Assembly: GCA_902593675.1 (NCBI GenBank)
Contig: CACJJI010000003.1
Span: forward strand, 124,001 to 188,000
DNA length: 64,000 nt
From: an uncultured SAR86 cluster bacterium
GTDB taxonomy: Bacteria > Pseudomonadota > Gammaproteobacteria > Magnimaribacterales > D2472
Direction: 5' to 3'
Every line of letters starts with the position of its first letter. The first letter of the stretch is position 1. Position numbers and translations under genes: made by a program. Below are positions 1-64,000 of the stretch, in pieces. The notes beneath the pieces are model-generated. The model was not told the DNA's origin, made no database searches, and worked only from the letters and a program-made list of their open reading frames with translations.

Positions 1-749
1 CCCGAGGGAATTACCTGTTGATAATCTGGAAATTTACCATCTATTAATTTGCTTTTAAAGATTAGACTTCCTACTGTGAGCTCCAATGAAGCCTCATTAA
101 TTTTTAATTCAGCATCACCATCTTCATCAGATAAAAATTTTGCTATTTCATTAATTGACTTTCTTGGGATAATTCCTGAAAAAGAGTTATCAGATTGGGT
201 GGGGAGATTTGCAACTGCCAACCTATGAGCATCTGTGGTGACGGCAGTTATTTCTCCTTCTTTAATTGATAAATACAAGCCATTTAAATAATGTCTCCAG
301 TCCTGATTGCCCATGGCAAAAGATGTATGTTTTATAAGATCTCTTAAATCCTTTGCAGGGATAATGAGTGGGGAGTCTCCAGAGTCAATATCAAAAACAG
401 GGAAGTCAATACTGGGAAGTGTTGATAGTGAGTACTTACCATATGTAGTTTTAATGTTTAATTTATCCCCGTTTAAATATAGATTTATTTCCTCTCCATC
501 TGGGATTAATCGGCAGAGTTCATTTAATTTTTTTGCTGAGGTTGTTGTTTTGCCTGGTGATTCTTGATGAGATAAAGGGCCGCTTGTTGTAACTTCAGAC
601 TCAAGATCAGTTGCTGTTAATTTGAAGGCATTTTCATCCACCTCCAATAGGACATTAGCAAGTATTGGAAGTGTTTGTCTTTTTTCTACTACACCCAAGG
701 TAGTATTAAGAGCTGAAACGATGTCCTCTTTTTTAACGGTTATTTTCAT
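1..749 (-). CDS. dnaN: DNA polymerase III beta clamp (partial, C-terminus off the window)
   Basis: Sliding clamp that tethers DNA polymerase III to DNA. Reading the minus strand from the ATG at 747-749 gives MKITVKKEDIVSALNTTLG and then about 249 residues in one open frame that leaves the window in the clamp's second domain (...DGKFPDYQQVIPS, a typical DnaN segment). The ATG abuts the stop codon of dnaA (750-752), so the two genes form a dnaA-dnaN operon with probable translational coupling. The remaining third of the protein lies beyond base 1. Identification is secure from the sequence and the neighbour. Confidence 0.95.
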   Translation of the reverse strand, partial: MKITVKKEDIVSALNTTLGVVEKRQTLPILANVLLEVDENAFKLTATDLESEVTTSGPLSHQESPGKTTTSAKKLNELCRLIPDGEEINLYLNGDKLNIKTTYGKYSLSTLPSIDFPVFDIDSGDSPLIIPAKDLRDLIKHTSFAMGNQDWRHYLNGLYLSIKEGEITAVTTDAHRLAVANLPTQSDNSFSGIIPRKSINEIAKFLSDEDGDAELKINEASLELTVGSLIFKSKLIDGKFPDYQQVIPS

Positions 750-2039
750 TTAGTTTGTTAAGGTCCTGTTTAGATTTCTATAATCTTCTTCAAGCGAAGG
801 AATTTCTTTTCTCAGTTCTTTAATCTTACTACAAGCATGTAAAACAGTTGTATGATCTCTTCCGTTAAATGCTTCTCCAATTTCAGGAAGGCTGTGATTT
901 GTTAATTCTTTTGTTAAGGCCATAGCCAGTTGTCTTGGTCTTGTTATGGATCTGCTTCTTCGTTTTGATAAAAGATCAGATAATTTAATGTTGTAATATT
1001 CCGCCACGGTTTTTTGTATATTGTCTATACTTACCATTTTTGCAGAAATAACAAAAAGATCTTTTAACGCCTCTTTTACAAATGGGATGTCTATATCTTG
1101 ATTTGCAAATCTTGAGTTTGCAACCACCCTTTTCAACGCCCCTTCTAACTCCCTAATGTTTGATCTAATCCTTTGGGCTATATATATAGCGCAATCATCT
1201 GGTAGGCTAACCCCCATTGAGTTAGCCTTACTTAATAGCACTGCGGCACGCGTTTCAAGCTCTGGCGGCTCAATAATAACAGGCAAACCCCAGCCAAGCC
1301 TTGATTTTAAGCGCTCTTCAAGCCCATCTATTTCTTTGGGATACTTATCACAAGTTAAAATCATTTGATGATTGCGATCAAGAAGCGCGTTGAATGTATG
1401 AAAAAACTCCTCTTGAGACTGCTCTTTTCCAGCAAAAAACTGGATATCATCAATTAGGAGGGCTTCCGCGTTCCTATAAAACTCTTTAAACTCGCTCATA
1501 GCCCCAAGCTGAAGGGCTTTCACCATATCTGCAACAAATTTTTCAGAATGAACATAAACTATCCTTTTTGAGTTATCTGACCTAAGTATTTCGTTGCCCA
1601 CAGCGTGCATTAAGTGTGTTTTTCCAAGGCCCACCCCGCCATAGATAAATAATGGGTTGTAATCTCCTTTAGGGTTAGCCGCAACCTGTTTTGCGGCCGC
1701 TAAAGCCATGTGATTAGATTTTCCTTCTACAAAAGTATTGAAAGTAAAGCTTTGAACGAGCCCAGGTGTGTTTTCCTCTGTGACGTTAAGTTTATCAACA
1801 AATGTTGACTTATCCAGGGTTTTAAATTTTACATTGAGGGATTCATTAGACTTATTTACTAAGCTTTCGATGATTTGGCCTAAGTTTTCTTTTACATATG
1901 TAAGAACAAAATCGTTTGGAGCGCTGATTTCAAGATCATTTTTATTAATATCGGCTCGCAGGGGTTTAATCCAGGTGTTAAACTCTTCTTGTGACAGTTT
2001 AGCCTCAAGTTTTTCAGTGCATTCAGACCAAAATTTCAA
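750..2039 (-). CDS. dnaA: Chromosomal replication initiator DnaA
   Basis: AAA+ initiator that binds DnaA boxes and melts oriC. The 429-residue product has an N-terminal domain (about 1-80), Walker A GGVGLGKT at 134-141, a Walker B-type LLIDDIQF near 195, and a C-terminal DNA-binding domain with [14 protein letters not shown] near 395. Length is slightly below the E. coli protein (467) because the linker domain II is short. It is transcribed away from rpmH and directly upstream of dnaN, as in Pseudomonas-type origins. A perfect DnaA box lies in its upstream gap at 2116-2124, compatible with autoregulation. Confidence 0.98.
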
Positions 2040-2215
2040 TTTATAAGACCTCCAGTAGAAAAGTTAGTCTAACAAAAACTAACAAGATATCTACAGCATA
2101 AGCATATGTATTTTCTGTGGATAACTTGTTGGTATCTAAAGGTTTTATTTTTGAGCTTTTTTTCTTTCAATTCACTCACAATGCTTTATAATTTTGCACT
2201 TATTTTTGAGTAATT
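2040..2215. promoter_or_regulatory. dnaA/rpmH divergent intergenic region with a DnaA box
   Basis: The 176-bp gap holds the divergent promoters of dnaA (minus) and rpmH (plus). It contains TGTGGATAA at 2116-2124, the exact complement of the DnaA-box consensus TTATCCACA, and a weaker ATATCTACA nearby. In Pseudomonas-type chromosomes oriC lies between these genes, but there it is longer with several boxes. Here only one strong box is visible, so it may be only an autoregulatory site. Confidence 0.6.
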
Positions 2216-2350
2216 ATGAAAAGAACATTTCAACCCAGCACACTAAAAAGAAAACGCACCCATGGTTTTAGAGTAAGGATGTCAACCAAGGCTGGTAGGG
2301 CAATTATTGCCAATAGAAGAAAGAAGGGTCGCAAAGTATTAACTGCTTAA
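2216..2350 (+). CDS. rpmH: 50S ribosomal protein L34
   Basis: Small ribosomal protein of the large subunit. The 44-residue product starts [19 protein letters not shown] and ends KGRKVLTA, matching the L34 family over its whole length, with normal size. It is too short for most ORF lists but unmistakable. The stop codon at 2348-2350 overlaps the beginning of rnpA, the usual gene order. No clear Shine-Dalgarno is seen immediately upstream. Confidence 0.97.
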
Positions 2351-2648
2351 AATTTTAGGCTTCGTTATTTCAAAAAAAATTTATCATTCAAACCATGCAT
2401 CAATATTTTTTGATGTTAATTCTAAAAATCAAAAACTGAAGATTGTTGTTAAGAAGAGAGATTATTCTTTAGCCATTCATCGCAACAAAGTTAAGCGCTG
2501 GATAAGAGAGATTTTTAGAAAAAATTTGTTGGGTGAGGGGTTTGTTGTGGTTGTGAGAGGGGGTTTTTTAGAGGCTGGTTTTAAAAATGCTTCTTGTGAT
2601 TTTGGGCGTGCGTTAGATAATTTTGTAAATAATTCACAAGGCGATTAA
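2343..2648 (+). CDS. rnpA: Ribonuclease P protein component (probable CTG start)
   Basis: Protein subunit of RNase P, which helps the RNA subunit process tRNA 5' ends. The frame ending with TAA at 2646-2648 contains the family signature [16 protein letters not shown], matching the RNR helix, preceded by [19 protein letters not shown] (central beta sheet). The frame is closed upstream by a stop at 2340-2342, and no ATG, GTG or TTG occurs before the conserved core. The best start is CTG at 2343, overlapping the rpmH stop, giving about 101 residues versus 115-120 usually, so the N-terminus is short. Non-canonical initiation, coupled to rpmH translation, is inferred. Confidence 0.85.
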
Positions 2649-2649
2649 T

Positions 2650-2862
2650 ATGAAAAAGTTTTTGATATTTTTGATTGATTTTTATCAAAAATACTTGAGT
2701 TTTTTGCTAGGAAAGAGTTGTAGGTTTGAACCAACGTGCTCTCAATACACAAAAGAGAGTATTGAAGCACACGGGGTGTTTGTTGGTGGCTACTATTCGA
2801 TAATAAGAATTTTAAAATGTGGTCCATGGTCAGTTGGCGGGGTGGATGAGGTAAAAAAATGA
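2650..2862 (+). CDS. yidD: Membrane protein insertion efficiency factor YidD
   Basis: Small membrane-associated factor that assists YidC/Sec insertion of inner-membrane proteins. The 70-residue product has an N-terminal hydrophobic amphipathic helix and the family cysteine pattern CRFEPTCSQYTKESIEAHG, then a YSIIRILKCGPWSVGGVDEV tail, all typical. It begins two bases after rnpA stops and overlaps the yidC start by 4 bases (ATGA), so translation is probably coupled along rnpA-yidD-yidC. Confidence 0.95.
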   Translation: MKKFLIFLIDFYQKYLSFLLGKSCRFEPTCSQYTKESIEAHGVFVGGYYSIIRILKCGPWSVGGVDEVKK

Positions 2863-4421
2863 ATTTGAGATATATATACATTGGCTCTGTTGTTGTTTTG
2901 TCATATGTTTTATTTTTGTCATGGAACGCAGAAAAAGAAATCAAACAAGAGTTTGTAGAAGCATCATTAATAGAGCAGAACAAAAGCGGAGAGCTTTTGC
3001 CCGCTGGAGAAACGGTTGGTTTTGTTCAAATCCAAAACGAAAAGCTTGATGTTTTGGTTAGCCCTTCTTCAGGAAAGATTTGGCAGGCCAGGCTTAAAGA
3101 ACACACATATTTAAATAACAAAGAATCACAAGGTGTGAGGCTGTTTGGTTATGATCTTCTTTCAGGTTTTAAGTTTTATTTAAACAGCGGTTTTGTCTCG
3201 GAGGGTGAGGGTTTTGAGGTTGTAGGGGTAACCCCGTCTTCGGTTAGTCTTGTCTCGTTGGATGGACAAATATCAAAAACCATATCCTTAAAAGAGGGGG
3301 ATTATGAGTTGATAATTAAAGATGGTTGGGTGGGAGAGCTCCCAGCCGATGTTCCGACCCCTTATATTGCGATGTATAGAACGGATGGAAGGGCTCTTGA
3401 CGCTAGGGATAATTTTTTTGAAAACAGCTCATATACCGGGGTGGCTTTTAATACTCCAGACGAACCCTATGCAAACACAAGGCTAAGAAGTATAGATGAA
3501 GGGGTTGAGTACTTTCAGCGCGGGGGATGGGTTGCTTTTATACAAAAGTATTTTATGGCTGCAATTATCACCCCCTCTGACAGAATTCAAACCTTAATAG
3601 CCTTGCCCCCATCAAATGGATCAGACACATATGTTATGGGTGCTATTTCGAGAGAAACCAAGGCTAGTGAAATAGTGTCAGGTGTTGAGCATAGGGTTTT
3701 TCTTGGACCAAAAGTTAGGTCAGACTTAATAACTAGGGCTCCAGATTTGGAGCTAACAATTGATATGGGCTGGTTTTGGTTTTTAGCACAGCCTTTAATG
3801 ATGTTGTTGAGCATGATTAATGTTTTGGTTGGGAATTGGGGCGTCTCTATAATTTTATTAACGTTTTTAATTAAGTTATTGTTGTGGCCTGTATCAGCCA
3901 AGGGGTTTTCAAGCATGGCGAAAATGAGAACAGCTGGTCCAAAATTAAAAGAAATCCAGGAAAGATATAAAGATGATAGGGCTAAATTAGGGACCGAAAT
4001 GATGGCTCTTTATAAGAAAGAGGGTATTAACCCTGCTGGAGGCTGTTTTCCGTTGTTGCTTCAAATGCCGGTATTTATAGCGTTTTTCTTTTGTTTGCGT
4101 GAAAGTGTAGAGCTTAGGCATGAATCATTCTTTTTTTGGATCCAAGACCTTTCAGCCCCAGATCCATTTTTTATATTGCCTGTAATATTTGCGGGTCTTA
4201 TGTATTTAACACAACAGCTCAACCCCCAACCCCCAGGGATGGATCCGACTCAGGCCCAAATCATGAAGTTTATGCCTGTTATGATAGCGGCAATTTTTAT
4301 TATTATGCCTGCGGGCCTTGTTTTGTATTCTGTGGCAAACAGCGCAATATCTCTAATTCAACAAAGAGCTATGTATAAAAAATATGGGGCCTCGGATTTC
4401 TCTGGACCAGGTGCTACTTAG
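2859..4421 (+). CDS. yidC: Membrane protein insertase YidC
   Basis: Inner-membrane insertase and chaperone of the Oxa1/Alb3 family. The 520-residue product has an N-terminal membrane anchor (about 5-22), a large periplasmic beta domain (about 50-300), then five membrane helices starting near residue 310, with the conserved VGNWGVSIILLTFLIKLL and GGCFPLLLQMPVFIAFFFCL segments. It is somewhat shorter than E. coli YidC (548). It sits in the usual rpmH-rnpA-yidD-yidC-mnmE cluster. Confidence 0.98.
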   Translation: MNLRYIYIGSVVVLSYVLFLSWNAEKEIKQEFVEASLIEQNKSGELLPAGETVGFVQIQNEKLDVLVSPSSGKIWQARLKEHTYLNNKESQGVRLFGYDLLSGFKFYLNSGFVSEGEGFEVVGVTPSSVSLVSLDGQISKTISLKEGDYELIIKDGWVGELPADVPTPYIAMYRTDGRALDARDNFFENSSYTGVAFNTPDEPYANTRLRSIDEGVEYFQRGGWVAFIQKYFMAAIITPSDRIQTLIALPPSNGSDTYVMGAISRETKASEIVSGVEHRVFLGPKVRSDLITRAPDLELTIDMGWFWFLAQPLMMLLSMINVLVGNWGVSIILLTFLIKLLLWPVSAKGFSSMAKMRTAGPKLKEIQERYKDDRAKLGTEMMALYKKEGINPAGGCFPLLLQMPVFIAFFFCLRESVELRHESFFFWIQDLSAPDPFFILPVIFAGLMYLTQQLNPQPPGMDPTQAQIMKFMPVMIAAIFIIMPAGLVLYSVANSAISLIQQRAMYKKYGASDFSGPGAT

Positions 4422-4433
4422 GGGTATATTTTT

Positions 4434-5741
4434 TTGATCTTCGCTCTTGCAACCCCAATAGCGCAATCTGCAATAGGTGTATTCAGGATTTCTGGAGCGG
4501 GGTGTTGTGATGTTTTTAATGGGGCTTTAAACAAACCTATAACTAAATATAGGGAGGTTTTTTTGCGTGATGTTTTATGGGATGAGGTTTTAATAGATAG
4601 GTGTTCGGTTGTGTTTTATTCCGGTCCTCATAGTTACACTGGAGAAGATTCTGTGGAGGTTTTTTGTCATGGAGGCCTTTCTGTCATCAAATCCTTAACA
4701 GGTGTTTTTTTGGGTTTGGGGTTTAAAGAGGCTGGCCCGGGTGAATTTTCAAAAATAGCTTTTGAAAATGGAAAATTATCCTTAAATGAAGCAGAGGCTG
4801 TCGCAGACCTTATTCACTCAGAAGATGTTGATAGGGGTCATCTGTCTTCAGAGGCTGTTGCTGGAAAATTGAGCTCCATTATTTCAGACTTGGGTAATGA
4901 GGTTGATGGATTAAGGGTTTTTGTTGAAGGAAGTATAGATTTTTCTGATGAGGATTATGATTTTATTCTTGAGGGGGGCGTGGAAGAAAGATTAGTAAAA
5001 ATAAAATCTTCGTTGGTTGACTTAATTGACTCCTCTTTGGTCTCGACAAAAAAATTATCTAAAAATAGGGTATTGTTTTTTGGGCCGCCTAATACAGGCA
5101 AATCCTCTTTGTTTAATCGTTTGCTCGGTTTTGAGAGGGCGCTTGTATCAAGTCAGCCTGGAACAACTCGGGATTTAATTGATTCAGAAATGTTTTATAA
5201 CAGTGTAAATATGGAGTTGGTTGACTCTGCTGGCATAAGAGATACGAGTGACTCAGTTGAGGCTGACGGTGTTGCTCTTTCTAACAATGAAATAGAAGAC
5301 TCCGCCCTGGTTTTAATTGTTTTAGATCATAACACCGAGGTTTATGTTGAAAGTTTTAAATCTATGATGGATAAAAAAAACCACTTACTAATATTTAATA
5401 AATCAGATGAAAAAAACCCTATTGATCAATATGACTGTGTTGTGTCTGCTAAGTCAGGAAAAGGTGTGCAAAAATTAAAAAAAATGATTTTTGATTCTAT
5501 ACAACAAAGTAAAAATGTCTCGAAAAAAACTTTTATTATCAGAGAGCGTCATCTTGCTTTGTTTAACACAGCTCTATCTTCTTTGGATGCTTGTATAGAA
5601 AAAATTTCAAATGAAAAAGATGTAGACGTCGCCGCTGAGGACCTTAGGTTAGTTAGATCTTCGTTTGATGAGTTCTTGGGTATTAAATACCCAGACGAGT
5701 TGCTTGGTGATATTTTTAATGATTTTTGCATAGGGAAGTAG
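4434..5741 (+). CDS. mnmE: tRNA uridine-5-carboxymethylaminomethyl GTPase MnmE
   Basis: GTPase that acts with MnmG to modify the wobble uridine (U34) of certain tRNAs. The 435-residue product has the N-terminal tetrahydrofolate-binding domain, a G domain with P-loop GPPNTGKSS near 216, PGTTRD and DSAGIRDT switch motifs, an NKSD specificity motif, and the diagnostic C-terminal CIGK. The start is TTG at 4434 with an AGGGG ribosome site about 8 bases upstream. The gene is strikingly G/T-rich on the plus strand, unlike mnmG directly after it. Confidence 0.97.
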   Translation: MIFALATPIAQSAIGVFRISGAGCCDVFNGALNKPITKYREVFLRDVLWDEVLIDRCSVVFYSGPHSYTGEDSVEVFCHGGLSVIKSLTGVFLGLGFKEAGPGEFSKIAFENGKLSLNEAEAVADLIHSEDVDRGHLSSEAVAGKLSSIISDLGNEVDGLRVFVEGSIDFSDEDYDFILEGGVEERLVKIKSSLVDLIDSSLVSTKKLSKNRVLFFGPPNTGKSSLFNRLLGFERALVSSQPGTTRDLIDSEMFYNSVNMELVDSAGIRDTSDSVEADGVALSNNEIEDSALVLIVLDHNTEVYVESFKSMMDKKNHLLIFNKSDEKNPIDQYDCVVSAKSGKGVQKLKKMIFDSIQQSKNVSKKTFIIRERHLALFNTALSSLDACIEKISNEKDVDVAAEDLRLVRSSFDEFLGIKYPDELLGDIFNDFCIGK

Positions 5742-5949
5742 ATAAAATGTGGGTATTTTGTGGTTAATTTTTTTATTTTTTTTGTCCACAGGTTATTTAA
5801 CAAACTCATACAGTTTATGAGGTTTGGTTTACATAGTTTGTTAATGGTCATGCGCCTTTCTGGCCCTGGGTTTAAGAACTTTATAAACAGAAAAAGACTC
5901 CTCAATAATAACAACAATAATATATTGTTGTTATAAACTTCTTATATAT
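5742..5949. other. mnmE-mnmG intergenic region, candidate replication origin or DnaA-binding region
   Basis: This 208-bp gap is long for the window and contains several DnaA-box-like sequences: TGTGGTTAA at 5759-5767 and TTGTCCACA at 5782-5790 (each one mismatch from consensus), TGTGGGTAT at 5748-5756 (two mismatches) and TTATAAACA near 5881. It also has T-rich and AT-only stretches and a 12-bp AT-rich inverted repeat next to mnmG. In E. coli oriC lies beside mnmG. The sign of the strand composition change here is opposite to that expected of an origin, so the call is tentative. Confidence 0.45.
5908..5934. repeat. Perfect 12-bp AT-rich inverted repeat upstream of mnmG
   Basis: Arms 5908-5919 (ATAACAACAATA) and 5923-5934 (TATTGTTGTTAT) are exact reverse complements around a 3-base loop. 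It ends 15 bases before the mnmG ATG. There is no GC clamp or T-tract, so it is a poor terminator; a DNA-unwinding element, cruciform or regulator site for mnmG is more plausible. Confidence 0.6.
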
Positions 5950-7767
5950 ATGTTTGATGTAATAGTAATTGGTGGAGGGCATGCTGGGGTTGAAGCAGCC
6001 CACGCTGTTCACCGTCAGGGGCTGAAATGTTGCTTGGTAACATTTAAAATCGAGACGATTGGTCAGATGTCTTGTAACCCAGCAATCGGTGGCTTGGGAA
6101 AATCTCATCTTGTGAGAGAAGTTGATGCCCTGGGAGGAATTATGGCTTTGGCTACAGACCTTTCAGGTATTCAATCAAGAACCCTAAACACCAGAAAAGG
6201 CTTTGCGGTTCAAGCCCTGCGTGTTCAATGTGATAGAGATAAATACAAACAGGCCATTCAACAGCTCTTGTCTGACACAGATATCACAATAAAAGAAGGC
6301 GAAGTTGTAGATATTTTGATTAAAGAAAACATTATCCAAGGCGTTGAGTTGAGCTCTGGAGAACAGATTATTTCCACAAAAACCATCCTCACAACAGGAA
6401 CCTTCCTGAATGGTGTTATGTTTAAGGGTGGTGAAAAAATATCCGGCGGTCGGGTTGGTGACGAAACATCAATACCACTATCAAAAAAACTATATGACCT
6501 TAAGTTACCCATGGGCAGATTAAAAACAGGAACCCCTGCAAGGATAAAACTTTCAAGCATTGATTTAAATCTTATGGATGAGCAACCAGGTGACCCAAAC
6601 CCTCCATCGATGTCTATCCTCCAACCACCAACAAAAAAACTTCCTCAAATATCTTGTTACATAACTCGAACCAACAAAACCACACACAAAATTATTTCTG
6701 ATAACACACATCTTTCAGCAATGTATTCTGGAAAAATATCTGGAATAGGACCAAGGTACTGCCCATCTATAGAGGATAAAATTAATAAATTTAGCGAAAA
6801 AGAAAGCCATCAAATTTTTATTGAACCAGAAGGTCTAGAGAAAGATCTCGTTTACCCTAATGGAATTTCCACAAGCCTTCCAATCAAAGCACAACAAGAC
6901 TTTGTTAAATCAATAAAGGGGTTAGAAAATTGCGAGATAGAAGAATTTGGTTATGCGGTGGAATACGACTTTATTGACCCCAGATCATTGCGACCAACAT
7001 TAGAAACAAAGTTTATTAAAAACCTATATCTTGCTGGTCAAATTAACGGCACAACGGGTTACGAAGAAGCAGCAGCACAGGGTCTCGTGGCTGGCCTAAA
7101 CGCAGCCCAAGCTATTTTGGACAAACCAGAGGTAATATTTGATAGAAGTGAAGCCTATATTGGTGTGTTGATAGATGATCTAACCCTGCATGGCGTAACC
7201 GAACCATACAGAATGTTTACTAGTCGTGCGGAGTTTCGACTAATGTTATCGCAGGACACAGCATGTCAAAGGCTGACAGAAAAAGGGCACTCTTTAGGGC
7301 TCGTAGATGAAAAAACTTATAAAGAATACGAAAAAAAAGAAAAAAATTATCAAGAGTTTTTAAAAGAAATAAAAAACATCAAAACAAAACAAAATAACAA
7401 ACCGGCTACGGGCAACGACTTACTAAAAAGAACGGACCTAGATCCAGTAGAGGTGAAGAAGGTTTTAAATATTTCAGAAGATAAAAAAGAACTTTTTGAA
7501 AGAGCCGCGAATGAAATTAAGTATAGTGGCTATATTGCGAAACAAAAAAGAGAAGTTGAGAGCTCTAAAAAAAATGAAATGGCGACAATACCAAACCAAC
7601 TGGATTACACACACATAAAAGGCTTGTCGAATGAGGTTATTGAAAGATTAAACAAACACAAACCATCAACCCTGGGTCAAGCTAGCAGGCTTGAAGGCGT
7701 AACACCCGCCGCAACCAACTTAATTGCAATAACCATCAAAAAAAACAAACAACCTGAAAAGGCCTAG
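5950..7767 (+). CDS. mnmG: tRNA uridine-5-carboxymethylaminomethyl modification enzyme MnmG (GidA)
   Basis: FAD protein that partners MnmE in cmnm5U34 tRNA modification. The 605-residue product begins with the FAD-binding motif [14 protein letters not shown] (5-18), has [20 protein letters not shown], the GLVAGLNAA segment late in the Rossmann domain, [12 protein letters not shown], and the C-terminal helical domain with [21 protein letters not shown]. Length is slightly below the usual 620-630. The coding strand is A/C-rich, sharply different from mnmE. Its 3' end overlaps the probable start of rsmG by 14 bases. Confidence 0.98.
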
Positions 7768-8356
7768 TCCAATCAAAAGCGAAAACAAAACCAATGATCT
7801 AATAAAAATTTTTATAAAAGAAATTTTAAAATTTAACAAAGCGCATAACATTGTTGGCCGTTTCTCAGAAGAAGAAATACTTTCGCTGGATGTTCTTGAT
7901 TGCGAGACTATACTTGAGCACATAAACCCCCCACAAAAAGTACTAGACATTGGAAGCGGCGCGGGTCTGCCCGGCCTAATCATTGCTATTAACCAACCCA
8001 AGACACAAATAACCATGTCAGAGAAAAACAAAAAGAAGGCTTATTTCATTAGAAAAATGATTCGCACCCTTCAACTTACAAACGCCACAATTTTAGACAA
8101 AGCAACAACCCCAAACCTTATCATCCAAAATAAATTCGATGTCATAACAGCTAGGGCGTTAGCCACAGCGCCATCAATAATAAACATGGCCGAACACCTT
8201 TTAAACAGGGGAGGAAAATTTATTTTAATGAAGGGCTCCTTAGAAAAAATAAACGAGGAGGTTGCCCAGCTGAACAATAATAAATACTCTTATACAATCC
8301 ACAAAACAAATACATTAAATACAAACAGACACATTTTAGAAATAAACCAAAAATGA
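7754..8356 (+). CDS. rsmG: 16S rRNA (guanine-527-N7)-methyltransferase RsmG (probable CTG start)
   Basis: SAM-dependent methyltransferase modifying G527 of 16S rRNA. The frame carries [11 protein letters not shown], then the SAM-binding [10 protein letters not shown] (about 65-74) and [16 protein letters not shown], the expected RsmG order. The only ATG upstream of the end lies inside the protein, after the SAM motif (8015), so it cannot be the start. The frame is open back to a stop at 7730-7732, and the only start-like codon is CTG at 7754, giving 200 residues, close to the usual 207. It overlaps mnmG by 14 bases and parA by 4 (ATGA). Position between mnmG and parA is canonical. Confidence 0.85.
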
Positions 8357-9108
8357 AACACGTTATCGCCATTGCCAACCAAAAAGGAGGGGTTGGAAAA
8401 ACAACTACTGCAGTTAACCTGGCTGCGGCACTTGCTGCGACAAAAAGGAAGGTTTTATTGATTGACTTAGATCCACAGGGGAATGCGAGCACAGCAGCCG
8501 GAACCCCCAAAAATGACAGAACCTTATTCCAAGTTTATTCTCAAAATCTCAACATAAACGAACACATAATCAAGTCTCCAAGTGGGTACGACGTCATACC
8601 TGGTGGAGAAAACCTTATAGCGCTTGAGGTTTATATAAGAAATGAGAGCAAACAAGGCGAGCTAAAAAAACAACTAAACCCACTCGAGTACGAATTCATT
8701 ATAATGGACACCCCACCATCACTTAACCAACTAACACTTGAATCATTGTTTGCCGCAACAGCAACACTTATACCGCTTCAATGTGAATACTATTCGCTGG
8801 AGGGGATTTCATCACTTATCAACACCATTAATACCCTTAAAAACAAAAACCTAACAGAGAACAGGGTGTTTGGGATCATCAGAACCATGGTAGATATGAG
8901 AAACAATTTAGCAAAAGAGGTTTCTGAAGAATTAGAAAAGCACTTTCCAGCCCTGGTTTTTAACACCCTAATACCAAGAAATGTTAAATTAGCAGAGGCG
9001 CCGAGTCATGGAACCTCGGCAATACAATATATGCCGTCATCTTTTGGCGCTAAAGCATATTTAGCCCTAGCTGGCGAGCTCATTAGGAGAATTGAAAGTG
9101 GCAGATAA
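8353..9108 (+). CDS. parA: Chromosome partitioning ATPase ParA (Soj)
   Basis: Walker-type ATPase that moves ParB-parS complexes during chromosome segregation. The 251-residue product starts with IAIANQKGGVGKTTTAVNLA (deviant Walker A KGGVGKTT at 11-18), then LLIDLDPQGNAST and IIMDTPPSL. The start overlaps the rsmG stop by 4 bases and parB begins inside its last codons. This is the chromosomal, origin-proximal type rather than a plasmid form, judging from length and neighbours. Confidence 0.96.
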   Translation: MKHVIAIANQKGGVGKTTTAVNLAAALAATKRKVLLIDLDPQGNASTAAGTPKNDRTLFQVYSQNLNINEHIIKSPSGYDVIPGGENLIALEVYIRNESKQGELKKQLNPLEYEFIIMDTPPSLNQLTLESLFAATATLIPLQCEYYSLEGISSLINTINTLKNKNLTENRVFGIIRTMVDMRNNLAKEVSEELEKHFPALVFNTLIPRNVKLAEAPSHGTSAIQYMPSSFGAKAYLALAGELIRRIESGR

Positions 9109-9940
9109 AATACTTAACACAGGCCTAGATGCGCTCCTTGGAGATGTTGCCGCCCCAAACACACAATCCATTAAGGAGATTGAGTTAAACCAAATTAAAC
9201 CCAACCGCTTTCAACCAAGACAATCGTTTGATGAGCAAAAAATAAACGAACTTTCACAATCCATTGCAAAACACGGGATTTTATCACCCATTCTTGTAAG
9301 AGAAACAGGAGCAGGAGGCTATGAATTAATTGCTGGTGAAAGACGATTGAGAGCGGCAAAACAAGCCGGCCTAACAAAAGCTCCATGTATGGTTGATTCA
9401 GCCGAAGATCAGCTTTCTTTAGAGCTTGCGCTTATTGAAAACCTGCAACGGGAAGACCTTAACCCCATTGAAGAAGCTAGGGGTTATGACCGACTAAAAA
9501 GAGAGTTTTCCTTAACACAAGACAAAATTGCTGAAGTTACAGGTAAGGCCAGAAGCTCAGTGGCTAACTCTATGAGACTTCTAAACCTCCCAACCTCTGT
9601 AATAGATCTTTTGTATTCTGGTGACTTAGAAAAAGGCCACGCCAAAATTCTCGCATCCATGGAACCTAAAGAAGCAGAAGAGCTTGCAAAAAAAATAGTT
9701 TCTTTGGGTATGACAGTTAAAGATGCCGCCTCTTCAAACAAACCAAAAACAACAAAAAACAAAACAAAACCCAAGAATAGAGACTTATTAAACATAGAAG
9801 AAGAGCTTTCAGAAACCATTGGTCATAAAACCCAGATCGATCAACAATCTGCCTCACGAGGAAAAATATCTATCTCCTATTCATCAAAGGATGAAAGAGA
9901 GTCTATTATCAGTAAATTATTAAAATTAAAGAAAAATTAA
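9098..9940 (+). CDS. parB: Chromosome partitioning protein ParB (Spo0J)
   Basis: CTP-dependent DNA clamp that binds parS sites and works with ParA. The product has the N-terminal GLDALLGD-like peptide that contacts ParA, the ParB/Srx domain with PNRFQPRQSFDEQKINELSQSI, GGYELIAGERRLRAAKQAG and ENLQREDLNPIEEA, a helix-turn-helix with GKARSSVANSMRLLNLP, and a C-terminal dimer domain. I prefer GTG at 9098, which leaves VADKILNTGLDALLG; TTG at 9092 is also possible. No parS-like 16-mer was noticed within the window. Confidence 0.94.
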   Translation: MADKILNTGLDALLGDVAAPNTQSIKEIELNQIKPNRFQPRQSFDEQKINELSQSIAKHGILSPILVRETGAGGYELIAGERRLRAAKQAGLTKAPCMVDSAEDQLSLELALIENLQREDLNPIEEARGYDRLKREFSLTQDKIAEVTGKARSSVANSMRLLNLPTSVIDLLYSGDLEKGHAKILASMEPKEAEELAKKIVSLGMTVKDAASSNKPKTTKNKTKPKNRDLLNIEEELSETIGHKTQIDQQSASRGKISISYSSKDERESIISKLLKLKKN

Positions 9941-9942
9941 GC

Positions 9943-9971
9943 TTGTTCTTCAGACTATAAATTTTTATAAT
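9943..9971 (+). promoter_or_regulatory. Candidate sigma70 promoter of the atp operon
   Basis: In the 86-bp gap between parB and atpI there is TTGTTC (9943-9948), a 17-base spacer and a perfect TATAAT (9966-9971). It lies 56 bases upstream of the atpI TTG start, in the right place to drive the ATP synthase operon. It is the cleanest promoter-like sequence noticed in the window. Confidence 0.55.
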
Positions 9972-10026
9972 CAGCCCCGTAAAAAAACATACTTAAATCA
10001 AAATTAATATACTAAAAAATAACCTG

Positions 10027-11185
<1,159 letters not shown>

Positions 11186-11200
11186 GTCTTTAATTTTTAG

Positions 11201-11437
<237 letters not shown>

Positions 11438-11444
11438 ATAAATA

Positions 11445-11915
11445 ATGAATATTAACGCAACACTCTTGGGCCAAACTTTAGCATTTGTTATTTTTGTAGC
11501 AATTTGCTGGAAGTACGTATGGCCCCCAATCATTGCGATAATGGAAGAGAGAGAAAAGCGTATAGCAGATGGTTTAGAGGCGGCAAAAAAAGCAGATGAT
11601 TCCTTAGAAGAGGCACAACTTGCCTTTGATCAAGAGATGAATAAAGCAAAAGCAGAGGCCGCTGAAATACTAGAAAAAGCCAACTCTAGAGCCTCTCAAA
11701 TCGTTAATGATGCAACAGAAAAAGCAGAGGTTGAGGCTGAAAAGATTTTATCTTCAGCATCTAAAACAATTGAAAACGATGTTAATAAAGCCAAAGAAGA
11801 GCTAAGGCAAAAAATGTCAGAACTCATTATCGATACTTCTGAAAAAATACTGGGTGATGAAATTAGCCCAGAGAAACACCAAGAACTGCTTAAAAAAGCA
11901 GCCTCAGAGTTATAG
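11445..11915 (+). CDS. atpF: F0F1 ATP synthase subunit b
   Basis: Peripheral stalk subunit linking F0 to F1. The 156-residue product has one N-terminal membrane helix (about 6-26, [16 protein letters not shown]) followed by a long charged alpha-helical coiled coil rich in Ala, Glu and Lys, ending with [18 protein letters not shown]. Length equals that of E. coli b (156). The gap to atpE is 7 bases. Confidence 0.97.
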
Positions 11916-11918
11916 TAA

Positions 11919-12455
11919 ATGATTGAGTTGTCTCCACTTGCCAGACCATACGCAAAAGCCATCTTTTCTGCGGCTCTGGATGCTGGTACTCATGAAGCGG
12001 TTGCAAAGGACCTAGCTTTATTATCAGCGGTCTCTCAAACACAAGAGGTTTCCAGACTAATTGAAGATCCGGAGCTCTCAAAAGAAAAAATTGCTCAAAT
12101 TATTATAGGTTTGGCAGATGGTGAAGTAGGCAACCTTGCCAATAAGATGCTAGAACTTCTCGCAGATAATAAAAGACTCAACCTTATTGAAGCAATTAAC
12201 AACAGCTATCAAGAATTAATAGAGCAACACAACAAAACCAGCTCAATAGTTGTTAATGTTGCAAACCAACCCTCCGAAGATAATAAAAACATTATCATCG
12301 AAAAGCTCCTCGCAGAACATGGAGAGGGTTCCAAAATAGAATTTTCAGAAGATCCGTCAATTATGGGCGGTCTATCTATCAAAATCGGAGATGAAACTCT
12401 GGATCTATCCATTAAGGGAAAGGTCAAAAAATTAGTCAACCAATTAAATTTTTAA
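11919..12455 (+). CDS. atpH: F0F1 ATP synthase subunit delta
   Basis: Peripheral stalk cap that joins subunit b to the alpha3beta3 head. The 178-residue product begins with SPLARPYAKAIFSAAL, a hallmark of the family, and ends with a GGLSIKIGDETLDLSIKGK segment matching the conserved C-terminal beta motif. It starts 3 bases after atpF stops and is followed by atpA after 9 bases. Confidence 0.97.
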   Translation: MIELSPLARPYAKAIFSAALDAGTHEAVAKDLALLSAVSQTQEVSRLIEDPELSKEKIAQIIIGLADGEVGNLANKMLELLADNKRLNLIEAINNSYQELIEQHNKTSSIVVNVANQPSEDNKNIIIEKLLAEHGEGSKIEFSEDPSIMGGLSIKIGDETLDLSIKGKVKKLVNQLNF

Positions 12456-12464
12456 GGTGAAAAA

Positions 12465-14009
12465 ATGAGCCAATTAAATCCATCAGAAATTTCCAGCGTA
12501 TTAAAGGAAAAAATTTCAGGCCTTGATCTTTCAGCGGAAAGAAAAAACGAAGGTATTATCGTCAGTGTTTCAGACGGGATTGTCCGAATTCATGGCATGG
12601 GCGATGTTATGTACGGTGAGTTGATCGAGTTTGAAAATGGGGTTCTTGGGCTAGCTCTAAATCTCGAACAAGATTCTGTAGGTGCTGTTGTTCTTGGTGA
12701 CTACCTAGGCTTAATTGAGGGTCAAAAAGCTGTTTGTACTGGAAAAATCTTAGAAGTACCTGTTGGTGAGGAGTTATTGGGAAGGGTTGTGGATGCTCTG
12801 GGAAATCCAATTGATGGCAAGGGTGAAATTAAAACAGAGTCAACCGCGCCAGTTGAAGTTGTGGCTCCAGGAGTTATTGCCAGACAGTCTGTTGATCAAC
12901 CCGTACAGATTGGTCTCAAGGCTGTTGATGCGATGGTTCCAATTGGCCGAGGTCAAAGAGAGCTTATTATTGGCGACAGGCAAACAGGCAAGACTGCTGT
13001 TGCGGTTGATGCAATCATCAACCAAAAAGGCACAGGCATTAAGTGTATCTATGTTGCGATAGGACAAAAACAATCAACTGTAGTAAATGTTGTTAAAAAA
13101 CTTGAGGAGCATGGAGCTCTGGAACACACAATTATTGTCTCTGCCTCAGCGTCTGATCCGGCCCCAATGCAATATCTGTCTGCATACTCAGGATGCTCAA
13201 TGGGCGAATACTTTAGAGACAAAGGAGAAGACGCCCTGATTGTGTATGATGATCTTTCCAAACAAGCGGTTGCATACAGACAAGTTTCTCTACTTTTAAA
13301 AAGACCCCCAGGAAGAGAAGCATATCCAGGCGATGTGTTTTATCTTCATTCAAGACTATTAGAAAGAGCTGCGAGAGTAAACGCAGACTACGTAGAAAAA
13401 GTTACAAACGGAAAGGTAAAAGGCAAAACGGGGTCTTTAACCGCGCTTCCAATTATTGAAACACAAGCTGGCGATGTATCAGCTTTCGTTCCTACAAATG
13501 TTATTTCAATTACTGATGGCCAAATTTTCCTAGAGACTGATTTATTTAATTCAGGTATCAGGCCTGCTATTAACCCAGGTATTTCTGTTTCTAGGGTGGG
13601 TGGCGCTGCTCAAACCAAGATCATGAAAAAACTTAGTGGCGGGGTAAGAACCGCACTTGCTCAGTATAGAGAGTTAGCTGCTTTCTCTCAATTTGCATCA
13701 GACTTAGATGATGCTACTAAAGCTCAGTTAGCTAGAGGCATTAGAATCACAGAGCTCATCAAACAAAAACAATATTCACCGATGAGCGTGGCTCAACAGT
13801 CGCTTAGCATCTTTGCCGCTGACAGGGGTTATATGGATGATGTTGAGGTTGAAAAAATAGGTAGTTTTGAAGAGGCATTGCATGGCTACTTCACATCTGA
13901 AAAAGCTGACCTTGAAAAAAGCATTAATGAAACAGGTGACTGGAACGATGATATCGAAAAACAATTCACTGAGGTTGTTGAACAATTTAAAAAAACTCAA
14001 ACATTTTAA
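12465..14009 (+). CDS. atpA: F0F1 ATP synthase subunit alpha
   Basis: Non-catalytic nucleotide-binding subunit of the F1 head. The 514-residue product has the N-terminal beta barrel, P-loop GDRQTGKT (about 170-177), the [20 protein letters not shown] segment and the alpha signature [17 protein letters not shown]. Length matches E. coli (513). It has a normal GGTG ribosome site and follows atpH closely. Confidence 0.98.
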
Positions 14010-14019
14010 TTTATAACTA

Positions 14020-16291
<2,272 letters not shown>

Positions 16292-16294
16292 TTT

Positions 16295-16708
16295 ATGTCT
16301 ACCATTAAAGTCAGCATAGTTTCATCAAGTGAAGAAATTTATTCTGGCGAAGGAACTATGGTTTTTGCTACCGGATCTCTTGGTGAAATAGGCATTGCTC
16401 CTGGTCATACACCCCTTTTAACTGGGCTTGCCCCAGGGCCAGTACGAGTTCAAAACGGCGATGATGAAAAAACCTTTTTTTGCTCAGGCGGATTCATTGA
16501 AATCCAACCTGATTTGGTCACTTTTTTGTCCGACAGAGCTGAACGCGCAGAATCAATGGATGAGGCTGAGGCTATCAAGGCTCAAGAGCTTGCAGAAAAA
16601 AATATGCATGACAAAGAGTCAGAGTTAGATTACACCAAAGCTGCAGCACAACTTGCTGAAGCAGCGGCACGAATTAAAACCATTCAAAAGTTAAGAAAAA
16701 ACAAGTAA
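16295..16708 (+). CDS. atpC: F0F1 ATP synthase subunit epsilon
   Basis: Regulatory and coupling subunit at the foot of the F1 shaft. The 137-residue product has the N-terminal beta sandwich with EIYSGEGTMVFATGSLGEIG and GHTPLLTGLAPG, and a two-helix C-terminal domain rich in Ala and Glu. It begins 3 bases after atpD and closes the operon; glmU follows after 32 bases. Confidence 0.96.
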   Translation: MSTIKVSIVSSSEEIYSGEGTMVFATGSLGEIGIAPGHTPLLTGLAPGPVRVQNGDDEKTFFCSGGFIEIQPDLVTFLSDRAERAESMDEAEAIKAQELAEKNMHDKESELDYTKAAAQLAEAAARIKTIQKLRKNK

Positions 16709-16740
16709 GGTACTTGTATCAAGCTTAATTCGTTATTACG

Positions 16741-18093
16741 TTGAATATTCATACTATTATCCTTGCAGCTGGCAAAGGAACTCGAATGAACACCAATTTG
16801 CCAAAGGTGATGCAACCCCTTGGCGGCCATACCCTAATCTCTCACGTGATTAAAACCGCTAAAGCAAACAGCAAAAATGTAACCGTTGTTGTGGGACATC
16901 AAAAAGATCTTTTAAAAGAACACATAACTGGCATCGATCCAAACATTCAAACAGTAGATCAAAATGAACAACTTGGAACCGCACATGCTGTTAAAGTAGC
17001 CACTCATTTGATAAAGGACAAGGAAAAGGTTTTGGTTCTATATGGCGACGTTCCCCTAATCAGCAATGAGACCATAGAGGGACTTATTGGTTCTGCGCAA
17101 GAGTGCACGCTTTTATCCATGATGCTAAATGACCCAACTGGCTACGGTAGAATAATTACCAATGAAGAAAACCTAGCCCTAAGAATTATTGAGCAAAAAG
17201 ATGCGTCTTCTGAAGAAAAAAAAATTCAAGAGGTCTTTACGGGCATTTTATTGGTTGATGGCAGCCTTTTAAAAATTGCTTTAGATGAAATTAACAACCA
17301 AAATGCTGCTAATGAGTACTATCTTACTGACTTGGTAGAGATACTTTCTGCAAAAGGGGTTAAAATAAATTGTATTCAAGCTGATCCCGCTGAAGTTGTA
17401 GGGGCAAATAACAAGCATGAATTGCATGAGTTAGAGTCAATTTTAAGAAAAATGAGCGCTGAAAAATTATTAGAACAAGGGATTACTCTCCTAGATGCAG
17501 CTCGCATTGATGTTCGGGGTGAAGTTGAGGCTGGCAAAGATTGTTCTGTAGACGTCAATGTAATTTTTGAAGGCAAAGTTACTTTAGGTGATAACGTTAC
17601 CATTAAATCAAACGTTGTCTTACAAGATGTTTCTATCGGAGATAATTCCACTATCGACTCTTTCAGCCACCTATCATCTGCAACGGTAGGTTCTAATTGC
17701 AACATAGGCCCTTATGCCCGTCTTAGAGAGGGCTCTGAAATCGGAAACAATGCAAAAGTTGGAAATTTTGTTGAGACCAAAAAAACCAAACTTGGAGATG
17801 GCGCAAAAGCCAATCATCTAGCATATTTGGGCGATGCTGATATTGGCGATAGGACAAATATTGGTGCTGGAACCATTACTTGTAATTATGATGGCACCAA
17901 CAAACATCAAACAACCATTGGTGAAGAGAGTTTTATTGGAACAAATTCTTCGTTGGTAGCGCCAGTAGAGATTGGCAAAGGCGTATACGTTGGGGCCGGT
18001 TCTGTAATTACCAAGGATGTGCCTGATGAAGCCTTGGCTGTAGCTCGAGGCAAACAGGTGACCAAAGAAGATTGGGCAAAAAACAAAAAATAA
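16741..18093 (+). CDS. glmU: Bifunctional GlmU: glucosamine-1-phosphate acetyltransferase / GlcNAc-1-P uridyltransferase
   Basis: Makes UDP-GlcNAc for peptidoglycan and lipopolysaccharide. The 450-residue product has the N-terminal nucleotidyltransferase with LAAGKGTRM (7-15) and VLYGDVPLI, and a C-terminal left-handed beta helix of hexapeptide repeats (from about 255) ending in the acetyltransferase active site region NYDGTNKHQTTIG and IGTNSSLVAPV. The start is TTG at 16741. It is adjacent to glmS, which makes its precursor. Confidence 0.97.
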   Translation: MNIHTIILAAGKGTRMNTNLPKVMQPLGGHTLISHVIKTAKANSKNVTVVVGHQKDLLKEHITGIDPNIQTVDQNEQLGTAHAVKVATHLIKDKEKVLVLYGDVPLISNETIEGLIGSAQECTLLSMMLNDPTGYGRIITNEENLALRIIEQKDASSEEKKIQEVFTGILLVDGSLLKIALDEINNQNAANEYYLTDLVEILSAKGVKINCIQADPAEVVGANNKHELHELESILRKMSAEKLLEQGITLLDAARIDVRGEVEAGKDCSVDVNVIFEGKVTLGDNVTIKSNVVLQDVSIGDNSTIDSFSHLSSATVGSNCNIGPYARLREGSEIGNNAKVGNFVETKKTKLGDGAKANHLAYLGDADIGDRTNIGAGTITCNYDGTNKHQTTIGEESFIGTNSSLVAPVEIGKGVYVGAGSVITKDVPDEALAVARGKQVTKEDWAKNKK

Positions 18094-18094
18094 T

Positions 18095-19921
18095 ATGTGT
18101 GGAATTATAGGAGCGGCATCATCTCGCAACGTTGGCAAGCTATTGGTCCAAGGCCTTCATAAAATGGAGTATCGCGGCTATGACTCAGCCGGTATAGCCC
18201 TCCATCAAAAAGACAGTATTTTCAACCTAAGAACTTTAGGCAAAGTTAGCTTGCTTGAAGATGGAATGATTGAACAACGCCCAAAAAGCAAACTCGGCAT
18301 TGCGCACACACGTTGGGCCACACATGGCAAGCCTTCAGAAAAAAATGCACACCCTCATGCATCCAGCGGAGAGGTTCACATTGTCCACAATGGAATCATA
18401 GAGAACTACCTTGAGTTAACTGCAAAACTAACCAAAGATGGTTATAACTTCCAATCAGAAACTGACTCAGAAGTCATAGCGCATTTACTTCACCAACATT
18501 TTCAGTCCTCGGGTGATCTACTTCTTGCCATGCATGATGCAGTCAAAGAGTTAGACGGGGCTTATGCCATAGCAGCCATACATATTAATGATAAGAGCAG
18601 GCTCATCATCGCAAGAAACAAAAGCCCGCTTTTAATTGGTGTTGGTTTAGAAGAAAATTTTGCTGCTTCTGATCCCTTGGCCCTTTCTCAGCTGACCAAT
18701 GAGTTTGTTTTTCTTGAAGACGGGGATGTTGCGGAAATTACAAAGCAAAACTTCCAGGTTTTTGACGGGAAGAATTCTCCTGTAACCAGAGATATAACTG
18801 AAATAGATATAGCTGTTAATGCCGTTACCAAGGGTGAATATTCTCATTTCATGGAAAAAGAAATATATGAACAACCCGAAGCGGTTGCCAATACCATCAA
18901 CGGGAAGCTTGGAGAGGAGGACGTATTAGATAATATATTTGGTCTAGGCTCGTCTGAAGTTTTTAGTAAAATCAAAAGGATTCAGTTTGTTGCCTGTGGA
19001 ACGAGTTTGCATGCAGGGAAGGTGGGAAGATTTTGGTTCGAAAAAATAGCAAAAATTCCTTGTTACGTAGATTTTGCTAGCGAGTATAGATATCGAGATC
19101 CACTTGTAGAAGAGGGCACATTGTTTGTGACCATCTCTCAATCAGGTGAAACGGCAGACACTTTGGCTGCATTAAGATATGCACAAGAAAAAGATTATCT
19201 GAGCACTCTATCAATTTGTAATGTGCCAACCAGTTCGCTGGCCAGAGAATCCGAACATGTTTTATTCACCAATGCCGGTCCAGAGATAGGCGTTGCTTCA
19301 ACCAAAGCATTTACCACCCAACTTGCAGGACTTATGTTGCTTGCCATGTCGATAGCAAAAAGCCTGGATGGAGATAAAGAGGTAAGAAAAAATCTTGCCA
19401 ACGAATTAAGATCTTTGCCTGAAATCATTAATGAAACACTAAAGCTGTCTGATGAGATCTCGGGCATAGTTCCTAACATTGCTGATAAGCACAATGCGTT
19501 ATTTTTAGGTCGAGGAATGTTTTTCCCAATTGTGCAAGAGGGCGCATTAAAGCTCAAAGAAATTTCGTACATCCATGCTGAAGCATATCCAGCAGGCGAG
19601 CTAAAACACGGACCATTGGCATTGGTAGATGATCAAATCCCAGTGGTTGCTTTATCGCCTGAAAATACTTTAACTGAAAAATTGGTGTCTAACCTTGAAG
19701 AGGTAAAAGCCAGAGGCGGAACGCTTTATGTTTTCGGCGGGCCCAATTCTAAAATTAATCTTGAAAGAGGGGTTTATATTCAAATGCCAGAGTGCAGCGA
19801 GTTGCTTGCACCCATTATTTATACCATCCCACTTCAAATCCTTGCCTATCAAGTTGCATGTCAACGTGGAACTGATTTAGATCAACCCAGGAACCTAGCT
19901 AAGTCAGTCACGGTGGAGTAA
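18095..19921 (+). CDS. glmS: Glutamine-fructose-6-phosphate aminotransferase (isomerizing)
   Basis: First step of amino-sugar synthesis, making glucosamine-6-phosphate. The 608-residue product has the N-terminal nucleophile Cys2 (MCGIIGAAS), the glutaminase domain with RWATHGKPSEKNAHPH, two SIS sugar-isomerase domains (about 290-590) and the conserved tail NLAKSVTVE. The start is one base after the glmU stop. The last codons (19904-19921) matter because degenerate copies of them recur downstream at 20169, 20850, 22401, 22872 and 23426, marking an insertion island at the glmS 3' end, a known target of Tn7-type elements. Confidence 0.98.
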   Translation: MCGIIGAASSRNVGKLLVQGLHKMEYRGYDSAGIALHQKDSIFNLRTLGKVSLLEDGMIEQRPKSKLGIAHTRWATHGKPSEKNAHPHASSGEVHIVHNGIIENYLELTAKLTKDGYNFQSETDSEVIAHLLHQHFQSSGDLLLAMHDAVKELDGAYAIAAIHINDKSRLIIARNKSPLLIGVGLEENFAASDPLALSQLTNEFVFLEDGDVAEITKQNFQVFDGKNSPVTRDITEIDIAVNAVTKGEYSHFMEKEIYEQPEAVANTINGKLGEEDVLDNIFGLGSSEVFSKIKRIQFVACGTSLHAGKVGRFWFEKIAKIPCYVDFASEYRYRDPLVEEGTLFVTISQSGETADTLAALRYAQEKDYLSTLSICNVPTSSLARESEHVLFTNAGPEIGVASTKAFTTQLAGLMLLAMSIAKSLDGDKEVRKNLANELRSLPEIINETLKLSDEISGIVPNIADKHNALFLGRGMFFPIVQEGALKLKEISYIHAEAYPAGELKHGPLALVDDQIPVVALSPENTLTEKLVSNLEEVKARGGTLYVFGGPNSKINLERGVYIQMPECSELLAPIIYTIPLQILAYQVACQRGTDLDQPRNLAKSVTVE

Positions 19922-19937
19922 GTTTAAACAGCGATTT
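19922..19937 (+). repeat. Left inverted repeat of module 1, abutting the glmS stop
   Basis: GTTTAAACAGCGATTT starts at the base after the glmS stop codon. Its reverse complement matches AAATCACTGTTTAAAC at 20152-20167 in 15 of 16 positions, so the 66-residue lipoprotein gene sits between inverted repeats. Confidence 0.65.
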
Positions 19938-19949
19938 AAGGAGACCATT

Positions 19950-20150
19950 ATGAAGTACACAGCAATATTAGTGTTTGGGTTTATAGCAACCTCTTGCTCT
20001 TTTACCACTGAAACCGAGACTAATAATTACTACTCTTTGGGAATTGATCCCGATCAAGCATGCATACTCAAAGATTATTATTTAGAAAATAATAAAACAA
20101 TCCCAGAATCTGTAAAAAAGATACTGGATGAAAACAATATCGAGTGCTAA
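19950..20150 (+). CDS. Small putative lipoprotein, unknown function (module 1)
   Basis: The 66-residue product begins with a hydrophobic stretch and a lipobox-like ending (FIATSC, Cys16), so it is probably a small lipoprotein; the rest is short, acidic and polar with two more cysteines. I do not recognise the family. The ATG has a good AAGGAG site. It is the only gene of the first module after glmS and lies between inverted repeats (19922-19937 and 20152-20167). Confidence 0.65.
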   Translation: MKYTAILVFGFIATSCSFTTETETNNYYSLGIDPDQACILKDYYLENNKTIPESVKKILDENNIEC

Positions 20151-20151
20151 G

Positions 20152-20208
20152 AAATCACTGTTTAAACTCAATCAGTGACCGTGGAGTAGAACATAACAGT
20201 TAATTAAC
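20152..20208 (+). repeat. Module boundary R1: inverted repeat plus glmS-tail copy
   Basis: AAATCACTGTTTAAAC (20152-20167) is followed by 20169-20189, which reads Q-S-V-T-V-E-stop with different synonymous codons from native glmS, and then by AACAGTTAATTAAC (20195-20208) just before the next start codon. The last piece pairs imperfectly with GTTATTCACTGTT at 20831-20843, the other end of the next module. Confidence 0.65.
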
Positions 20209-20826
20209 ATGGGTATATTGTTATCAATTCATATATTAGCTGGAACAATTGCCCTTCTTTGTGCTGCCCTGGCAGTTTCATCTGAGAAAGGAAAAAAATT
20301 CCATGTTCTTTCAGGTAGAACATATTTCTGGTGCATGGTTGGTATTTTTTTAACAGCTATTCCAATGTCAATTATTAACAGCAATACCTTTTTATTTCTA
20401 ATAGCAATTTTTTCTTTCTATTTAGCTTTTGCAGGCATGCGTTTTGCTAAAAATAGAAAAGGCATAGCGACGACAATTGATTGGATCGCGGTTAGTTTAA
20501 TGATTTTATCTGGACTGGGGATGTGGGCATTGGCTATAACTTACTTCATAAGCGACAATTCTCAATATATAACACTTCTCGTTTTTGGATTTATTGCACT
20601 AGCGCTCGGATATCGAGACTATAGAAGCCACAAGAATAAAACAGCAACAGGAAAAGAGAGAATTGCAAAGCATCTAACCAATATGATGGCTGGAACCATA
20701 GCTGTTATTACTGCTGTTTTAGTCGTCAATGTTAATATTGAACCTATATGGATATGGTGGTTATTACCGACGGTGGTGATTACGCCAATCATCTCTTACT
20801 GGAATAAAAAAACTTTGTCACCGTGA
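20209..20826 (+). CDS. Seven-helix membrane protein, unknown function (module 2)
   Basis: The 205-residue product has about seven hydrophobic segments with short loops, beginning HILAGTIALLCAALAV and containing SGRTYFWCMVGIFLTAIP. It resembles DUF2306-like membrane proteins in general layout, including a histidine in the first helix and one in the first loop, but that is a tentative comparison. The ATG at 20209 directly follows AACAGTTAATTAAC, leaving no clear ribosome site. It is the only gene of its module. Confidence 0.7.
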   Translation: MGILLSIHILAGTIALLCAALAVSSEKGKKFHVLSGRTYFWCMVGIFLTAIPMSIINSNTFLFLIAIFSFYLAFAGMRFAKNRKGIATTIDWIAVSLMILSGLGMWALAITYFISDNSQYITLLVFGFIALALGYRDYRSHKNKTATGKERIAKHLTNMMAGTIAVITAVLVVNVNIEPIWIWWLLPTVVITPIISYWNKKTLSP

Positions 20827-20830
20827 AAAA

Positions 20831-20870
20831 GTTATTCACTGTTTCAATACAATCCGTTACAGTAGAATGA
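20831..20870 (+). repeat. Module boundary R2: inverted repeat plus glmS-tail copy
   Basis: GTTATTCACTGTT (20831-20843) is followed by 20850-20870, which reads Q-S-V-T-V-E-stop (TGA). All six sense codons are in frame although several third bases differ from glmS, so it looks like the tail of a diverged glmS allele rather than a recent copy of the local one. Confidence 0.65.
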
Positions 20871-20886
20871 TCTAGGGAGTTGACGT

Positions 20887-21690
20887 CTGTTTAAGCACAT
20901 TCACATTGTTGCCTGCTCGCCGCGATCCGGTACCACTCTCTTGCACGAGGCGATGGTCACCTGTTTTCGGACAAACAAGCATTATGACCATGAGATTCGC
21001 TTTCACCTCGTAACCGCAAAAAACAACGATGTGGTTATCACGAAACGACCCAAAGATACGTTGTACATGCCAGGAGTCATCGACGATCCTAATCTCTATG
21101 TCATTTACGTAACGCGCGATCCGCGTGATGTCATCGTTAGCCGGCACGGCAAGAGCGAGGATATGTACTACTCGAACATTAGGCTTTGGCGTGAATTGCA
21201 TGCCTGTGCACGCTCATTGTTCGGCCACGATCGTTTTCTCAATATCCGGTACGAGGATTTCGTAAATAACCCTGACGCCACACAAAGCCAAATCACTGCA
21301 AAATTTCCATGGCTTGAGAAAAAACACAAATTTTCTGAGTACCATGAACACGCGCAGGTGTCTGAAAAGTCAAAGGTTGCAATGCGTGGCGTCCGTCGTA
21401 TTGGACCGACCAGTGTCGGTATCTGGCGAAAACATCTCGGTCGCATCGTTCAACAGCAGGCAATCCACGGCACAATGACACCAGATCTGGTCGGTTGTGG
21501 ATACGAATCATCGCCGGATTGGGAAGTTGTTCTGGACGGCGTTTTACCGGATAAATCTAACAGTTGGTATCCGGAGAAAAAACGTATTTGGCAGAGAATT
21601 TCGCAACCCATTGATGCTTCGAGAAAAATAGCTATCTATCGGCGCAAGAAAGGACTTAGTCGAATCAGCAGAGCAACCAATGATCGTTAG
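20887..21690 (+). CDS. Sulfotransferase family protein (probable CTG start; module 3)
   Basis: Predicted PAPS-dependent sulfotransferase acting on a surface sugar or small molecule. The N-terminus carries the 5'-phosphosulfate loop ACSPRSGTTLL (motif at residues 12-19) and a 3'-phosphate site IYVTRDPRDVIVSR near 73-86. The motif lies upstream of the first ATG or TTG in the frame, and the frame is closed at 20881-20883, so the start is most likely CTG at 20887, with AGGGAG 7 bases before it; this gives 267 residues. Base composition is visibly richer in G+C than its neighbours, suggesting recent transfer. The end overlaps the next gene by 11 bases. Confidence 0.8.
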   Translation: MFKHIHIVACSPRSGTTLLHEAMVTCFRTNKHYDHEIRFHLVTAKNNDVVITKRPKDTLYMPGVIDDPNLYVIYVTRDPRDVIVSRHGKSEDMYYSNIRLWRELHACARSLFGHDRFLNIRYEDFVNNPDATQSQITAKFPWLEKKHKFSEYHEHAQVSEKSKVAMRGVRRIGPTSVGIWRKHLGRIVQQQAIHGTMTPDLVGCGYESSPDWEVVLDGVLPDKSNSWYPEKKRIWQRISQPIDASRKIAIYRRKKGLSRISRATNDR

Positions 21691-22378
21691 CCATGCAAAG
21701 AAGTTTATTTTCGTAAAGACCCGTAAAACCTCGGGCACAAGCATGGAGGTTAGTCTGAGCCAAGTCTGTGGTCCCGATGACATCATCACTCCGATATCGT
21801 TTGAAGACGAACTCGTCAGGCTCGACATGGGCGGCACGTTACCTCAGAACTACGCTGGTCTTCGAGAGCAGCGATATCGCGATATGATAAAGGCACGCAA
21901 GATGAAATTTTTACGCGCCAGACGCCGTGGCAAGTTTTTCAATCATATGCCGGCTGTTGCGATTCGCGAGCACGTCGGCAAAAAAACTTACGATGATTAC
22001 TTCACTTTTTCGATCGAAAGGCATCCGTACGAAAAGGTTGTATCACATATCTATTATCATGCGCGCGGAAAAAAGAACTGGAGTTTTGACAAGGAGCTTG
22101 AGCGTGTTCTGAAGAAGAAGTATTACGTCAATTATCCAACCTATTCAGACGGTGAAAAACCTATTGTCGATTTCATTGTCAATTTTGACAATATGCAGGA
22201 AGACCTCACGACCCTCGGCGACAGGCTTGAATTTGATATTGTCGCGCACTATCCACAAACCAAACACAAATTCCGAACTAACAGAAGGCCTGCATCCGAG
22301 CTGTTGTCGCAGAAAGTAAAGGACCAAATATATAAGAACTGCAGGATCGAGTTCGATGCAATGGGTTACGAGCGTTAG
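21680..22378 (+). CDS. Sulfotransferase family 2-like protein (module 3)
   Basis: A second predicted PAPS-dependent sulfotransferase of 232 residues. The PAPS loop is FVKTRKTSGTSMEVSL near 11-26 and a second conserved segment is SIERHPYEKVVSH near 110-122. It overlaps the first sulfotransferase by 11 bases and has the same raised G+C, so both probably arrived together. They are bracketed by direct repeats R2 and R3. The substrate is not evident; surface polysaccharide sulfation is a guess. Confidence 0.75.
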   Translation: MIVSHAKKFIFVKTRKTSGTSMEVSLSQVCGPDDIITPISFEDELVRLDMGGTLPQNYAGLREQRYRDMIKARKMKFLRARRRGKFFNHMPAVAIREHVGKKTYDDYFTFSIERHPYEKVVSHIYYHARGKKNWSFDKELERVLKKKYYVNYPTYSDGEKPIVDFIVNFDNMQEDLTTLGDRLEFDIVAHYPQTKHKFRTNRRPASELLSQKVKDQIYKNCRIEFDAMGYER

Positions 22379-22400
22379 CATGATCACGACAAGACGAAAA

Positions 22401-22419
22401 CAATCCTTCACTGTAGAAT
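22401..22419 (+). repeat. Module boundary R3: direct repeat of R2 after the sulfotransferases
   Basis: CAATCCTTCACTGTAGAAT matches CAATCCGTTACAGTAGAAT at 20850-20868 in 16 of 19 positions. It reads Q-S-F-T-V-E without a stop. R2 and R3 exactly bracket the two sulfotransferase genes. Confidence 0.55.
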
Positions 22420-22449
22420 ACTTTATGATTCGTATTGATAAAAAGTAAA

Positions 22450-22815
22450 ATGGATTATTGGTTACTGATGATTGCGGCTTTCCTTTCTTTGGCAGGAATG
22501 TTGTTTCATGGGTTCATCGGGGGAAAAATTTATATTAGCAATGTAAATGATAGCGATATGGAGGCATTAACAAAATCGTTAAGCATTGTTTCTTGGCATG
22601 TGTTCACCATCTTTCTTTTTATAAGTGCTTTAACTTTAATTTATATAGCCTATAACCCAGAATTTGCTATAGCTGCATATCCGGTAATTGGCATCAACCT
22701 TTTAGGCTCGCTTTTATTTATTTTTCTTGGTTTGGGAAGACATAGAGCTTTATTAAGAATGCCAGGTGCTTTTCTAATGGGTATTACGGCATTGCTTGCT
22801 TGGCTGGGAATATGA
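22450..22815 (+). CDS. Four-helix membrane protein, unknown function (module 4)
   Basis: From the ATG at 22450 the product is 121 residues (a TTG 15 bases upstream would add five). It has about four hydrophobic segments (MDYWLLMIAAFLSLAGMLFHG, IVSWHVFTIFLFISALTL, and two near the C-terminus). I recognise no motif. Composition returns to the AT-rich background. It is the sole gene between boundaries R3 and R3b. Confidence 0.65.
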   Translation: MDYWLLMIAAFLSLAGMLFHGFIGGKIYISNVNDSDMEALTKSLSIVSWHVFTIFLFISALTLIYIAYNPEFAIAAYPVIGINLLGSLLFIFLGLGRHRALLRMPGAFLMGITALLAWLGI

Positions 22816-22868
22816 TGGAGCTCAAAGGGTTATATCTATTGGAAAATCCCCCAATACGAAACTTAAAC

Positions 22869-22889
22869 AACTCCATAACAGCGGAATAA
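22869..22889 (+). repeat. Module boundary R3b: degenerate glmS-tail copy
   Basis: The bases read N-S-I-T-A-E-stop, similar to the GlmS ending SVTVE-stop, in the short gap between two small membrane protein genes. The match is weaker than R1 and R2 and is supported mostly by its position. Confidence 0.35.
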
Positions 22890-22895
22890 ATCATA

Positions 22896-23183
22896 ATGGA
22901 AATAAACTGGATAGCAGTCGGTTGGATTATAGACATGACCCTTAATGGTTTAGTGTGGCTCATTATCGCAGCCTTTTCTTTATTATTAATTGACATGACT
23001 GACTCATGGACAAGAAAAGCTATTAAATGGATGGATATAGCTGATAAACAGATAAGAAAATTTATAGATAACTTATTTGAATGGATTGAAAAGAGGAATC
23101 TTAAAATAATCAGCAGCATTATATTGTTAATCATCTTTGGTATTCTTGCTCAACTAGGAATAATACCTAAGCTGATAACTTAA
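22896..23183 (+). CDS. Small membrane protein, unknown function (module 5)
   Basis: The 95-residue product has an N-terminal hydrophobic segment (about 6-32), a charged amphipathic middle with several Trp and Lys, and a C-terminal hydrophobic segment (about 72-90). No family is recognised. The gene starts 6 bases after the degenerate glmS-tail copy R3b and is followed by another small gene. Confidence 0.6.
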   Translation: MEINWIAVGWIIDMTLNGLVWLIIAAFSLLLIDMTDSWTRKAIKWMDIADKQIRKFIDNLFEWIEKRNLKIISSIILLIIFGILAQLGIIPKLIT

Positions 23184-23204
23184 TATAAAAGGACATTCAA
23201 AATC

Positions 23205-23399
23205 GTGATTTGCATCAAGACAGAAATCCCAAAAGAAATCTGCGAAATAGATGATGAACTAAAAGCAATCTATCATTCACAGGATACTGTTTGCATATGG
23301 GTCTTCAAATCTAGAGAAGACAGAAATAATTTTATGAACGATACTGTTGGTATGAATAAGGAAGAGAGAGAACAATATTTTTCAGATAATTATGGATAA
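23205..23399 (+). CDS. Small soluble protein, unknown function (module 5)
   Basis: The 64-residue acidic product (starting GTG at 23205, V/MICIKTEIPKEICEID) has no membrane segment and ends EEREQYFSDNYG. AAAGGACA 13 bases upstream is a plausible ribosome site. I do not recognise it. It lies between the 95-residue membrane protein and boundary R4, and the two probably form one unit. Confidence 0.55.
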   Translation: MICIKTEIPKEICEIDDELKAIYHSQDTVCIWVFKSREDRNNFMNDTVGMNKEEREQYFSDNYG

Positions 23400-23408
23400 A
23401 ATACTAAG

Positions 23409-23455
23409 TCACTGTTTAAAAACACTCTGTCAGGTGGAGTAAAATAAAACAGTGA
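23409..23455 (+). repeat. Module boundary R4: glmS-tail copy inside a 9-bp inverted repeat
   Basis: TCACTGTTT (23409-23417) and AAACAGTGA (23447-23455) are perfect reverse complements. Between them TCTGTCAGGTGGAGTAA (23426-23442) matches the native glmS end apart from one missing base and a synonymous change. The right arm contains the GTG start of the GFA-family gene. Confidence 0.6.
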
Positions 23456-23817
23456 ATAATATAATAGAGGGCGGATGTTTTTGTGGCTCAGTTCGCTATA
23501 GTTTTGAGCTCAACAATTACCCTTCTTCAAATTGCCATTGTTCCATGTGCAGGCGTATTTCAGGAGCTGCTTTTGTTTCTTGGATGGCTGTTCCAAGGGC
23601 TTGTTTTGAATACACCAAAGAGGATCCTAAAAAATTAATTTCCTCTTCTCATGGAGCTAGATATTTTTGCCAAGAATGCGGGACTCCCCTAGCTTGTGCT
23701 CTTGATGAAGATCAAAAAAATATTTATATCACCATTTGTAGTCTAGATGAACCACAAGAATTTGAGCCAAAAGGTGATATCTATGTTGAAGATATGCTTG
23801 ATTGGATAGAAAAATAA
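23452..23817 (+). CDS. GFA-family protein (glutathione-dependent formaldehyde-activating enzyme fold)
   Basis: Zinc-binding Mss4-like protein; some relatives bind glutathione-formaldehyde adducts, but most are uncharacterised. The 121-residue product has the cysteine pattern GGCFCGSVRY (Cys9, Cys11), NCHCSMCRR (about 28-34) and FCQECGTPL (about 73-81), which is the family's zinc-site arrangement, with SGAAFVSW after the second group. The start is GTG at 23452, inside the right arm of boundary repeat R4, so its 5' region was shaped by the repeat. Confidence 0.85.
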   Translation: MNNIIEGGCFCGSVRYSFELNNYPSSNCHCSMCRRISGAAFVSWMAVPRACFEYTKEDPKKLISSSHGARYFCQECGTPLACALDEDQKNIYITICSLDEPQEFEPKGDIYVEDMLDWIEK

Positions 23818-23827
23818 AGGAAAACCA

Positions 23828-24226
23828 ATGGAAAAATTTTTAATTACAACTGGAAGAATATTGCTTGGCTTATATTTTTTATATCCCGGAATTACAAAAA
23901 TTCCGCGCTATGATTTTATGCTTGAATATATGGCTCTTCACAATGTACCTCTTGTAAACATTCTGTTGCCAATAACCATTGTATTGCAGATAGCGCTAGG
24001 GTTGATGCTCATCACTGGATATCGCATCAAGGAACCGGCAATAATCCTTGCAGCTTTAACCATATTCATAAACTTCGGAATGCATGATTTTTGGAACGAA
24101 TACCCCAACACAGATGCTGGTAGAGAAATGCAAAATTTTGTTAAAAACCTAGGGATTTTTGCTGGGTTGCTTGTATTAAGTGCAAGCCATAATATTAGCC
24201 AATGGAGGCTCTTTAATAACCTCTGA
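23828..24226 (+). CDS. DoxX family membrane protein
   Basis: Four-helix membrane protein of 132 residues. The opening TTGRILLGLYFLYPGITKIPRYD and later LQIALGLMLITGYRIKEPA match the DoxX/DoxD family, whose members are often linked to thiol or redox stress. It begins 10 bases after the GFA-family gene with AAAGGAAAA upstream, so the two are probably co-transcribed. The exact role is unknown. Confidence 0.8.
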   Translation: MEKFLITTGRILLGLYFLYPGITKIPRYDFMLEYMALHNVPLVNILLPITIVLQIALGLMLITGYRIKEPAIILAALTIFINFGMHDFWNEYPNTDAGREMQNFVKNLGIFAGLLVLSASHNISQWRLFNNL

Positions 24227-24236
24227 GAGAAAACAA

Positions 24237-25130
24237 ATGAAACCTTTAATATTAGATTCAGCGCTTGGCACAGAACTTGAAAACCGTGGCGAGTATCTCC
24301 CCAGCTTCAAAACCTCTATTTGGTCAGCTTATTCCTTAATACATAATCCAGAAGTTATTAAACAAATTCATATTGATAATATAGAAGCCGGTGCAGATGT
24401 TATTACTACATCAAACTATCAAGCTACTCCTGAATTGTTAAAACGTGAGCCGTCAGCCCCCCCGTATGAAGATTTAGCAAAGCGATCGCTAGAATTATGC
24501 AAAGAAGCAGTAATTAAAACTGGAACACAAACCAAGATAGCTGGATGTTATCCTCCAATTCACGTAACTTTTAGACCAGATTTGAGTCCAAATGAAAAAA
24601 AATTAAGAAAGTTCTATGAGACATTGGGCGAAGTGTATAGAGGTGAAGTGGATGTCATTATTTGCGAGACCATGGCATCAATTTATGAAGGTATGATTGC
24701 CGCATCCACAGCAAAAAAATTCTCTGATACGGTATGGCTAAGCTGGACTACCAGAAGCAACAAGCTTAATAGGCTGCCAAGCACCGAGCTGTTAGATCTT
24801 GCAATTAGCGAGGGCCTTAAATTGGATGTTGATTGCCAATTGGTCAATTGCGTTCATGCAGATACAGCAAGCATGGCAATTGAAAAACTAAAAAAAGAAA
24901 AAAGCTTTGGGATATACGCCAACTCTTCAATCTACAAAAAAAATAAGTTAGAGGGGTTTGTGAGCGATTCAGATGAATGGCATTATCACAATCATCAACC
25001 CATCACTCCTGTTGACTACAAGGATTTTGTGATAGATTGGATTAACAGCGGGGCATCAGTAATTGGTGGGTGCTGCAGAACAACAACTGATCACATAAAA
25101 GAGATTAAAAAAGTTGTTGAAAAATTATGA
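24237..25130 (+). CDS. Homocysteine S-methyltransferase family protein
   Basis: Transfers a methyl group to homocysteine to make methionine, probably from S-methylmethionine or a related donor (MmuM-like). The 297-residue product from ATG 24237 has DSALGTELENRGEYLP at the N-terminus, a zinc-ligand region QLVNCVHA near 205, and the paired-cysteine GGCCRTTTDHI motif near the C-terminus. The frame extends upstream into the DoxX gene but that part is not conserved. A second, distinct homocysteine methyltransferase lies at 35070. Confidence 0.88.
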   Translation: MKPLILDSALGTELENRGEYLPSFKTSIWSAYSLIHNPEVIKQIHIDNIEAGADVITTSNYQATPELLKREPSAPPYEDLAKRSLELCKEAVIKTGTQTKIAGCYPPIHVTFRPDLSPNEKKLRKFYETLGEVYRGEVDVIICETMASIYEGMIAASTAKKFSDTVWLSWTTRSNKLNRLPSTELLDLAISEGLKLDVDCQLVNCVHADTASMAIEKLKKEKSFGIYANSSIYKKNKLEGFVSDSDEWHYHNHQPITPVDYKDFVIDWINSGASVIGGCCRTTTDHIKEIKKVVEKL

Positions 25131-25134
25131 GATG

Positions 25135-25150
25135 AACAATATTAATTGTT
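25135..25150. terminator. Weak AT-rich hairpin between convergent genes
   Basis: AACAAT (25135-25140) and ATTGTT (25145-25150) are perfect reverse complements around ATTA, in the 11-base gap between the convergent homocysteine methyltransferase and HXXEE genes. It has no GC pairs in quantity and no T-tract, so termination is only possible. Confidence 0.25.
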
Positions 25151-25714
25151 AGTCGCAGATTCAGCCCGATTGATCAGCACATAATACAGTGGCGTGAGCA
25201 AAACACTAAAGGCAATCACCTCAGGGCCGATAAGCTCAAACAAAGCAAATGTAATGAGGCCTCCCACAAAAAGCAAAAATAATTCTATGTAGCCTCTTAA
25301 ATACCCCTCATGATAGGCAGCTTTGATGATTAAAAAATTAATAGGCAGGTAGAGTATGGCTGCCGTTATGGCTCCAGGACTAAAGTCGTAAAAATAAAAA
25401 CTATAGAAAATATGAAAAAAGGCATTCACGACCTGAGTGGTCATCAAAAAAAACAACACTATATGGGCACTGCCTCTGTTATTTTTGATTAAGTGCACAA
25501 AGACAAATATTAAAAGAAGCGCTATTAGTCTTATCAGAACCTCTTCTGTTGGAAGGGGATTATTATCTGGAAAATAGGCAAGCCGCCACTCCCTAAAATT
25601 AAAAAGTATGTGTTCTTCAAAATGATGCAGTGCGTATATTAAAGGTCCAAGAACAATAAGATTTTTAAATTCCCTCATGGCTTTAAACAAGCTTATTTTT
25701 TTCGTTTTACCCAC
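25142..25714 (-). CDS. HXXEE domain membrane protein
   Basis: Integral membrane protein of 190 residues with about five hydrophobic segments. The N-terminal LIYALHHFEEH fits the HXXEE pattern that names this family of unknown function; further conserved-looking histidines lie in AFFHIFYSF and AAYHEGYLRG. It is the last gene of a leftward run of small membrane proteins and overlaps the 53-residue gene upstream by 22 bases. An enzymatic membrane protein with a histidine/glutamate site is possible but unproven. Confidence 0.75.
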   Translation of the reverse strand: MGKTKKISLFKAMREFKNLIVLGPLIYALHHFEEHILFNFREWRLAYFPDNNPLPTEEVLIRLIALLLIFVFVHLIKNNRGSAHIVLFFLMTTQVVNAFFHIFYSFYFYDFSPGAITAAILYLPINFLIIKAAYHEGYLRGYIELFLLFVGGLITFALFELIGPEVIAFSVLLTPLYYVLINRAESATNN

Positions 25715-25854
25715 TCAAAGGCTGCGCCAATTGCAACACCCAAAGCTATCCAAACAGGCTCATTTGTTACAACAAAAACCGCAGCGCCAATTGCTACGCC
25801 AATGCCAATCCACTCACCTTTATTAGATCTTAAATTCTCTTTGTTATCTTTCAT
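25693..25854 (-). CDS. Small glycine-rich membrane protein
   Basis: From the ATG at 25854 the product is 53 residues: a charged N-terminus (MKDNKENLRSNKGEW) and two short hydrophobic glycine-patterned stretches (IGIGVAIGAAVFVV and IALGVAIGAAFEWV) ending in VKRKK. The repeated GVAIGAA motif suggests an internal duplication or a glycine-zipper helix pair. The ATG overlaps the stop of a 26-residue ORF upstream (ATGA), so translational coupling is likely. The frame continues upstream but that part is better explained by the small ORF. Confidence 0.6.
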   Translation of the reverse strand: MKDNKENLRSNKGEWIGIGVAIGAAVFVVTNEPVWIALGVAIGAAFEWVKRKK

Positions 25855-25931
25855 TGATTGATGAACCACCAATACATAAACATAGTAAATATTACAACAA
25901 ACCACAGCATAAAATTACTATTTCTTTTCAT
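25851..25931 (-). CDS. 26-residue hydrophobic peptide
   Basis: Reading from the ATG at 25931 gives a peptide starting MKRNSNFMLWFVVIFTMF and ending WWFINQ: a basic start followed by one membrane-length hydrophobic segment. Its TGA overlaps the ATG of the next gene by 4 bases, the same coupling seen elsewhere in this genome. That arrangement is the main support; there is no recognised family. Confidence 0.45.
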   Translation of the reverse strand: MKRNSNFMLWFVVIFTMFMYWWFINQ

Positions 25932-25980
25932 ATATTTTCTCTATACCTATCATTGAATTACAAGGCTTCAAATCTCTATA

Positions 25981-26043
25981 TTAAAAGGCGAACATTCCGA
26001 TCACAGCAAAAATAAAACTCATTATTGTCACAAGCTTAATCAT
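25981..26043 (-). CDS. 20-residue hydrophobic peptide (tentative)
   Basis: ATG at 26043, five bases after the XRE regulator stops, opens a 20-codon frame of almost only hydrophobic residues (MIKLVTIMSFIFAVIGMFAF). Size is too small to judge by coding statistics; its place in a run of tiny membrane proteins is the only support. Confidence 0.25.
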   Translation of the reverse strand: MIKLVTIMSFIFAVIGMFAF

Positions 26044-26048
26044 ATGTT

Positions 26049-26261
26049 TTAAGGCAGTTTAAATAGTTCCTCAACAGTGCAATCAAGAGTTTTCGCTATC
26101 TTTAATGCCAGCACTGTGGAGGGAACATAGATGCCATTCTCAATGGCATTAATGCTTTTTCTAGAAACCTCAGCGCTTTCAGACAGTTCTTGTTGTGTTA
26201 AGCCAGAAGATTTTCGCAGGTCCTCTAAATTATTTAAAAGCTTTTCGTGGCTCTTACCCAT
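26049..26261 (-). CDS. XRE-family transcriptional regulator
   Basis: The 70-residue product is a single helix-turn-helix domain: LEDLRKSSGLTQQELSESAEVSRKSINAIENG is the Cro/C1 type motif, followed by IAKTLDCTVEELFKLP. It resembles the minimal YozG-type regulators often paired with a small membrane protein. It overlaps the 147-residue membrane protein gene by 8 bases. A long palindrome at 27589-27643, upstream of the run's first gene, is a candidate operator for it. Confidence 0.9.
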   Translation of the reverse strand: MGKSHEKLLNNLEDLRKSSGLTQQELSESAEVSRKSINAIENGIYVPSTVLALKIAKTLDCTVEELFKLP

Positions 26262-26697
26262 TTCGTGATTCTCTTAAATCACCAAGAGCAAAACAAACCA
26301 AAAGCACCCCAAAAATTAGCCATGCAAAAGCTGCGATTTGATAAATCATATTATTGGCCAGTGCAAAGCTCCAATTAGACCAATCCTGCATGGAGTATAG
26401 AACAAAAATACCAATCCCATTGATTACATACCCCGCTGTAGCAAGTTTGTAATATCTAAGCGCATTAAATTCATCATACAAAGCATTATTAGATTGTTCG
26501 TCACTTAGAAAGTAGTAAGAAAATGTTAAGTACCCAGATCCCAAGAAAACCAAAATGCCAGGAATAAACATCATGTCATGATTCATGAGGTGCCAAGCCA
26601 AACCAAAGCCAAGTAATTCAAGCAACAGGTAGGTTGCAAAAAAAACTTGAACAGCACCACATATAAAAAGCACTAAAAAACGTTTGAAAAAAGTCAT
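26254..26697 (-). CDS. Four-helix membrane protein paired with the XRE regulator
   Basis: The 147-residue product has four hydrophobic segments (about 5-30, 40-60, 85-105, 118-138) separated by short polar loops and a charged C-terminus LGDLRESRNG. It resembles DUF2178-like membrane partners found upstream of small XRE regulators, although I cannot verify the family. The 3' end overlaps the regulator start by 8 bases, implying coordinated synthesis; membrane sequestration of the regulator is a possible mechanism. Confidence 0.65.
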   Translation of the reverse strand: MTFFKRFLVLFICGAVQVFFATYLLLELLGFGLAWHLMNHDMMFIPGILVFLGSGYLTFSYYFLSDEQSNNALYDEFNALRYYKLATAGYVINGIGIFVLYSMQDWSNWSFALANNMIYQIAAFAWLIFGVLLVCFALGDLRESRNG

Positions 26698-26940
26698 TTA
26701 TTTCTCCTCAAATTCTTCAACAGCATCAGAGAGCTCTTTGGCCTCTGTATTCTCAAGTTTATCGCCTACATAATTCTCTAAAAAAGCACTAGCTAGGTAG
26801 CCTAGTCCAAAGGCAATAGCAAAACTTATTCCCCAAGAAATGTGCCATGAGTAATAAAGCACATAAAAGTTGATAAAACCAATTCCTACGCCAAGGCCCT
26901 GTGAAATTTCAGCCCAATTTTTAACTACTAATTTATTCAT
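26698..26940 (-). CDS. Small membrane protein with C-terminal acidic FEEK tail
   Basis: From ATG 26940 the product is 80 residues: MNKLVVKNWAEISQGLG, then two hydrophobic segments and an acidic C-terminal helix ELSDAVEEFEEK. That tail resembles the ends of the two upstream proteins (ELTSAVDAFEKK and NKAADNFEKR), suggesting a shared contact or a common ancestor. The frame runs further upstream without support. It abuts the 147-residue gene. Confidence 0.65.
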   Translation of the reverse strand: MNKLVVKNWAEISQGLGVGIGFINFYVLYYSWHISWGISFAIAFGLGYLASAFLENYVGDKLENTEAKELSDAVEEFEEK

Positions 26941-26950
26941 TCTCACCGTT

Positions 26951-27346
26951 TTATTTTTTTTCAAATGCATCAACAGCACTTGTAAGTTCCTGGCTCTCCC
27001 TTGGATAAAGATAGCCAGCAATAAGCTGACCCACTCCAATTGTAGTTACAAGCGCTCCAACACCTTTCAAAATTGAGCCAAGAAAAAAGACACCAAAAAG
27101 AAAAAGGCCAACGCCAGTAAAAAGCGTAACCACACCAGCTCTTCTATAATCAATTGGCTCTTTTTTTCTTTCATCAAGCATGGTTATTAAGCCCTCAAGC
27201 TTTGAAGGATCATCAATATTTTTAGATATCTCTAATATTGTTTTATTTTTATCCTTGCTTTCAAAATACAGCCAAATAAAAACTGATACAGGTATTATTA
27301 TTCCTGTCATTATTCCCAATACAGGCACTATTGTTTCTGGACCCAT
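26951..27346 (-). CDS. DUF6249-like membrane protein with C-terminal FEKK tail
   Basis: The 131-residue product has an N-terminal hydrophobic segment (IVPVLGIMTGIIIPVSVFIWLYF), a soluble middle with IDDPSKLEGLITMLDERKK, then two hydrophobic segments and the tail ELTSAVDAFEKK. The layout (membrane segment, soluble linker, two membrane segments) is like DUF6249 proteins, a tentative match. It is the second gene of the leftward run, 9 bases after the 72-residue gene. Confidence 0.65.
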   Translation of the reverse strand: MGPETIVPVLGIMTGIIIPVSVFIWLYFESKDKNKTILEISKNIDDPSKLEGLITMLDERKKEPIDYRRAGVVTLFTGVGLFLFGVFFLGSILKGVGALVTTIGVGQLIAGYLYPRESQELTSAVDAFEKK

Positions 27347-27355
27347 GATGTTCCC

Positions 27356-27574
27356 CTACCTTTTTTCGAAGTTATCAGCGGCTTTGTTAACCGCCTCAAC
27401 TTCACTTGAATGCTTGTAACCTACATACATGCAAATTAGACCTAGCCCGATAACCATTAATCCTGTGCCTTGAAATAACAATCCTAACGGATCATATAAA
27501 ACAACGCCAAATAGACTAAAGCCAAGTCCTACATACATGATTAAATTTCCCTTTTCGTTGGAAGAGTGTTTCAT
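27356..27574 (-). CDS. Small membrane protein with C-terminal FEKR tail; first gene of the run
   Basis: The 72-residue product has a polar N-terminus, two hydrophobic segments (about 12-30 and 33-50) and an acidic tail ending NKAADNFEKR. An excellent ribosome site (GGAG) precedes the ATG. It is the promoter-proximal gene of the leftward run of small membrane proteins; the palindrome 27589-27643 begins 15 bases upstream of its start. Confidence 0.65.
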   Translation of the reverse strand: MKHSSNEKGNLIMYVGLGFSLFGVVLYDPLGLLFQGTGLMVIGLGLICMYVGYKHSSEVEAVNKAADNFEKR

Positions 27575-27588
27575 TATTTTCTCCTTGC

Positions 27589-27643
27589 TAAAATGTAACG
27601 TAAACTTACCATTATTATTTTGGGAAGTAAAGGTTACATTTTA
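27589..27643. promoter_or_regulatory. Long inverted repeat, candidate operator
   Basis: The arms 27589-27610 and 27622-27643 (22 bases each, 11-base loop) match as reverse complements at 18 of 22 positions; the outer 11 (TAAAATGTAAC / GTTACATTTTA) are perfect. It lies directly upstream of the leftward small-membrane-protein run, which encodes an XRE regulator, so autoregulation by that protein is a reasonable inference. It could also affect the rightward transcript starting near 27718. Confidence 0.6.
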
Positions 27644-27717
27644 AAAAAATAAAAGAATTTTTAGATTGATAATTAGCAAGAAATGAAATAATTGTTAATT
27701 TAGTTTATATTAAGCGT

Positions 27718-27762
27718 ATGTGTGATTGCTGTAGCTGTTGTAACTGCGATTGTTGCTCATAA
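27718..27762 (+). CDS. Cysteine-rich 14-residue leader peptide (8 Cys)
   Basis: ATG at 27718 encodes MCDCCSCCNCDCCS followed by TAA: eight cysteines in 14 residues, far beyond chance. The final Cys codons lie in the left arm of a perfect 9-bp hairpin (27749-27770). The next gene, 68 bases on, is glyoxalase II, followed by a MerC-like protein. The arrangement suggests a translated leader whose ribosome stalls on Cys codons when cysteinyl-tRNA is scarce, or a metal-binding micropeptide. No ribosome site is seen; a TATATT at 27706-27711 could place the transcript start at the ATG, making it leaderless. Confidence 0.5.
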   Translation: MCDCCSCCNCDCCS

Positions 27763-27770
27763 GCAACAAT
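27749..27770 (+). promoter_or_regulatory. Hairpin overlapping the end of the Cys-rich leader
   Basis: ATTGTTGCT (27749-27757) and AGCAACAAT (27762-27770) are perfect reverse complements around CATA. The left arm contains the last two Cys codons of the leader peptide and the loop contains its stop codon region. The downstream bases are T-rich (TAAAGTCTTTCTTTT) but do not start with a U-run, so it could be an attenuator or a weak terminator. Confidence 0.5.
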
Positions 27771-27830
27771 TAAAGTCTTTCTTTTATAAGTTCTTTTTAA
27801 TGGTCTGAGCACCTCTATATCAAAAATAAA

Positions 27831-28628
27831 ATGCTAATAAAGCAAATACCTATCCGAAACGACCTTAAAAATTACATGTACCTAATGGCATGTGAAAACA
27901 CATCTGAGGCTATAGCCATAGATCCATTGGATCATGCCTCATGTCTTGAGACGGCAAATGCAATGGGATGGAAAATAACAATAGTGGCTAACACCCATCA
28001 CCATCACGATCATATTGGTGGCAATGGTCCCGTGATTGCTGCGACGGGCGCTGAATTAGTTTCTCATAAAGATGCAATGGATGCGATACCCGATGTAAAT
28101 AGAGGCTTGACCGCTGGAGACGAGTTGCAGTGTGGCGACGTTATTCTAAAAGTATTGGACACACCTGGACATACTATGAGCCACATCTGTTTATATTATC
28201 CTGGTAATGCAGATGAGCAACCTGCATTGTTTTGTGGAGACACATTATTTAATGCAGGAGTAGGCAGGTGTGATTTTGGTGGTGAGCCTAAAATCCTCCA
28301 CAAGACTTTTGAGGATCATATTTTCCCACTTGCTGATGATGTTCGGATTTTCCCAGGCCACGATTACATTGAGAACAATTTAGAGTTTACTCTTGATCGT
28401 GAGCCTGATAATAAGACTGCACTTTCTCTGCGAGATAAATTTAAAAATGGCTTGGATGCAGAAAGTTTTGTTAGTGATATTGGTTTAGAGCGCCAAATCA
28501 ATGTTTTTTTTAGACTTAATGAAAATCAAGTTCGGGAAGGGCTTGCGTCAAGCCTTGATCTAGATGTGGCAAGCCTAGATAACCAAAAAACTTTTATTGG
28601 TCTGCGCAAACTAAGGGATAGTTGGTAG
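27831..28628 (+). CDS. gloB: Hydroxyacylglutathione hydrolase (glyoxalase II)
   Basis: Hydrolyses S-lactoylglutathione to lactate and glutathione in methylglyoxal detoxification. The 265-residue product has the metallo-beta-lactamase motif THHHHDHIGGNGP (55-67), DTPGHTMSHICLY, the metal ligand region LFCGDTLFNAGVGRCDFGG and FPGHDYIENN, the full glyoxalase II pattern, and a C-terminal helical glutathione-binding domain. Length is normal. A cysteine-rich leader ORF and hairpin precede it, which fits a link to thiol status. Confidence 0.95.
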   Translation: MLIKQIPIRNDLKNYMYLMACENTSEAIAIDPLDHASCLETANAMGWKITIVANTHHHHDHIGGNGPVIAATGAELVSHKDAMDAIPDVNRGLTAGDELQCGDVILKVLDTPGHTMSHICLYYPGNADEQPALFCGDTLFNAGVGRCDFGGEPKILHKTFEDHIFPLADDVRIFPGHDYIENNLEFTLDREPDNKTALSLRDKFKNGLDAESFVSDIGLERQINVFFRLNENQVREGLASSLDLDVASLDNQKTFIGLRKLRDSW

Positions 28629-28673
28629 AAACTAAGATACCACTTGACGAGTATGGTTTAATGGTTGCAGTAA

Positions 28674-29105
28674 ATGAGTTTGTTCAATAAAATCAAGCCC
28701 TCAAATGATATGAATACACAAGTAAACGCAGATAAGGCATCAATTACACTGTCATTGGCATGCATGATTCATTGTCTTTTAATGCCTTCATTCTTAGTTT
28801 TGACCTCCGGTTTTTTTGCTCTATCTATAGACAACGAGCTTATCCACAAGGCATTTCTGATAATAGTGCTCCCGGTCAGTTTGTATGCTTTGATCACCGG
28901 TTATAGAAATCATAAGACTCTTTCGTATTTTTATTTAGGCGCATCAGGTTTATGGCTTCTTGTTTTTGCGGTTTTTTTTGGAGATGGCGTTTTAGGAGAG
29001 CTTGCTGAAAAGTCTTTAACTTTGCTGGGTTCAATTATAGTTGCCTCTGCGCATTACAAAAATTATAAAGCCTGCAAAGAACTTGATTGCTCCTGCCATG
29101 AGTGA
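28674..29105 (+). CDS. MerC domain membrane protein
   Basis: The 143-residue product has about four membrane segments. The first carries LACMIHCLLMPSFLVLTSG, where the Cys and Cys two turns apart match the metal-binding pair of MerC-like proteins, and the C-terminus ends KELDCSCHE. MerC homologues in marine bacteria are not usually in mercury operons and may handle other thiophilic metals. The gene overlaps the PepSY gene (stop TGA within its ATG). Confidence 0.75.
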   Translation: MSLFNKIKPSNDMNTQVNADKASITLSLACMIHCLLMPSFLVLTSGFFALSIDNELIHKAFLIIVLPVSLYALITGYRNHKTLSYFYLGASGLWLLVFAVFFGDGVLGELAEKSLTLLGSIIVASAHYKNYKACKELDCSCHE

Positions 29106-29647
29106 TGGCAAAAATCACTTTAAGAAAATTTCATAGATACATTAGCTTGCTAATAGCAGTTCAACTCCTTTTATGGACTGTCTCGGGCATCTATTTTTCA
29201 TTCAATAAAATAGAAAACGTGCGCGGTGAACAATACCGCGTTGCTAAAACAGACTCCCAAATAGTTAATAACTTACAATTAGAGAAGCTAGATTTTGAAT
29301 CTGCAATGCAGATCATAGAAGAAGAAACAATCCTGCAGCCACAAACCATAGAAATTATTGAAGAACCAAAGCGTGGTTCAGAATATCGAGGACGAAAATT
29401 ACCTTTGTATAAAGTCACCTCCCTTTCCAATGAGGGCAAAGAAATCAATGTTTACCAAGATCCATATAGTGGGGAAATCGTTGCCATACGATCTACTCAA
29501 TGGAGAATATGGGATCTGATGTGGGGTCTGCATATTATGGATTGGGTAGATAGGGATAATATTGATAATTTATTGTTAAAAATTTTTTCATTTATTGCTT
29601 TATTTACCTCTATTTCAGGCGTGATATTATTTTTCAAAAAATCATGA
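29105..29647 (+). CDS. PepSY domain membrane protein
   Basis: The 180-residue product starts ITLRKFHRYISLLIAVQLLLWTVSGIYFSF, a typical PepSY-associated TM helix with an HR pair, has a periplasmic PepSY-like region with NVYQDPYSGEIVAIRS, and a C-terminal membrane helix preceded by WGLHIMDWVDRD. PepSY_TM proteins often accompany iron or copper uptake systems. ATG 29105 overlaps the merC-like stop; GTG 29102 is an alternative. It is coupled by ATGA to the next gene. Confidence 0.75.
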   Translation: MAKITLRKFHRYISLLIAVQLLLWTVSGIYFSFNKIENVRGEQYRVAKTDSQIVNNLQLEKLDFESAMQIIEEETILQPQTIEIIEEPKRGSEYRGRKLPLYKVTSLSNEGKEINVYQDPYSGEIVAIRSTQWRIWDLMWGLHIMDWVDRDNIDNLLLKIFSFIALFTSISGVILFFKKS

Positions 29648-30729
29648 AACTTCTTTTAATATCATTGGCTTGCATTTCAATTGGTCTTTTTGCGGAAGAC
29701 GGAGAGCCAATGCATGATCATTCCAAAATGGAAAAAATGAACTCAAAACATCATTCCATGAGCCACACATCAGCTCCAATTGGGATCATGGGAGGCATGC
29801 ATCATGGCGGATTTATGTTCTCCATTAAGCAGGGATTAATGAAGATGAATGGCAATATCTTTGATGGAAAAAACATAAGCAATTCAAAGATTTTAGAGAT
29901 GCCTAATCCACTAGGCAACATGCCAGCAAACCTCTCTGTGGTTCCCCAGAACATGGACATGAAAATGACAATGATTGATGTCATGTATGCCCCATCAAAC
30001 AATCTAACATTTATGGCGATGGCAACATATGCGTCTAGAGATATGCAGCTTAATTCATACTCTCCAATGATGGGTAGAGGGTTGGTGGGTCAATTTAACA
30101 CGTCTTCAAGCGATCTTTCAGATATTTCTTTCAGTACATTGTTTCATATCAGCCAAATCAAGAATTCAAAATGGCATGGAGAGATTTCATATAAAAAATC
30201 CATCGGCAGCGATGACTCAATGGCGCAAGTATTAACTCCAATGGGCAAGAAGATGAGCATGATTATGCCCTATGCTATGCAGCCTGGGGATGGCTCATCC
30301 AGCCTAATCTTTGGCCTAACTAACACCAGAAAACTTAATGAAGATATCACTTGGGGCACCCAATTAAAAAGAAAGATGGTTGTATCAGAGTCTGGTTGGT
30401 CTTTTGGAGATCAGACCGAGTTTAATTCATGGATACAGTATCCATTTTCAAAGCAGGTTTCCATTTCTTCCAGGTTAAAGTTTGTCGATCAAGACGCTTT
30501 GTCTGGAAGAAACCCATCAATCATGGCGCCTGTTCAAACAGCAAATCCTAAAAATTATGGAGGGACAGAAGTATTTGTTGGTCTAGGTATGAATATTAAT
30601 TTAGATATCTTTTTCAGAGGGAATGACAGCATTGGCATTGAAATACTAAAACCTGTTAATCAAAATAAGAATAATCTTCAAATGAAAGCAGATTATCAAG
30701 TCATCATCGGCTATCAAAAAAGCTTTTAA
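29644..30729 (+). CDS. His/Met-rich outer-membrane beta-barrel-like protein
   Basis: The 361-residue product has a signal peptide (cleavage near residue 18), then a His/Met-rich segment (HDHSKMEKMNSKHHSMSH) and later MGGMHHGGFMF. The rest is rich in alternating polar/hydrophobic strands, Asn and Ser, ending in YQVIIGYQKSF with a terminal aromatic, typical of outer-membrane barrels. Together with the MerC and PepSY genes it suggests a copper or other soft-metal function. The specific family is not certain. Confidence 0.65.
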   Translation: MKLLLISLACISIGLFAEDGEPMHDHSKMEKMNSKHHSMSHTSAPIGIMGGMHHGGFMFSIKQGLMKMNGNIFDGKNISNSKILEMPNPLGNMPANLSVVPQNMDMKMTMIDVMYAPSNNLTFMAMATYASRDMQLNSYSPMMGRGLVGQFNTSSSDLSDISFSTLFHISQIKNSKWHGEISYKKSIGSDDSMAQVLTPMGKKMSMIMPYAMQPGDGSSSLIFGLTNTRKLNEDITWGTQLKRKMVVSESGWSFGDQTEFNSWIQYPFSKQVSISSRLKFVDQDALSGRNPSIMAPVQTANPKNYGGTEVFVGLGMNINLDIFFRGNDSIGIEILKPVNQNKNNLQMKADYQVIIGYQKSF

Positions 30730-30736
30730 TCTCAGA

Positions 30737-31357
30737 ATGCAAAAAGCAGTAGATGTGTTTGGAACTTGGGCAGAACAAGGCAAAGATATTGGCATGGAAA
30801 AAGGCCATGCAGCAGCGGTTAGTGAAATGCTCGATTTTGCAATTAAGGAAAGGGAGCTTCTTAATGAGAAATTTTCCTTTTTAGATTTGGGCTGTGGCAA
30901 TGGTTGGGTGGTAAGAAAAATAGCTGAAAACTCAAACTGTAGTTATGCCCATGGCATTGATGGGGCCCCTCAAATGATTTCTAAAGCAAGAAAGCTAGGA
31001 GGCGGCGAAGAATACTTTCTTGCGAATATTCATGAGCATGAACCCACACAAAGGTATGATCTTATTCACTCTATGGAAGTGCTTTATTACTTAGAAGATC
31101 CAGCCTCTACATTAAACAAGATAGCTAACTCTTGGCTTAATGAAGGTGGAAGAATAATTGTTGGCATAGATTTGTATTACGAAAATATTGATTCTCATTC
31201 CTGGGAAGAAAAAGTAGGCACCAGAATGCAAATGTTTAAAGAGACAGAATGGGTCAATTTTTTTAGGCAAGCAGGCTTTTCTGATGTAGAGAGCTGGCGC
31301 GCAAATCAAACCCAAGAATGGGCCGGAACACTAGTTTTAACAGGCAAAAAGAATTGA
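30737..31357 (+). CDS. Class I SAM-dependent methyltransferase
   Basis: The 206-residue product has the SAM-binding motif FLDLGCGNGWVVRKIAE near 50-66, an acidic motif II region (HGIDGAPQMISKA) and DLIHSMEVLYYLEDP. The substrate cannot be read from the sequence; the overall layout resembles UbiE/biotin-type small-molecule methyltransferases. It starts 7 bases after the outer-membrane-like gene. Confidence 0.8.
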   Translation: MQKAVDVFGTWAEQGKDIGMEKGHAAAVSEMLDFAIKERELLNEKFSFLDLGCGNGWVVRKIAENSNCSYAHGIDGAPQMISKARKLGGGEEYFLANIHEHEPTQRYDLIHSMEVLYYLEDPASTLNKIANSWLNEGGRIIVGIDLYYENIDSHSWEEKVGTRMQMFKETEWVNFFRQAGFSDVESWRANQTQEWAGTLVLTGKKN

Positions 31358-31432
31358 TAAACTTAAAGATACTTTTTGAATGACTTTAAACAAATATAAT
31401 AATTAATTTTAAGTATTTTTGAGGAGCCACTT

Positions 31433-32383
31433 ATGAAAATATTTCCATTAGCTTTTGTAATAACTTTTATGATCTTTACACCCAGCAATCTTAGGGCTGC
31501 AGACCATGAAGATGCTATGAATTTAGATCAAGTGACGCATGCTTTTGGGTGGAACTTTGAAGAGGTTGAAATTCAAACACAAAAGGTTTCAGAGGGTCTG
31601 TATGTGCTCTTTGGGGTGGGTGGCAATATAGCTGTTTCTATTGGTGAGGACGGAGTTTTGATTGTTGACGATCAATTCCCTCAGGTTATGGATAAAATTC
31701 AGGCAGCAATCTCAAAAGTTGGAGGCGGAGCAGTTGATTATGCTGTTAATACTCACTGGCATTTTGATCATGCTGAGGGTAATAATGCATTAGGCCCCCA
31801 AGGGACTAAGATTGTAGCTCATGCTAATGCGCGAGCAGACATGGCAAAAGGAGGGGTAATTAATATGGTAATTGCCAAATATAAGCAGCAGCCATATCCT
31901 GAGAAAGCTTTACCAGTATTGACATATGATCACGGAATGCAGATTTACTTTAATGGCGGTGAGATTGATTTAAAAAACTTTGCATCAGCTCATACCAACG
32001 GAGATACAGCAGTCTTTTTCAAAAAACAAAATGCAGTTCATTTAGGAGATGTCTTTAATAATTCTGGTTATCCATTTATTGATGTTGGAAGTGGAGGGAG
32101 CATTGACGGAATGATTAAGTTTTGTGAAGACACCCTTAAGCACATAAATGAAAGCACCATAGTGATTCCTGGACATGGACCAGTTACAAATACAGAAACT
32201 CTAAAGGAATACATTTCTATGTTAAAAACTGTTCGCTCAAGAGTTGCCGCATTAATAGAGGAAGGAAAAACGTTACAAGAAATCAAAGACACCAAACCAA
32301 CGGAGGACTTTGATAAGGTCTACGGTCCAGAAACCAGCTCGCTTGGTTTTATCAATCGAGTGTTTGCTAGCCTAAGCGAGTAA
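31433..32383 (+). CDS. Exported metallo-beta-lactamase fold hydrolase
   Basis: The 316-residue product has a signal peptide (cleavage near Ala22-Ala23), the zinc motif NTHWHFDHAEGN (106-117), SAHTNGDTAVFF with a further histidine, HLGDVFNN and the IPGHGPV histidine, so both zinc sites appear intact. It resembles periplasmic quinoprotein-associated or B3-like hydrolases, but no substrate is evident. TATAAT at 31395-31400 upstream is a plausible -10 without a good -35, and GAGGAG is the ribosome site. Confidence 0.85.
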   Translation: MKIFPLAFVITFMIFTPSNLRAADHEDAMNLDQVTHAFGWNFEEVEIQTQKVSEGLYVLFGVGGNIAVSIGEDGVLIVDDQFPQVMDKIQAAISKVGGGAVDYAVNTHWHFDHAEGNNALGPQGTKIVAHANARADMAKGGVINMVIAKYKQQPYPEKALPVLTYDHGMQIYFNGGEIDLKNFASAHTNGDTAVFFKKQNAVHLGDVFNNSGYPFIDVGSGGSIDGMIKFCEDTLKHINESTIVIPGHGPVTNTETLKEYISMLKTVRSRVAALIEEGKTLQEIKDTKPTEDFDKVYGPETSSLGFINRVFASLSE

Positions 32384-32402
32384 GACTTATTATTTTTTAA
32401 AA

Positions 32403-33245
32403 ATGTTTAAAAGCCTTGATCACTTAATCATCGCCGTTGAGGATTTAGAAAAGGCCACACATAACTATCAACTCATAATGGGCACGCCTCCAGTTTGGAC
32501 TGGTATGCACAAAAGCCTTGGAACCAGTAACGCCCTGTTTAATTTTCAAAATACCTATCTTGAGCTCTTATCTCCATCAGGTGAGGGTTTAGGCGCAGAT
32601 TTAATAAATCATTACTTAAAAGATGCTGGAGAGGGTTTAATTGGAATGGTATTTGCAACAAAGGATATTAACGGTGTTCATCAATCTCTTCAAAATCATG
32701 GCTTTCCTTTAGGCGAGCCTACAGATGGTGAGGGGATAAATTCCGTCGATCAAAAAATGAGAAAATGGAGAAATTTATTTTTACCCCCAGATTTAACAAG
32801 AGGCATCTTTTCTTTTGTCATCGAACACACTGAGGGAAATCTTCCTCAACCCAAGGGCATAGAGCCATCATCTCCTCACAAATTAGACCATGTGGTAATT
32901 AATACTAATGACGCAGATGGCTTCATTGAAATATATCAAGACATTTTTAATATTCGTCTCGCCCTTGACAAAGTTATTGAGCATTGGCAAAAAAGGATGC
33001 TCTTTTTTAGACTGAATAAAACCACCATAGAGGTTATCGAACAAGAAGATGGTTTGCCGCCCAGCGACAAGATGTGGGGGCTGGCCTGGGATGTAAAAGA
33101 CATAAAAAAGGCTCATCAGCGACTTTCAAATGAGGGGATTGAAGTCACGCCAATTCAAAAAGGCGTTAAGGAAAAAACTTTGGTTTCTACTGTAAAGTCT
33201 CATACCCATAACATTCCCACACTTCTTATTCAGCATTTAAATTAA
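32403..33245 (+). CDS. VOC-family protein (glyoxalase-like)
   Basis: The 280-residue product contains two vicinal-oxygen-chelate repeats: SLDHLIIAVEDLEKATHNY at the start and KLDHVVINTNDADGFIEIYQ near 160. Pairing of two modules in one chain is usual. The first half matches the glyoxalase-like domain seen in many marine bacteria of unknown substrate. Histidine and glutamate ligands are present at the expected places (LDHLI, EHTEGN, EVIEQ). Confidence 0.8.
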   Translation: MFKSLDHLIIAVEDLEKATHNYQLIMGTPPVWTGMHKSLGTSNALFNFQNTYLELLSPSGEGLGADLINHYLKDAGEGLIGMVFATKDINGVHQSLQNHGFPLGEPTDGEGINSVDQKMRKWRNLFLPPDLTRGIFSFVIEHTEGNLPQPKGIEPSSPHKLDHVVINTNDADGFIEIYQDIFNIRLALDKVIEHWQKRMLFFRLNKTTIEVIEQEDGLPPSDKMWGLAWDVKDIKKAHQRLSNEGIEVTPIQKGVKEKTLVSTVKSHTHNIPTLLIQHLN

Positions 33246-33250
33246 ATATC

Positions 33251-33613
33251 ATGATTGAAATAATTTTATACACGTTACTTTTATATTTTTTGCAGCTATT
33301 CCTTCCGGTAATTCTTAAACGAAGAATGTCGGAGGAAATGTTTCAAAGATCAAGGCGTGCAACAGAAAATTTAAAAGAGTCGTTACCAGCATTTTTAGCA
33401 TTAGCCATTCTTTCAATTATCTTCGATGTTCAGGCTAATGATGTCTCCGCATTTTTCTGGCTTCTTCTAAGAGTGATTTTTGCAGCAATTTATATTTCGG
33501 GCTTTAACCTAAAGCCTGCAAATGAATCTGGGCATCAAGCTCAGCCCTTAAGAAGTTTTGTTTGGGCTTTATCAATCGTTGCTTTATTTGATATGGCTAT
33601 CAACTTTATTTGA
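33251..33613 (+). CDS. MAPEG-family membrane protein
   Basis: The 120-residue product has about four membrane helices and the MAPEG pattern RSRRATENLKESLPAFLAL, in which the RA..N..E motif forms the glutathione-binding surface in characterised members. It is 5 bases after the VOC-family gene. Bacterial members are mostly uncharacterised; a role in glutathione-linked detoxification is inferred. Confidence 0.85.
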   Translation: MIEIILYTLLLYFLQLFLPVILKRRMSEEMFQRSRRATENLKESLPAFLALAILSIIFDVQANDVSAFFWLLLRVIFAAIYISGFNLKPANESGHQAQPLRSFVWALSIVALFDMAINFI

Positions 33614-33628
33614 TAAAATTTTTACTTG

Positions 33629-34897
33629 ATGAAAAAATTAATACTCTCTTTATACATACTCATCTTTCCAATCTTTTGGGGCTTACTGTCTGCTTCTACC
33701 ATTGATGCTACCGTTCATTCAGAAAAAATTGTTTTAGGCTCAGGTTGTTTTTGGGGGGCTGAAAAGGGGTATGAATCTTTGCCTGGAGTCATAGACGCGG
33801 TTTCTGGCTACGCTGATGGCAAGGACGTTAAAGCTTCATATAGAGAGATTTCTAAGCTTAAAAATAAGTTTAACGACAATAATCATGCTGAGGTTGTTGA
33901 GGTTACTTATAACAAGAACTTAATTTCAACTGAAGCGCTTCTAATGCATTTTTTTGAGTCTCATGATCCAACTCAGGTCAATCGACAGGGAAATGATATT
34001 GGTACTCAGTACAGATCCACTATTTTGTATTCAACAGCTCAGCAGAAAAAAGTAATTGATGAAGTGCTTCAGACTTTTCAAGGGCTTCTATCAGCTGCAG
34101 GTTATGGCCCCATTGCAACTTCTGTAAAACCGCTTAAAAAGTTTTATAAAGCAGAAAAATATCACCAAGACTACATAGCAAAAAATCCTAATGGATATTG
34201 TCCAGATCACTCAACAGGGGTTAGATTTATTAGAAAAGAAACAGCGCCAAACCTTGATAATGCGAAATTACTTCTAGGCAAACAGATTATTGTTATTGAG
34301 GCTGAAGGCTATTGTCCGTATTGTGAAAAGTTTAGAGTTGAAGTTATAAAAGACTATTTTGGCGATATCCCGCTAACATTTAGGCTAGCCAGTCAGCTAG
34401 ACGGTTTAGCGATAAAGTCGCCTACATGGGCCACTCCAACTATCCTATTTTTAGAAGACGGCAAGGAGGCATTTGGTTTTCAGGGATATCTTAGTCCAAA
34501 GGAGTTTTATCAAGCACTTGGTTATTTTAAGCTTGGAGACACAGAAGCCTATAAAGTTGCTTTCCAGAAGGGAACAGATGCAAGGTTTTGTAAAGAGTAT
34601 GAAATCTTTAAAAATACTCCAGATGGCGTTTTTGTTGATAAATTAAGTGGCGCTCCATTATTTGATACCAAAGATAGATTTAATTCCTCCACCGGATGGC
34701 TTTCATTTACTGCACCAGTTGATGGTGCGGTATACACAAAGCCTGATAACAGCTATGGAATGAGAAGAACAGAAATACGATCAGTAACCTCTGACATTCA
34801 TTTGGGCCATGTTTTTTCAGATGGGCCAAACGGCATGCCAAGATATTGCATCAATGCTACTGTACTCGAATTTAAACCTAGAGATGATTCAAGTTAG
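33629..34897 (+). CDS. Exported MsrA-thioredoxin-like-MsrB fusion methionine sulfoxide reductase
   Basis: Periplasmic repair enzyme for oxidised methionine. The 422-residue product has a signal peptide, an MsrA domain with GSGCFWGAEKGYE (catalytic Cys40) and GNDIGTQYRSTIL, a central thioredoxin-like segment with CPYC near 229-232, and a C-terminal MsrB domain ending RYCINATVLEF (catalytic Cys near 406). The order MsrA-Trx-MsrB differs from Neisseria PilB (Trx-MsrA-MsrB). The MsrB zinc-ligand cysteines and usual resolving cysteine (SSTGW for SGCGW) are absent. ATG 33629 preferred over TTG 33626. Confidence 0.9.
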   Translation: MKKLILSLYILIFPIFWGLLSASTIDATVHSEKIVLGSGCFWGAEKGYESLPGVIDAVSGYADGKDVKASYREISKLKNKFNDNNHAEVVEVTYNKNLISTEALLMHFFESHDPTQVNRQGNDIGTQYRSTILYSTAQQKKVIDEVLQTFQGLLSAAGYGPIATSVKPLKKFYKAEKYHQDYIAKNPNGYCPDHSTGVRFIRKETAPNLDNAKLLLGKQIIVIEAEGYCPYCEKFRVEVIKDYFGDIPLTFRLASQLDGLAIKSPTWATPTILFLEDGKEAFGFQGYLSPKEFYQALGYFKLGDTEAYKVAFQKGTDARFCKEYEIFKNTPDGVFVDKLSGAPLFDTKDRFNSSTGWLSFTAPVDGAVYTKPDNSYGMRRTEIRSVTSDIHLGHVFSDGPNGMPRYCINATVLEFKPRDDSS

Positions 34898-34929
34898 ATT
34901 TTTAAAATATTGCAAAATTTTTAACTAGG

Positions 34930-35000
34930 TTTACAATCGATCGTAATTTGATCCTATTGCCGCAATATAAAAAAGATAGTGCTAAAACGGAATTAGTTCC
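34930..35000 (+). promoter_or_regulatory. SAM-II/SAM-V-like riboswitch candidate upstream of bhmT
   Basis: The 172-bp leader of the betaine-homocysteine methyltransferase gene contains AATTTGATCCTATTGC (34945-34960) and GCTAAAACGG (34981-34990). These resemble, in order and spacing, the loop and 3' core of the SAM-II aptamer as I remember it (AUUUAACCGUAUUGC then GCUAAAAAGG). CTAT (34954-34957) can pair with ATAG (34976-34979) and CC with GG, as a pseudoknot would require. SAM-II/V switches regulate methionine-cycle genes in marine bacteria, matching the gene below. Confidence 0.6.
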
Positions 35001-35022
35001 CAGGATTACATAAAAGCTGAAT

Positions 35023-35050
35023 GTTAACCATTGGTTTAACTTTTGTTTTT
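35023..35050 (+). terminator. Intrinsic terminator-like hairpin in the bhmT leader
   Basis: GTTAACC (35023-35029) and GGTTTAAC (35033-35040) pair with one bulge around a 3-base loop and are followed by TTTTGTTTTT (35041-35050). It lies between the riboswitch candidate and the ribosome site (AGAGG, 35056-35060), a suitable expression platform for ligand-controlled termination. Confidence 0.55.
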
Positions 35051-35069
35051 AATTTAGAGGTAAGTAATT

Positions 35070-36128
35070 ATGAAAAGACAGTTAATAGATAGATTAAATG
35101 ATGGCCCAGTGATTTGTGCAGAGGGGTTTTTATTTGAAGTAGAAAAAAGAGGCTATTTGGCTTCTGGGGAGTTTGTCCCCATGGTTGCATTGGAGCATCC
35201 AGAGGCGCTCGAGAATCTGCATAAAGATTTCCAGCATGCAGGCTCAGATGTTGTTGAGGCTTTTACATACAACGGCCACAGAGAAAAAATGAGAGTAATT
35301 GGAAAAGAAGAATTATTGGAACCTTTAAATAGAGCGGCACTTAAAATAGCAAAGAAAGTTGCTGATAATCCAATTGATGGTGGCGAGCCAAATTTGATGG
35401 CTGGCAATATTTCAAACTCAAATATTTGGGCTGAAGGTGATAAAGATTCACAAAAAGAGGTCTATAGGATGTTTAGCGAAATGGTTGATTGGGCTGTTGA
35501 CGAAGGAGCGGATATGCTCGTAGGTGAAACATTTTATTATGCTGAAGAAGCATATGCAGCGCTAGAAGTTATTCAAAAGGCTAAGCTTCCTTCAGTTATA
35601 ACCATTGCTCCAATGGCAGAAAATATCATGAGAGATGGAGTATCAATTATTGATACCATGAAAGAATTAGAGCAAAGAGGGGCAGATGTTGTTGGTATGA
35701 ACTGTTTCAGAGGCCCTGATACTATGATGCCTTATCTTAGAGAGGCGAGAGAGGTTCTTAAGTGTCATATGGCGGCATTACCACTCCCATTTAGAACAAC
35801 AGATGAGTATCCAACATTTTTTAATTTGCCTGATGAGCATGGATGCACTTGTCCAGCACCTCATGGCAGAACATTTCCAACTGCTCTTGATCCTTTATAT
35901 TGTAATAGATATGAAATAAGAGAGTTTGGTAAAGAAGCAGCAGCATTAGGTATTAATTATCTTGGTGTTTGTTGTGGAGCCACTCCTATGCACATAAGAG
36001 AAGTGGCTGAAGCAGCAGGCTTAACAGTTCCTGCAAGCAAATACAGAGAAAAGATGGAGAACCATTTTATGTATGGCACCAATGAGAGAACTGCAAAGCA
36101 TATGCAAGATTATGGAGATAAGGCCTAG
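35070..36128 (+). CDS. Betaine-homocysteine S-methyltransferase-like protein
   Basis: Predicted to methylate homocysteine using glycine betaine or a related donor. The 352-residue product has an N-terminal DGPVICAEGFLFEVEKRGYL, a zinc-ligand segment VGMNCFRGPD near 215, and the Cys-Cys motif YLGVCCGATPMHIREVAEAAG near 310, as in the BHMT branch of the homocysteine methyltransferases. The leader carries a SAM-II/V-like aptamer and terminator, which supports a methionine-cycle role. It differs clearly from the homologue at 24237. Confidence 0.88.
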   Translation: MKRQLIDRLNDGPVICAEGFLFEVEKRGYLASGEFVPMVALEHPEALENLHKDFQHAGSDVVEAFTYNGHREKMRVIGKEELLEPLNRAALKIAKKVADNPIDGGEPNLMAGNISNSNIWAEGDKDSQKEVYRMFSEMVDWAVDEGADMLVGETFYYAEEAYAALEVIQKAKLPSVITIAPMAENIMRDGVSIIDTMKELEQRGADVVGMNCFRGPDTMMPYLREAREVLKCHMAALPLPFRTTDEYPTFFNLPDEHGCTCPAPHGRTFPTALDPLYCNRYEIREFGKEAAALGINYLGVCCGATPMHIREVAEAAGLTVPASKYREKMENHFMYGTNERTAKHMQDYGDKA

Positions 36129-36195
36129 CATCTCATCGAAAAAATATGCTAAAAAATTAAAATCATCTTAACCTATATCTTTTGTAGGTAATATT

Positions 36196-37041
36196 TTGAC
36201 TGACCTGACTGTAAATGAAGTTTACGCAATTGGTGCACCAATTGTGTTGGCTATGATTTTTGTCGAGCTTTTAATCTCTACTTGGCAAAACAAGAAATAC
36301 TATAAGAAAGAAGATACTCTTTGCACTATTGGCCTGCTTACAGGCAATATCATTGTAGCTTTTTCCATTAAAGGGCTAACCTTAGCTTTTCATTTTTATT
36401 TGTATCAATTTAAGGTTCTTGAGCTCGCTAGTATTTTGCCTTTGTGGGCAATGTGGGTCTTAACTTTCATCATGATCGATTTTGTTTTTTATATTTACCA
36501 TAGAATGTCACATAGGGTTAGGTTTCTTTGGGCAATTCATCTTAGCCATCATTCAAGTGAAGAAATGAATTTTGCAGTTTCTTTTAGGCAAGCATGGTTT
36601 GGCCCTATTTCTAAAATACCATTTTTTATGGTGCTTCCACTGCTTGGATTTGATCCAACAATCATTGCAGTAGCTGGAGTTATGAGTACTTTATGGGGAA
36701 TAGTTGGTCATACGCAAATTGTTGGGAAGCTTGGTTTTGTCGAGTGGGTTTTTAATACCCCATCTCATCATAGAGTGCATCATGGCTCTAACAAGCAATA
36801 CATAGATAAGAATTATGGAAATCTTTTAATAATTTGGGACAAAATGTTTGGAACCTTTGAACCTGAAGAAGAGCCTGTGAAGTTTGGCTTAGTCAATAAT
36901 GTAAATACTTATAATCCCACAAAGATAACTTTTATGGCTTGGGCATCCATGATTAACGATATTAAGAATAAGAATAATTTTGGCGAGAGGTTAAATACAT
37001 TTATTGAGCCGCCCAGCACCCATATAAAAAATAAAGTCTAG
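36196..37041 (+). CDS. Sterol desaturase / fatty acid hydroxylase superfamily protein
   Basis: Membrane di-iron oxygenase-type protein of 281 residues. Four hydrophobic segments and the histidine boxes HRMSHR (near 101), HLSHHSS (near 115) and HRVHHG (near 193) give the eight-histidine pattern of the superfamily. The start is TTG at 36196. The substrate (lipid, sterol or carotenoid) cannot be told. The C-terminal half matches the PF04116-like region in layout. Confidence 0.85.
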   Translation: MTDLTVNEVYAIGAPIVLAMIFVELLISTWQNKKYYKKEDTLCTIGLLTGNIIVAFSIKGLTLAFHFYLYQFKVLELASILPLWAMWVLTFIMIDFVFYIYHRMSHRVRFLWAIHLSHHSSEEMNFAVSFRQAWFGPISKIPFFMVLPLLGFDPTIIAVAGVMSTLWGIVGHTQIVGKLGFVEWVFNTPSHHRVHHGSNKQYIDKNYGNLLIIWDKMFGTFEPEEEPVKFGLVNNVNTYNPTKITFMAWASMINDIKNKNNFGERLNTFIEPPSTHIKNKV

Positions 37042-37101
37042 GGGATCTGATCACAAAAAACTTTTTGACTTCTTACGTTGTAGGGTTATATTTTTAAAAC
37101 T

Positions 37102-37617
37102 ATGAAAAATTTTAATAAATTAATATTTAAAAAAATTCAGCGTGGATCATTTAAATTTAAGCCTGTCGTTTTTATTGGCTTATTTTTTTTAAGTGTACCG
37201 GCTTTTTCTTATAACTCAGACATACAACAGTGTGTAGATAAAATTGATCCAGCTGAAAGACTTAGCTGTTACGATTCTGTTTTTAAAGAAAAAAAACCAA
37301 TGCAAGAAGCATTAATTATTCCCCAAAAAAAAGTAGCTATAAAAATCGATGAACAAAAGGAAAAGGATTATGGTTTAGAAAAACCAAAAGAAGATTTTTC
37401 TATCACATCAAAAATAGTTAATGTAAGCAAACGTGGTAATTACAAGATTTATATTAATCTAGACAATAACCAAACTTGGCGAAGCGTAAAAGATTTCTAT
37501 GATCGAGCTCCAGTAAGTAAGGGGCAAACAGTTTCTATTTCTGAGGGTTTCATGAGTGGCTATGTCATGAAGGTCGAAGGAAAAAAAACCAGTTTAAGAG
37601 TTAGGAGGGTTAAGTAA
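37102..37617 (+). CDS. Periplasmic protein, unknown function (DPAERLSCYD motif)
   Basis: The 171-residue product has an N-terminal membrane or signal segment (about 20-37), then QCVDKIDPAERLSCYDSVF, a motif found at the N-terminus of many gammaproteobacterial periplasmic proteins, a charged linker and a C-terminal small beta domain with NNQTWRSVKD and the ending TSLRVRRVK. I recall relatives with the same two-part layout but no established function. Confidence 0.7.
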   Translation: MKNFNKLIFKKIQRGSFKFKPVVFIGLFFLSVPAFSYNSDIQQCVDKIDPAERLSCYDSVFKEKKPMQEALIIPQKKVAIKIDEQKEKDYGLEKPKEDFSITSKIVNVSKRGNYKIYINLDNNQTWRSVKDFYDRAPVSKGQTVSISEGFMSGYVMKVEGKKTSLRVRRVK

Positions 37618-37618
37618 A

Positions 37619-38065
37619 ATGGAAACAAAAATTCCACCACCTATAGTTACCTTGATGTTTGGTTTAGCAATCTATCTTTCTAGAGAAATGCTTCCTGTAG
37701 TTGAAATTCTGTATTCAACTTATCTTGGAATTTTTCTACTTTTGTTGGGTTTTTTTATTCTAATATTTGCTGTTCGATTATTTAGAAAAGATAATACAAC
37801 CGTCAACCCCCTGAGCCCTGAACAAGCAACAAAGTTAGTTACAGATGGGATTTTTAAATATACTCGCAATCCAATGTATCTTGGTATGGCACTTATATTA
37901 AGTTCAATATCTGTATTTTTTAATCTTTTAGGTGGCATTTTTCTGGTCGCTTTATTTTGCGCATACATAACAAAGTTTCAAATTATTCCTGAAGAGAGAG
38001 CGATGAAAGATCTTTTCTCTCATGACTTTGAAAAATATATTAAATCAACCAGAAGGTGGATTTAG
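37619..38065 (+). CDS. Isoprenylcysteine carboxylmethyltransferase-family membrane protein
   Basis: The 148-residue product has about four membrane segments, and the family signature YTRNPMYLGMALI near 80 and EERAMKDLFSHDFEKYIKSTRRWI at the end, forming the SAM-binding region of ICMT/phospholipid methyltransferase-like proteins. Bacterial members are mostly uncharacterised. It starts one base after the preceding gene ends. Confidence 0.85.
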   Translation: METKIPPPIVTLMFGLAIYLSREMLPVVEILYSTYLGIFLLLLGFFILIFAVRLFRKDNTTVNPLSPEQATKLVTDGIFKYTRNPMYLGMALILSSISVFFNLLGGIFLVALFCAYITKFQIIPEERAMKDLFSHDFEKYIKSTRRWI

Positions 38066-38076
38066 TCCAGTAATAG

Positions 38077-38295
38077 ATGCCTATAAAGCCCTCAAATTTC
38101 TTTCTTTTGTGGGTTTTTGGATTTTTTTTGCTTTTGTCATTTGATTTATTTGTTGAGGCATTTATCTTTGAATGGCTTGATTGGAACGGAACCAACAAAA
38201 ATGATTGGTTTTTTGCTTTATGGTGGGGTTTCGTTGTGGTTTGGGCTTTGTATGGCTCTTTAAAGCTTTACTCTATTTGGAGGGCACCCGACTAA
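38077..38295 (+). CDS. Small two-helix membrane protein, unknown function
   Basis: The 72-residue product is rich in Trp and Phe with two hydrophobic segments (about 6-32 and 45-68) and ends SIWRAPD. I do not recognise it. It sits 11 bases after the methyltransferase-like gene and 10 bases before the next, so co-transcription is likely. Confidence 0.6.
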   Translation: MPIKPSNFFLLWVFGFFLLLSFDLFVEAFIFEWLDWNGTNKNDWFFALWWGFVVVWALYGSLKLYSIWRAPD

Positions 38296-38305
38296 GGTTT
38301 TTGAA

Positions 38306-38764
38306 ATGAAAAAGCTATTAACATACTTATTAATGTTCTCTATGTCTGCATTATCTGAGAATGGGATGAGTTCGACCAAGGAGTTTAATTTGGATAATCA
38401 AATTTATAAAGTGCTTACCCTGAATGAGTGGGATAAAGCTCAGGCTTCAGGAGTGATAATTACTGAACTGGATATAAAAGATGGTTTTATACATCTTTCT
38501 ACAGCAGCTCAACTTAATGCAACCTTGTCTTTGTATTTTGCAAAAGAAGAATCAGTCGTACTTCTGCAAGTCGATCATTCGCAAACCCATGACCGAATAA
38601 AATTTGAGGCCCCGATTCCTACTGGTAATAGAAGCGGCTTATTTCCTCATTACTATGGCGACTTAAATATTGATGCTGTTTCACAGGTATGGCATTTAAA
38701 ACGCAGCGCTTTTGAAATGCCTATAGAGGTGGTACTTCAAGCCGAACAAGGCGCTAATTCTTGA
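38306..38764 (+). CDS. Exported DUF952-family protein
   Basis: The 152-residue product has a short signal peptide and then the DUF952 pattern: YKVLTLNEWDKAQASG, DGFIHLSTAAQLNATLSLYF and FPHYYGDLNIDAVSQVWHL. DUF952 proteins are usually cytoplasmic and of unknown activity, with an ADP-ribosyltransferase-like fold proposed for some; an exported version is slightly unusual. Confidence 0.85.
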   Translation: MKKLLTYLLMFSMSALSENGMSSTKEFNLDNQIYKVLTLNEWDKAQASGVIITELDIKDGFIHLSTAAQLNATLSLYFAKEESVVLLQVDHSQTHDRIKFEAPIPTGNRSGLFPHYYGDLNIDAVSQVWHLKRSAFEMPIEVVLQAEQGANS

Positions 38765-38804
38765 TGCTTTGCTGTAGAATTAAACTTTTTATTGGAGATA
38801 AAAC

Positions 38805-39284
38805 ATGAAACTATTTTTTGCATTAGTATTATCAATATCCATCATGCCTATTTCAGAAGCCGCTCATCATGAGCCCAAATCTGCTGATGGAAATAATCCA
38901 TTTATTCTTATTGCAAGAATTCATGTTAAAGAGGGAATGGTTGAAGAGTATCTTGATATAGCCAACGAAGTTGATAATGCAGTGGAGCTAAGTGAGCCTG
39001 GCATGTTATTCCACAATTTCGATGCTGATCCAGATGATCCACTTGCCTTCACATGGACTGAAGTATATTCAAACAGTGAAGCATTTATCAAGCATGATGC
39101 AAATCCACCAGTTCAAGATTATGTCGCGAAACATGCTGAGCTAGCCGATGGTTTTACTATTGAGATTTATGGCAATGTTTCTCAGAATGTTATTGAGACT
39201 ATCAATCGTCTCGGAGTGCCTTTGAAGCATTTCAAAACAACTAGAGTTGGTTATGTTAGGGAGAAAAATTTTAAAGAACATTAA
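38805..39284 (+). CDS. Exported antibiotic biosynthesis monooxygenase (ABM) domain protein
   Basis: The 159-residue product has a signal peptide (cleavage after SEAA near residue 20), followed by PFILIARIHVKEGMVEEYLDIANEV and EPGMLFHNFDADPDDPLAFTWTEVYSN, a dimeric ferredoxin-like ABM domain. The function of exported members is not known. A good GGAG site precedes the ATG. Confidence 0.8.
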   Translation: MKLFFALVLSISIMPISEAAHHEPKSADGNNPFILIARIHVKEGMVEEYLDIANEVDNAVELSEPGMLFHNFDADPDDPLAFTWTEVYSNSEAFIKHDANPPVQDYVAKHAELADGFTIEIYGNVSQNVIETINRLGVPLKHFKTTRVGYVREKNFKEH

Positions 39285-39301
39285 TTTCAGATTACGAAAA
39301 A

Positions 39302-39685
39302 ATGAAAACATTAAAAGAAGAAGTTAGGTTTAATTGCCCGGCAGAAGAGCTTTGGTCCGTCCTCTCTGATGTTGGAAGATGTGATTGGGTTCCTACAATT
39401 GACGAGATTACGTTAGAAGGTGACTGTAGACATTTTGAAATGACCGGGATGGGACAGATTACAGAAAAAATTTTAAAACAAGATCATGCAAACATGACTC
39501 TTCAGTATTCTGCTATACAGACTCCTGCACCCATTGAACATCATCTAGCTACCATGCAAATAGCACCCCTCAATGATCAGGAGTGCATGTTGAACTGGAC
39601 TACTGAAATCTCTCCAGATATTTTTGCAGATGGCATTCACCAAGGAATGCTTGTATCGATTGAAGGCATTAAAAAAATTATTTAA
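39302..39685 (+). CDS. SRPBCC-family protein
   Basis: The 127-residue product (KTLKEEVRFNCPAEELWSVLSDVGRCDWVP) has the start of a Bet v1/START-like ligand-binding fold and the alternating strands that follow. Members bind hydrophobic ligands or act as cyclases. It is 17 bases after the ABM-domain gene and 2 bases before the next, likely one operon. Confidence 0.78.
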   Translation: MKTLKEEVRFNCPAEELWSVLSDVGRCDWVPTIDEITLEGDCRHFEMTGMGQITEKILKQDHANMTLQYSAIQTPAPIEHHLATMQIAPLNDQECMLNWTTEISPDIFADGIHQGMLVSIEGIKKII

Positions 39686-39687
39686 AA

Positions 39688-40326
39688 ATGATCTGTAATC
39701 TCTGCAGGTCTGATGCTGTCTCAAGTTTTGAAACCTTCGACAGTAAAACATATTGGAGTTGTAATATTTGTGGATGCAAGTATTTAGATAAAGCATATTT
39801 CATCAGCGCATCAGAAGAAGAGCAGCGATACTTAGAGCATAATAATGATATTCAAGATAAAGAATATCGAGCGTTTTTATCAAAACTCTTTGATCCACTT
39901 AAAGAAAAATTATTCCATGGTTCTCATGGATTAGATTTTGGCTGTGGTACAGGGCCAGCGTTAGCAGATATGCTAACTCAAGAAGGTTTTAGGGTTTCTC
40001 TGTATGACCCATTCTTTTATCCCAATCAGGACGCGCTCTCAAAGCAATATGATTTTATAACTTGTACAGAAACAGTAGAGCATTTTCATGATCCATTTAA
40101 AGAGTTTAATACTCTTAATGACCTATTAAAACCAGGAGGTTGGCTGGGTGTGATGACTTCTTTTTTAACTTCAGATGAGATGTTTGAGAATTGGCACTAT
40201 CGAAGAGATCCAACCCATGTAACTTTTTATTGTGAAAAAACCTTCGAGGTGATAGCCTCTCAAAGGAACTGGACATGTGAAATAAAATCAAAGGATGTAG
40301 TACTCCTGCAAAAAAACTATGATTAA
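39688..40326 (+). CDS. SAM-dependent methyltransferase with N-terminal zinc-binding cysteines
   Basis: The 212-residue product begins with two CxxC pairs (MICNLC and WSCNICGCKY), a likely zinc ribbon, followed by a class I methyltransferase domain with LDFGCGTGPALADML near 89 and TCTETVEHFHDPFKEFN. The layout resembles small methyltransferases that act on activated sugars or lipids. It overlaps the next gene by 8 bases. Confidence 0.82.
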   Translation: MICNLCRSDAVSSFETFDSKTYWSCNICGCKYLDKAYFISASEEEQRYLEHNNDIQDKEYRAFLSKLFDPLKEKLFHGSHGLDFGCGTGPALADMLTQEGFRVSLYDPFFYPNQDALSKQYDFITCTETVEHFHDPFKEFNTLNDLLKPGGWLGVMTSFLTSDEMFENWHYRRDPTHVTFYCEKTFEVIASQRNWTCEIKSKDVVLLQKNYD

Positions 40327-41632
40327 GGCGCCTACTTCATTTATTCAGCGTATAAAATTTATTGGACCAAGCATTATTGTGACTGGCAGTGTTGTTGGAA
40401 GTGGTTCGATAGCCCTATCACCATTGTTGGGAGCAGCAACTGGTTTTGCCTTGTTGTGGTGGCTATTGTTAAGTCTTTGGAGCAAGCCGCTGATTCAAGC
40501 CGAGATTAGTCGTTATGTCATAGCAACCAATCAGACTTTTCTGGAGTCATTTTCAGATATGCCTGGGCCAAAAACAAACCTTAATGGCAAGCAAGCTTCG
40601 TGGTTGGTTTGGTTTATGTTCATTGGTGTGATTCCATCTGTTGCAGGCATGGGCGGTCTTGCAGGCGCTGTTGCAGAAGCAGGCCACCTAATGATCCCAA
40701 TGTTGAGCACTGAAATATGGGTTGCAACTGCATGCTTCATCACATGGTTTATTTTATATCTAGGAACTTATCAAACACTTGAAAGAATTCTACTTGGAAT
40801 GGTGTTCTTTTTTTCAGTGGTTACTTTAATCATTGCTATTTCAATGCAATCAACTCCCTATGCAATTTCAAGCCCACAAATTATAGGAGGCCTTACATTT
40901 TCATTCCCATTTGAGCACGCAGCTTTAGCTCTAGCAGTTTTTGGCTTCACTGGAATAAGTTATGGAGAAATTATGGCATACACCTATTGGTGCTTAGAAA
41001 AAGGTTATGCCAAACATAACAGCGATCAAGATGAAGTCAAAGCTTGGATTAAAGTAATGCAAACAGATGTTTGGGCAACAGTCTTTTTTGTAACTATTGG
41101 AACTCTTCCGTTTTTTCTTTTAGGTGCAGCCGTCTTAAATACCTTGGGGCTTTATCCTCCTCCTGACGGAGATATCATTCAAACCCTCTTGAATATGTTT
41201 ACAACAATTTTGGGAACTTGGGCAAAATGGTTTTTTATTCCATTGGCCTTTTTTGTTCTTTTCTCAACCTTGCTATCTGGAACCGCAGCATTCACCAGAA
41301 CAATTTCAGACTATTTAATTTCAATTGGCTTGGTTGTCGAAAAAGAAAATACAAGAATACATTTAATTAAAATTATTGCATTTGTTATACCGTTGTTCTC
41401 AGCCATTGCTTATTTTTTGCTTCCTAATCCAATCACTCTTTTGTTGATTGCGGGTATTTGGGCAGCACTGGGGCTTCCTATTATAAATATTGGCGCTTTG
41501 TATTTAACAGGCAAGTTGAGCAAGGACTTGCAGCCCAAATCAATAACGAAAATTATATTGTGGGCAACTTTAATTTTACAGATTTCAATGGCAATGCTAA
41601 TTTTATACAGCCAAATCATAGGGTTTAATTAG
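40319..41632 (+). CDS. Nramp-related membrane transporter
   Basis: The 437-residue product has about eleven membrane segments. Its start GPSIIVTGSVVGSGSIALSPLLG, the glycine-rich first helix and the helix-six region GFTGISYGEIMAY resemble the Nramp fold. The metal-binding DPGN of helix 1 and MPH of helix 6 are replaced, so classical Mn/Fe transport is doubtful; it may belong to a divergent Nramp-related branch with other ions or substrates. Confidence 0.75.
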   Translation: MIKAPTSFIQRIKFIGPSIIVTGSVVGSGSIALSPLLGAATGFALLWWLLLSLWSKPLIQAEISRYVIATNQTFLESFSDMPGPKTNLNGKQASWLVWFMFIGVIPSVAGMGGLAGAVAEAGHLMIPMLSTEIWVATACFITWFILYLGTYQTLERILLGMVFFFSVVTLIIAISMQSTPYAISSPQIIGGLTFSFPFEHAALALAVFGFTGISYGEIMAYTYWCLEKGYAKHNSDQDEVKAWIKVMQTDVWATVFFVTIGTLPFFLLGAAVLNTLGLYPPPDGDIIQTLLNMFTTILGTWAKWFFIPLAFFVLFSTLLSGTAAFTRTISDYLISIGLVVEKENTRIHLIKIIAFVIPLFSAIAYFLLPNPITLLLIAGIWAALGLPIINIGALYLTGKLSKDLQPKSITKIILWATLILQISMAMLILYSQIIGFN

Positions 41633-41694
41633 CAATAAATTTTTTAAAAATATCTTTTATGGCATAAAATGCCGGACTATTTCTTAGATAAAAA

Positions 41695-42354
41695 ATGAAT
41701 CATTTAGAAAAAAGACGATCCTATATTCATCCAGAGGGCTTTAAGTTTGCAGCAATCTCCTTATCGCTCTCAATAATTCTAACATTGATTTCGCAGGCTG
41801 CTTCCGCAGTTGGTTTTGTTTTAACTTCTTTTATTCTTTGGTTTTTTAGAGACCCTAAGAGAGATACACCCCAAGATCCTAATTTTATTATTAGCTCAGC
41901 GGACGGCAAGGTGTGCTTAATAGATGAGGCTTATCCGCCGCAAGAGACTCCACTTAAACAAGAAAAAATGAAGCGTATTTGTGTTTTTATGAATGTATTT
42001 AATGTTCATGTGAATAGAAGCCCTGTGCAGGGGGATGCAGAACATATTATTTATAAAACGGGCCAATTCCTTAATGCGAGTCTTGATAAAGCTAGTGACA
42101 AAAATGAGAGAAATAGTTTGATCATAAAAACTGAAAATGGAACCCAGATTGTGGTTGTTCAAATAGCAGGCCTAATTGCCAGAAGAATTTTAAGCTTCAT
42201 CTCACCAAATCATAGACTTCTTCAAGGAGAAAGATTCGGATTAATAAGATTTGGTTCAAGAGTGGATATATATATGCCATTGGATGCAATAGAAAAATGC
42301 AAAGTTGGAGATAAGGTCATTGCAGGAGAATCAATTTTGGCAGCACTAAGATAA
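41695..42354 (+). CDS. psd: Phosphatidylserine decarboxylase (short type)
   Basis: Converts phosphatidylserine to phosphatidylethanolamine. The 219-residue product has two N-terminal hydrophobic segments, FMNVFNVHVNRSPVQGDAEH (substrate histidines) and the C-terminal GERFGLIRFGSRVDIYMP, where self-cleavage at Gly-Ser forms the pyruvoyl group, as in the short archaeal-type enzyme. pssA follows 3 bases later, so the two pathway steps are together. Confidence 0.93.
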   Translation: MNHLEKRRSYIHPEGFKFAAISLSLSIILTLISQAASAVGFVLTSFILWFFRDPKRDTPQDPNFIISSADGKVCLIDEAYPPQETPLKQEKMKRICVFMNVFNVHVNRSPVQGDAEHIIYKTGQFLNASLDKASDKNERNSLIIKTENGTQIVVVQIAGLIARRILSFISPNHRLLQGERFGLIRFGSRVDIYMPLDAIEKCKVGDKVIAGESILAALR

Positions 42355-42357
42355 CAA

Positions 42358-43083
42358 ATGAAAAAATTAGATTTTAAAGTTCTTCTGCCAAACGTTATTA
42401 CATTGACTGGCCTGAGTTTTGGCTTGAGCTCAATAAGATTTGCCATTGAATTAGATTTTAATTTAGCCATTGTCTGTATTCTGTTTGCTGGACTATGCGA
42501 CGTCCTGGATGGCATGCTAGCAAGGCACCTTCAAAGCGAATCCGATCTTGGAGCTCAGTTAGATTCATTATCAGATTTCTTAAGCTTTGGAATTGCACCT
42601 GGTTTGTTGATTTACATGTCTATTTTTAATCAAGATCATGGCATCGGTGCGTTTGCTGCCTTGGCCTTCATAATATTTTCTTGCTTAAGGTTGGCCTTAT
42701 ATAATGTGAGATTAGAGAAATCCAAGACAACAGATGGAGAGCCTGAGCACTTTTTTAGTGGTATTCCAACCCCCGTTGGAGCGATTCTAATCATGTTGCC
42801 ATTAACGCATTCATTTATGGGTTATAACTGGGCCTATGAAAACCTTAATTTTGTAGCGGGCTATATTATTTTAATAAGCGGCTTACTTGTAAGCAGAATT
42901 CCAACTTTTTCAATAAAGCGAAAGCGAGTATTCATCCAATCCAAGTTAGCGTTTCTAGTTATATTTTCTATCATCGCGCTAAGCATGATCAACTTTCTTT
43001 GGATTACCATCAATGTCCTAGCCTTAATTTATTTGCTGACCATTCCTCTTTCTATAATAGCTTGGCAAAGCGGCTCAAAGTAG
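42358..43083 (+). CDS. pssA: CDP-diacylglycerol-serine O-phosphatidyltransferase
   Basis: Makes phosphatidylserine from CDP-diacylglycerol and serine. The 241-residue membrane protein has the CDP-alcohol phosphotransferase signature DGMLARHLQSESDLGAQLDS followed by LSD (near 53-75), which is D-G-x2-A-R-x8-G-x3-D-x3-D. About seven hydrophobic segments follow the usual topology. Order is psd then pssA, overlapping functions in phosphatidylethanolamine synthesis. Confidence 0.94.
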   Translation: MKKLDFKVLLPNVITLTGLSFGLSSIRFAIELDFNLAIVCILFAGLCDVLDGMLARHLQSESDLGAQLDSLSDFLSFGIAPGLLIYMSIFNQDHGIGAFAALAFIIFSCLRLALYNVRLEKSKTTDGEPEHFFSGIPTPVGAILIMLPLTHSFMGYNWAYENLNFVAGYIILISGLLVSRIPTFSIKRKRVFIQSKLAFLVIFSIIALSMINFLWITINVLALIYLLTIPLSIIAWQSGSK

Positions 43084-43109
43084 AAGCCCCATTTAAAACA
43101 GGGCTTCTA
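43081..43109. terminator. Hairpin between convergent pssA and the 43119 gene
   Basis: TAGAAGCCC (43081-43089) and GGGCTTCTA (43101-43109) are perfect reverse complements around an 11-base loop; the left arm includes the pssA stop. It lies between two convergent genes, suiting a bidirectional terminator, although U-tracts are weak on both sides. Confidence 0.6.
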
Positions 43110-43118
43110 TAAAGTTAA

Positions 43119-43709
43119 CTATTTGGTGTACTTGTAATAACCTTCTGTGGGTATCATTAAATGCGCATAATCAGTGCCTGCAAACATTACATAGGGCGCT
43201 CCGCTCATAAAATCAGTAGAAAATTTTTCGATGGTAGCTGGATCTTTTGGCATTAGCATTAAGTGAGGCCCAGATTCAATCCACTCGCCTGGAGTTGAAT
43301 CTTCTTTGTTGAAGACTCCGGCCTTAGTGTTATCTTCTCCCATATCTCCATTAAGCATCCACATGAAACTATCCCGCTCCATTTCAGGTTTTTTGCCTTG
43401 CATATATGCCATCATCCATTTCATACCCTCATCGTCATGACATACTGCCATAGCCTCGTGAGGATTTTTCCAACCTTTTTCAGGATAGGGTCTTGGATTT
43501 CCAGATTGACATGTCCAGCCATTACTGCCTTCTCTAATAACTTCTCCACTTGCACCTATGATTGCAGCATTATCTCCAATAAAAGAAGGGGCGGCGCTTG
43601 AATAAGCCCATATTTGCCATTTGTCTGAGGTATGAGGTCCATAAGGCTCATAGGCAGCTATTGAGACAGAAATTATCAACAGCGAAAGTAAACTAAATTT
43701 TTTATACAT
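43119..43709 (-). CDS. Exported protein, unknown function
   Basis: From ATG 43709 (MYKKFSLLSLLIISVSIA) the 196-residue product has a signal peptide and a mature part rich in Trp, Met, Gly and Asp with two cysteines (TCQSG and VCHDD) that could form a disulfide. GPHLMLMPKDPATIEKF and PYVMFAGTDYAHLMIP look like conserved-type segments seen in marine secreted proteins, but I cannot name a family. An upstream in-frame ATG at 43745 exists but the signal peptide fits the later start. Confidence 0.65.
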   Translation of the reverse strand: MYKKFSLLSLLIISVSIAAYEPYGPHTSDKWQIWAYSSAAPSFIGDNAAIIGASGEVIREGSNGWTCQSGNPRPYPEKGWKNPHEAMAVCHDDEGMKWMMAYMQGKKPEMERDSFMWMLNGDMGEDNTKAGVFNKEDSTPGEWIESGPHLMLMPKDPATIEKFSTDFMSGAPYVMFAGTDYAHLMIPTEGYYKYTK

Positions 43710-43759
43710 TTTTATTTCTCCTGTAAACACACTATAGTTATTCATAGAGTAGGTTCTCT

Positions 43760-44062
43760 ATGAATACGTTTCTTAAAATTATTGCATATTTTTGCATTGC
43801 CACAACACCCATCCAAATTTTTATTGTTTTATTGGGCATTCAGGTTGTGCTCTCATCTGATTATAAGGTCCTTACACTATCCAACATTGAATTTATTAAA
43901 CACTACTTCACATTATTGCTACCAATAGTAGATTGGTTTTACTCATGGTTTTGGAATGCTTGGCTGAATTTCATTTTTTCATTACCACTGATTCTTTCTC
44001 AAACATTTAAAGCAATTATTAGTACCTGGCTCGGTTTTTGGCTACTTAAAAAAATCAATTAA
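43760..44062 (+). CDS. Small membrane protein, unknown function
   Basis: The 100-residue product has about three hydrophobic segments (8-32, 48-70, 72-95) with several Trp and no recognised motif. It is divergent from the exported protein on the other strand and lies 5 bases before the DUF3089 gene, which suggests co-transcription. Confidence 0.6.
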   Translation: MNTFLKIIAYFCIATTPIQIFIVLLGIQVVLSSDYKVLTLSNIEFIKHYFTLLLPIVDWFYSWFWNAWLNFIFSLPLILSQTFKAIISTWLGFWLLKKIN

Positions 44063-44066
44063 TTTT

Positions 44067-45221
44067 ATGAAAAAAACACTTCTTATCATTGCGTGCCTAC
44101 TTTTAGCAATTGTTGCCTGGGTTTTCCCATATATCGATGAATTGCGTGACCAAGGCTTAACAGTTGAAACGGCATATGGTTATTTCTTTGGTGGGCCAGA
44201 TCACCCCTTTAACCCCAACGATGCCGTTCCACAACTTGATTACTCAAAAGAAAGTTCTTGGGCATCTCATCCTCAGATAGTCGATGAGGCTGACTTAATT
44301 CCCGCTGGGGAAGTTGGTATCGATCAATTAAATTCGAAGGTAGATGTTTTCTTTGTTCACCCAACCGGCTACTTAAAAGGACATCATTGGACTGACCCTT
44401 TAGAAGCAGAGTCGGCCACAAAGGAGAATACTCAGTGGATGATGGCCAATCAAGCTAGCGCCTTCAATGGTTGCTGTAGCATTTATGCACCTCACTATCG
44501 TCAGGCATCTATCTATAGTTATTTTGGGACCGATGAACTTCGAGAGGAGGTTCATGGATTTGTTTATCAAGATGTAAAAAAATCTTTTGAGTATTTTATC
44601 GATAACTTCAGCAATGGAAGACCGTTTATTCTTGCAAGTCATAGCCAAGGCACGCACCATTCTATTAGATTACTAGCAGAAGAAATTGATGGAACAGATT
44701 TATATTCAAGGATGATAGGGGCTTATGTTATTGGCGGCACAATTTCTAAAGATAGAATGAATGAAATGAGCGAAATTTCCATTTGTGATAGCCCAACACA
44801 ACTGAGATGTATGGTGCATTGGGATACATTCAATGTAACTTATCTGAACAAGGAAATGCCAATTTATAAAAATAATATTTGTGTTAATCCTATCACTTGG
44901 AAAAATGAGGGGGCCATATCTAATCTTTCTGATGCCAAGGGTGCCGTCTATGTTTCGGGTGAATTTGCATTAGACTTTACCGGGGATGATGGCCCTAAAG
45001 GGGAAACTTTTGGGCCCTTGGAGGCTCCAATTAAGCAATATGTTCAAGCTCAGTGCAAGAATGGGTTACTTTTTGCAACAGATCAGACGGGAACCAGATT
45101 TCAGGCATTTGGTGGCTCAGCAGGAAACTATCATGGTTTAGATTATGCGCTTTTTTATATGGATATTCGGGAGAACGCTAAACTTAAGGTTCAGACTTAC
45201 CTAGACAATATTTCTCAATAA
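44067..45221 (+). CDS. DUF3089 alpha/beta-hydrolase-like protein
   Basis: The 384-residue product has an N-terminal membrane anchor or signal segment (about 3-20) and the DUF3089 region: DVFFVHPTGYLKGHHWTDPL, ASAFNGCCSIYAPHYRQAS and FILASHSQGTHHS, the latter a GxSxG-like nucleophile elbow. Predicted periplasmic hydrolase of unknown substrate. Confidence 0.85.
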   Translation: MKKTLLIIACLLLAIVAWVFPYIDELRDQGLTVETAYGYFFGGPDHPFNPNDAVPQLDYSKESSWASHPQIVDEADLIPAGEVGIDQLNSKVDVFFVHPTGYLKGHHWTDPLEAESATKENTQWMMANQASAFNGCCSIYAPHYRQASIYSYFGTDELREEVHGFVYQDVKKSFEYFIDNFSNGRPFILASHSQGTHHSIRLLAEEIDGTDLYSRMIGAYVIGGTISKDRMNEMSEISICDSPTQLRCMVHWDTFNVTYLNKEMPIYKNNICVNPITWKNEGAISNLSDAKGAVYVSGEFALDFTGDDGPKGETFGPLEAPIKQYVQAQCKNGLLFATDQTGTRFQAFGGSAGNYHGLDYALFYMDIRENAKLKVQTYLDNISQ

Positions 45222-45235
45222 AACAAAATTTATCT

Positions 45236-45559
45236 ATGTCAGCATATTTATCATTATTAGGCGCAATTATTTTTGAAGTTGCGGGAACTCTAATGCTTCC
45301 ACTTACAAAGGAGTTCTCTGAAAAGTTACCCACTTTAATAATGAGCCTTTGTTACTTTGCTTCATTCTATTTCTTAACGCTTGCCTTAAGAGCCATTCCT
45401 CTTGCAATTGTTTATGCTTGCTGGAGTGGCTTAGGAGTTTTATCTATTGCCGTCTTGTCTTATTTTATTTATGGGCAGGGATTAAGCTGGCAGGCTATAT
45501 TAGGATTATTCTTCATAGTAAATGGAGTAATTCTTGTTAATATATATTCAACTCATTAA
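45236..45559 (+). CDS. Small multidrug resistance (SMR) family transporter
   Basis: The 107-residue product has four membrane helices and the SMR hallmarks: an N-terminal Glu in AIIFEVAGTLMLPL (residue near 13), LRAIPLAIVYACWSGLG and YFIYGQGLSWQAILGLFFIVNGV. The family exports cationic drugs, betaine-like osmolytes or polyamines. It lies 14 bases after the DUF3089 gene. Confidence 0.9.
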   Translation: MSAYLSLLGAIIFEVAGTLMLPLTKEFSEKLPTLIMSLCYFASFYFLTLALRAIPLAIVYACWSGLGVLSIAVLSYFIYGQGLSWQAILGLFFIVNGVILVNIYSTH

Positions 45560-45577
45560 TTAGGTATTCAAGACAAA

Positions 45578-46282
45578 ATGGCAGATTCAATTGCAACCCT
45601 ATCTCAGGAAAATGATATTTCTATAATTAAGCTTGATGACGGTAAAGCTAACGCTTTTTCATATGACATGCTTTCTCAAGTAAATGAACTTTTGATAAAG
45701 GTACCAAGAGATTCAGGAGCACTTGTTATAACTGGTAGAGAGGGGTTGTTCTCTGGCGGATTTGATCTAAAAACATTGGCAACAGGCGATATGGAAAAAA
45801 TCACTAAAATGGTTCAGTTAGGATATCGCCTTCTTTTAGAATTGTTTTCGTTTGACCGACCAATTGTTGCAGCTGTTTCCGGGCATTCAATTGCCCTTGG
45901 ATTATTTGTAACTTGCTCTGCAGACTATCGTATTGCTATTGATGGAAAATATGTATGTCAGGCAAATGAAGTGAGAAATAATATGGATATTCCGCCCCAA
46001 ATTATGGAAATACTCAAAGCCAGAGTAAATAAAAAATATTTTTATCCAGCTGTCTACCATTCAGATACTTATTCAGTCCAGGACTCTATTGAAGTCGGTT
46101 ATATCGATGAGGTTGTTTCTGAAGATCAATTTATGGAAAGGGTCATGGAAAAAGCTAAGGAGTTAGCAACACTTCCTCATCCATTTTATGCAAATACTAA
46201 AAAAACTGCTCAAGACGATGTAAGACTAAAAATCGCAGATGCGATAGATAAGTATGAAAATCTAACAGGCATCCAAAAATAG
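45578..46282 (+). CDS. Enoyl-CoA hydratase/isomerase-family protein (crotonase)
   Basis: The 234-residue product has the crotonase core: DDGKANAFSYDMLSQVNELL, GREGLFSGGFDLKTLATGD (oxyanion hole region) and AAVSGHSIALGLFVTCSADYRIA. The catalytic glutamate positions are not obviously conserved, so it may be a divergent hydratase or isomerase. It is shorter than typical (260). Confidence 0.8.
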   Translation: MADSIATLSQENDISIIKLDDGKANAFSYDMLSQVNELLIKVPRDSGALVITGREGLFSGGFDLKTLATGDMEKITKMVQLGYRLLLELFSFDRPIVAAVSGHSIALGLFVTCSADYRIAIDGKYVCQANEVRNNMDIPPQIMEILKARVNKKYFYPAVYHSDTYSVQDSIEVGYIDEVVSEDQFMERVMEKAKELATLPHPFYANTKKTAQDDVRLKIADAIDKYENLTGIQK

Positions 46283-46315
46283 AACTAGACATTAAAACCA
46301 TATAGACTACCCAAA

Positions 46316-46906
46316 ATGAGCAAATACAAAATTTTCATTCCCGATCATTTGCGTGCATATAGACCTAGACCTCTTAGATGGCTGGGTAAATTTTTAATGA
46401 AAGTTACGGGCTGGAAAACCACAGGCCATTTACCAAAAGATGAGCGGGTGGTGTTAATAGCTGGCCCCCATACTTCAAACTGGGATTTTGTTCTAGCCAT
46501 GTCACTGATCTTAAGTTTAGATGTCCATATTCACTGGGTAGGCAAGCATTCTATTTTTAAAAAAGGCTTTCGAAGGCTATTAAGGAAAATGGGAGGGATT
46601 CCGGTAAATAGAGCGAATCCAGAAGCTTTAAAAAATGAAATTTATAATGTTACTGAGAAATACAAGGGTTTTATAATTGCTATTGCACCCGAGGGCACAA
46701 GAAAGAAAGTTCAGAGACTTAAATCAGGTTTTTTACGAATTGCTAACGAAACCAACAGCAGAATTATGATGGCAGGAATTGATTTCTCAAATAAAACTAT
46801 TGAGCTTGGAGATTTTTTTAGTCCTTCGGGAGATGTTGAAAAGGATTTAAAATTTATTCAAGAGTATTTTTCAAATTTTGCAGGGAAGCGTCCCGAGCTG
46901 TCATAG
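46316..46906 (+). CDS. Lysophospholipid acyltransferase-family protein
   Basis: Predicted 1-acyl-glycerol-3-phosphate or related acyltransferase. The 196-residue product has the HX4D motif in AGPHTSNWDFVLAM near 48-62, HWVGKHSIFKKGFRRLLRKMGGIPV, and APEGTRKKV near 124-132. Lacks a strong membrane anchor beyond short hydrophobic segments. Located in a general metabolic region. Confidence 0.85.
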   Translation: MSKYKIFIPDHLRAYRPRPLRWLGKFLMKVTGWKTTGHLPKDERVVLIAGPHTSNWDFVLAMSLILSLDVHIHWVGKHSIFKKGFRRLLRKMGGIPVNRANPEALKNEIYNVTEKYKGFIIAIAPEGTRKKVQRLKSGFLRIANETNSRIMMAGIDFSNKTIELGDFFSPSGDVEKDLKFIQEYFSNFAGKRPELS

Positions 46907-46936
46907 CCTCTTAATATTTTTTTATCTGAGTAACAA

Positions 46937-48394
46937 ATGTTAAAAAAATTATTCCTTTCAATCCTTATTATTCTTTTTCTACTGCTATCAATAGCTTTGT
47001 ATAGAACTTTTAGTCATACACCCCCAGCTAATGGAATTATTACAGGTGAAGTTATTTCAATTGATGAGCTTAGAGCAAGTCAAAACTTAGCTACATCCAT
47101 AAGATTTAAGACGATTTCCTATCAAGACAAAGAAATGTTTCCTTACGAGGAGTTTAATAAATTTATTAAGTGGGCTGCAATAACCTATCCTGAGTTTCAT
47201 CAAGCAATGCAAATTGAACAGCTTGAGCACTCATTACTCTTTAAATGGCAAGGAAGTGATTCAATGCTGGCCCCAATTTTGTTTGAAGGCCATCATGATG
47301 TTGTGCCTATAATCCCTGGAACTGAAGACCTTTGGGAGGAAGATCCATTTGCTGGAGTAATTTCTAACAATAGAATTTGGGGTCGAGGTGCACTCGATGA
47401 TAAAAGCGGAGTAATTGGTTTAATGGAAGCCGCCACTTACTTAATTAAAAGTAATTTTCAACCTAAGAGAACAATATATTTTAGTTTTGGTCATGATGAG
47501 GAGGTTGGTGGCAGCGGCGCAGCCTTGATAACAGAAAAGCTTAGGCAAGAAGGCGTTCAACTTTATTGGTCGCTAGGCGAGGGCTCATTTGTGAATAAAG
47601 GCTTCTTTCCTGGTATAGATAAGTTTATTGCTCCTATTAATGTTGCTGAAAAAGGTAGTGTAAATCTAATGATTATTGCAAAGGCCAAGGGAGGACACTC
47701 CTCCACACCACCAAAAAAAACAGCAGTCACAATTCTTGCGGAAGCTCTTGTAAAACTTGAAAAAGAACCATTGCCTGGAAGCTTGGAAGGGCTTAGTGCC
47801 GCTATGTTTAATGAAGTCAGCAAACATATGCCATTTGGATATCGTTTTTTATTTGCCAATAGATGGTTATTTGGAGGGATTCTCGACTCACAACTATCCT
47901 CAACACCAGTCATTAACGCGATGATTAGAACAACAACAGCTCCAACCATGTTAAATGGAAGCATCAAAAGTAATGTTCTTCCAATTGAAGCAACAGCCCT
48001 AATTAATTTTAGGCTTCATCCCAGAGATACGACAGAAAGCGTAACTAATCATGTTAGGAGAGTTGTTGGATCAAATGAGGTGGAGGTTAGATTTTTAGGA
48101 GGCAGGGAAGCGTCTGAAATATCATCTTGGGATTCTCCCGGATTTAAAATAGTCTCTTTTGCCTTAGAAAAAGTTTATGGTGAGATTATTCCAGTTCCAG
48201 GTCTAATGATCGCGGCATCCGATACTCGACATTACTCAAAAATTGCAGATAATTCTTTTAGATTTAATCCTTTTTATATCGTTCCAGAGGATATGACTGG
48301 CATTCACGGAACCAACGAAAGCATAGAGATTAATAGCTTTATTTCAGGCATTAAAACATACGTTGAAATTATCAGAGAGGGCTCTAGCAACTAG
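46937..48394 (+). CDS. M20-family peptidase (carboxypeptidase S-like)
   Basis: Zinc-dependent exported or membrane-anchored peptidase of 485 residues. A membrane anchor occupies 4-22. Metal site motifs are FEGHHDVVP near 116 and WGRGALDDKSGVIGLMEAA near 149, with FSFGHDEEVGG supplying the catalytic glutamate and another ligand. The dimerisation insert and the C-terminal FNPFYIVPEDMTGIHGTNE histidine site complete the family pattern. It likely trims extracytoplasmic dipeptides or N-acyl amino acids. Confidence 0.9.
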   Translation: MLKKLFLSILIILFLLLSIALYRTFSHTPPANGIITGEVISIDELRASQNLATSIRFKTISYQDKEMFPYEEFNKFIKWAAITYPEFHQAMQIEQLEHSLLFKWQGSDSMLAPILFEGHHDVVPIIPGTEDLWEEDPFAGVISNNRIWGRGALDDKSGVIGLMEAATYLIKSNFQPKRTIYFSFGHDEEVGGSGAALITEKLRQEGVQLYWSLGEGSFVNKGFFPGIDKFIAPINVAEKGSVNLMIIAKAKGGHSSTPPKKTAVTILAEALVKLEKEPLPGSLEGLSAAMFNEVSKHMPFGYRFLFANRWLFGGILDSQLSSTPVINAMIRTTTAPTMLNGSIKSNVLPIEATALINFRLHPRDTTESVTNHVRRVVGSNEVEVRFLGGREASEISSWDSPGFKIVSFALEKVYGEIIPVPGLMIAASDTRHYSKIADNSFRFNPFYIVPEDMTGIHGTNESIEINSFISGIKTYVEIIREGSSN

Positions 48395-48402
48395 GGCTAC
48401 TT

Positions 48403-49131
48403 ATGGGCACAACGAGTCTGGCTTTAAAAGTATATTTAATTCTTGGTTTTGAGCTAGTGGTTTTGTATGGTTGCATGTTTTTTATTATTCAACAATGCAA
48501 GAGAGCTTTTTACGCAAATAAGACATTTCTAGGTATTGCTTTTGCAGAGGCCATTAACCAAAACAAGCAGACAGATATTTGTATCGTGCAAACCAAAGCC
48601 ACCACCTTGTTTTTCTTTTGGCTAATCTTGTTCGCCATCATCTCAATGTGGACAGCTACAGCTTTCATAATTTTTTCAGCCTCATTCATTCAATTTATTT
48701 TTATGACTATCAGCGCCATAGGTTATGGCACTTTTATTGGTTTTATGATCATGGACGCGGATGAAAACGATGGCATGGTTGGCCTTAAGGCCGCGACTTT
48801 AACAACAGCTGCAATGTTTGTTGTAGTCTCTGTTACTGGAATAAACTTTGCAAATCTAATCTTTGTACCAACAATTTCCCTTTTAATCTTATCCCTAATT
48901 ATTTGGGAGTTAATTGGTTTAGTTAGGGGTATTTCAAGGCTTGCAAGCAAGATAAAAGCAGTGCTTGGAATTATTACCTTTTCGATGTCTTTGCTGGCAT
49001 CTATTAGCAGAGTTAATGTGATCTCTGAGGAAGGTTTAAATGATTGGAATACAGCTATAGATCTTGCCTTTGGCATGTACCTAGACATAATTAATCTTAT
49101 TTTGTATTACATAGATTTGATGAGTAGCTAG
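48403..49131 (+). CDS. Integral membrane protein, unknown function
   Basis: The 242-residue product has about six hydrophobic segments, starting SLALKVYLILGFELVVLYGCMFF, and an acidic cluster MDADENDGMVGLKAA between helices. I cannot assign a family. It begins 8 bases after the peptidase gene and is followed by an acetyltransferase gene. Confidence 0.65.
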   Translation: MGTTSLALKVYLILGFELVVLYGCMFFIIQQCKRAFYANKTFLGIAFAEAINQNKQTDICIVQTKATTLFFFWLILFAIISMWTATAFIIFSASFIQFIFMTISAIGYGTFIGFMIMDADENDGMVGLKAATLTTAAMFVVVSVTGINFANLIFVPTISLLILSLIIWELIGLVRGISRLASKIKAVLGIITFSMSLLASISRVNVISEEGLNDWNTAIDLAFGMYLDIINLILYYIDLMSS

Positions 49132-49143
49132 TATTTTAAAGAA

Positions 49144-49644
49144 ATGAATCCACAATATAGATTGCATACCTTTTCTAATAGCAGCAATAATGAAGCCAAA
49201 CTTAAGTCAATTTATCATCTAAATCAGGCAAATACTCCAGAGGTTGGCTCGCTTGAATCTATGCAGCATTTAAAACAATTGATCGATTTTAGCGCATACA
49301 ATTTATTAGCATTGAAAGAGGATGAGATTGTTGGATTTATAATTTGCATGCGAGAAGGCTCTGCTTATGGGTCTGAAAATTATAAATTTTTTACCCAGAG
49401 GCTAAAAAAGTTCCTCTATGTAGATAGAGTGGCAATTGATGAGAGACACAGAAGAGCAGGCTTGGGAAAAGCTATATATGAAGATATTTTTACTCATGCC
49501 AGCAATGATAATTTGCCAATAGCATTAGAGGTTAACACTCAACCCGTTAATCAACCCTCATTAAATTTTCATGAGAAGATGGGCTTTGATCGAATTGGCG
49601 CTAAAGACTTTGATGATCATAGCGTTGCTTATTTTATTAAATAA
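49144..49644 (+). CDS. GNAT-family N-acetyltransferase
   Basis: The 166-residue product has the acetyl-CoA binding motif VAIDERHRRAGLGKAIYEDIF near 97-117 (R-x-x-G-x-G/A pattern), and NQPSLNFHEKMGFDRIGAK near the end. The substrate is unknown. It follows the membrane protein by 12 bases and precedes a lipoprotein hydrolase by 3 bases. Confidence 0.85.
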   Translation: MNPQYRLHTFSNSSNNEAKLKSIYHLNQANTPEVGSLESMQHLKQLIDFSAYNLLALKEDEIVGFIICMREGSAYGSENYKFFTQRLKKFLYVDRVAIDERHRRAGLGKAIYEDIFTHASNDNLPIALEVNTQPVNQPSLNFHEKMGFDRIGAKDFDDHSVAYFIK

Positions 49645-49647
49645 TTT

Positions 49648-50370
49648 ATGAAACAAATTTTTTATACCCTAGCTGCTACTTTATTTTTGACTGGTTGTAA
49701 CAATGCTCCTCAGCCTCCTATTCAGCTCAATGATTTGAGTGATGAAATTTCTGTTAAAACATTGGGAAAGAGGTTAATTGATCTGCCTTTTGGCTTGAAT
49801 GCATTGGAGCTAAGTGAAGATGAGGCTCAGGAAGTTTTTATTGCCGTCCATGGAGGAAGCAGTGAGGGCTATGAATGGATATATCCCATTAAAACAATTG
49901 ATACAAAGCAGAAGCATATGCACTTTTATCGATGGCCTGCTAATGGATGTTTTCAAAGCTCTGCAGAAGAGTTAGCAAGCGAGATTAATAATCTATTAAG
50001 TCAAAGTAGTTCTTATAAAAAAGTAACATTAATGGGCCATAGTTATGGAGGAATATTGGTTGCCAATATTTTAAAGCATTGGAATGCCGCTACTCCAATA
50101 GAGGTTCATGTTGTTGCTTCTCCCTTGTTGGGAATGCCAATGCTTACAAAGATATGTGGCTATGAACCTATTACAATTCTTCCAAAAAATTCATCACTTT
50201 TTGAATGGCGGACCCAACATCAACTCGATAGCGCATTCAAAGATCTATTAGAAGACCCTCAGCAAATTAATATCAAGGGCAGTTTAGTGACTGTTCTTCC
50301 AGATACTTACAAAGGTAATCGACTGGGACATAACTGGTCGATTAGCTGGGTTGCAGATGAGTTTTTTTAA
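49648..50370 (+). CDS. Lipoprotein alpha/beta hydrolase
   Basis: The 240-residue product starts with a lipobox signal MKQIFYTLAATLFLTGC (Cys17), followed by an alpha/beta hydrolase domain with FIAVHGGSSEGYEW, the nucleophile elbow LMGHSYGGILVANIL near 130, and a C-terminal RLGHNWSISW region with a likely catalytic histidine. It is probably anchored to a membrane facing the periplasm. Confidence 0.8.
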   Translation: MKQIFYTLAATLFLTGCNNAPQPPIQLNDLSDEISVKTLGKRLIDLPFGLNALELSEDEAQEVFIAVHGGSSEGYEWIYPIKTIDTKQKHMHFYRWPANGCFQSSAEELASEINNLLSQSSSYKKVTLMGHSYGGILVANILKHWNAATPIEVHVVASPLLGMPMLTKICGYEPITILPKNSSLFEWRTQHQLDSAFKDLLEDPQQINIKGSLVTVLPDTYKGNRLGHNWSISWVADEFF

Positions 50371-50437
50371 TTCTTTAACTGCTATTTAATAACGTCAAGG
50401 CATAAGTTAAACTAGCTTTTTTCTAATAAGGATTAGC

Positions 50438-51412
50438 ATGCCACTTCCAAAAATTTTACAAGATAATTTAGCAATTCCAGTGATTGGCTCACCGCTTTTT
50501 TTGGTCTCCGGACCAGAGCTAGTCATTGCTCAGTGTAAAGCAGGAATTGTAGGTTCGTTCCCCGCATTAAATGCCCGACCACAACACGTGCTTGATGAAT
50601 GGTTGATTAGAATCAAAGAAGAATTAGCTGAAGCAAAAGCTGAAAATCCAGATTTACCAATCGCGCCTTATGCAGTTAATCAAATTTGCCATGCATCCAA
50701 TGATAGATTAATGGGTGATATGGAGTTATGTGTAAAGCATGAAGTTCCAATCATCATCACTTCGCTCAGGCCGCCTGAAGAAATTGTTGCAGCCGCACAT
50801 TCATACGGTGGCCTTGTTTATCATGATGTCATCAGCGTTAGACATGCAAAGAAAGCTGCTGAACAAGGAGTTGATGGCTTAATTTTAGTATGTGCTGGAG
50901 CTGGCGGGCATGCTGGAACACTATCACCCTTTGCTTTGGTCAGAGAGGTCAGAGAATTTTTTGACGGGACTATTATTCTTTCTGGCTCTATAAGTTCAGG
51001 CAGCGCCGTTGCATCCAGTCTAGCATTAGGCGCCGATCTTGCTTACTTAGGCACTAGGTTTATTGCCACAGAAGAAGCCAATGCAGATCAGGGATATAAA
51101 GATATGCTTATCGACAGCGTTGCTGACGACATCGTGTATTCTTCTTTATTTACTGGCGTTCATGGTAACTATTTAAAGGGTTCGGTTGAAAATGCTGGTT
51201 TAGATCCCAACAATCTCCCAGAGGCAGATAAATCATCGATGAATTTTGGATCCGGTGGCAATACCGATGCAAAAGCTTGGAAAGATATATGGGGTTCTGG
51301 TCAAGGCATTGGCTCAATTAAAGACTCGCCATCTGTTCAAAAGTTAGTGCATCAATTAACCGATGAATTTAAAGAGGCCGTTGACGATTTAAATCAAAAA
51401 TCTACTTACTAG
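50438..51412 (+). CDS. Nitronate monooxygenase (2-nitropropane dioxygenase-like)
   Basis: FMN enzyme oxidising alkyl nitronates, with possible detoxification of propionate 3-nitronate. The 324-residue product has the family start PVIGSPLFLVSGPELVIAQCKAGIVG, AEQGVDGLILVCAGAGGHAG near 145-165 (FMN phosphate region), SISSGSAVASSLALGADLAYLGTRF and ENADLD-like tail. It resembles the common bacterial class II enzymes. A 67-bp gap precedes it. Confidence 0.9.
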   Translation: MPLPKILQDNLAIPVIGSPLFLVSGPELVIAQCKAGIVGSFPALNARPQHVLDEWLIRIKEELAEAKAENPDLPIAPYAVNQICHASNDRLMGDMELCVKHEVPIIITSLRPPEEIVAAAHSYGGLVYHDVISVRHAKKAAEQGVDGLILVCAGAGGHAGTLSPFALVREVREFFDGTIILSGSISSGSAVASSLALGADLAYLGTRFIATEEANADQGYKDMLIDSVADDIVYSSLFTGVHGNYLKGSVENAGLDPNNLPEADKSSMNFGSGGNTDAKAWKDIWGSGQGIGSIKDSPSVQKLVHQLTDEFKEAVDDLNQKSTY

Positions 51413-51447
51413 CTCTAGAAGAAATTAGCTTGGCAATGGCGATGCCA

Positions 51448-51864
51448 TCATAAGTCTCCATCTTTTCTGTGCTCACTTCTATCAACTTCAAAACTTTCAC
51501 CATACCTTGCTTCAAGCTTATCTTGGTTTTCTTTGATGACCTCATATGGATCAAGTTTTAATGCCATACAGGCAGTAGCCCAATACCACATAATATCTCC
51601 AAGCTCTCTTTTCATATGAAAAATATTATCTTCAGATGCTGGTTTTCCCTGAAGGAACATTTTCTTCACTATTTCAACAAACTCACCTGTCTCACTTCCC
51701 AATCCAAGTGCAGCTGTTAAAAGTCTCGCAGACTCTATTGAAGACGACGAATCAATTTCTTTCATGCGAGCATCTAAACTGCTTTGGTCCAAGCTTGGAT
51801 CACTAGTTACCTTGGTAACAAAATCACCATAACTATTTAAAAATTCTTTTGCTTCATCACTCAT
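51448..51864 (-). CDS. MazG-like nucleoside triphosphate pyrophosphohydrolase
   Basis: The 138-residue product has LGLGSETGEFVEIVKKMF (an ExxE pair) and HMKRELGDIMWYWATACMAL (an ExxD pair), together the Mg-binding site of MazG/iMazG all-alpha NTP-PPases. It probably cleaves non-canonical or excess dNTPs. It lies 9 bases after the glycosyltransferase gene on the same strand, so the two may share a transcript. Confidence 0.88.
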   Translation of the reverse strand: MSDEAKEFLNSYGDFVTKVTSDPSLDQSSLDARMKEIDSSSSIESARLLTAALGLGSETGEFVEIVKKMFLQGKPASEDNIFHMKRELGDIMWYWATACMALKLDPYEVIKENQDKLEARYGESFEVDRSEHRKDGDL

Positions 51865-51873
51865 AAAACTCTC

Positions 51874-52875
51874 CTATTGTTTAAGCGGGCTAATTTTCCA
51901 ATCAAGGGATTCAAGAAAATTAGATTTAGTGGCTTTTTCCAAATCTAACACTACATTATTTTTTAAGTCTACGCCGCTGATTAAAGCATAATCCTCTAAA
52001 GACCTTTCATTGCCAAGGTTCATGGGCTCTTCAACGTTGCCCGCAAACAAATCATCTAGCCTATTTAAGCTTTTTTTATCTAATTCGGTCCATTTAATAG
52101 CCCTCTTTTGGTCATCTTCTGGGTCCCAATGAAGCTTTCTAGATATATTGCTGGTATCAGTGTAAAGATGAAATAAAGGCGCATCAGGAATATGGAAAAA
52201 TGAGTAGCCGTGTGTAAATGCGCGCAATGCCATCGAAAGCTCCTCTCCATAAAAATAATAATTCGGATCATATGGAATTTCTTCTACAAAAGATCCTTTT
52301 GTGAAGATGCAACCAGCAGCCATTAATATTCCATGCGTAATTTCATTGCATTTGGTTGGTATTCCAATTTGCCTTGAAAAAGAGCCAGATGAAAACAAGC
52401 TATCTTCTCGATACATGATTAACTGTGTAAATTTATCTTCCATGTGCAATCCAAACAAACCTTTTTCAAAATCCATGATTTCAAACCCTCTAGGATAGGA
52501 AGTAATGATTGGTTTCTTAAAGTAGCCATCATCAGATTCAATAGAGGAAATTTTAGTTAGTTGCTCGATGAAGATAAGATCCCAGTTTTTGGCAAATTGA
52601 GTGTGAGAGTCAATTTGTAAGAAGAAGTCTTCATCATTAAAAAAGCTTTGTGCTCTATGTCTTGCCCAACAAGGGCCTTTTGAAAATAGAGGATCAATAT
52701 GCTCATAATGAATCTGGTTTCTAAATTCTATTTCTTCTACTTTGATTCCACTATCTGATTGATCACACACGCTAAATACAAGCTTATCTTTATTTTGTGC
52801 ATTGTTATATGCACTAAATATCGTAGAAACTAACAGAGGATCTTGATAGGATGCAATTGAGATAAATATGCTCAT
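51874..52875 (-). CDS. GT60-type glycosyltransferase (Skp1 GlcNAc-transferase-like)
   Basis: The 333-residue product matches the PF11397 family: ISIASYQDP (5-13), FSKGPCWARHRAQSFF (64-79), FFLQIDSHTQF (84-94, with the DxH/DxD-like nucleotide-sugar site), and YFYGEELSMALRAFTHGYSFF around 208-230. In Dictyostelium the family's Gnt1 adds GlcNAc to hydroxyproline on Skp1. Divergent from it, 44 bases away, is a prolyl 4-hydroxylase. The bacterial acceptor is unknown; a hydroxyproline substrate is an inference from the neighbour. Confidence 0.85.
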   Translation of the reverse strand: MSIFISIASYQDPLLVSTIFSAYNNAQNKDKLVFSVCDQSDSGIKVEEIEFRNQIHYEHIDPLFSKGPCWARHRAQSFFNDEDFFLQIDSHTQFAKNWDLIFIEQLTKISSIESDDGYFKKPIITSYPRGFEIMDFEKGLFGLHMEDKFTQLIMYREDSLFSSGSFSRQIGIPTKCNEITHGILMAAGCIFTKGSFVEEIPYDPNYYFYGEELSMALRAFTHGYSFFHIPDAPLFHLYTDTSNISRKLHWDPEDDQKRAIKWTELDKKSLNRLDDLFAGNVEEPMNLGNERSLEDYALISGVDLKNNVVLDLEKATKSNFLESLDWKISPLKQ

Positions 52876-52919
52876 TTTTATGCCATTTTTAAATAGTTAG
52901 CATACAATTATTTCTAATT

Positions 52920-53558
52920 ATGACTAAGGAATTTCCAAAAAAAATTGCTGATAATGTAACTATGTTTTCAGCCGATCCTATTTTGTATGTGGTAAATAAT
53001 TTTCTTAGCAATGATGAATGCGAGGCTTTTATTGATGCATCAAAAGGAAAACTTAAGCCTTCTACGGTTATTAGCCCAGATAAGCATGTTCAGCATGAAA
53101 GCAGGACAAGTGAAAATTGTTGGATAGAACACAGTGCCAATGACATAGTTCATGAAGTAAGCAAAAGGTTTTCAATTCTTGTTCAAATGCCAATTCGAAA
53201 TGCTGAGCAATATCAGCTTGTATATTATAAAAAAGGGGCTCAGTACAAACCTCATTTTGACTCTTTTGATTATGAAACTGAGGATGGAAAAAAGAACTGG
53301 GAACCTGGAGGTCAACGCATGATAACAGTAATCGCCTATTTAAACGATGTTGAGGAGGGCGGAGAAACTGGATTTCCAGAGCTTGGTATAAATATCCCAC
53401 CCACAAAAGGGGATGCAGTAGTTTTTCATAACACTCTTCCCGATGATGCTGCTACTCATCCTCGCATAAACCCTAGATCTTTGCATGGAGGCATGCCTGT
53501 GCATAAAGGCGAGAAGTGGATGGTCAATCTTTGGTTCAGAGAAAATCTAAGATATTAG
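52920..53558 (+). CDS. Prolyl 4-hydroxylase-type 2OG-Fe(II) dioxygenase
   Basis: The 212-residue product is a full P4Hc domain: FLSNDECEAFID, ESRTSENCWI near 62, YKPHFDSF with Fe ligands His112 and Asp114, GGQRMITVIAYLNDVEEGGETGFP, then SLHGGMPVHKGEKW with distal ligand His189 and 2-oxoglutarate-binding Lys199. No signal peptide is seen, so it should act on cytosolic proteins. It is head-to-head with the GT60-type gene, as a hydroxylation-glycosylation pair. Stop codons abut the convergent regulator gene. Confidence 0.9.
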   Translation: MTKEFPKKIADNVTMFSADPILYVVNNFLSNDECEAFIDASKGKLKPSTVISPDKHVQHESRTSENCWIEHSANDIVHEVSKRFSILVQMPIRNAEQYQLVYYKKGAQYKPHFDSFDYETEDGKKNWEPGGQRMITVIAYLNDVEEGGETGFPELGINIPPTKGDAVVFHNTLPDDAATHPRINPRSLHGGMPVHKGEKWMVNLWFRENLRY

Positions 53559-54401
53559 CTATTTTAGTTTTAAAGAATTCTGACTGGTAACAATATTGAA
53601 TAAATGATCTTGTGCCTCTGGCTTAAGCTGAGCCACGCCAACGGCCAGCACATCAATGATCGCCATATAAGCTAATCTTGATGTCAGGGGCCTTGTTAAC
53701 CTAGCATTTTCACCCACATCAATATCTAGTGAAATATCACAAATTCTTGAAAGAGGAGTATTTGAAGGCATGAGTCCGATCACAATCACTCCAAAGCTTT
53801 TGACTGTTTTTATGCTTTCAACCAAAGCCGCTGTATTACCAGATTGAGAGATGGCTACAACAACATCTCTATCATTGAGTGAATTTGCTGACATAAATTG
53901 AATATGAGGATCTGAAATACAAGAAGAGGGTATCTTAAGACGAAAAAATTTATGCTGGGCATCCATGGCGATTGGCACAGATCCACCAAATGCGTAAAAC
54001 TCTACTCTTTTAGCATTTGCTAGAGTTTCAATGGCTTCCTCAAGAGTTCCTTGATCAAGTTGCGATCTAACATTCAAAATTTCACTGATGGTGCTGTCAA
54101 AAACTTTTTCTGTAAGTTCTTGAATGGAGTCCTCGGGATCGATTTCATAGGAATTAAAGTAGTCATCTGCAGCTAGCTGCTGAGCAAGAGTAAGTTTGAA
54201 TTTTTGAAAGCCATCAAAATTTACCGCTTTACAAAATCTAATTAAGGTAGGCTCGCTAACACCTATTTCACTGGAAGCCTGAGCGGTAGTTAACTCGATA
54301 ATGGCACTAGGCTTATTTAATATAAATTCAGCAACCTTTACTTCAGATTTTCTCAAGTTAGGCAGTGCTAATTTAATTTCTCTCAATAATTTAGTTTGCA
54401 T
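53559..54401 (-). CDS. MurR/RpiR-family regulator (HexR-like)
   Basis: The 280-residue product has an N-terminal HTH of RpiR type (LTTAQASSEIGVSEPTLIRFCKAVNFDGFQKFKLTLAQQL) and a C-terminal SIS sugar-phosphate domain with VVVAISQSGNTAALVESIK. HexR controls central carbon genes (Entner-Doudoroff, glycolysis) in response to KDPG in gammaproteobacteria; none of those targets is adjacent, so the name is by similarity only. Confidence 0.85.
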   Translation of the reverse strand: MQTKLLREIKLALPNLRKSEVKVAEFILNKPSAIIELTTAQASSEIGVSEPTLIRFCKAVNFDGFQKFKLTLAQQLAADDYFNSYEIDPEDSIQELTEKVFDSTISEILNVRSQLDQGTLEEAIETLANAKRVEFYAFGGSVPIAMDAQHKFFRLKIPSSCISDPHIQFMSANSLNDRDVVVAISQSGNTAALVESIKTVKSFGVIVIGLMPSNTPLSRICDISLDIDVGENARLTRPLTSRLAYMAIIDVLAVGVAQLKPEAQDHLFNIVTSQNSLKLK

Positions 54402-54443
54402 AAAGGTTAGAATAGGCTTCTTAGATTAAAAAATGAACCCCTA

Positions 54444-56618
54444 ATGGATGTTTCTCACATACTAGAAAACTTAAACGATCCACAGCGAGAAGCAGTGACC
54501 TCTGAAGATAAGAGTCTTTTAGTTCTAGCCGGCGCAGGTTCTGGCAAGACGAGGGTGCTGGTACATAGGATTGCGTGGAACGTTGAAGCAATGGGTCTTA
54601 ACCCTTCATCCATCATGGCGGTAACTTTTACTAATAAAGCAGCTCAAGAAATGCAATCAAGAATTCAAGAGTTGCTGCAATCTCCTGTAGGCGATATGTG
54701 GTGCGGGACCTTTCACGGCTTAGCGCATAGAACCCTCAAACGATTTTACAAAGAAGCAGGGCTTATTTCTGGGTTTACTATTTTAGATAGCGATGATCAA
54801 TTACGGATTATCAAACGCTTAGTTAAAGAGGCAGGTCTTGATGATGGGGCATGGCCACCCAAACAAATGCAATGGCAAATTAACAGTTGGAAAGATGAGG
54901 GCATTCGTGCTGACAAGGTAAATGACAAGGGGGACTTTTATGCTCAAACGGTCAAAGGCATTTACAAGCATTATGAAGAAGCCTGTCTTAATGACAGCTT
55001 AGTAGATTTTGCCGAGTTATTGCTGAAGGCTTATGAACTAGTTAAGACCAATAAAACCGTCAAAGATTTTTTTCATAACAGATTCAAAGCTCTTTTGGTC
55101 GATGAGTTTCAGGACACCAACACCATTCAATATAACTGGCTCAAAGAGGTAGCCTCTGAGGCTTCGACCATCACTGCTGTTGGTGATGATGACCAGTCGA
55201 TTTATGGTTGGCGAGGAGCTAAGGTTGAGAACATTGCCTCTTTTGAGGCAAGCTTTGAAAAAGCCAAAATCATTCGACTAGAACAAAACTATCGTTCTAC
55301 CAGCGTAATCCTGAGTGCGGCCAATGCACTAATAGATAATAATCAGGACCGTTTAGGGAAAAACCTATGGACCGATTCACTTGAGGGGGAGCCCATCACT
55401 CTTTACCAAGCATACAACGAACAGGATGAAGCACGATTTGTTGCTGGGACCATTAAAAACTGGATGGACAGTGGCGAGCTTTATCAAGATGTGGGTATTG
55501 TTTATCGTTCTAACGCTCAATCCAGAGCCTTGGAAGAGGCACTTTTGCGAATCAATATTCCTTATCGTATTTATGGTGGTCTTAGGTTCTATGAACGAAT
55601 GGAGATTAAAAATGCCATGAGCTATTTGAAAGTAGTATTTAACCCGCATGACAATCCTGCATTTGAAAGATCTATTGCCAATCCAACCAGGGGGATCGGA
55701 GTTAAGTCTCAGGCAAAAATTAGAGATGCCGCTAAAGCCTATAACTTGTCATATATAAAAGCAGCAGCAAAGCTTCTTGATGAAGGGAAAATGAGTGGCA
55801 AAGCTGGTCAGGGTCTTAGAGCCTATCTAGAGCTGATTACCCATTGTATAGAACTCCTTGATACAACTCCTCTGTCGGATTTGATGGAATTGATTATCCA
55901 AAAATCTGGTCTTTATCAGTACCATAAAAAAGAAGCTGGAGAAAAAGGTAAAACAAGAATCGAAAATCTTGAAGAGCTTGTTACTTCCGCAAAAAACTTT
56001 GAGCAATCATTTGAAAAAGAAAAATCTCACAAAGAGATTGCAGAAATTTTTCTAGATACTGTGTCATTAGATGCTGGAGATACTCAAGCCGATGAGTTCC
56101 AAGATGCTGTCCAGTTAATGACTTTGCATTCAGCCAAAGGCCTAGAATTTCCATTGGTTTTTATAACCGGCTTAGAGGAAACTTTATTTCCGCATGGTAG
56201 GTCTATTGAGTCTCCCTCCCAACTAGAAGAAGAAAGAAGGCTCTGTTATGTCGGTATTACTCGAGCCATGAAGAAACTTTATTTAACCCACGCAGAATCT
56301 AGAAGGTTACATGGATCCGATGTCTTTAATCCGCCTTCAAGATTTTTAAAAGAAATCCCTGCAGTTTTCATCGAAGAGATTAGACCACGCGCATCTGTGA
56401 CCACTTCTTATGTGCGAAAACCAAAAAAATCGACCATGGACTTTAAAGATGAGGTGGGCATTGGGTTAGGGCAAAAGGTAGTTCACCCTACCTTTGGGCT
56501 CGGTGTCGTTTTAAACTATGAGGGATCAGGTGAATCAGCAAGAGTTCAAATAAATTTTGAAAAAGCTGGTAGCAAATGGTTAGTATTAGCCTTTGCTAAA
56601 TTGGAGATGTTAGGATGA
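54444..56618 (+). CDS. uvrD: DNA helicase II (UvrD)
   Basis: Superfamily 1 3'-5' helicase for nucleotide excision and mismatch repair. The 724-residue product has Walker A VLAGAGSGKTRVLVHRIAW (28-46), LLVDEFQDTN, VGDDDQSIYGWRGA, VQLMTLHSAKGLEFPLVFI and YVGITRAMKKLYLTHA, the full motif series. Length is typical (720). It is divergent from the HexR-like gene, with 42 bases between starts. Confidence 0.95.
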   Translation: MDVSHILENLNDPQREAVTSEDKSLLVLAGAGSGKTRVLVHRIAWNVEAMGLNPSSIMAVTFTNKAAQEMQSRIQELLQSPVGDMWCGTFHGLAHRTLKRFYKEAGLISGFTILDSDDQLRIIKRLVKEAGLDDGAWPPKQMQWQINSWKDEGIRADKVNDKGDFYAQTVKGIYKHYEEACLNDSLVDFAELLLKAYELVKTNKTVKDFFHNRFKALLVDEFQDTNTIQYNWLKEVASEASTITAVGDDDQSIYGWRGAKVENIASFEASFEKAKIIRLEQNYRSTSVILSAANALIDNNQDRLGKNLWTDSLEGEPITLYQAYNEQDEARFVAGTIKNWMDSGELYQDVGIVYRSNAQSRALEEALLRINIPYRIYGGLRFYERMEIKNAMSYLKVVFNPHDNPAFERSIANPTRGIGVKSQAKIRDAAKAYNLSYIKAAAKLLDEGKMSGKAGQGLRAYLELITHCIELLDTTPLSDLMELIIQKSGLYQYHKKEAGEKGKTRIENLEELVTSAKNFEQSFEKEKSHKEIAEIFLDTVSLDAGDTQADEFQDAVQLMTLHSAKGLEFPLVFITGLEETLFPHGRSIESPSQLEEERRLCYVGITRAMKKLYLTHAESRRLHGSDVFNPPSRFLKEIPAVFIEEIRPRASVTTSYVRKPKKSTMDFKDEVGIGLGQKVVHPTFGLGVVLNYEGSGESARVQINFEKAGSKWLVLAFAKLEMLG

Positions 56619-57712
56619 AAAATTTTTTAATTATTGGTTTGGTCTTAAGTTTGCTTATGGCATGTGGCCAAGCTGAACAAAGCTCAGCGGCCAAGGCAAA
56701 AGCTCAAAACTTTTCATGGTCATTGGTTACCACTTGGCCCAAGAATTATCCTGGTCTAGGCATGGCTCCAGAACGTTTTAGTAAATTAGTTGAAGAAATG
56801 ACACAAGGCCAACTTAAGGTAACGGTTTATGGAGCAGGAGAATTTGTTCCTGCCATGGGAGTCTTTGATGCGGTTTCTTCAGGCGCAGTAGAAATGGGGC
56901 ATGGCGGCGCTTATTACTGGAAAGGCAAAGTTCCAGCTGCACAGTTTTTTGCTGGTGTGCCATTTGGTTTTACTGCAGATGAAATTAATGCATGGGTTAA
57001 TCGGGGCGGAGGTTTGGAGCTTTGGGAAGAGCTATATAAACCTTTCAACATGAAGCCTATGCCTGGAGGCAATACCGGCACCCAAATGTTTGGCTGGTTT
57101 AATAAAGAAATTAATTCACTTGATGATATCAAGGGACTAAAAATGCGCTTCCCAGGCTTTGGCGGTGAAGTCTTCAAAAGAGCTGGCGGCATCCCAGTTA
57201 ATATTCCAGGAGGCGAGTTATACACCGCCATGCAAACAGGCACCATTGATGCGGTTGAGTGGGTCGGTCCTTACAATGATCTTGCTTTTGGATTTCAACA
57301 AGTTGCTAAATACTACTATTATCCAGGCTGGCATGAGCCAGGCTCCATGCTGGAATTCACCATTAATTTAGATGCGTGGAATTCCTTACCACCCCATCTC
57401 CAATCAATTGTCACGGTAGCAGCCAAGGCAGTAAACCAAGATTTATTGGATGAGTACACAGCATCAAACAACAGAGCGCTTCAGGATTTAATCACCAACC
57501 ACGATGTGCAATTAAGAGAATTGCCGGAAGATGTGATTAATGAATTTCGAGCTATTTCTGATGAAATCTTAGAGACTTCTGCTGCCAATGATCCGGATGT
57601 AAAAAAAGTTTATGATTCTTTTAAAACTTTTATGGCAGAAGTAAAAAGTTTTCATGCCATTGCCGAAGACGCTTTTGTTGAGGCGCGCACCAACAGTGAC
57701 GATAGCTCCTGA
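56615..57712 (+). CDS. TRAP transporter solute-binding lipoprotein (DctP-type)
   Basis: Extracytoplasmic binding protein of a tripartite TRAP uptake system. The 365-residue product has a lipobox LLMACGQ (Cys17), GAGEFVPAMGVFDAVSSGAVEMGHG, GLKMRFPGFGGEVFKRAGG with the substrate-carboxylate arginine, and IDAVEWVGPYNDLAFG. This subgroup binds carboxylates or 2-keto acids. It overlaps uvrD by 4 bases. Its membrane partners are on the opposite strand at 59498-61269, separated by lipB and lipA. Confidence 0.9.
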   Translation: MKNFLIIGLVLSLLMACGQAEQSSAAKAKAQNFSWSLVTTWPKNYPGLGMAPERFSKLVEEMTQGQLKVTVYGAGEFVPAMGVFDAVSSGAVEMGHGGAYYWKGKVPAAQFFAGVPFGFTADEINAWVNRGGGLELWEELYKPFNMKPMPGGNTGTQMFGWFNKEINSLDDIKGLKMRFPGFGGEVFKRAGGIPVNIPGGELYTAMQTGTIDAVEWVGPYNDLAFGFQQVAKYYYYPGWHEPGSMLEFTINLDAWNSLPPHLQSIVTVAAKAVNQDLLDEYTASNNRALQDLITNHDVQLRELPEDVINEFRAISDEILETSAANDPDVKKVYDSFKTFMAEVKSFHAIAEDAFVEARTNSDDSS

Positions 57713-58301
57713 GTTTCTTAAACTAGGCACTCAAGCCTATGCTGATACTTATGAGCAAATGCGCTCATTGGTAAAAGCTGAACCTTTTAATAATCAAATT
57801 TGGCTACTAGAACATCCACCAGTTTATACACTTGGTACAGCGGCAGATCCCAGCCATGTTATAAACCCAGGAGATATTCCTATTATTCAGACTGATAGGG
57901 GTGGCGAGGTCACCTTTCATGGCCCAGGTCAGCTGGTCATTTATTTTTTACTGGATATCAAACAAAAAAAAATAGGACCCAAGACGTTGGTAGCAAACTT
58001 ACAAAACCTTATTCAAAAAATCCTTCAACATTACTCAATTGAGAGTTCATTTGTTGAAGGGGCGCCTGGTGTTTATGTGGGAGAAAAAAAAATTGCATCC
58101 ATTGGTTTGAGAATTTCAAAAGGCAGAACTTATCATGGCATCAGTTTAAACGTGGATATGGATTTAACGCCCTTTGGTTTGATTAATCCATGTGGCTATG
58201 AAGGCTTAGAAGTGACTCAAATCAGTGATTTTGATTCAAATGTCACCCTTGAAGATGTAGAATCAGTCGCAATAAAGGAAATGCAAATATTATTTAGTTA
58301 A
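57696..58301 (+). CDS. lipB: Octanoyltransferase LipB
   Basis: Transfers octanoyl from ACP to lipoyl domains in lipoic acid synthesis. I place the start at GTG 57696 ([23 protein letters not shown]), inside the end of the TRAP gene; an ATG at 57654 is upstream but its extension looks non-conserved. The 201-residue product has [39 protein letters not shown] (catalytic lysine) and [12 protein letters not shown] (catalytic cysteine). lipA overlaps it by 1 base. Confidence 0.93.
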
Positions 58302-59263
58302 TGGAAATTATCCCAACACAAAAGATTATTAATCGAGATGGCATCAAAGCTGTTAAAAATGGTCAGAAAGCTAACAAGCATGCATCGGTTCCAAATCAGA
58401 AGAAACCTGAGTGGATTAGGGTAAAAGCAACTTTTGATAAAAACTTTAATGCCGTCAAACAACAAGTCCAAGACAAACGCCTGAACACTGTCTGCGAAGA
58501 GGCTATGTGCCCAAATATTTCAGAGTGTTGGTCTGCAGGCACAGCCACTTTTATGTTAATGGGCTCTGTCTGTACCAGGGCATGCAAATTTTGCTCTGTT
58601 GATACGGGAAATCCAAAGGGTTGGCTGGATTTAGATGAGCCAATGCACACAGCTAAGGCTGTTAAGACCATGGGTCTTAAATATGTGGTTCTCACTTCTG
58701 TTAACAGAGATGATTTAGAAGATGGCGGGGCAGAGCATTATGCGCAAACTGTTCAAGCCATCAAAGAACTTAATCCAGATACTGCCGTTGAAGCCTTAAC
58801 TCCTGATTTCAAAGGCTTATCTTCTTCCATCGAGACCCTAGTTAATTGTGGGTTGGAAGTATTTGCTCAAAATGTTGAAACCGTGAAAAGGCTTACTCAT
58901 CCTGTAAGAGATATTAGAGCAGGGTATGAGCAGACTCTTGATGTTTTAGCAGAATCAAAAAGAATTAATCCAAAAGTTCTCACGAAAACAAGTTTGATTC
59001 TGGGTCTCGGTGAAACCGATGCTGAGATAGAAGAGACCATGGACGACCTAATTACTAACAAAGTAGATATTTTAACTTTGGGTCAATATCTAAGGCCCAC
59101 ACTGAACCATCTTCCGGTTGAAAGGTGGGTCACACCAGCAGAATTTGATCGGTATCGTGAAATAGGATTATCCAAAGGATTTTTGGAAGTCGTTTCTGGG
59201 CCTATGGTTCGATCTAGTTACCGAGCAGAGAGAGCATTAGAAAAAAATAATGCTGGTCTTTAG
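58301..59263 (+). CDS. lipA: Lipoyl synthase LipA
   Basis: Radical-SAM enzyme inserting sulfur into octanoyl groups. The 320-residue product has both iron-sulfur motifs: the auxiliary cluster [14 protein letters not shown] (C-x4-C-x5-C) and the SAM cluster [10 protein letters not shown] (C-x3-C-x2-C), plus the C-terminal SSYRAERAL serine ligand. It is coupled to lipB (start within its stop) and converges with a small membrane protein gene with 4 bases overlap. Confidence 0.97.
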
Positions 59264-59493
59264 TGAGCCATATTAAAGACAGTTACAAATAGAACCCCTG
59301 TTCCAAGAACCCCAGCAATACATACCAACCAGTCGACCAAAAAAACTTTAAATAGCTTTGACCAAACCCCTTGATTTGGAGAATTAGAATCAAGTTCATT
59401 TTTAAAAACTTCCATGGCAGCATATTTAAACCAAGAAAAAGTTACAAGAAAAGTAATGGCACCAAAGGCAAAAAGTAGAGAGTTTGAATTCAC
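59260..59493 (-). CDS. Small two-helix membrane protein downstream of TRAP permease
   Basis: The 77-residue product has two hydrophobic segments (about 4-25 and 48-70) joined by a polar loop ([19 protein letters not shown]). I do not recognise it. It starts 5 bases after the dctM-like gene stops and ends inside lipA (convergent overlap of 4 bases), so it may be part of the TRAP transcript. Confidence 0.6.
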
Positions 59494-59497
59494 AGGT

Positions 59498-60826
59498 TTA
59501 TAAAATAAAAAATGGGAAAATTATTACAATCAATAATACAGCTAACTGAATCAAAATAAAGGGAACAACTCCTTTATAAATATCAGTGGTTTTAATGCTT
59601 TCATCTGCCACCCCTCTTAGATAAAACAAAGAGAAGCCAAAGGGTGGAGTTAGAAAGGAAGTTTGTAAGTTAATCGCCATAAGGATTCCAAGCCAAACAG
59701 GATCAAAGCCCATCATTAAGAGTGGCGGTGCCACCAAGGGAATAATCACATAACAAATCTCTATAAAGTCTAAGATAAAACCAAAGAGGAAGATGGCTAG
59801 CAGAATAAATAAAAGGGCTGTGTATTTTCCACCTGGCATCATCTCAAATATCTGATCTACCAAAAGATCACCACCCACACCTCTAAAAATTAATGAAAAA
59901 ATTGAAGCACCAATAAGAATGCTGAAAATCATCGTTGTAACTGTCGCAGCTTTGTAACTTGTTGCCTTTAGTAGCTCTAGATTTGCACTTCCATTGAGCC
60001 CAGCAATAATAAGAGCTCCAAAAGCTCCAACGCCTGCAGCTTCAGTTGGTGTTGCTATGCCTGCAATAATAGACCCAAGGACTACAAATATTAAAGCTGC
60101 AGGTGGAAGCAGAGTTTTTAAAATGTTTGCTTCACCCTCAATTTCTTCAATGGGCATAAATTCTTTTTTTCTATTAACAATGATCGTGTAAATTAAATAG
60201 CCGGTCACAATCATGACGCCTGGGATAATTGCGCCAACAAATAAGTCTCCTACTGAAACAGTTTCTTGCGAAAAGACTCCCATATTATTTTGTGCTCTTT
60301 GGAAGGCGTTCGACATCACATCGCCAAGAAGCACTAATGCAATAGAGGGAGGAATGATTTGACCCAATGTTCCAGTGGAGGCAACCAGGCCTGAAGCAAA
60401 ATCTTTGTCGTAGCCTTGTTTTAACATGGCAGGCAGAGACATAAGACCCATGGTCACAACGGTTGCTCCGACAATACCAGTGCTAGCTGCCAATAGAGCA
60501 CCAACAATAATAATGGAGATGCTTAAACCTGAATTGGTATTTTTAAAGACAATCGCCATATCTCTTAACATCTTGGCTGCAATACCTGATCTTTCTAAAA
60601 CCACGCCCATGAAAACAAACAGGGGCACAGCAAGCAGAGTTTGATTGTTCATGATTCCAAAAATCCGCATGGGCAGGGTTTTAAATAAATTAGGATCAAA
60701 AAAATCTAATGCGATACCAAGCAGTGCAAATAAGATTGAGGTTCCAGCAAGCGTGAATGCAACTGGATATCCAAGCAGCAGGGCAGCACAGATGAGAACT
60801 ATTAAAAGAATTGGGATTATTTCCAT
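59498..60826 (-). CDS. TRAP transporter large permease (DctM-type)
   Basis: Main translocation subunit of the TRAP system. The 442-residue product has about twelve membrane segments, starting IIPILLIVLICAALLLGYPVAFTLAGTSILFAL, with GTLGQIIPPSIALVLLGDV and ATPTEAAGVGAFGALI, and a C-terminal LTPPFGFSLFYLRGV, typical of DctM. The start overlaps the dctQ-like gene by 10 bases. Confidence 0.94.
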   Translation of the reverse strand: MEIIPILLIVLICAALLLGYPVAFTLAGTSILFALLGIALDFFDPNLFKTLPMRIFGIMNNQTLLAVPLFVFMGVVLERSGIAAKMLRDMAIVFKNTNSGLSISIIIVGALLAASTGIVGATVVTMGLMSLPAMLKQGYDKDFASGLVASTGTLGQIIPPSIALVLLGDVMSNAFQRAQNNMGVFSQETVSVGDLFVGAIIPGVMIVTGYLIYTIIVNRKKEFMPIEEIEGEANILKTLLPPAALIFVVLGSIIAGIATPTEAAGVGAFGALIIAGLNGSANLELLKATSYKAATVTTMIFSILIGASIFSLIFRGVGGDLLVDQIFEMMPGGKYTALLFILLAIFLFGFILDFIEICYVIIPLVAPPLLMMGFDPVWLGILMAINLQTSFLTPPFGFSLFYLRGVADESIKTTDIYKGVVPFILIQLAVLLIVIIFPFFIL

Positions 60827-61269
60827 AATCTATATAGCTCCCTTGCTCCTGCTAAACCTAGAACGAGCGGAAATAACAAAATAAATGATTTTTGAATGTA
60901 TACAATTTTTAGACCGCCTGGCTCAGTAGAGATTTCCTGAACAGACCAAGAGGCTGAAACGAAATCTATGGCGTAATATCCTAAGACACCTATCATTGGC
61001 AAGAGAAAAAATATTATCCCGAAAGTATTAACTGCTTTTTTATAAATAGGCGAAGCATTGCGATAAAAAATATCCACTCGAACATGCTCATCTGCAGAAT
61101 AGGCCCAACCAGCGCAGCCTAAAAAAATAAGGGCATGGACATACAAAGCCAATTCCTGGATATCCACTCTTCCAATCCCAAAAAAATAACGACCAACGAC
61201 AACTACCATGACCAATATCAACAAAACAGGTATCAGGCGTGCAAAAAATCGTCCCAAGTAATCACTCAT
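60817..61269 (-). CDS. TRAP transporter small permease (DctQ-type)
   Basis: Four-helix accessory subunit of the TRAP membrane complex. The 150-residue product has LIPVLLILVMVVVVGRYFFGIG near the N-terminus and AYSADEHVRVDIFYRNASPIY near 57-77, where the HVRVD motif is a hallmark of DctQ. It starts divergently from yaaA with 38 bases between, and precedes dctM. Confidence 0.92.
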   Translation of the reverse strand: MSDYLGRFFARLIPVLLILVMVVVVGRYFFGIGRVDIQELALYVHALIFLGCAGWAYSADEHVRVDIFYRNASPIYKKAVNTFGIIFFLLPMIGVLGYYAIDFVSASWSVQEISTEPGGLKIVYIQKSFILLFPLVLGLAGARELYRLWK

Positions 61270-61307
61270 GCTATGTATATTAAAGAGATTTAGTTAAAAT
61301 AAGAACC

Positions 61308-62075
61308 ATGATCGTTTTATTATCACCAGCCAAGACTCTTGATTACACCAAAGAATTTGATGTGGAGCCAACCGCTCCAGCATTTTTATCTGATTCAGCA
61401 AAATTAATTAAAGAGCTAAAAACAAAAGAGCCCAAGGACATTGCCTCATTGATGGGGCTCAGTGATAAGCTGGCAACGTTAAATTTTGATCGCTATCAAA
61501 GCTGGTCGGCAGCTAAAAAAATGAGCGCTGATAGCCAGCCAGCCTTATTTGTATTTCAGGGAGATGTATATCAAGGTTTGCAAGCGGATACTTTCAATAA
61601 AAAAGATATTACTTTTGCGCAAAAACATTTACGAATTTTATCTGGCCTCTATGGCGAGCTGAGACCTTTAGATGTTATCAAGCCATACAGATTAGAGATG
61701 GGCACAAAACTATCGAATTCTAAAGGCAAGAACTTGTATGAGTTTTGGGGCAACAAAGTTCAAGAAAACATCTTGAAGGAACTTAAGGCTAATAAGTCCA
61801 ACCTTATTGTTAACCTTGCATCAAAAGAATACTTCACCGTGGTGGGTTCACTGCCTAAAGAGGTCGAAGTTGTCTCTCCTGTTTTTAAAGATTTTAAAAA
61901 TGGTGAATACAAACTCATTAGTTTCTATGCAAAAAAAGCACGCGGTTTCATGAGCCACTGGATGATTAAGAACAAAGTTACTAAGTCTGAGGACTTAAAG
62001 AATTTTGATGCCGAGGGTTACAAATACTCGAAAAAACTTTCGACTGAATCAGAACCAGTTTTTTTAAGGAACTAA
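61308..62075 (+). CDS. yaaA: Peroxide stress protein YaaA (DUF328)
   Basis: Protein that limits free iron and DNA damage after peroxide stress. The 255-residue product begins MIVLLSPAKTLDYTKEF and has VFQGDVYQGLQADTF and RILSGLYGELRPLDVIKPYRLEMG, as in E. coli YaaA (258). The final 12 bases overlap the end of the convergent crotonase gene. Confidence 0.95.
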   Translation: MIVLLSPAKTLDYTKEFDVEPTAPAFLSDSAKLIKELKTKEPKDIASLMGLSDKLATLNFDRYQSWSAAKKMSADSQPALFVFQGDVYQGLQADTFNKKDITFAQKHLRILSGLYGELRPLDVIKPYRLEMGTKLSNSKGKNLYEFWGNKVQENILKELKANKSNLIVNLASKEYFTVVGSLPKEVEVVSPVFKDFKNGEYKLISFYAKKARGFMSHWMIKNKVTKSEDLKNFDAEGYKYSKKLSTESEPVFLRN

Positions 62076-62924
62076 ACCGTCTTTTTCCCAAAATGAATGT
62101 GTTGGCTCTAAGTCATCGTAATTAGCTTTTGATTTTTCCATAAAAGCTTTCATCGCAGCCTCCATGTCTTGCCCACTAATTAATGAAGAATTCCAAGCAG
62201 CATGGTAATCAAGGGCTTCTTTGACGCTGTGATCGCGTGCGTAGTTTATTTGCTTTTTAATTACTCGAGTAACCAAAGGTGATTTAGAAGCTATTTCTTT
62301 TGCTAATTCCAGTGAACCTTTTTCAAGCTCTTCTTTGGTCTCAAAAACCTTATTCATAAAGCCTAATTCTAGTGCTTCGGCTGGAAGAAATTTTCTACCG
62401 GTATAAGCAAGCTCTCTGACCGCTCCGATAGGCATCAAGGTCGGCAATCTTTGGAGTGTTCCAACGTCAGCTGCAATCCCAATATCAACTTCAGCAATTT
62501 TAAAAAAAGCATCTGATGAACAATGCCTGATATCACATGCAGCCACCATATCAATTCCACCTCCAACACATGCTCCTTGAATGGATGCGATGGTTGGCAT
62601 GCGACATTCTTCTAAAGCTGTAAAGGTATCTTGCAGCTCGAGCACTTCATGATAAAAAGTTTCACGCATTCGAGCAGGATCTTTTTTTGGGCCGTCCTTA
62701 TCTGCAGGGGCAAAATTTGCTAAATCCATGCCTGCATTAAAGTGCTTGCCTTCTCCTTTAAGTAAAATAACTCTAGCTTCGGCATTCTTATCTAATTCTT
62801 TCACTATTTCTGGTAGCTCTTTCCAGAATAATCGAGTCATCGAATTAAATTCATCGGGGCGATTCATCACCACATGAGCCACGTGATCCTTAACGCTGAC
62901 ATCAAAACATGTGTATTTACTCAT
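62064..62924 (-). CDS. Enoyl-CoA hydratase/isomerase-family protein
   Basis: The 286-residue product has MNRPDEFNSMTRLFWKELPE, LLKGEGKHFNAGMDLANF (oxyanion hole), IQGACVGGGIDMVAACDIR and a conserved Asp in EVDIGIAADVGTLQRLP. That last part resembles delta3,5-delta2,4-dienoyl-CoA isomerase (ECH1), which places an Asp at the active site; the assignment within the superfamily is therefore probable. It overlaps a 54-residue gene upstream by 8 bases. Confidence 0.85.
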   Translation of the reverse strand: MSKYTCFDVSVKDHVAHVVMNRPDEFNSMTRLFWKELPEIVKELDKNAEARVILLKGEGKHFNAGMDLANFAPADKDGPKKDPARMRETFYHEVLELQDTFTALEECRMPTIASIQGACVGGGIDMVAACDIRHCSSDAFFKIAEVDIGIAADVGTLQRLPTLMPIGAVRELAYTGRKFLPAEALELGFMNKVFETKEELEKGSLELAKEIASKSPLVTRVIKKQINYARDHSVKEALDYHAAWNSSLISGQDMEAAMKAFMEKSKANYDDLEPTHSFWEKDGLVP

Positions 62925-63081
62925 TTGAATCTACCTCATTTTTGATGTTTTGAACTATCTCTCTTAGCTCATCGACTAATTCGAACGTTTTGTGATGAGG
63001 GAGGACTACTTTTCTCTCAGTGCTGAGTTTTTTAAGTCCATTATCTAACTCATCTAATTTGGTGATTATTTCTTTGCTCAT
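62917..63081 (-). CDS. 54-residue protein, unknown function
   Basis: From ATG 63081 on the minus strand a 54-codon frame reads MSKEIITKLDELDNGLKKLS and ends NEVDSNE. It is charged, probably helical, with no membrane segment. The stop lies within the first codons of the enoyl-CoA hydratase gene (8-base overlap), so it is translationally linked to it. It is too short for default gene callers. Confidence 0.55.
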   Translation of the reverse strand: MSKEIITKLDELDNGLKKLSTERKVVLPHHKTFELVDELREIVQNIKNEVDSNE

Positions 63082-63126
63082 GGCTACAATAGGTTTCTAA
63101 ACAAAAAATTATAATAGCTTGAATCT

Positions 63127-63975
63127 ATGAAAGCACGTCTCTGGCAAAGTTTATTTCTTTTAAATGCTCTGATCACAACAGAACTGAGTTTTGCAGATGA
63201 CGCAAACAAAGATGTTAGAGACCTCAAAGAACAAAATATCATGTCTGTTCTTTACCAACAGACGGCAGCCGAAAGACTGGCGGGAAGTCTGCAAACTTTT
63301 AGATCAGCTAAGCAAGCCTTAGACAATGCACTTACAGATCCATCTTGGAGCGCTTTGCCAGGACAAGATATTCAGGGAAAAAAGCCAGCCATCATCGTCG
63401 ATGTCGATGAGACAGTTTTAGACAACACTGCTTATGAAGCCCGAATGATTCTTGATGGCACCAAGTATCCTGAAGGCTGGGTCAGTTGGGGCAAAGAAGC
63501 ATCTGCTGCCGAGGTTCCTGGAGCAAAAGACTTTCTGAATTATGCCGCTGCAAAAGGCGTAACAATTTTTTATATCACCAACCGAGTGGTTGAATTAAAA
63601 GAAGCCACCCAAAATAATCTTACTAAGCTCGGCATACCCTGGGATCAAACCAAAGAGACAATTTTAATGCGTGGAGAAAATAATTGGGGTTCTGACAAAG
63701 GCTCAAGAAGAGCATTGGTGGCTCAAGAATACAGAGTCCTATTGATGGCAGGAGATAATTTGGGTGACTTTGTAGATGCCAAAGATAATAATTTGAGCCC
63801 GCAAAACAGAAAAGCCATTGTTGAAGAGTATGCAGATTATTGGGGCGAAAAGTGGTTCATGCTTCAAAACATTGCTTACGGCGATTGGGAAGGTGCTCTT
63901 TATGATTTTAATTATTCACTATCCCCTGATGAGGTGCATAATACTCGTATAGAATCATTGGAACCCCTTAGATAA
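63127..63975 (+). CDS. Exported HAD-family acid phosphatase (class B/C type)
   Basis: The 282-residue product has a signal peptide (cleavage near SFADD, residue 24), then HAD motif I IIVDVDETVLDNTAYEARMI with the DxD nucleophile pair near 92-98, motif II FYITNRV, and GDNLGDFVDAKDNNL near 215. It matches the 5'-nucleotidase/acid phosphatase lipoprotein e(P4) family in layout, though no lipobox cysteine is seen. Probably recovers phosphate from nucleotides in the periplasm. Confidence 0.9.
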   Translation: MKARLWQSLFLLNALITTELSFADDANKDVRDLKEQNIMSVLYQQTAAERLAGSLQTFRSAKQALDNALTDPSWSALPGQDIQGKKPAIIVDVDETVLDNTAYEARMILDGTKYPEGWVSWGKEASAAEVPGAKDFLNYAAAKGVTIFYITNRVVELKEATQNNLTKLGIPWDQTKETILMRGENNWGSDKGSRRALVAQEYRVLLMAGDNLGDFVDAKDNNLSPQNRKAIVEEYADYWGEKWFMLQNIAYGDWEGALYDFNYSLSPDEVHNTRIESLEPLR

Positions 63976-63979
63976 GGCC

Positions 63980-64000
63980 ATGAAAAAATCCTTGCTAATT
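63980..64000 (+). CDS. Start of a further gene (partial)
   Basis: ATG at 63980, six bases before which the acid phosphatase stop lies, begins MKKSLLI, resembling a signal peptide or membrane protein start. The window ends after seven codons, so nothing more can be said. Confidence 0.4.

Follow-up and report, generated by a model that had tools for sequence, protein, structure and literature searches.

Horizontally exchanged gene cassettes at the 3' end of glmS in SAR86 bacteria, with a large serine recombinase as their probable mover

Introduction

SAR86 is an abundant uncultured group of the surface ocean with small genomes, and to our knowledge it is unclear so far how it gains genes. In the 64,000-nucleotide stretch of SAR86 DNA analysed here (the window), glmS is followed by a row of short units, each closed by a copy of the glmS 3' end. 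A first-pass annotation had suggested that the units form a compact cassette system with glmS as its site.

The array behind glmS

The attachment site is the final glmS codons, ACN GTN GAR stop. Copies of the surrounding core were found 3' of the gene where the first-pass annotation had placed them; as 20-nt cores they begin at 20169, 20850, 22401, 22869 and about 23423. The features of the array are as follows.

18095-19921, + strand: glmS (from the ORF list), with core copies found 3' of the gene
19901-19920, + strand: native core AAGTCAGTCACGGTGGAGTA, PWM score 31.4 bits, exchange point AC at 19910-19911
19912-20179, + strand: cassette W1, with a 66-aa ORF at 19950-20150
19916-19937 and 20152-20173: inverted arms of W1 (inverted repeat I1, 86%)
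20169-20188, + strand: core copy 1, 31.4 bits
20180-20860, + strand: cassette W2, with a 205-aa ORF at 20209-20826
20850-20869, + strand: core copy 2, 21.7 bits
20861-22411, + strand: cassette W3, with two sulfotransferase-like genes (Pfam) at 20941-21690 and 21680-22378, GC 0.468
22401-22420, + strand: core copy 3, degenerate, 10.9 bits
22412-22879, + strand: cassette W4, with a 126-aa ORF
22422-22437 and 22852-22867: inverted arms of W4 (inverted repeat I10, 88%)
22869-22888, + strand: core copy 4, degenerate, 15.9 bits
22896-23183, + strand: 95-aa ORF, probable resident neighbour at the array end
23191-23422, + strand: probable former cassette, with a 64-aa ORF at 23205-23399 and a decayed left core
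about 23423-23441, + strand: core copy 5, lacking one base and flanked on either side by arm-like sequence (inverted repeats I2 and I4)

Core copy 5 is invisible to the ungapped PWM owing to its deleted base. Other forward PWM hits in the window are weak (9.1 bits at 17133 and 6.3 bits at 20809), and no hit of 4 bits or more was found on its reverse strand. The arms of W3 are weak or decayed as judged by the arm score. The right half of core copy 4 is perhaps the displaced original end of glmS. The 95-aa ORF next to it belongs to a family that 28 loci have 3' of their final detected core, at a median distance of 67 bp, and is probably a resident neighbour at the array end. The unit with the 64-aa ORF stands as a separate 248-bp cassette in locus L055 and directly behind glmS in L143.

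The cassettes of the window recur in other SAR86 loci. W1 is identical in two relatives, each of which has a different next cassette, and W2 has counterparts that are 97% identical in L105 and 89% in L101. The DNA of W3 is 97-99% identical in 12 other loci, in L106 over about half of the cassette, and W4 is 96-98% identical in L102, L116 and L166. Phage and plasmid collections gave no match to the window array, viral contigs held no relative of the first W3 protein, and the one Rfam match was far under the gathering score.

Tail copies across SAR86

Extra copies of the glmS tail were found behind glmS in 73 of the 81 SAR86 loci with at least 2 kb downstream. At 90 SAR86 glmS loci (775,544 bases; loci with fewer than 200 downstream bases were skipped, the truncated glmS of L175 was omitted and one Markov-1 resample was made per locus), copies of 10 bits or more numbered 249 on the glmS strand, 2 on the reverse strand and none in the resample, the forward count being partly by construction since training of the PWM used the 159 forward copies that differ from the pattern of the native glmS end at one position at most. 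A control free of PWM training was provided by the fixed pattern with at most one mismatch, which matched 122 times in 60 genomes of the order (native tails included, most at glmS) and 13 times when read backwards. The refuting condition named in the first-pass annotation, that strings resembling SVTVE are frequent by chance in such DNA, was not borne out. Among 369 gammaproteobacterial genomes sampled, an exact core hit was obtained in two, one of them SAR86 and the other without arms. The system is likely absent outside SAR86, an absence that is not firm because the strict pattern of this class-wide scan is present in just 41 of the 81 SAR86 loci.

Cassettes shared between distant hosts

Between successive cores, 250 intervals were delimited in 76 loci, with a median of 644 bp and up to 9 cassettes in a row; each locus was ended at the first interval above 6 kb, so that the recombinase element of L153 described below and the cassettes after it lie outside this set. 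The intervals fall into 147 sequence clusters, 35 of which have more than one member, and the same cassettes recur in different genomes in different orders. Cassette DNA was more alike than the glmS genes of the hosts in 127 of 131 pairs, which are not independent (medians 97.3% versus 70.1%), and in one pair 1,371 bp of cassette DNA are 100% identical while glmS is only 67.5% identical. Single modules are present in one relative and absent from another, with junctions inside the tail, and relatives do not all share one module set; a common set had been envisaged in the first-pass annotation as evidence against a cassette system. By sequence comparison, the units between tail copies are mobile cassettes that have been transferred horizontally. 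In genome G051 one cassette lies inside a gene that is uninterrupted in two relatives; the join aligns flush against G429 and with a 10-base gap nearby against G425. The cassette pool includes restriction enzymes, methylases and nucleases by Pfam, and no transposase is among the Pfam families listed for 164 cassette proteins (up to 25 families per group).

The exchange point and the inverted arms

AC occupies core positions 9-10 in 236 of the 250 internal copies. The wobble bases on its two sides were compared at 325 sites, those near contig ends being omitted and the pairs thinned so that each site was counted once. Pairs with only the downstream cassette in common agreed in 9 of 32 cases at position 8 and in 23 of 32 at position 11, and pairs with only upstream DNA in common agreed in 28 of 34 and 13 of 34, respectively. 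Comparison of the junctions thus places the switch within the tail at AC, between core positions 8 and 11. Core positions 1-4 read ACTC in 100 of the 250 internal copies and in none of 75 native ones, all of which have AATC or AGTC. We read the exchange data to mean that glmS takes over only what lies to the right of the central AC, from the first cassette, and that an internal copy consists, to the left of AC, of a cassette end. In this detail our reading differs from the earlier suggestion that the copies are just tails of other glmS alleles.

Inverted arms flank the core. In the arm test (245 of the 250 cassettes, those under 80 bp omitted), the two arms of a cassette matched at 10.70 of 17 positions on average among 142 non-redundant cassettes, against 6.54 when arms were re-paired (z 20.7). 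The match falls to 4.5-5.5 when the arms are slid by 1-4 bp, and the palindrome is therefore centred on AC; sequence exchange and symmetry both fit AC as the centre of the site. Clear inverted repeats are present in 70 of the 142 cassettes, the arm sequence varies between cassettes, and the units do not share any one fixed sequence at their ends. Arm matches below 12/17, seen in 134 of the 245 cassettes, are taken to reflect decay or fused units. Mispairs between arms were A-C in 65 cases and G-T in 49, which speaks clearly neither for nor against folding of a single strand.

Large serine recombinases at the same site

The first-pass annotation had advised a search for a trans-acting recombinase near glmS in relatives, and a complete one was found in L153 (SAR86 AH-326-D05). 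Here a single 6,047-bp element with arms matching at 15/17 lies behind glmS and is followed by ordinary cassettes, in the order glmS, core, left arm, short ORF, replication gene, other genes, 551-aa serine recombinase, right arm, core. The recombinase matches PF00239 (6e-24), PF07508 (1e-11) and the integrase family phrog_95 (3e-78), with a zinc ribbon under the cut-off (21.7 versus 25.3 bits). In L315 the catalytic, recombinase and zinc-ribbon domains are all over the cut-off, and in L271 PF07508 was found in the part scanned on one contig end. The short ORF behind glmS in L153 has no Pfam hit and a weak match (1.2e-5) to a profile of the C-terminal domain considered next.

At least two metagenome elements have exact terminal repeats of 123 and 77 nt and hence are apparently circular. 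They were found by a search with the stand-alone C-terminal domain and by two looser core scans with an arm test; a first viral core scan gave 24 stretches, none with arms. In both, the core lies inside the serine recombinase gene with arms matching at 16/17 and 12/17, as compared with 9/17 at most for other viral core hits (197 examined). In both elements the attachment site is spanned by an additional C-terminal domain, and integration would therefore separate this domain from the recombinase. One contig of G025 starts inside such a recombinase gene, just before the right arm and core. Of the 60 genomes of the order, 7 carry stand-alone relatives of the domain, and in each of these 7 they lie in the glmS array.

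Arms link these elements to the small cassettes. In 59 of 136 non-redundant cassettes an arm is at least 13/17 identical to that of a recombinase- or domain-bearing element, against 0.1% in a position-shuffled control that preserves composition and not the general arm consensus TTTRAACAGTGAWTT, which may account for part of the sharing. Cassette L138_1 agrees at 17/17 with one arm of the L153 element, as do cassettes L103_2 and L104_0 with the arm beside the G025 recombinase.

Recombinase genes are rare. Among the fetched glmS loci just one has a complete gene and another has part of one at the edge of its contig, and for most arm types no recombinase was found. PF00239 occurs in 2 of the 60 genomes, both times away from glmS and in one case with a score under the curated cut-off; AH-326-D05 is seemingly outside this set, because PF00239 would have matched it. 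No PF00239 was found in the window's own genome, which is 81% complete.

Discussion

The tail junctions and the recombinase element behind glmS support the compact cassette system proposed at the outset. We consider it quite probable that the system is run by a large serine recombinase, with the glmS 3' end as chromosomal attachment site. A serine integrase that a few relatives retain behind glmS appears to have carried the units from one species to another. Rare autonomous elements using the glmS site would encode this enzyme, which would catalyse the reaction on cassettes circulating as circles (right arm - core - left arm) and join them either to glmS at its tail or to any of the array's tail copies. 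The cut would fall at the central AC of TCNGTNAC|NGTNGARTAR, and since AC is not palindromic, cassettes would enter in one direction. On insertion at glmS the cassette's own copy would replace the last codons, restoring Val-Glu-stop, and a fresh site would be left at the far end, so that cassettes could stack. The recombinase probably binds the inverted arms, about 17 bp long, as outer half-sites, and the arms would set its specificity; arm types probably go with different recombinase lineages, and the need to match glmS would keep the core constant. Recombinase-less cassettes would be mobilised in trans, as happens in integrons and SCC islands.

The serine recombinase elements could merely share the site while another enzyme moves the cassettes, as might be suspected from the rarity of the recombinase genes and the many arm types without one. 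This seems unlikely, as elements and cassettes have in common the core, its centre, the arm register and partly the arm sequence, up to the 17/17 matches given above. Alternatively, an integron integrase or another tyrosine recombinase, XerC and XerD included, might move the cassettes, acting on a folded single strand as at attC. Such an enzyme would fit the cassette arrays, their single orientation, their diverse cargo and arms whose sequence varies while complementarity is kept, and two tyrosine recombinases of about 300 aa, which we take as XerC and XerD, are alone in being found in nearly all 60 genomes. We regard this as slightly less probable still. Integron attC exchange takes place at G|TTRRRY near the edge of the palindrome, whereas here no G|TT exchange of that type was found and the exchange is at the centre. 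Furthermore, no genome of the 60 has IntI over the TIGR02249 cut-off, a local tyrosine-recombinase profile found no match in the glmS loci scanned, and ten stretches around extra tyrosine recombinase hits held no core of 6 bits or more. The dif site of SAR86 is ordinary and unlike the core (25 of 30 genomes have a dif-like site, which reads TTCGCATAATATATATTATGTTAAAT in 17 of them).

Shuffling of ordinary island DNA by homologous recombination or slippage could be imagined from the tandem repeats of about 20 bp, but is very improbable: two bases only 3 nt from each other bracket the exchange, single cassettes are common to hosts with glmS about 67% identical, and the G051 cassette sits within a gene intact in two relatives. 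Least probable of all is Tn7-like transposition at attTn7. Tn7 targets the conserved 3' end of this same gene, tolerating wobble positions, a likeness to the present system, and inserts downstream of glmS without copying the tail. Here, in contrast, the tail is copied, the junction lies within the coding tail, the units lack common fixed termini and no Tn7 gene was found (TniQ in 0 of 60 genomes, with the search controls silent too). IS110 was also considered as a mover and rejected, being present in 0 of 60 genomes.

The serine recombinase system preferred here resembles known systems in part. Accessible parts of the literature describe the staphylococcal and enterococcal cassette chromosomes (SCC/ECC) as inserting in the 3' region of a conserved gene, rlmH, with direct end repeats and CcrAB large serine recombinases, and as having inverted repeats that give the circle junction dyad symmetry (PMC6222049). 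Direct tail repeats and inverted end repeats are likewise found in the glmS arrays; a large serine recombinase is found in the L153 element and is absent from the small cassettes. Unlike SCC/ECC, the present system uses glmS in marine Gammaproteobacteria, most units are small and recombinase-less with variable arms, the pool is common to the whole order, and in two circular elements the attachment site is inside the recombinase gene. With integrons, whose attC sites are described in the accessible parts of two papers as palindromic and poorly conserved in sequence (PMC2727003, PMC3053210), the system shares small one-way exchangeable cassettes, diverse cargo, a fixed receiving site and palindromic sites of variable sequence; it differs in that the receiving site is the coding end of a housekeeping gene and the enzyme is probably a serine, not a tyrosine, recombinase. 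Phages and plasmids with large serine integrases likewise have PF00239, PF07508 and a zinc ribbon, phrog_95, a circular form and a palindromic attachment site. They differ from the present elements in the extra C-terminal domain across the site (two elements), the relatives of this domain behind glmS, and the non-autonomous cassettes, which here far outnumber autonomous elements.

With somewhat less confidence, we think it likely that this is a second, independently built gene-capture platform, having the function of integrons but using large serine integrases: glmS would receive the cassettes, a large pool would span the whole SAR86 order, the arms of each cassette would serve as the address of an integrase lineage, and in some elements integration would cut the integrase gene in two. 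If so, integron-like cassette arrays need no tyrosine integrase, and natural single-gene payloads together with a glmS-directed serine integrase could be possible tools. For SAR86 itself, the analysis provides a mapped gene-exchange site, a cassette pool and a candidate enzyme. No account of a glmS-tail cassette system was found in the accessible parts of the openly licensed PMC literature, and the accessible part of PMC1821060 does not mention glmS. One hypervariable region with outer-membrane genes is mentioned for SAR86 in the accessible part of PMC3569297.

The glmS-tail array in SAR86

The first-pass annotation had claimed that copies of the glmS end follow the gene, and five are indeed present in the window:

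18095-19921, glmS
20169, 20850, 22401, 22869 and about 23423, five glmS-tail copies downstream of glmS

The named relatives closest to the window glmS all belong to SAR86 (AG-447-M16, 98% identity; SAR86E, 94%), and the host is therefore a SAR86 bacterium. The SAR86 comparison set comprised 90 glmS loci: 79 of 80 search matches, the window and 10 from further relatives. At least one extra tail copy was found in 73 of the 81 loci having at least 2 kb downstream, and none in 8, at a threshold of 8 bits against a PWM trained on forward copies with at most one mismatch to the native glmS end. Arrays were present in members of all four families sampled within the order; two f4-family loci examined were without any tail copy. 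The search for the 20-nt tail copy (core) outside SAR86 had limited sensitivity.

The repetition is not due to chance. The objection that such strings might be frequent by chance fails, as the SAR86 glmS loci held 249 copies of at least 10 bits in the glmS orientation, compared with 2 on the opposite strand and 0 in a Markov resample. A fixed pattern with at most one mismatch gave 122 matches in 60 genomes of the order (native tails counted) versus 13 with the reversed pattern, both being hand-made sums. The majority lay at glmS; ten stretches around matches elsewhere were inspected, several of which sat at contig edges. One contig without glmS (L238, G013:C18, 9000-19624 of the contig) carried five cores of at least 9 bits, and the glmS of that genome, with its own array, sits on another contig. 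The L238 cores are either a second array or a piece severed at a contig end.

Cassettes and their exchange

Intervals between copies (n = 250, every locus being ended at its first interval above 6 kb) formed 147 sequence clusters, 35 with more than one member; their median length was 644 bp, with 1 to 9 per array. Most ORFs of at least 60 aa were co-directional with glmS (304 of 358; 54 opposite). According to Pfam, the cargo includes restriction enzymes, DNA methylases, HNH nucleases, sulfotransferases, GFA, MAPEG and methionine sulfoxide reductase proteins, plus numerous unknowns. No recombinase or transposase was among the Pfam matches listed for 164 cassette-protein representatives (at most 25 families per group).

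The first window cassette, W1, is identical in the window and two close relatives, and the following cassette differs among all three. W3 (window 20861-22411), which carries two sulfotransferase-like genes, recurs at 97-99% identity in 12 other loci, in one of them across roughly half of the cassette; glmS DNA identity to the window is only 66.6-69.4% in the seven of those loci that were among the pairs listed. Its GC content is 0.468, versus 0.30-0.35 in adjoining cassettes. Judged by this offset and by near-identity in distant SAR86 species, W3 is probably a recent arrival now spreading. Over all loci, same-cassette pairs were closer than their hosts' glmS in 127 of 131 cases (medians 97.3% vs 70.1%), the pairs being non-independent and many of them W3 pairs.

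The point of exchange was sought in site pairs, each site counted once, with the core written as AANTCNGTNACNGTNGARTR and numbered 0-19. Pairs with a common downstream cassette and different upstream DNA (n = 32) agreed at position 8 in 9 cases and at position 11 in 23, whereas pairs with common upstream DNA only (n = 34) agreed in 28 and 13, respectively. This opposite behavior places the switch between positions 8 and 11, at AC, in keeping with the precise junctions that the first-pass annotation had proposed to look for. It follows that the final glmS bases, including the stop codon (TAG in 45, TAA in 33 and TGA in 10 of 88 loci), come from the first cassette. Core conservation was highest where glmS codons fix the base, and wobble positions were variable.

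In the presumed circular form, in which the core lies between the right and left arms (17 flanking positions each), about half of the cassettes show a clear inverted repeat around the core, spanning 11 to 27 bases from a center exactly on AC. Among 142 non-redundant cassettes, own arms matched at 10.70 of 17 positions versus 6.54 after re-pairing among cassettes (z 20.7), and a one-base slide lowered the mean to about 5.5. At least 12 matches occurred in 70 of the 142, compared with 8% after re-pairing. The arms are diverse, with 79 different left arms in 111 well-paired cassettes.

Recombinase-bearing elements

Nearly all of the 60 genomes searched yielded just two site-specific recombinases, both of the tyrosine type, which we take to be XerC and XerD. 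A dif-like site was seen at G000:C1:183072-183097 and in 24 other genomes (30 searched), 17 of the 25 reading TTCGCATAATATATATTATGTTAAAT. Seven of the 60 genomes encoded a small protein, each time within the glmS array and in 4 cases immediately behind glmS; 3 of 4 such proteins tested scored above cut-off for PF07508, which in large serine recombinases is the recombinase domain.

A search of viral contigs for this family yielded a single relative, on an apparently circular element (L271/L346; 123-nt terminal repeat, circle of 10,265 bp). Its large serine recombinase gene, 711 aa when joined across the contig ends, holds a core with arms matching at 16/17, followed in frame by the small-protein domain. 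A second apparently circular element (L315; 77-nt terminal repeat, arms 12/17) shares this arrangement, with its core inside, and antisense to, a complete recombinase gene (PF00239, PF07508, PF13408). The two recombinases share 29% identity, and core orientation relative to the gene is opposite in the two.

A candidate for the recombinase that the first-pass annotation had proposed seeking near glmS in relatives was found by searching the whole set of loci with both proteins. SAR86 AH-326-D05 (L153) carries a complete integrated element of 6,047 bp behind glmS, ordered as core, left arm, short ORF, replication gene, several unknown genes, 551-aa serine recombinase, right arm and core, then ordinary cassettes.

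12272-12733 (L153), REP_ORF2-G2P-type replication protein, 28.7 bits vs cut-off 27.8

Since it encodes this protein, the autonomous element may replicate as a circle. Its recombinase ORF stops immediately ahead of the right arm, and the short ORF behind glmS matches the small-protein profile weakly (1.2e-5) and nothing in Pfam, so a site-spanning gene is not universal. In G025 a contig starts inside a similar recombinase gene, with right arm and core directly after it. Recombinase genes were rare in the sample, and for most arm types no partner was found.

Proposed mechanism and related systems

A recombinase would link the core of a circle to a glmS tail, with exchange at AC, and cassettes with like ends would be mobilized in trans. 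The sequences suggest that this is probably how cassettes move. Mobilization in trans is supported by arm sharing: of 136 non-redundant cassettes, 59 share an arm, at 13/17 identity or more, with a recombinase- or domain-bearing element, versus 0.1% for shuffled arms, a control that leaves in the effect of the general arm consensus. From the variety of arms we infer different recombinase lineages.

Integrons are nearest to this system in function, and the SCC/ECC islands at rlmH in chemistry and layout; by the features tested it belongs to neither. The SCC/ECC circle junction has dyad symmetry too (PMC6222049). In the parts of the literature covered by the search, no description of a glmS-tail cassette system was found.

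Secondary site and probable resident neighbor

A cassette carrying a 600-aa ORF interrupts a stretch that is unbroken in relatives G429 and G425:

6520-8756 (L245, G051:C23), secondary-site cassette

At the join, GTTAC, the alignment is flush with G429 and shows a 10-base gap nearby with G425. On this comparison the cassette is an off-target insertion, and the interrupted gene, assigned by eye, is a short-chain dehydrogenase. At glmS itself, 28 loci have a member of one 95-aa protein family (window 22896-23183) beyond the final core detected, a median of 67 bp from it; this family is likely the resident original neighbor of glmS.
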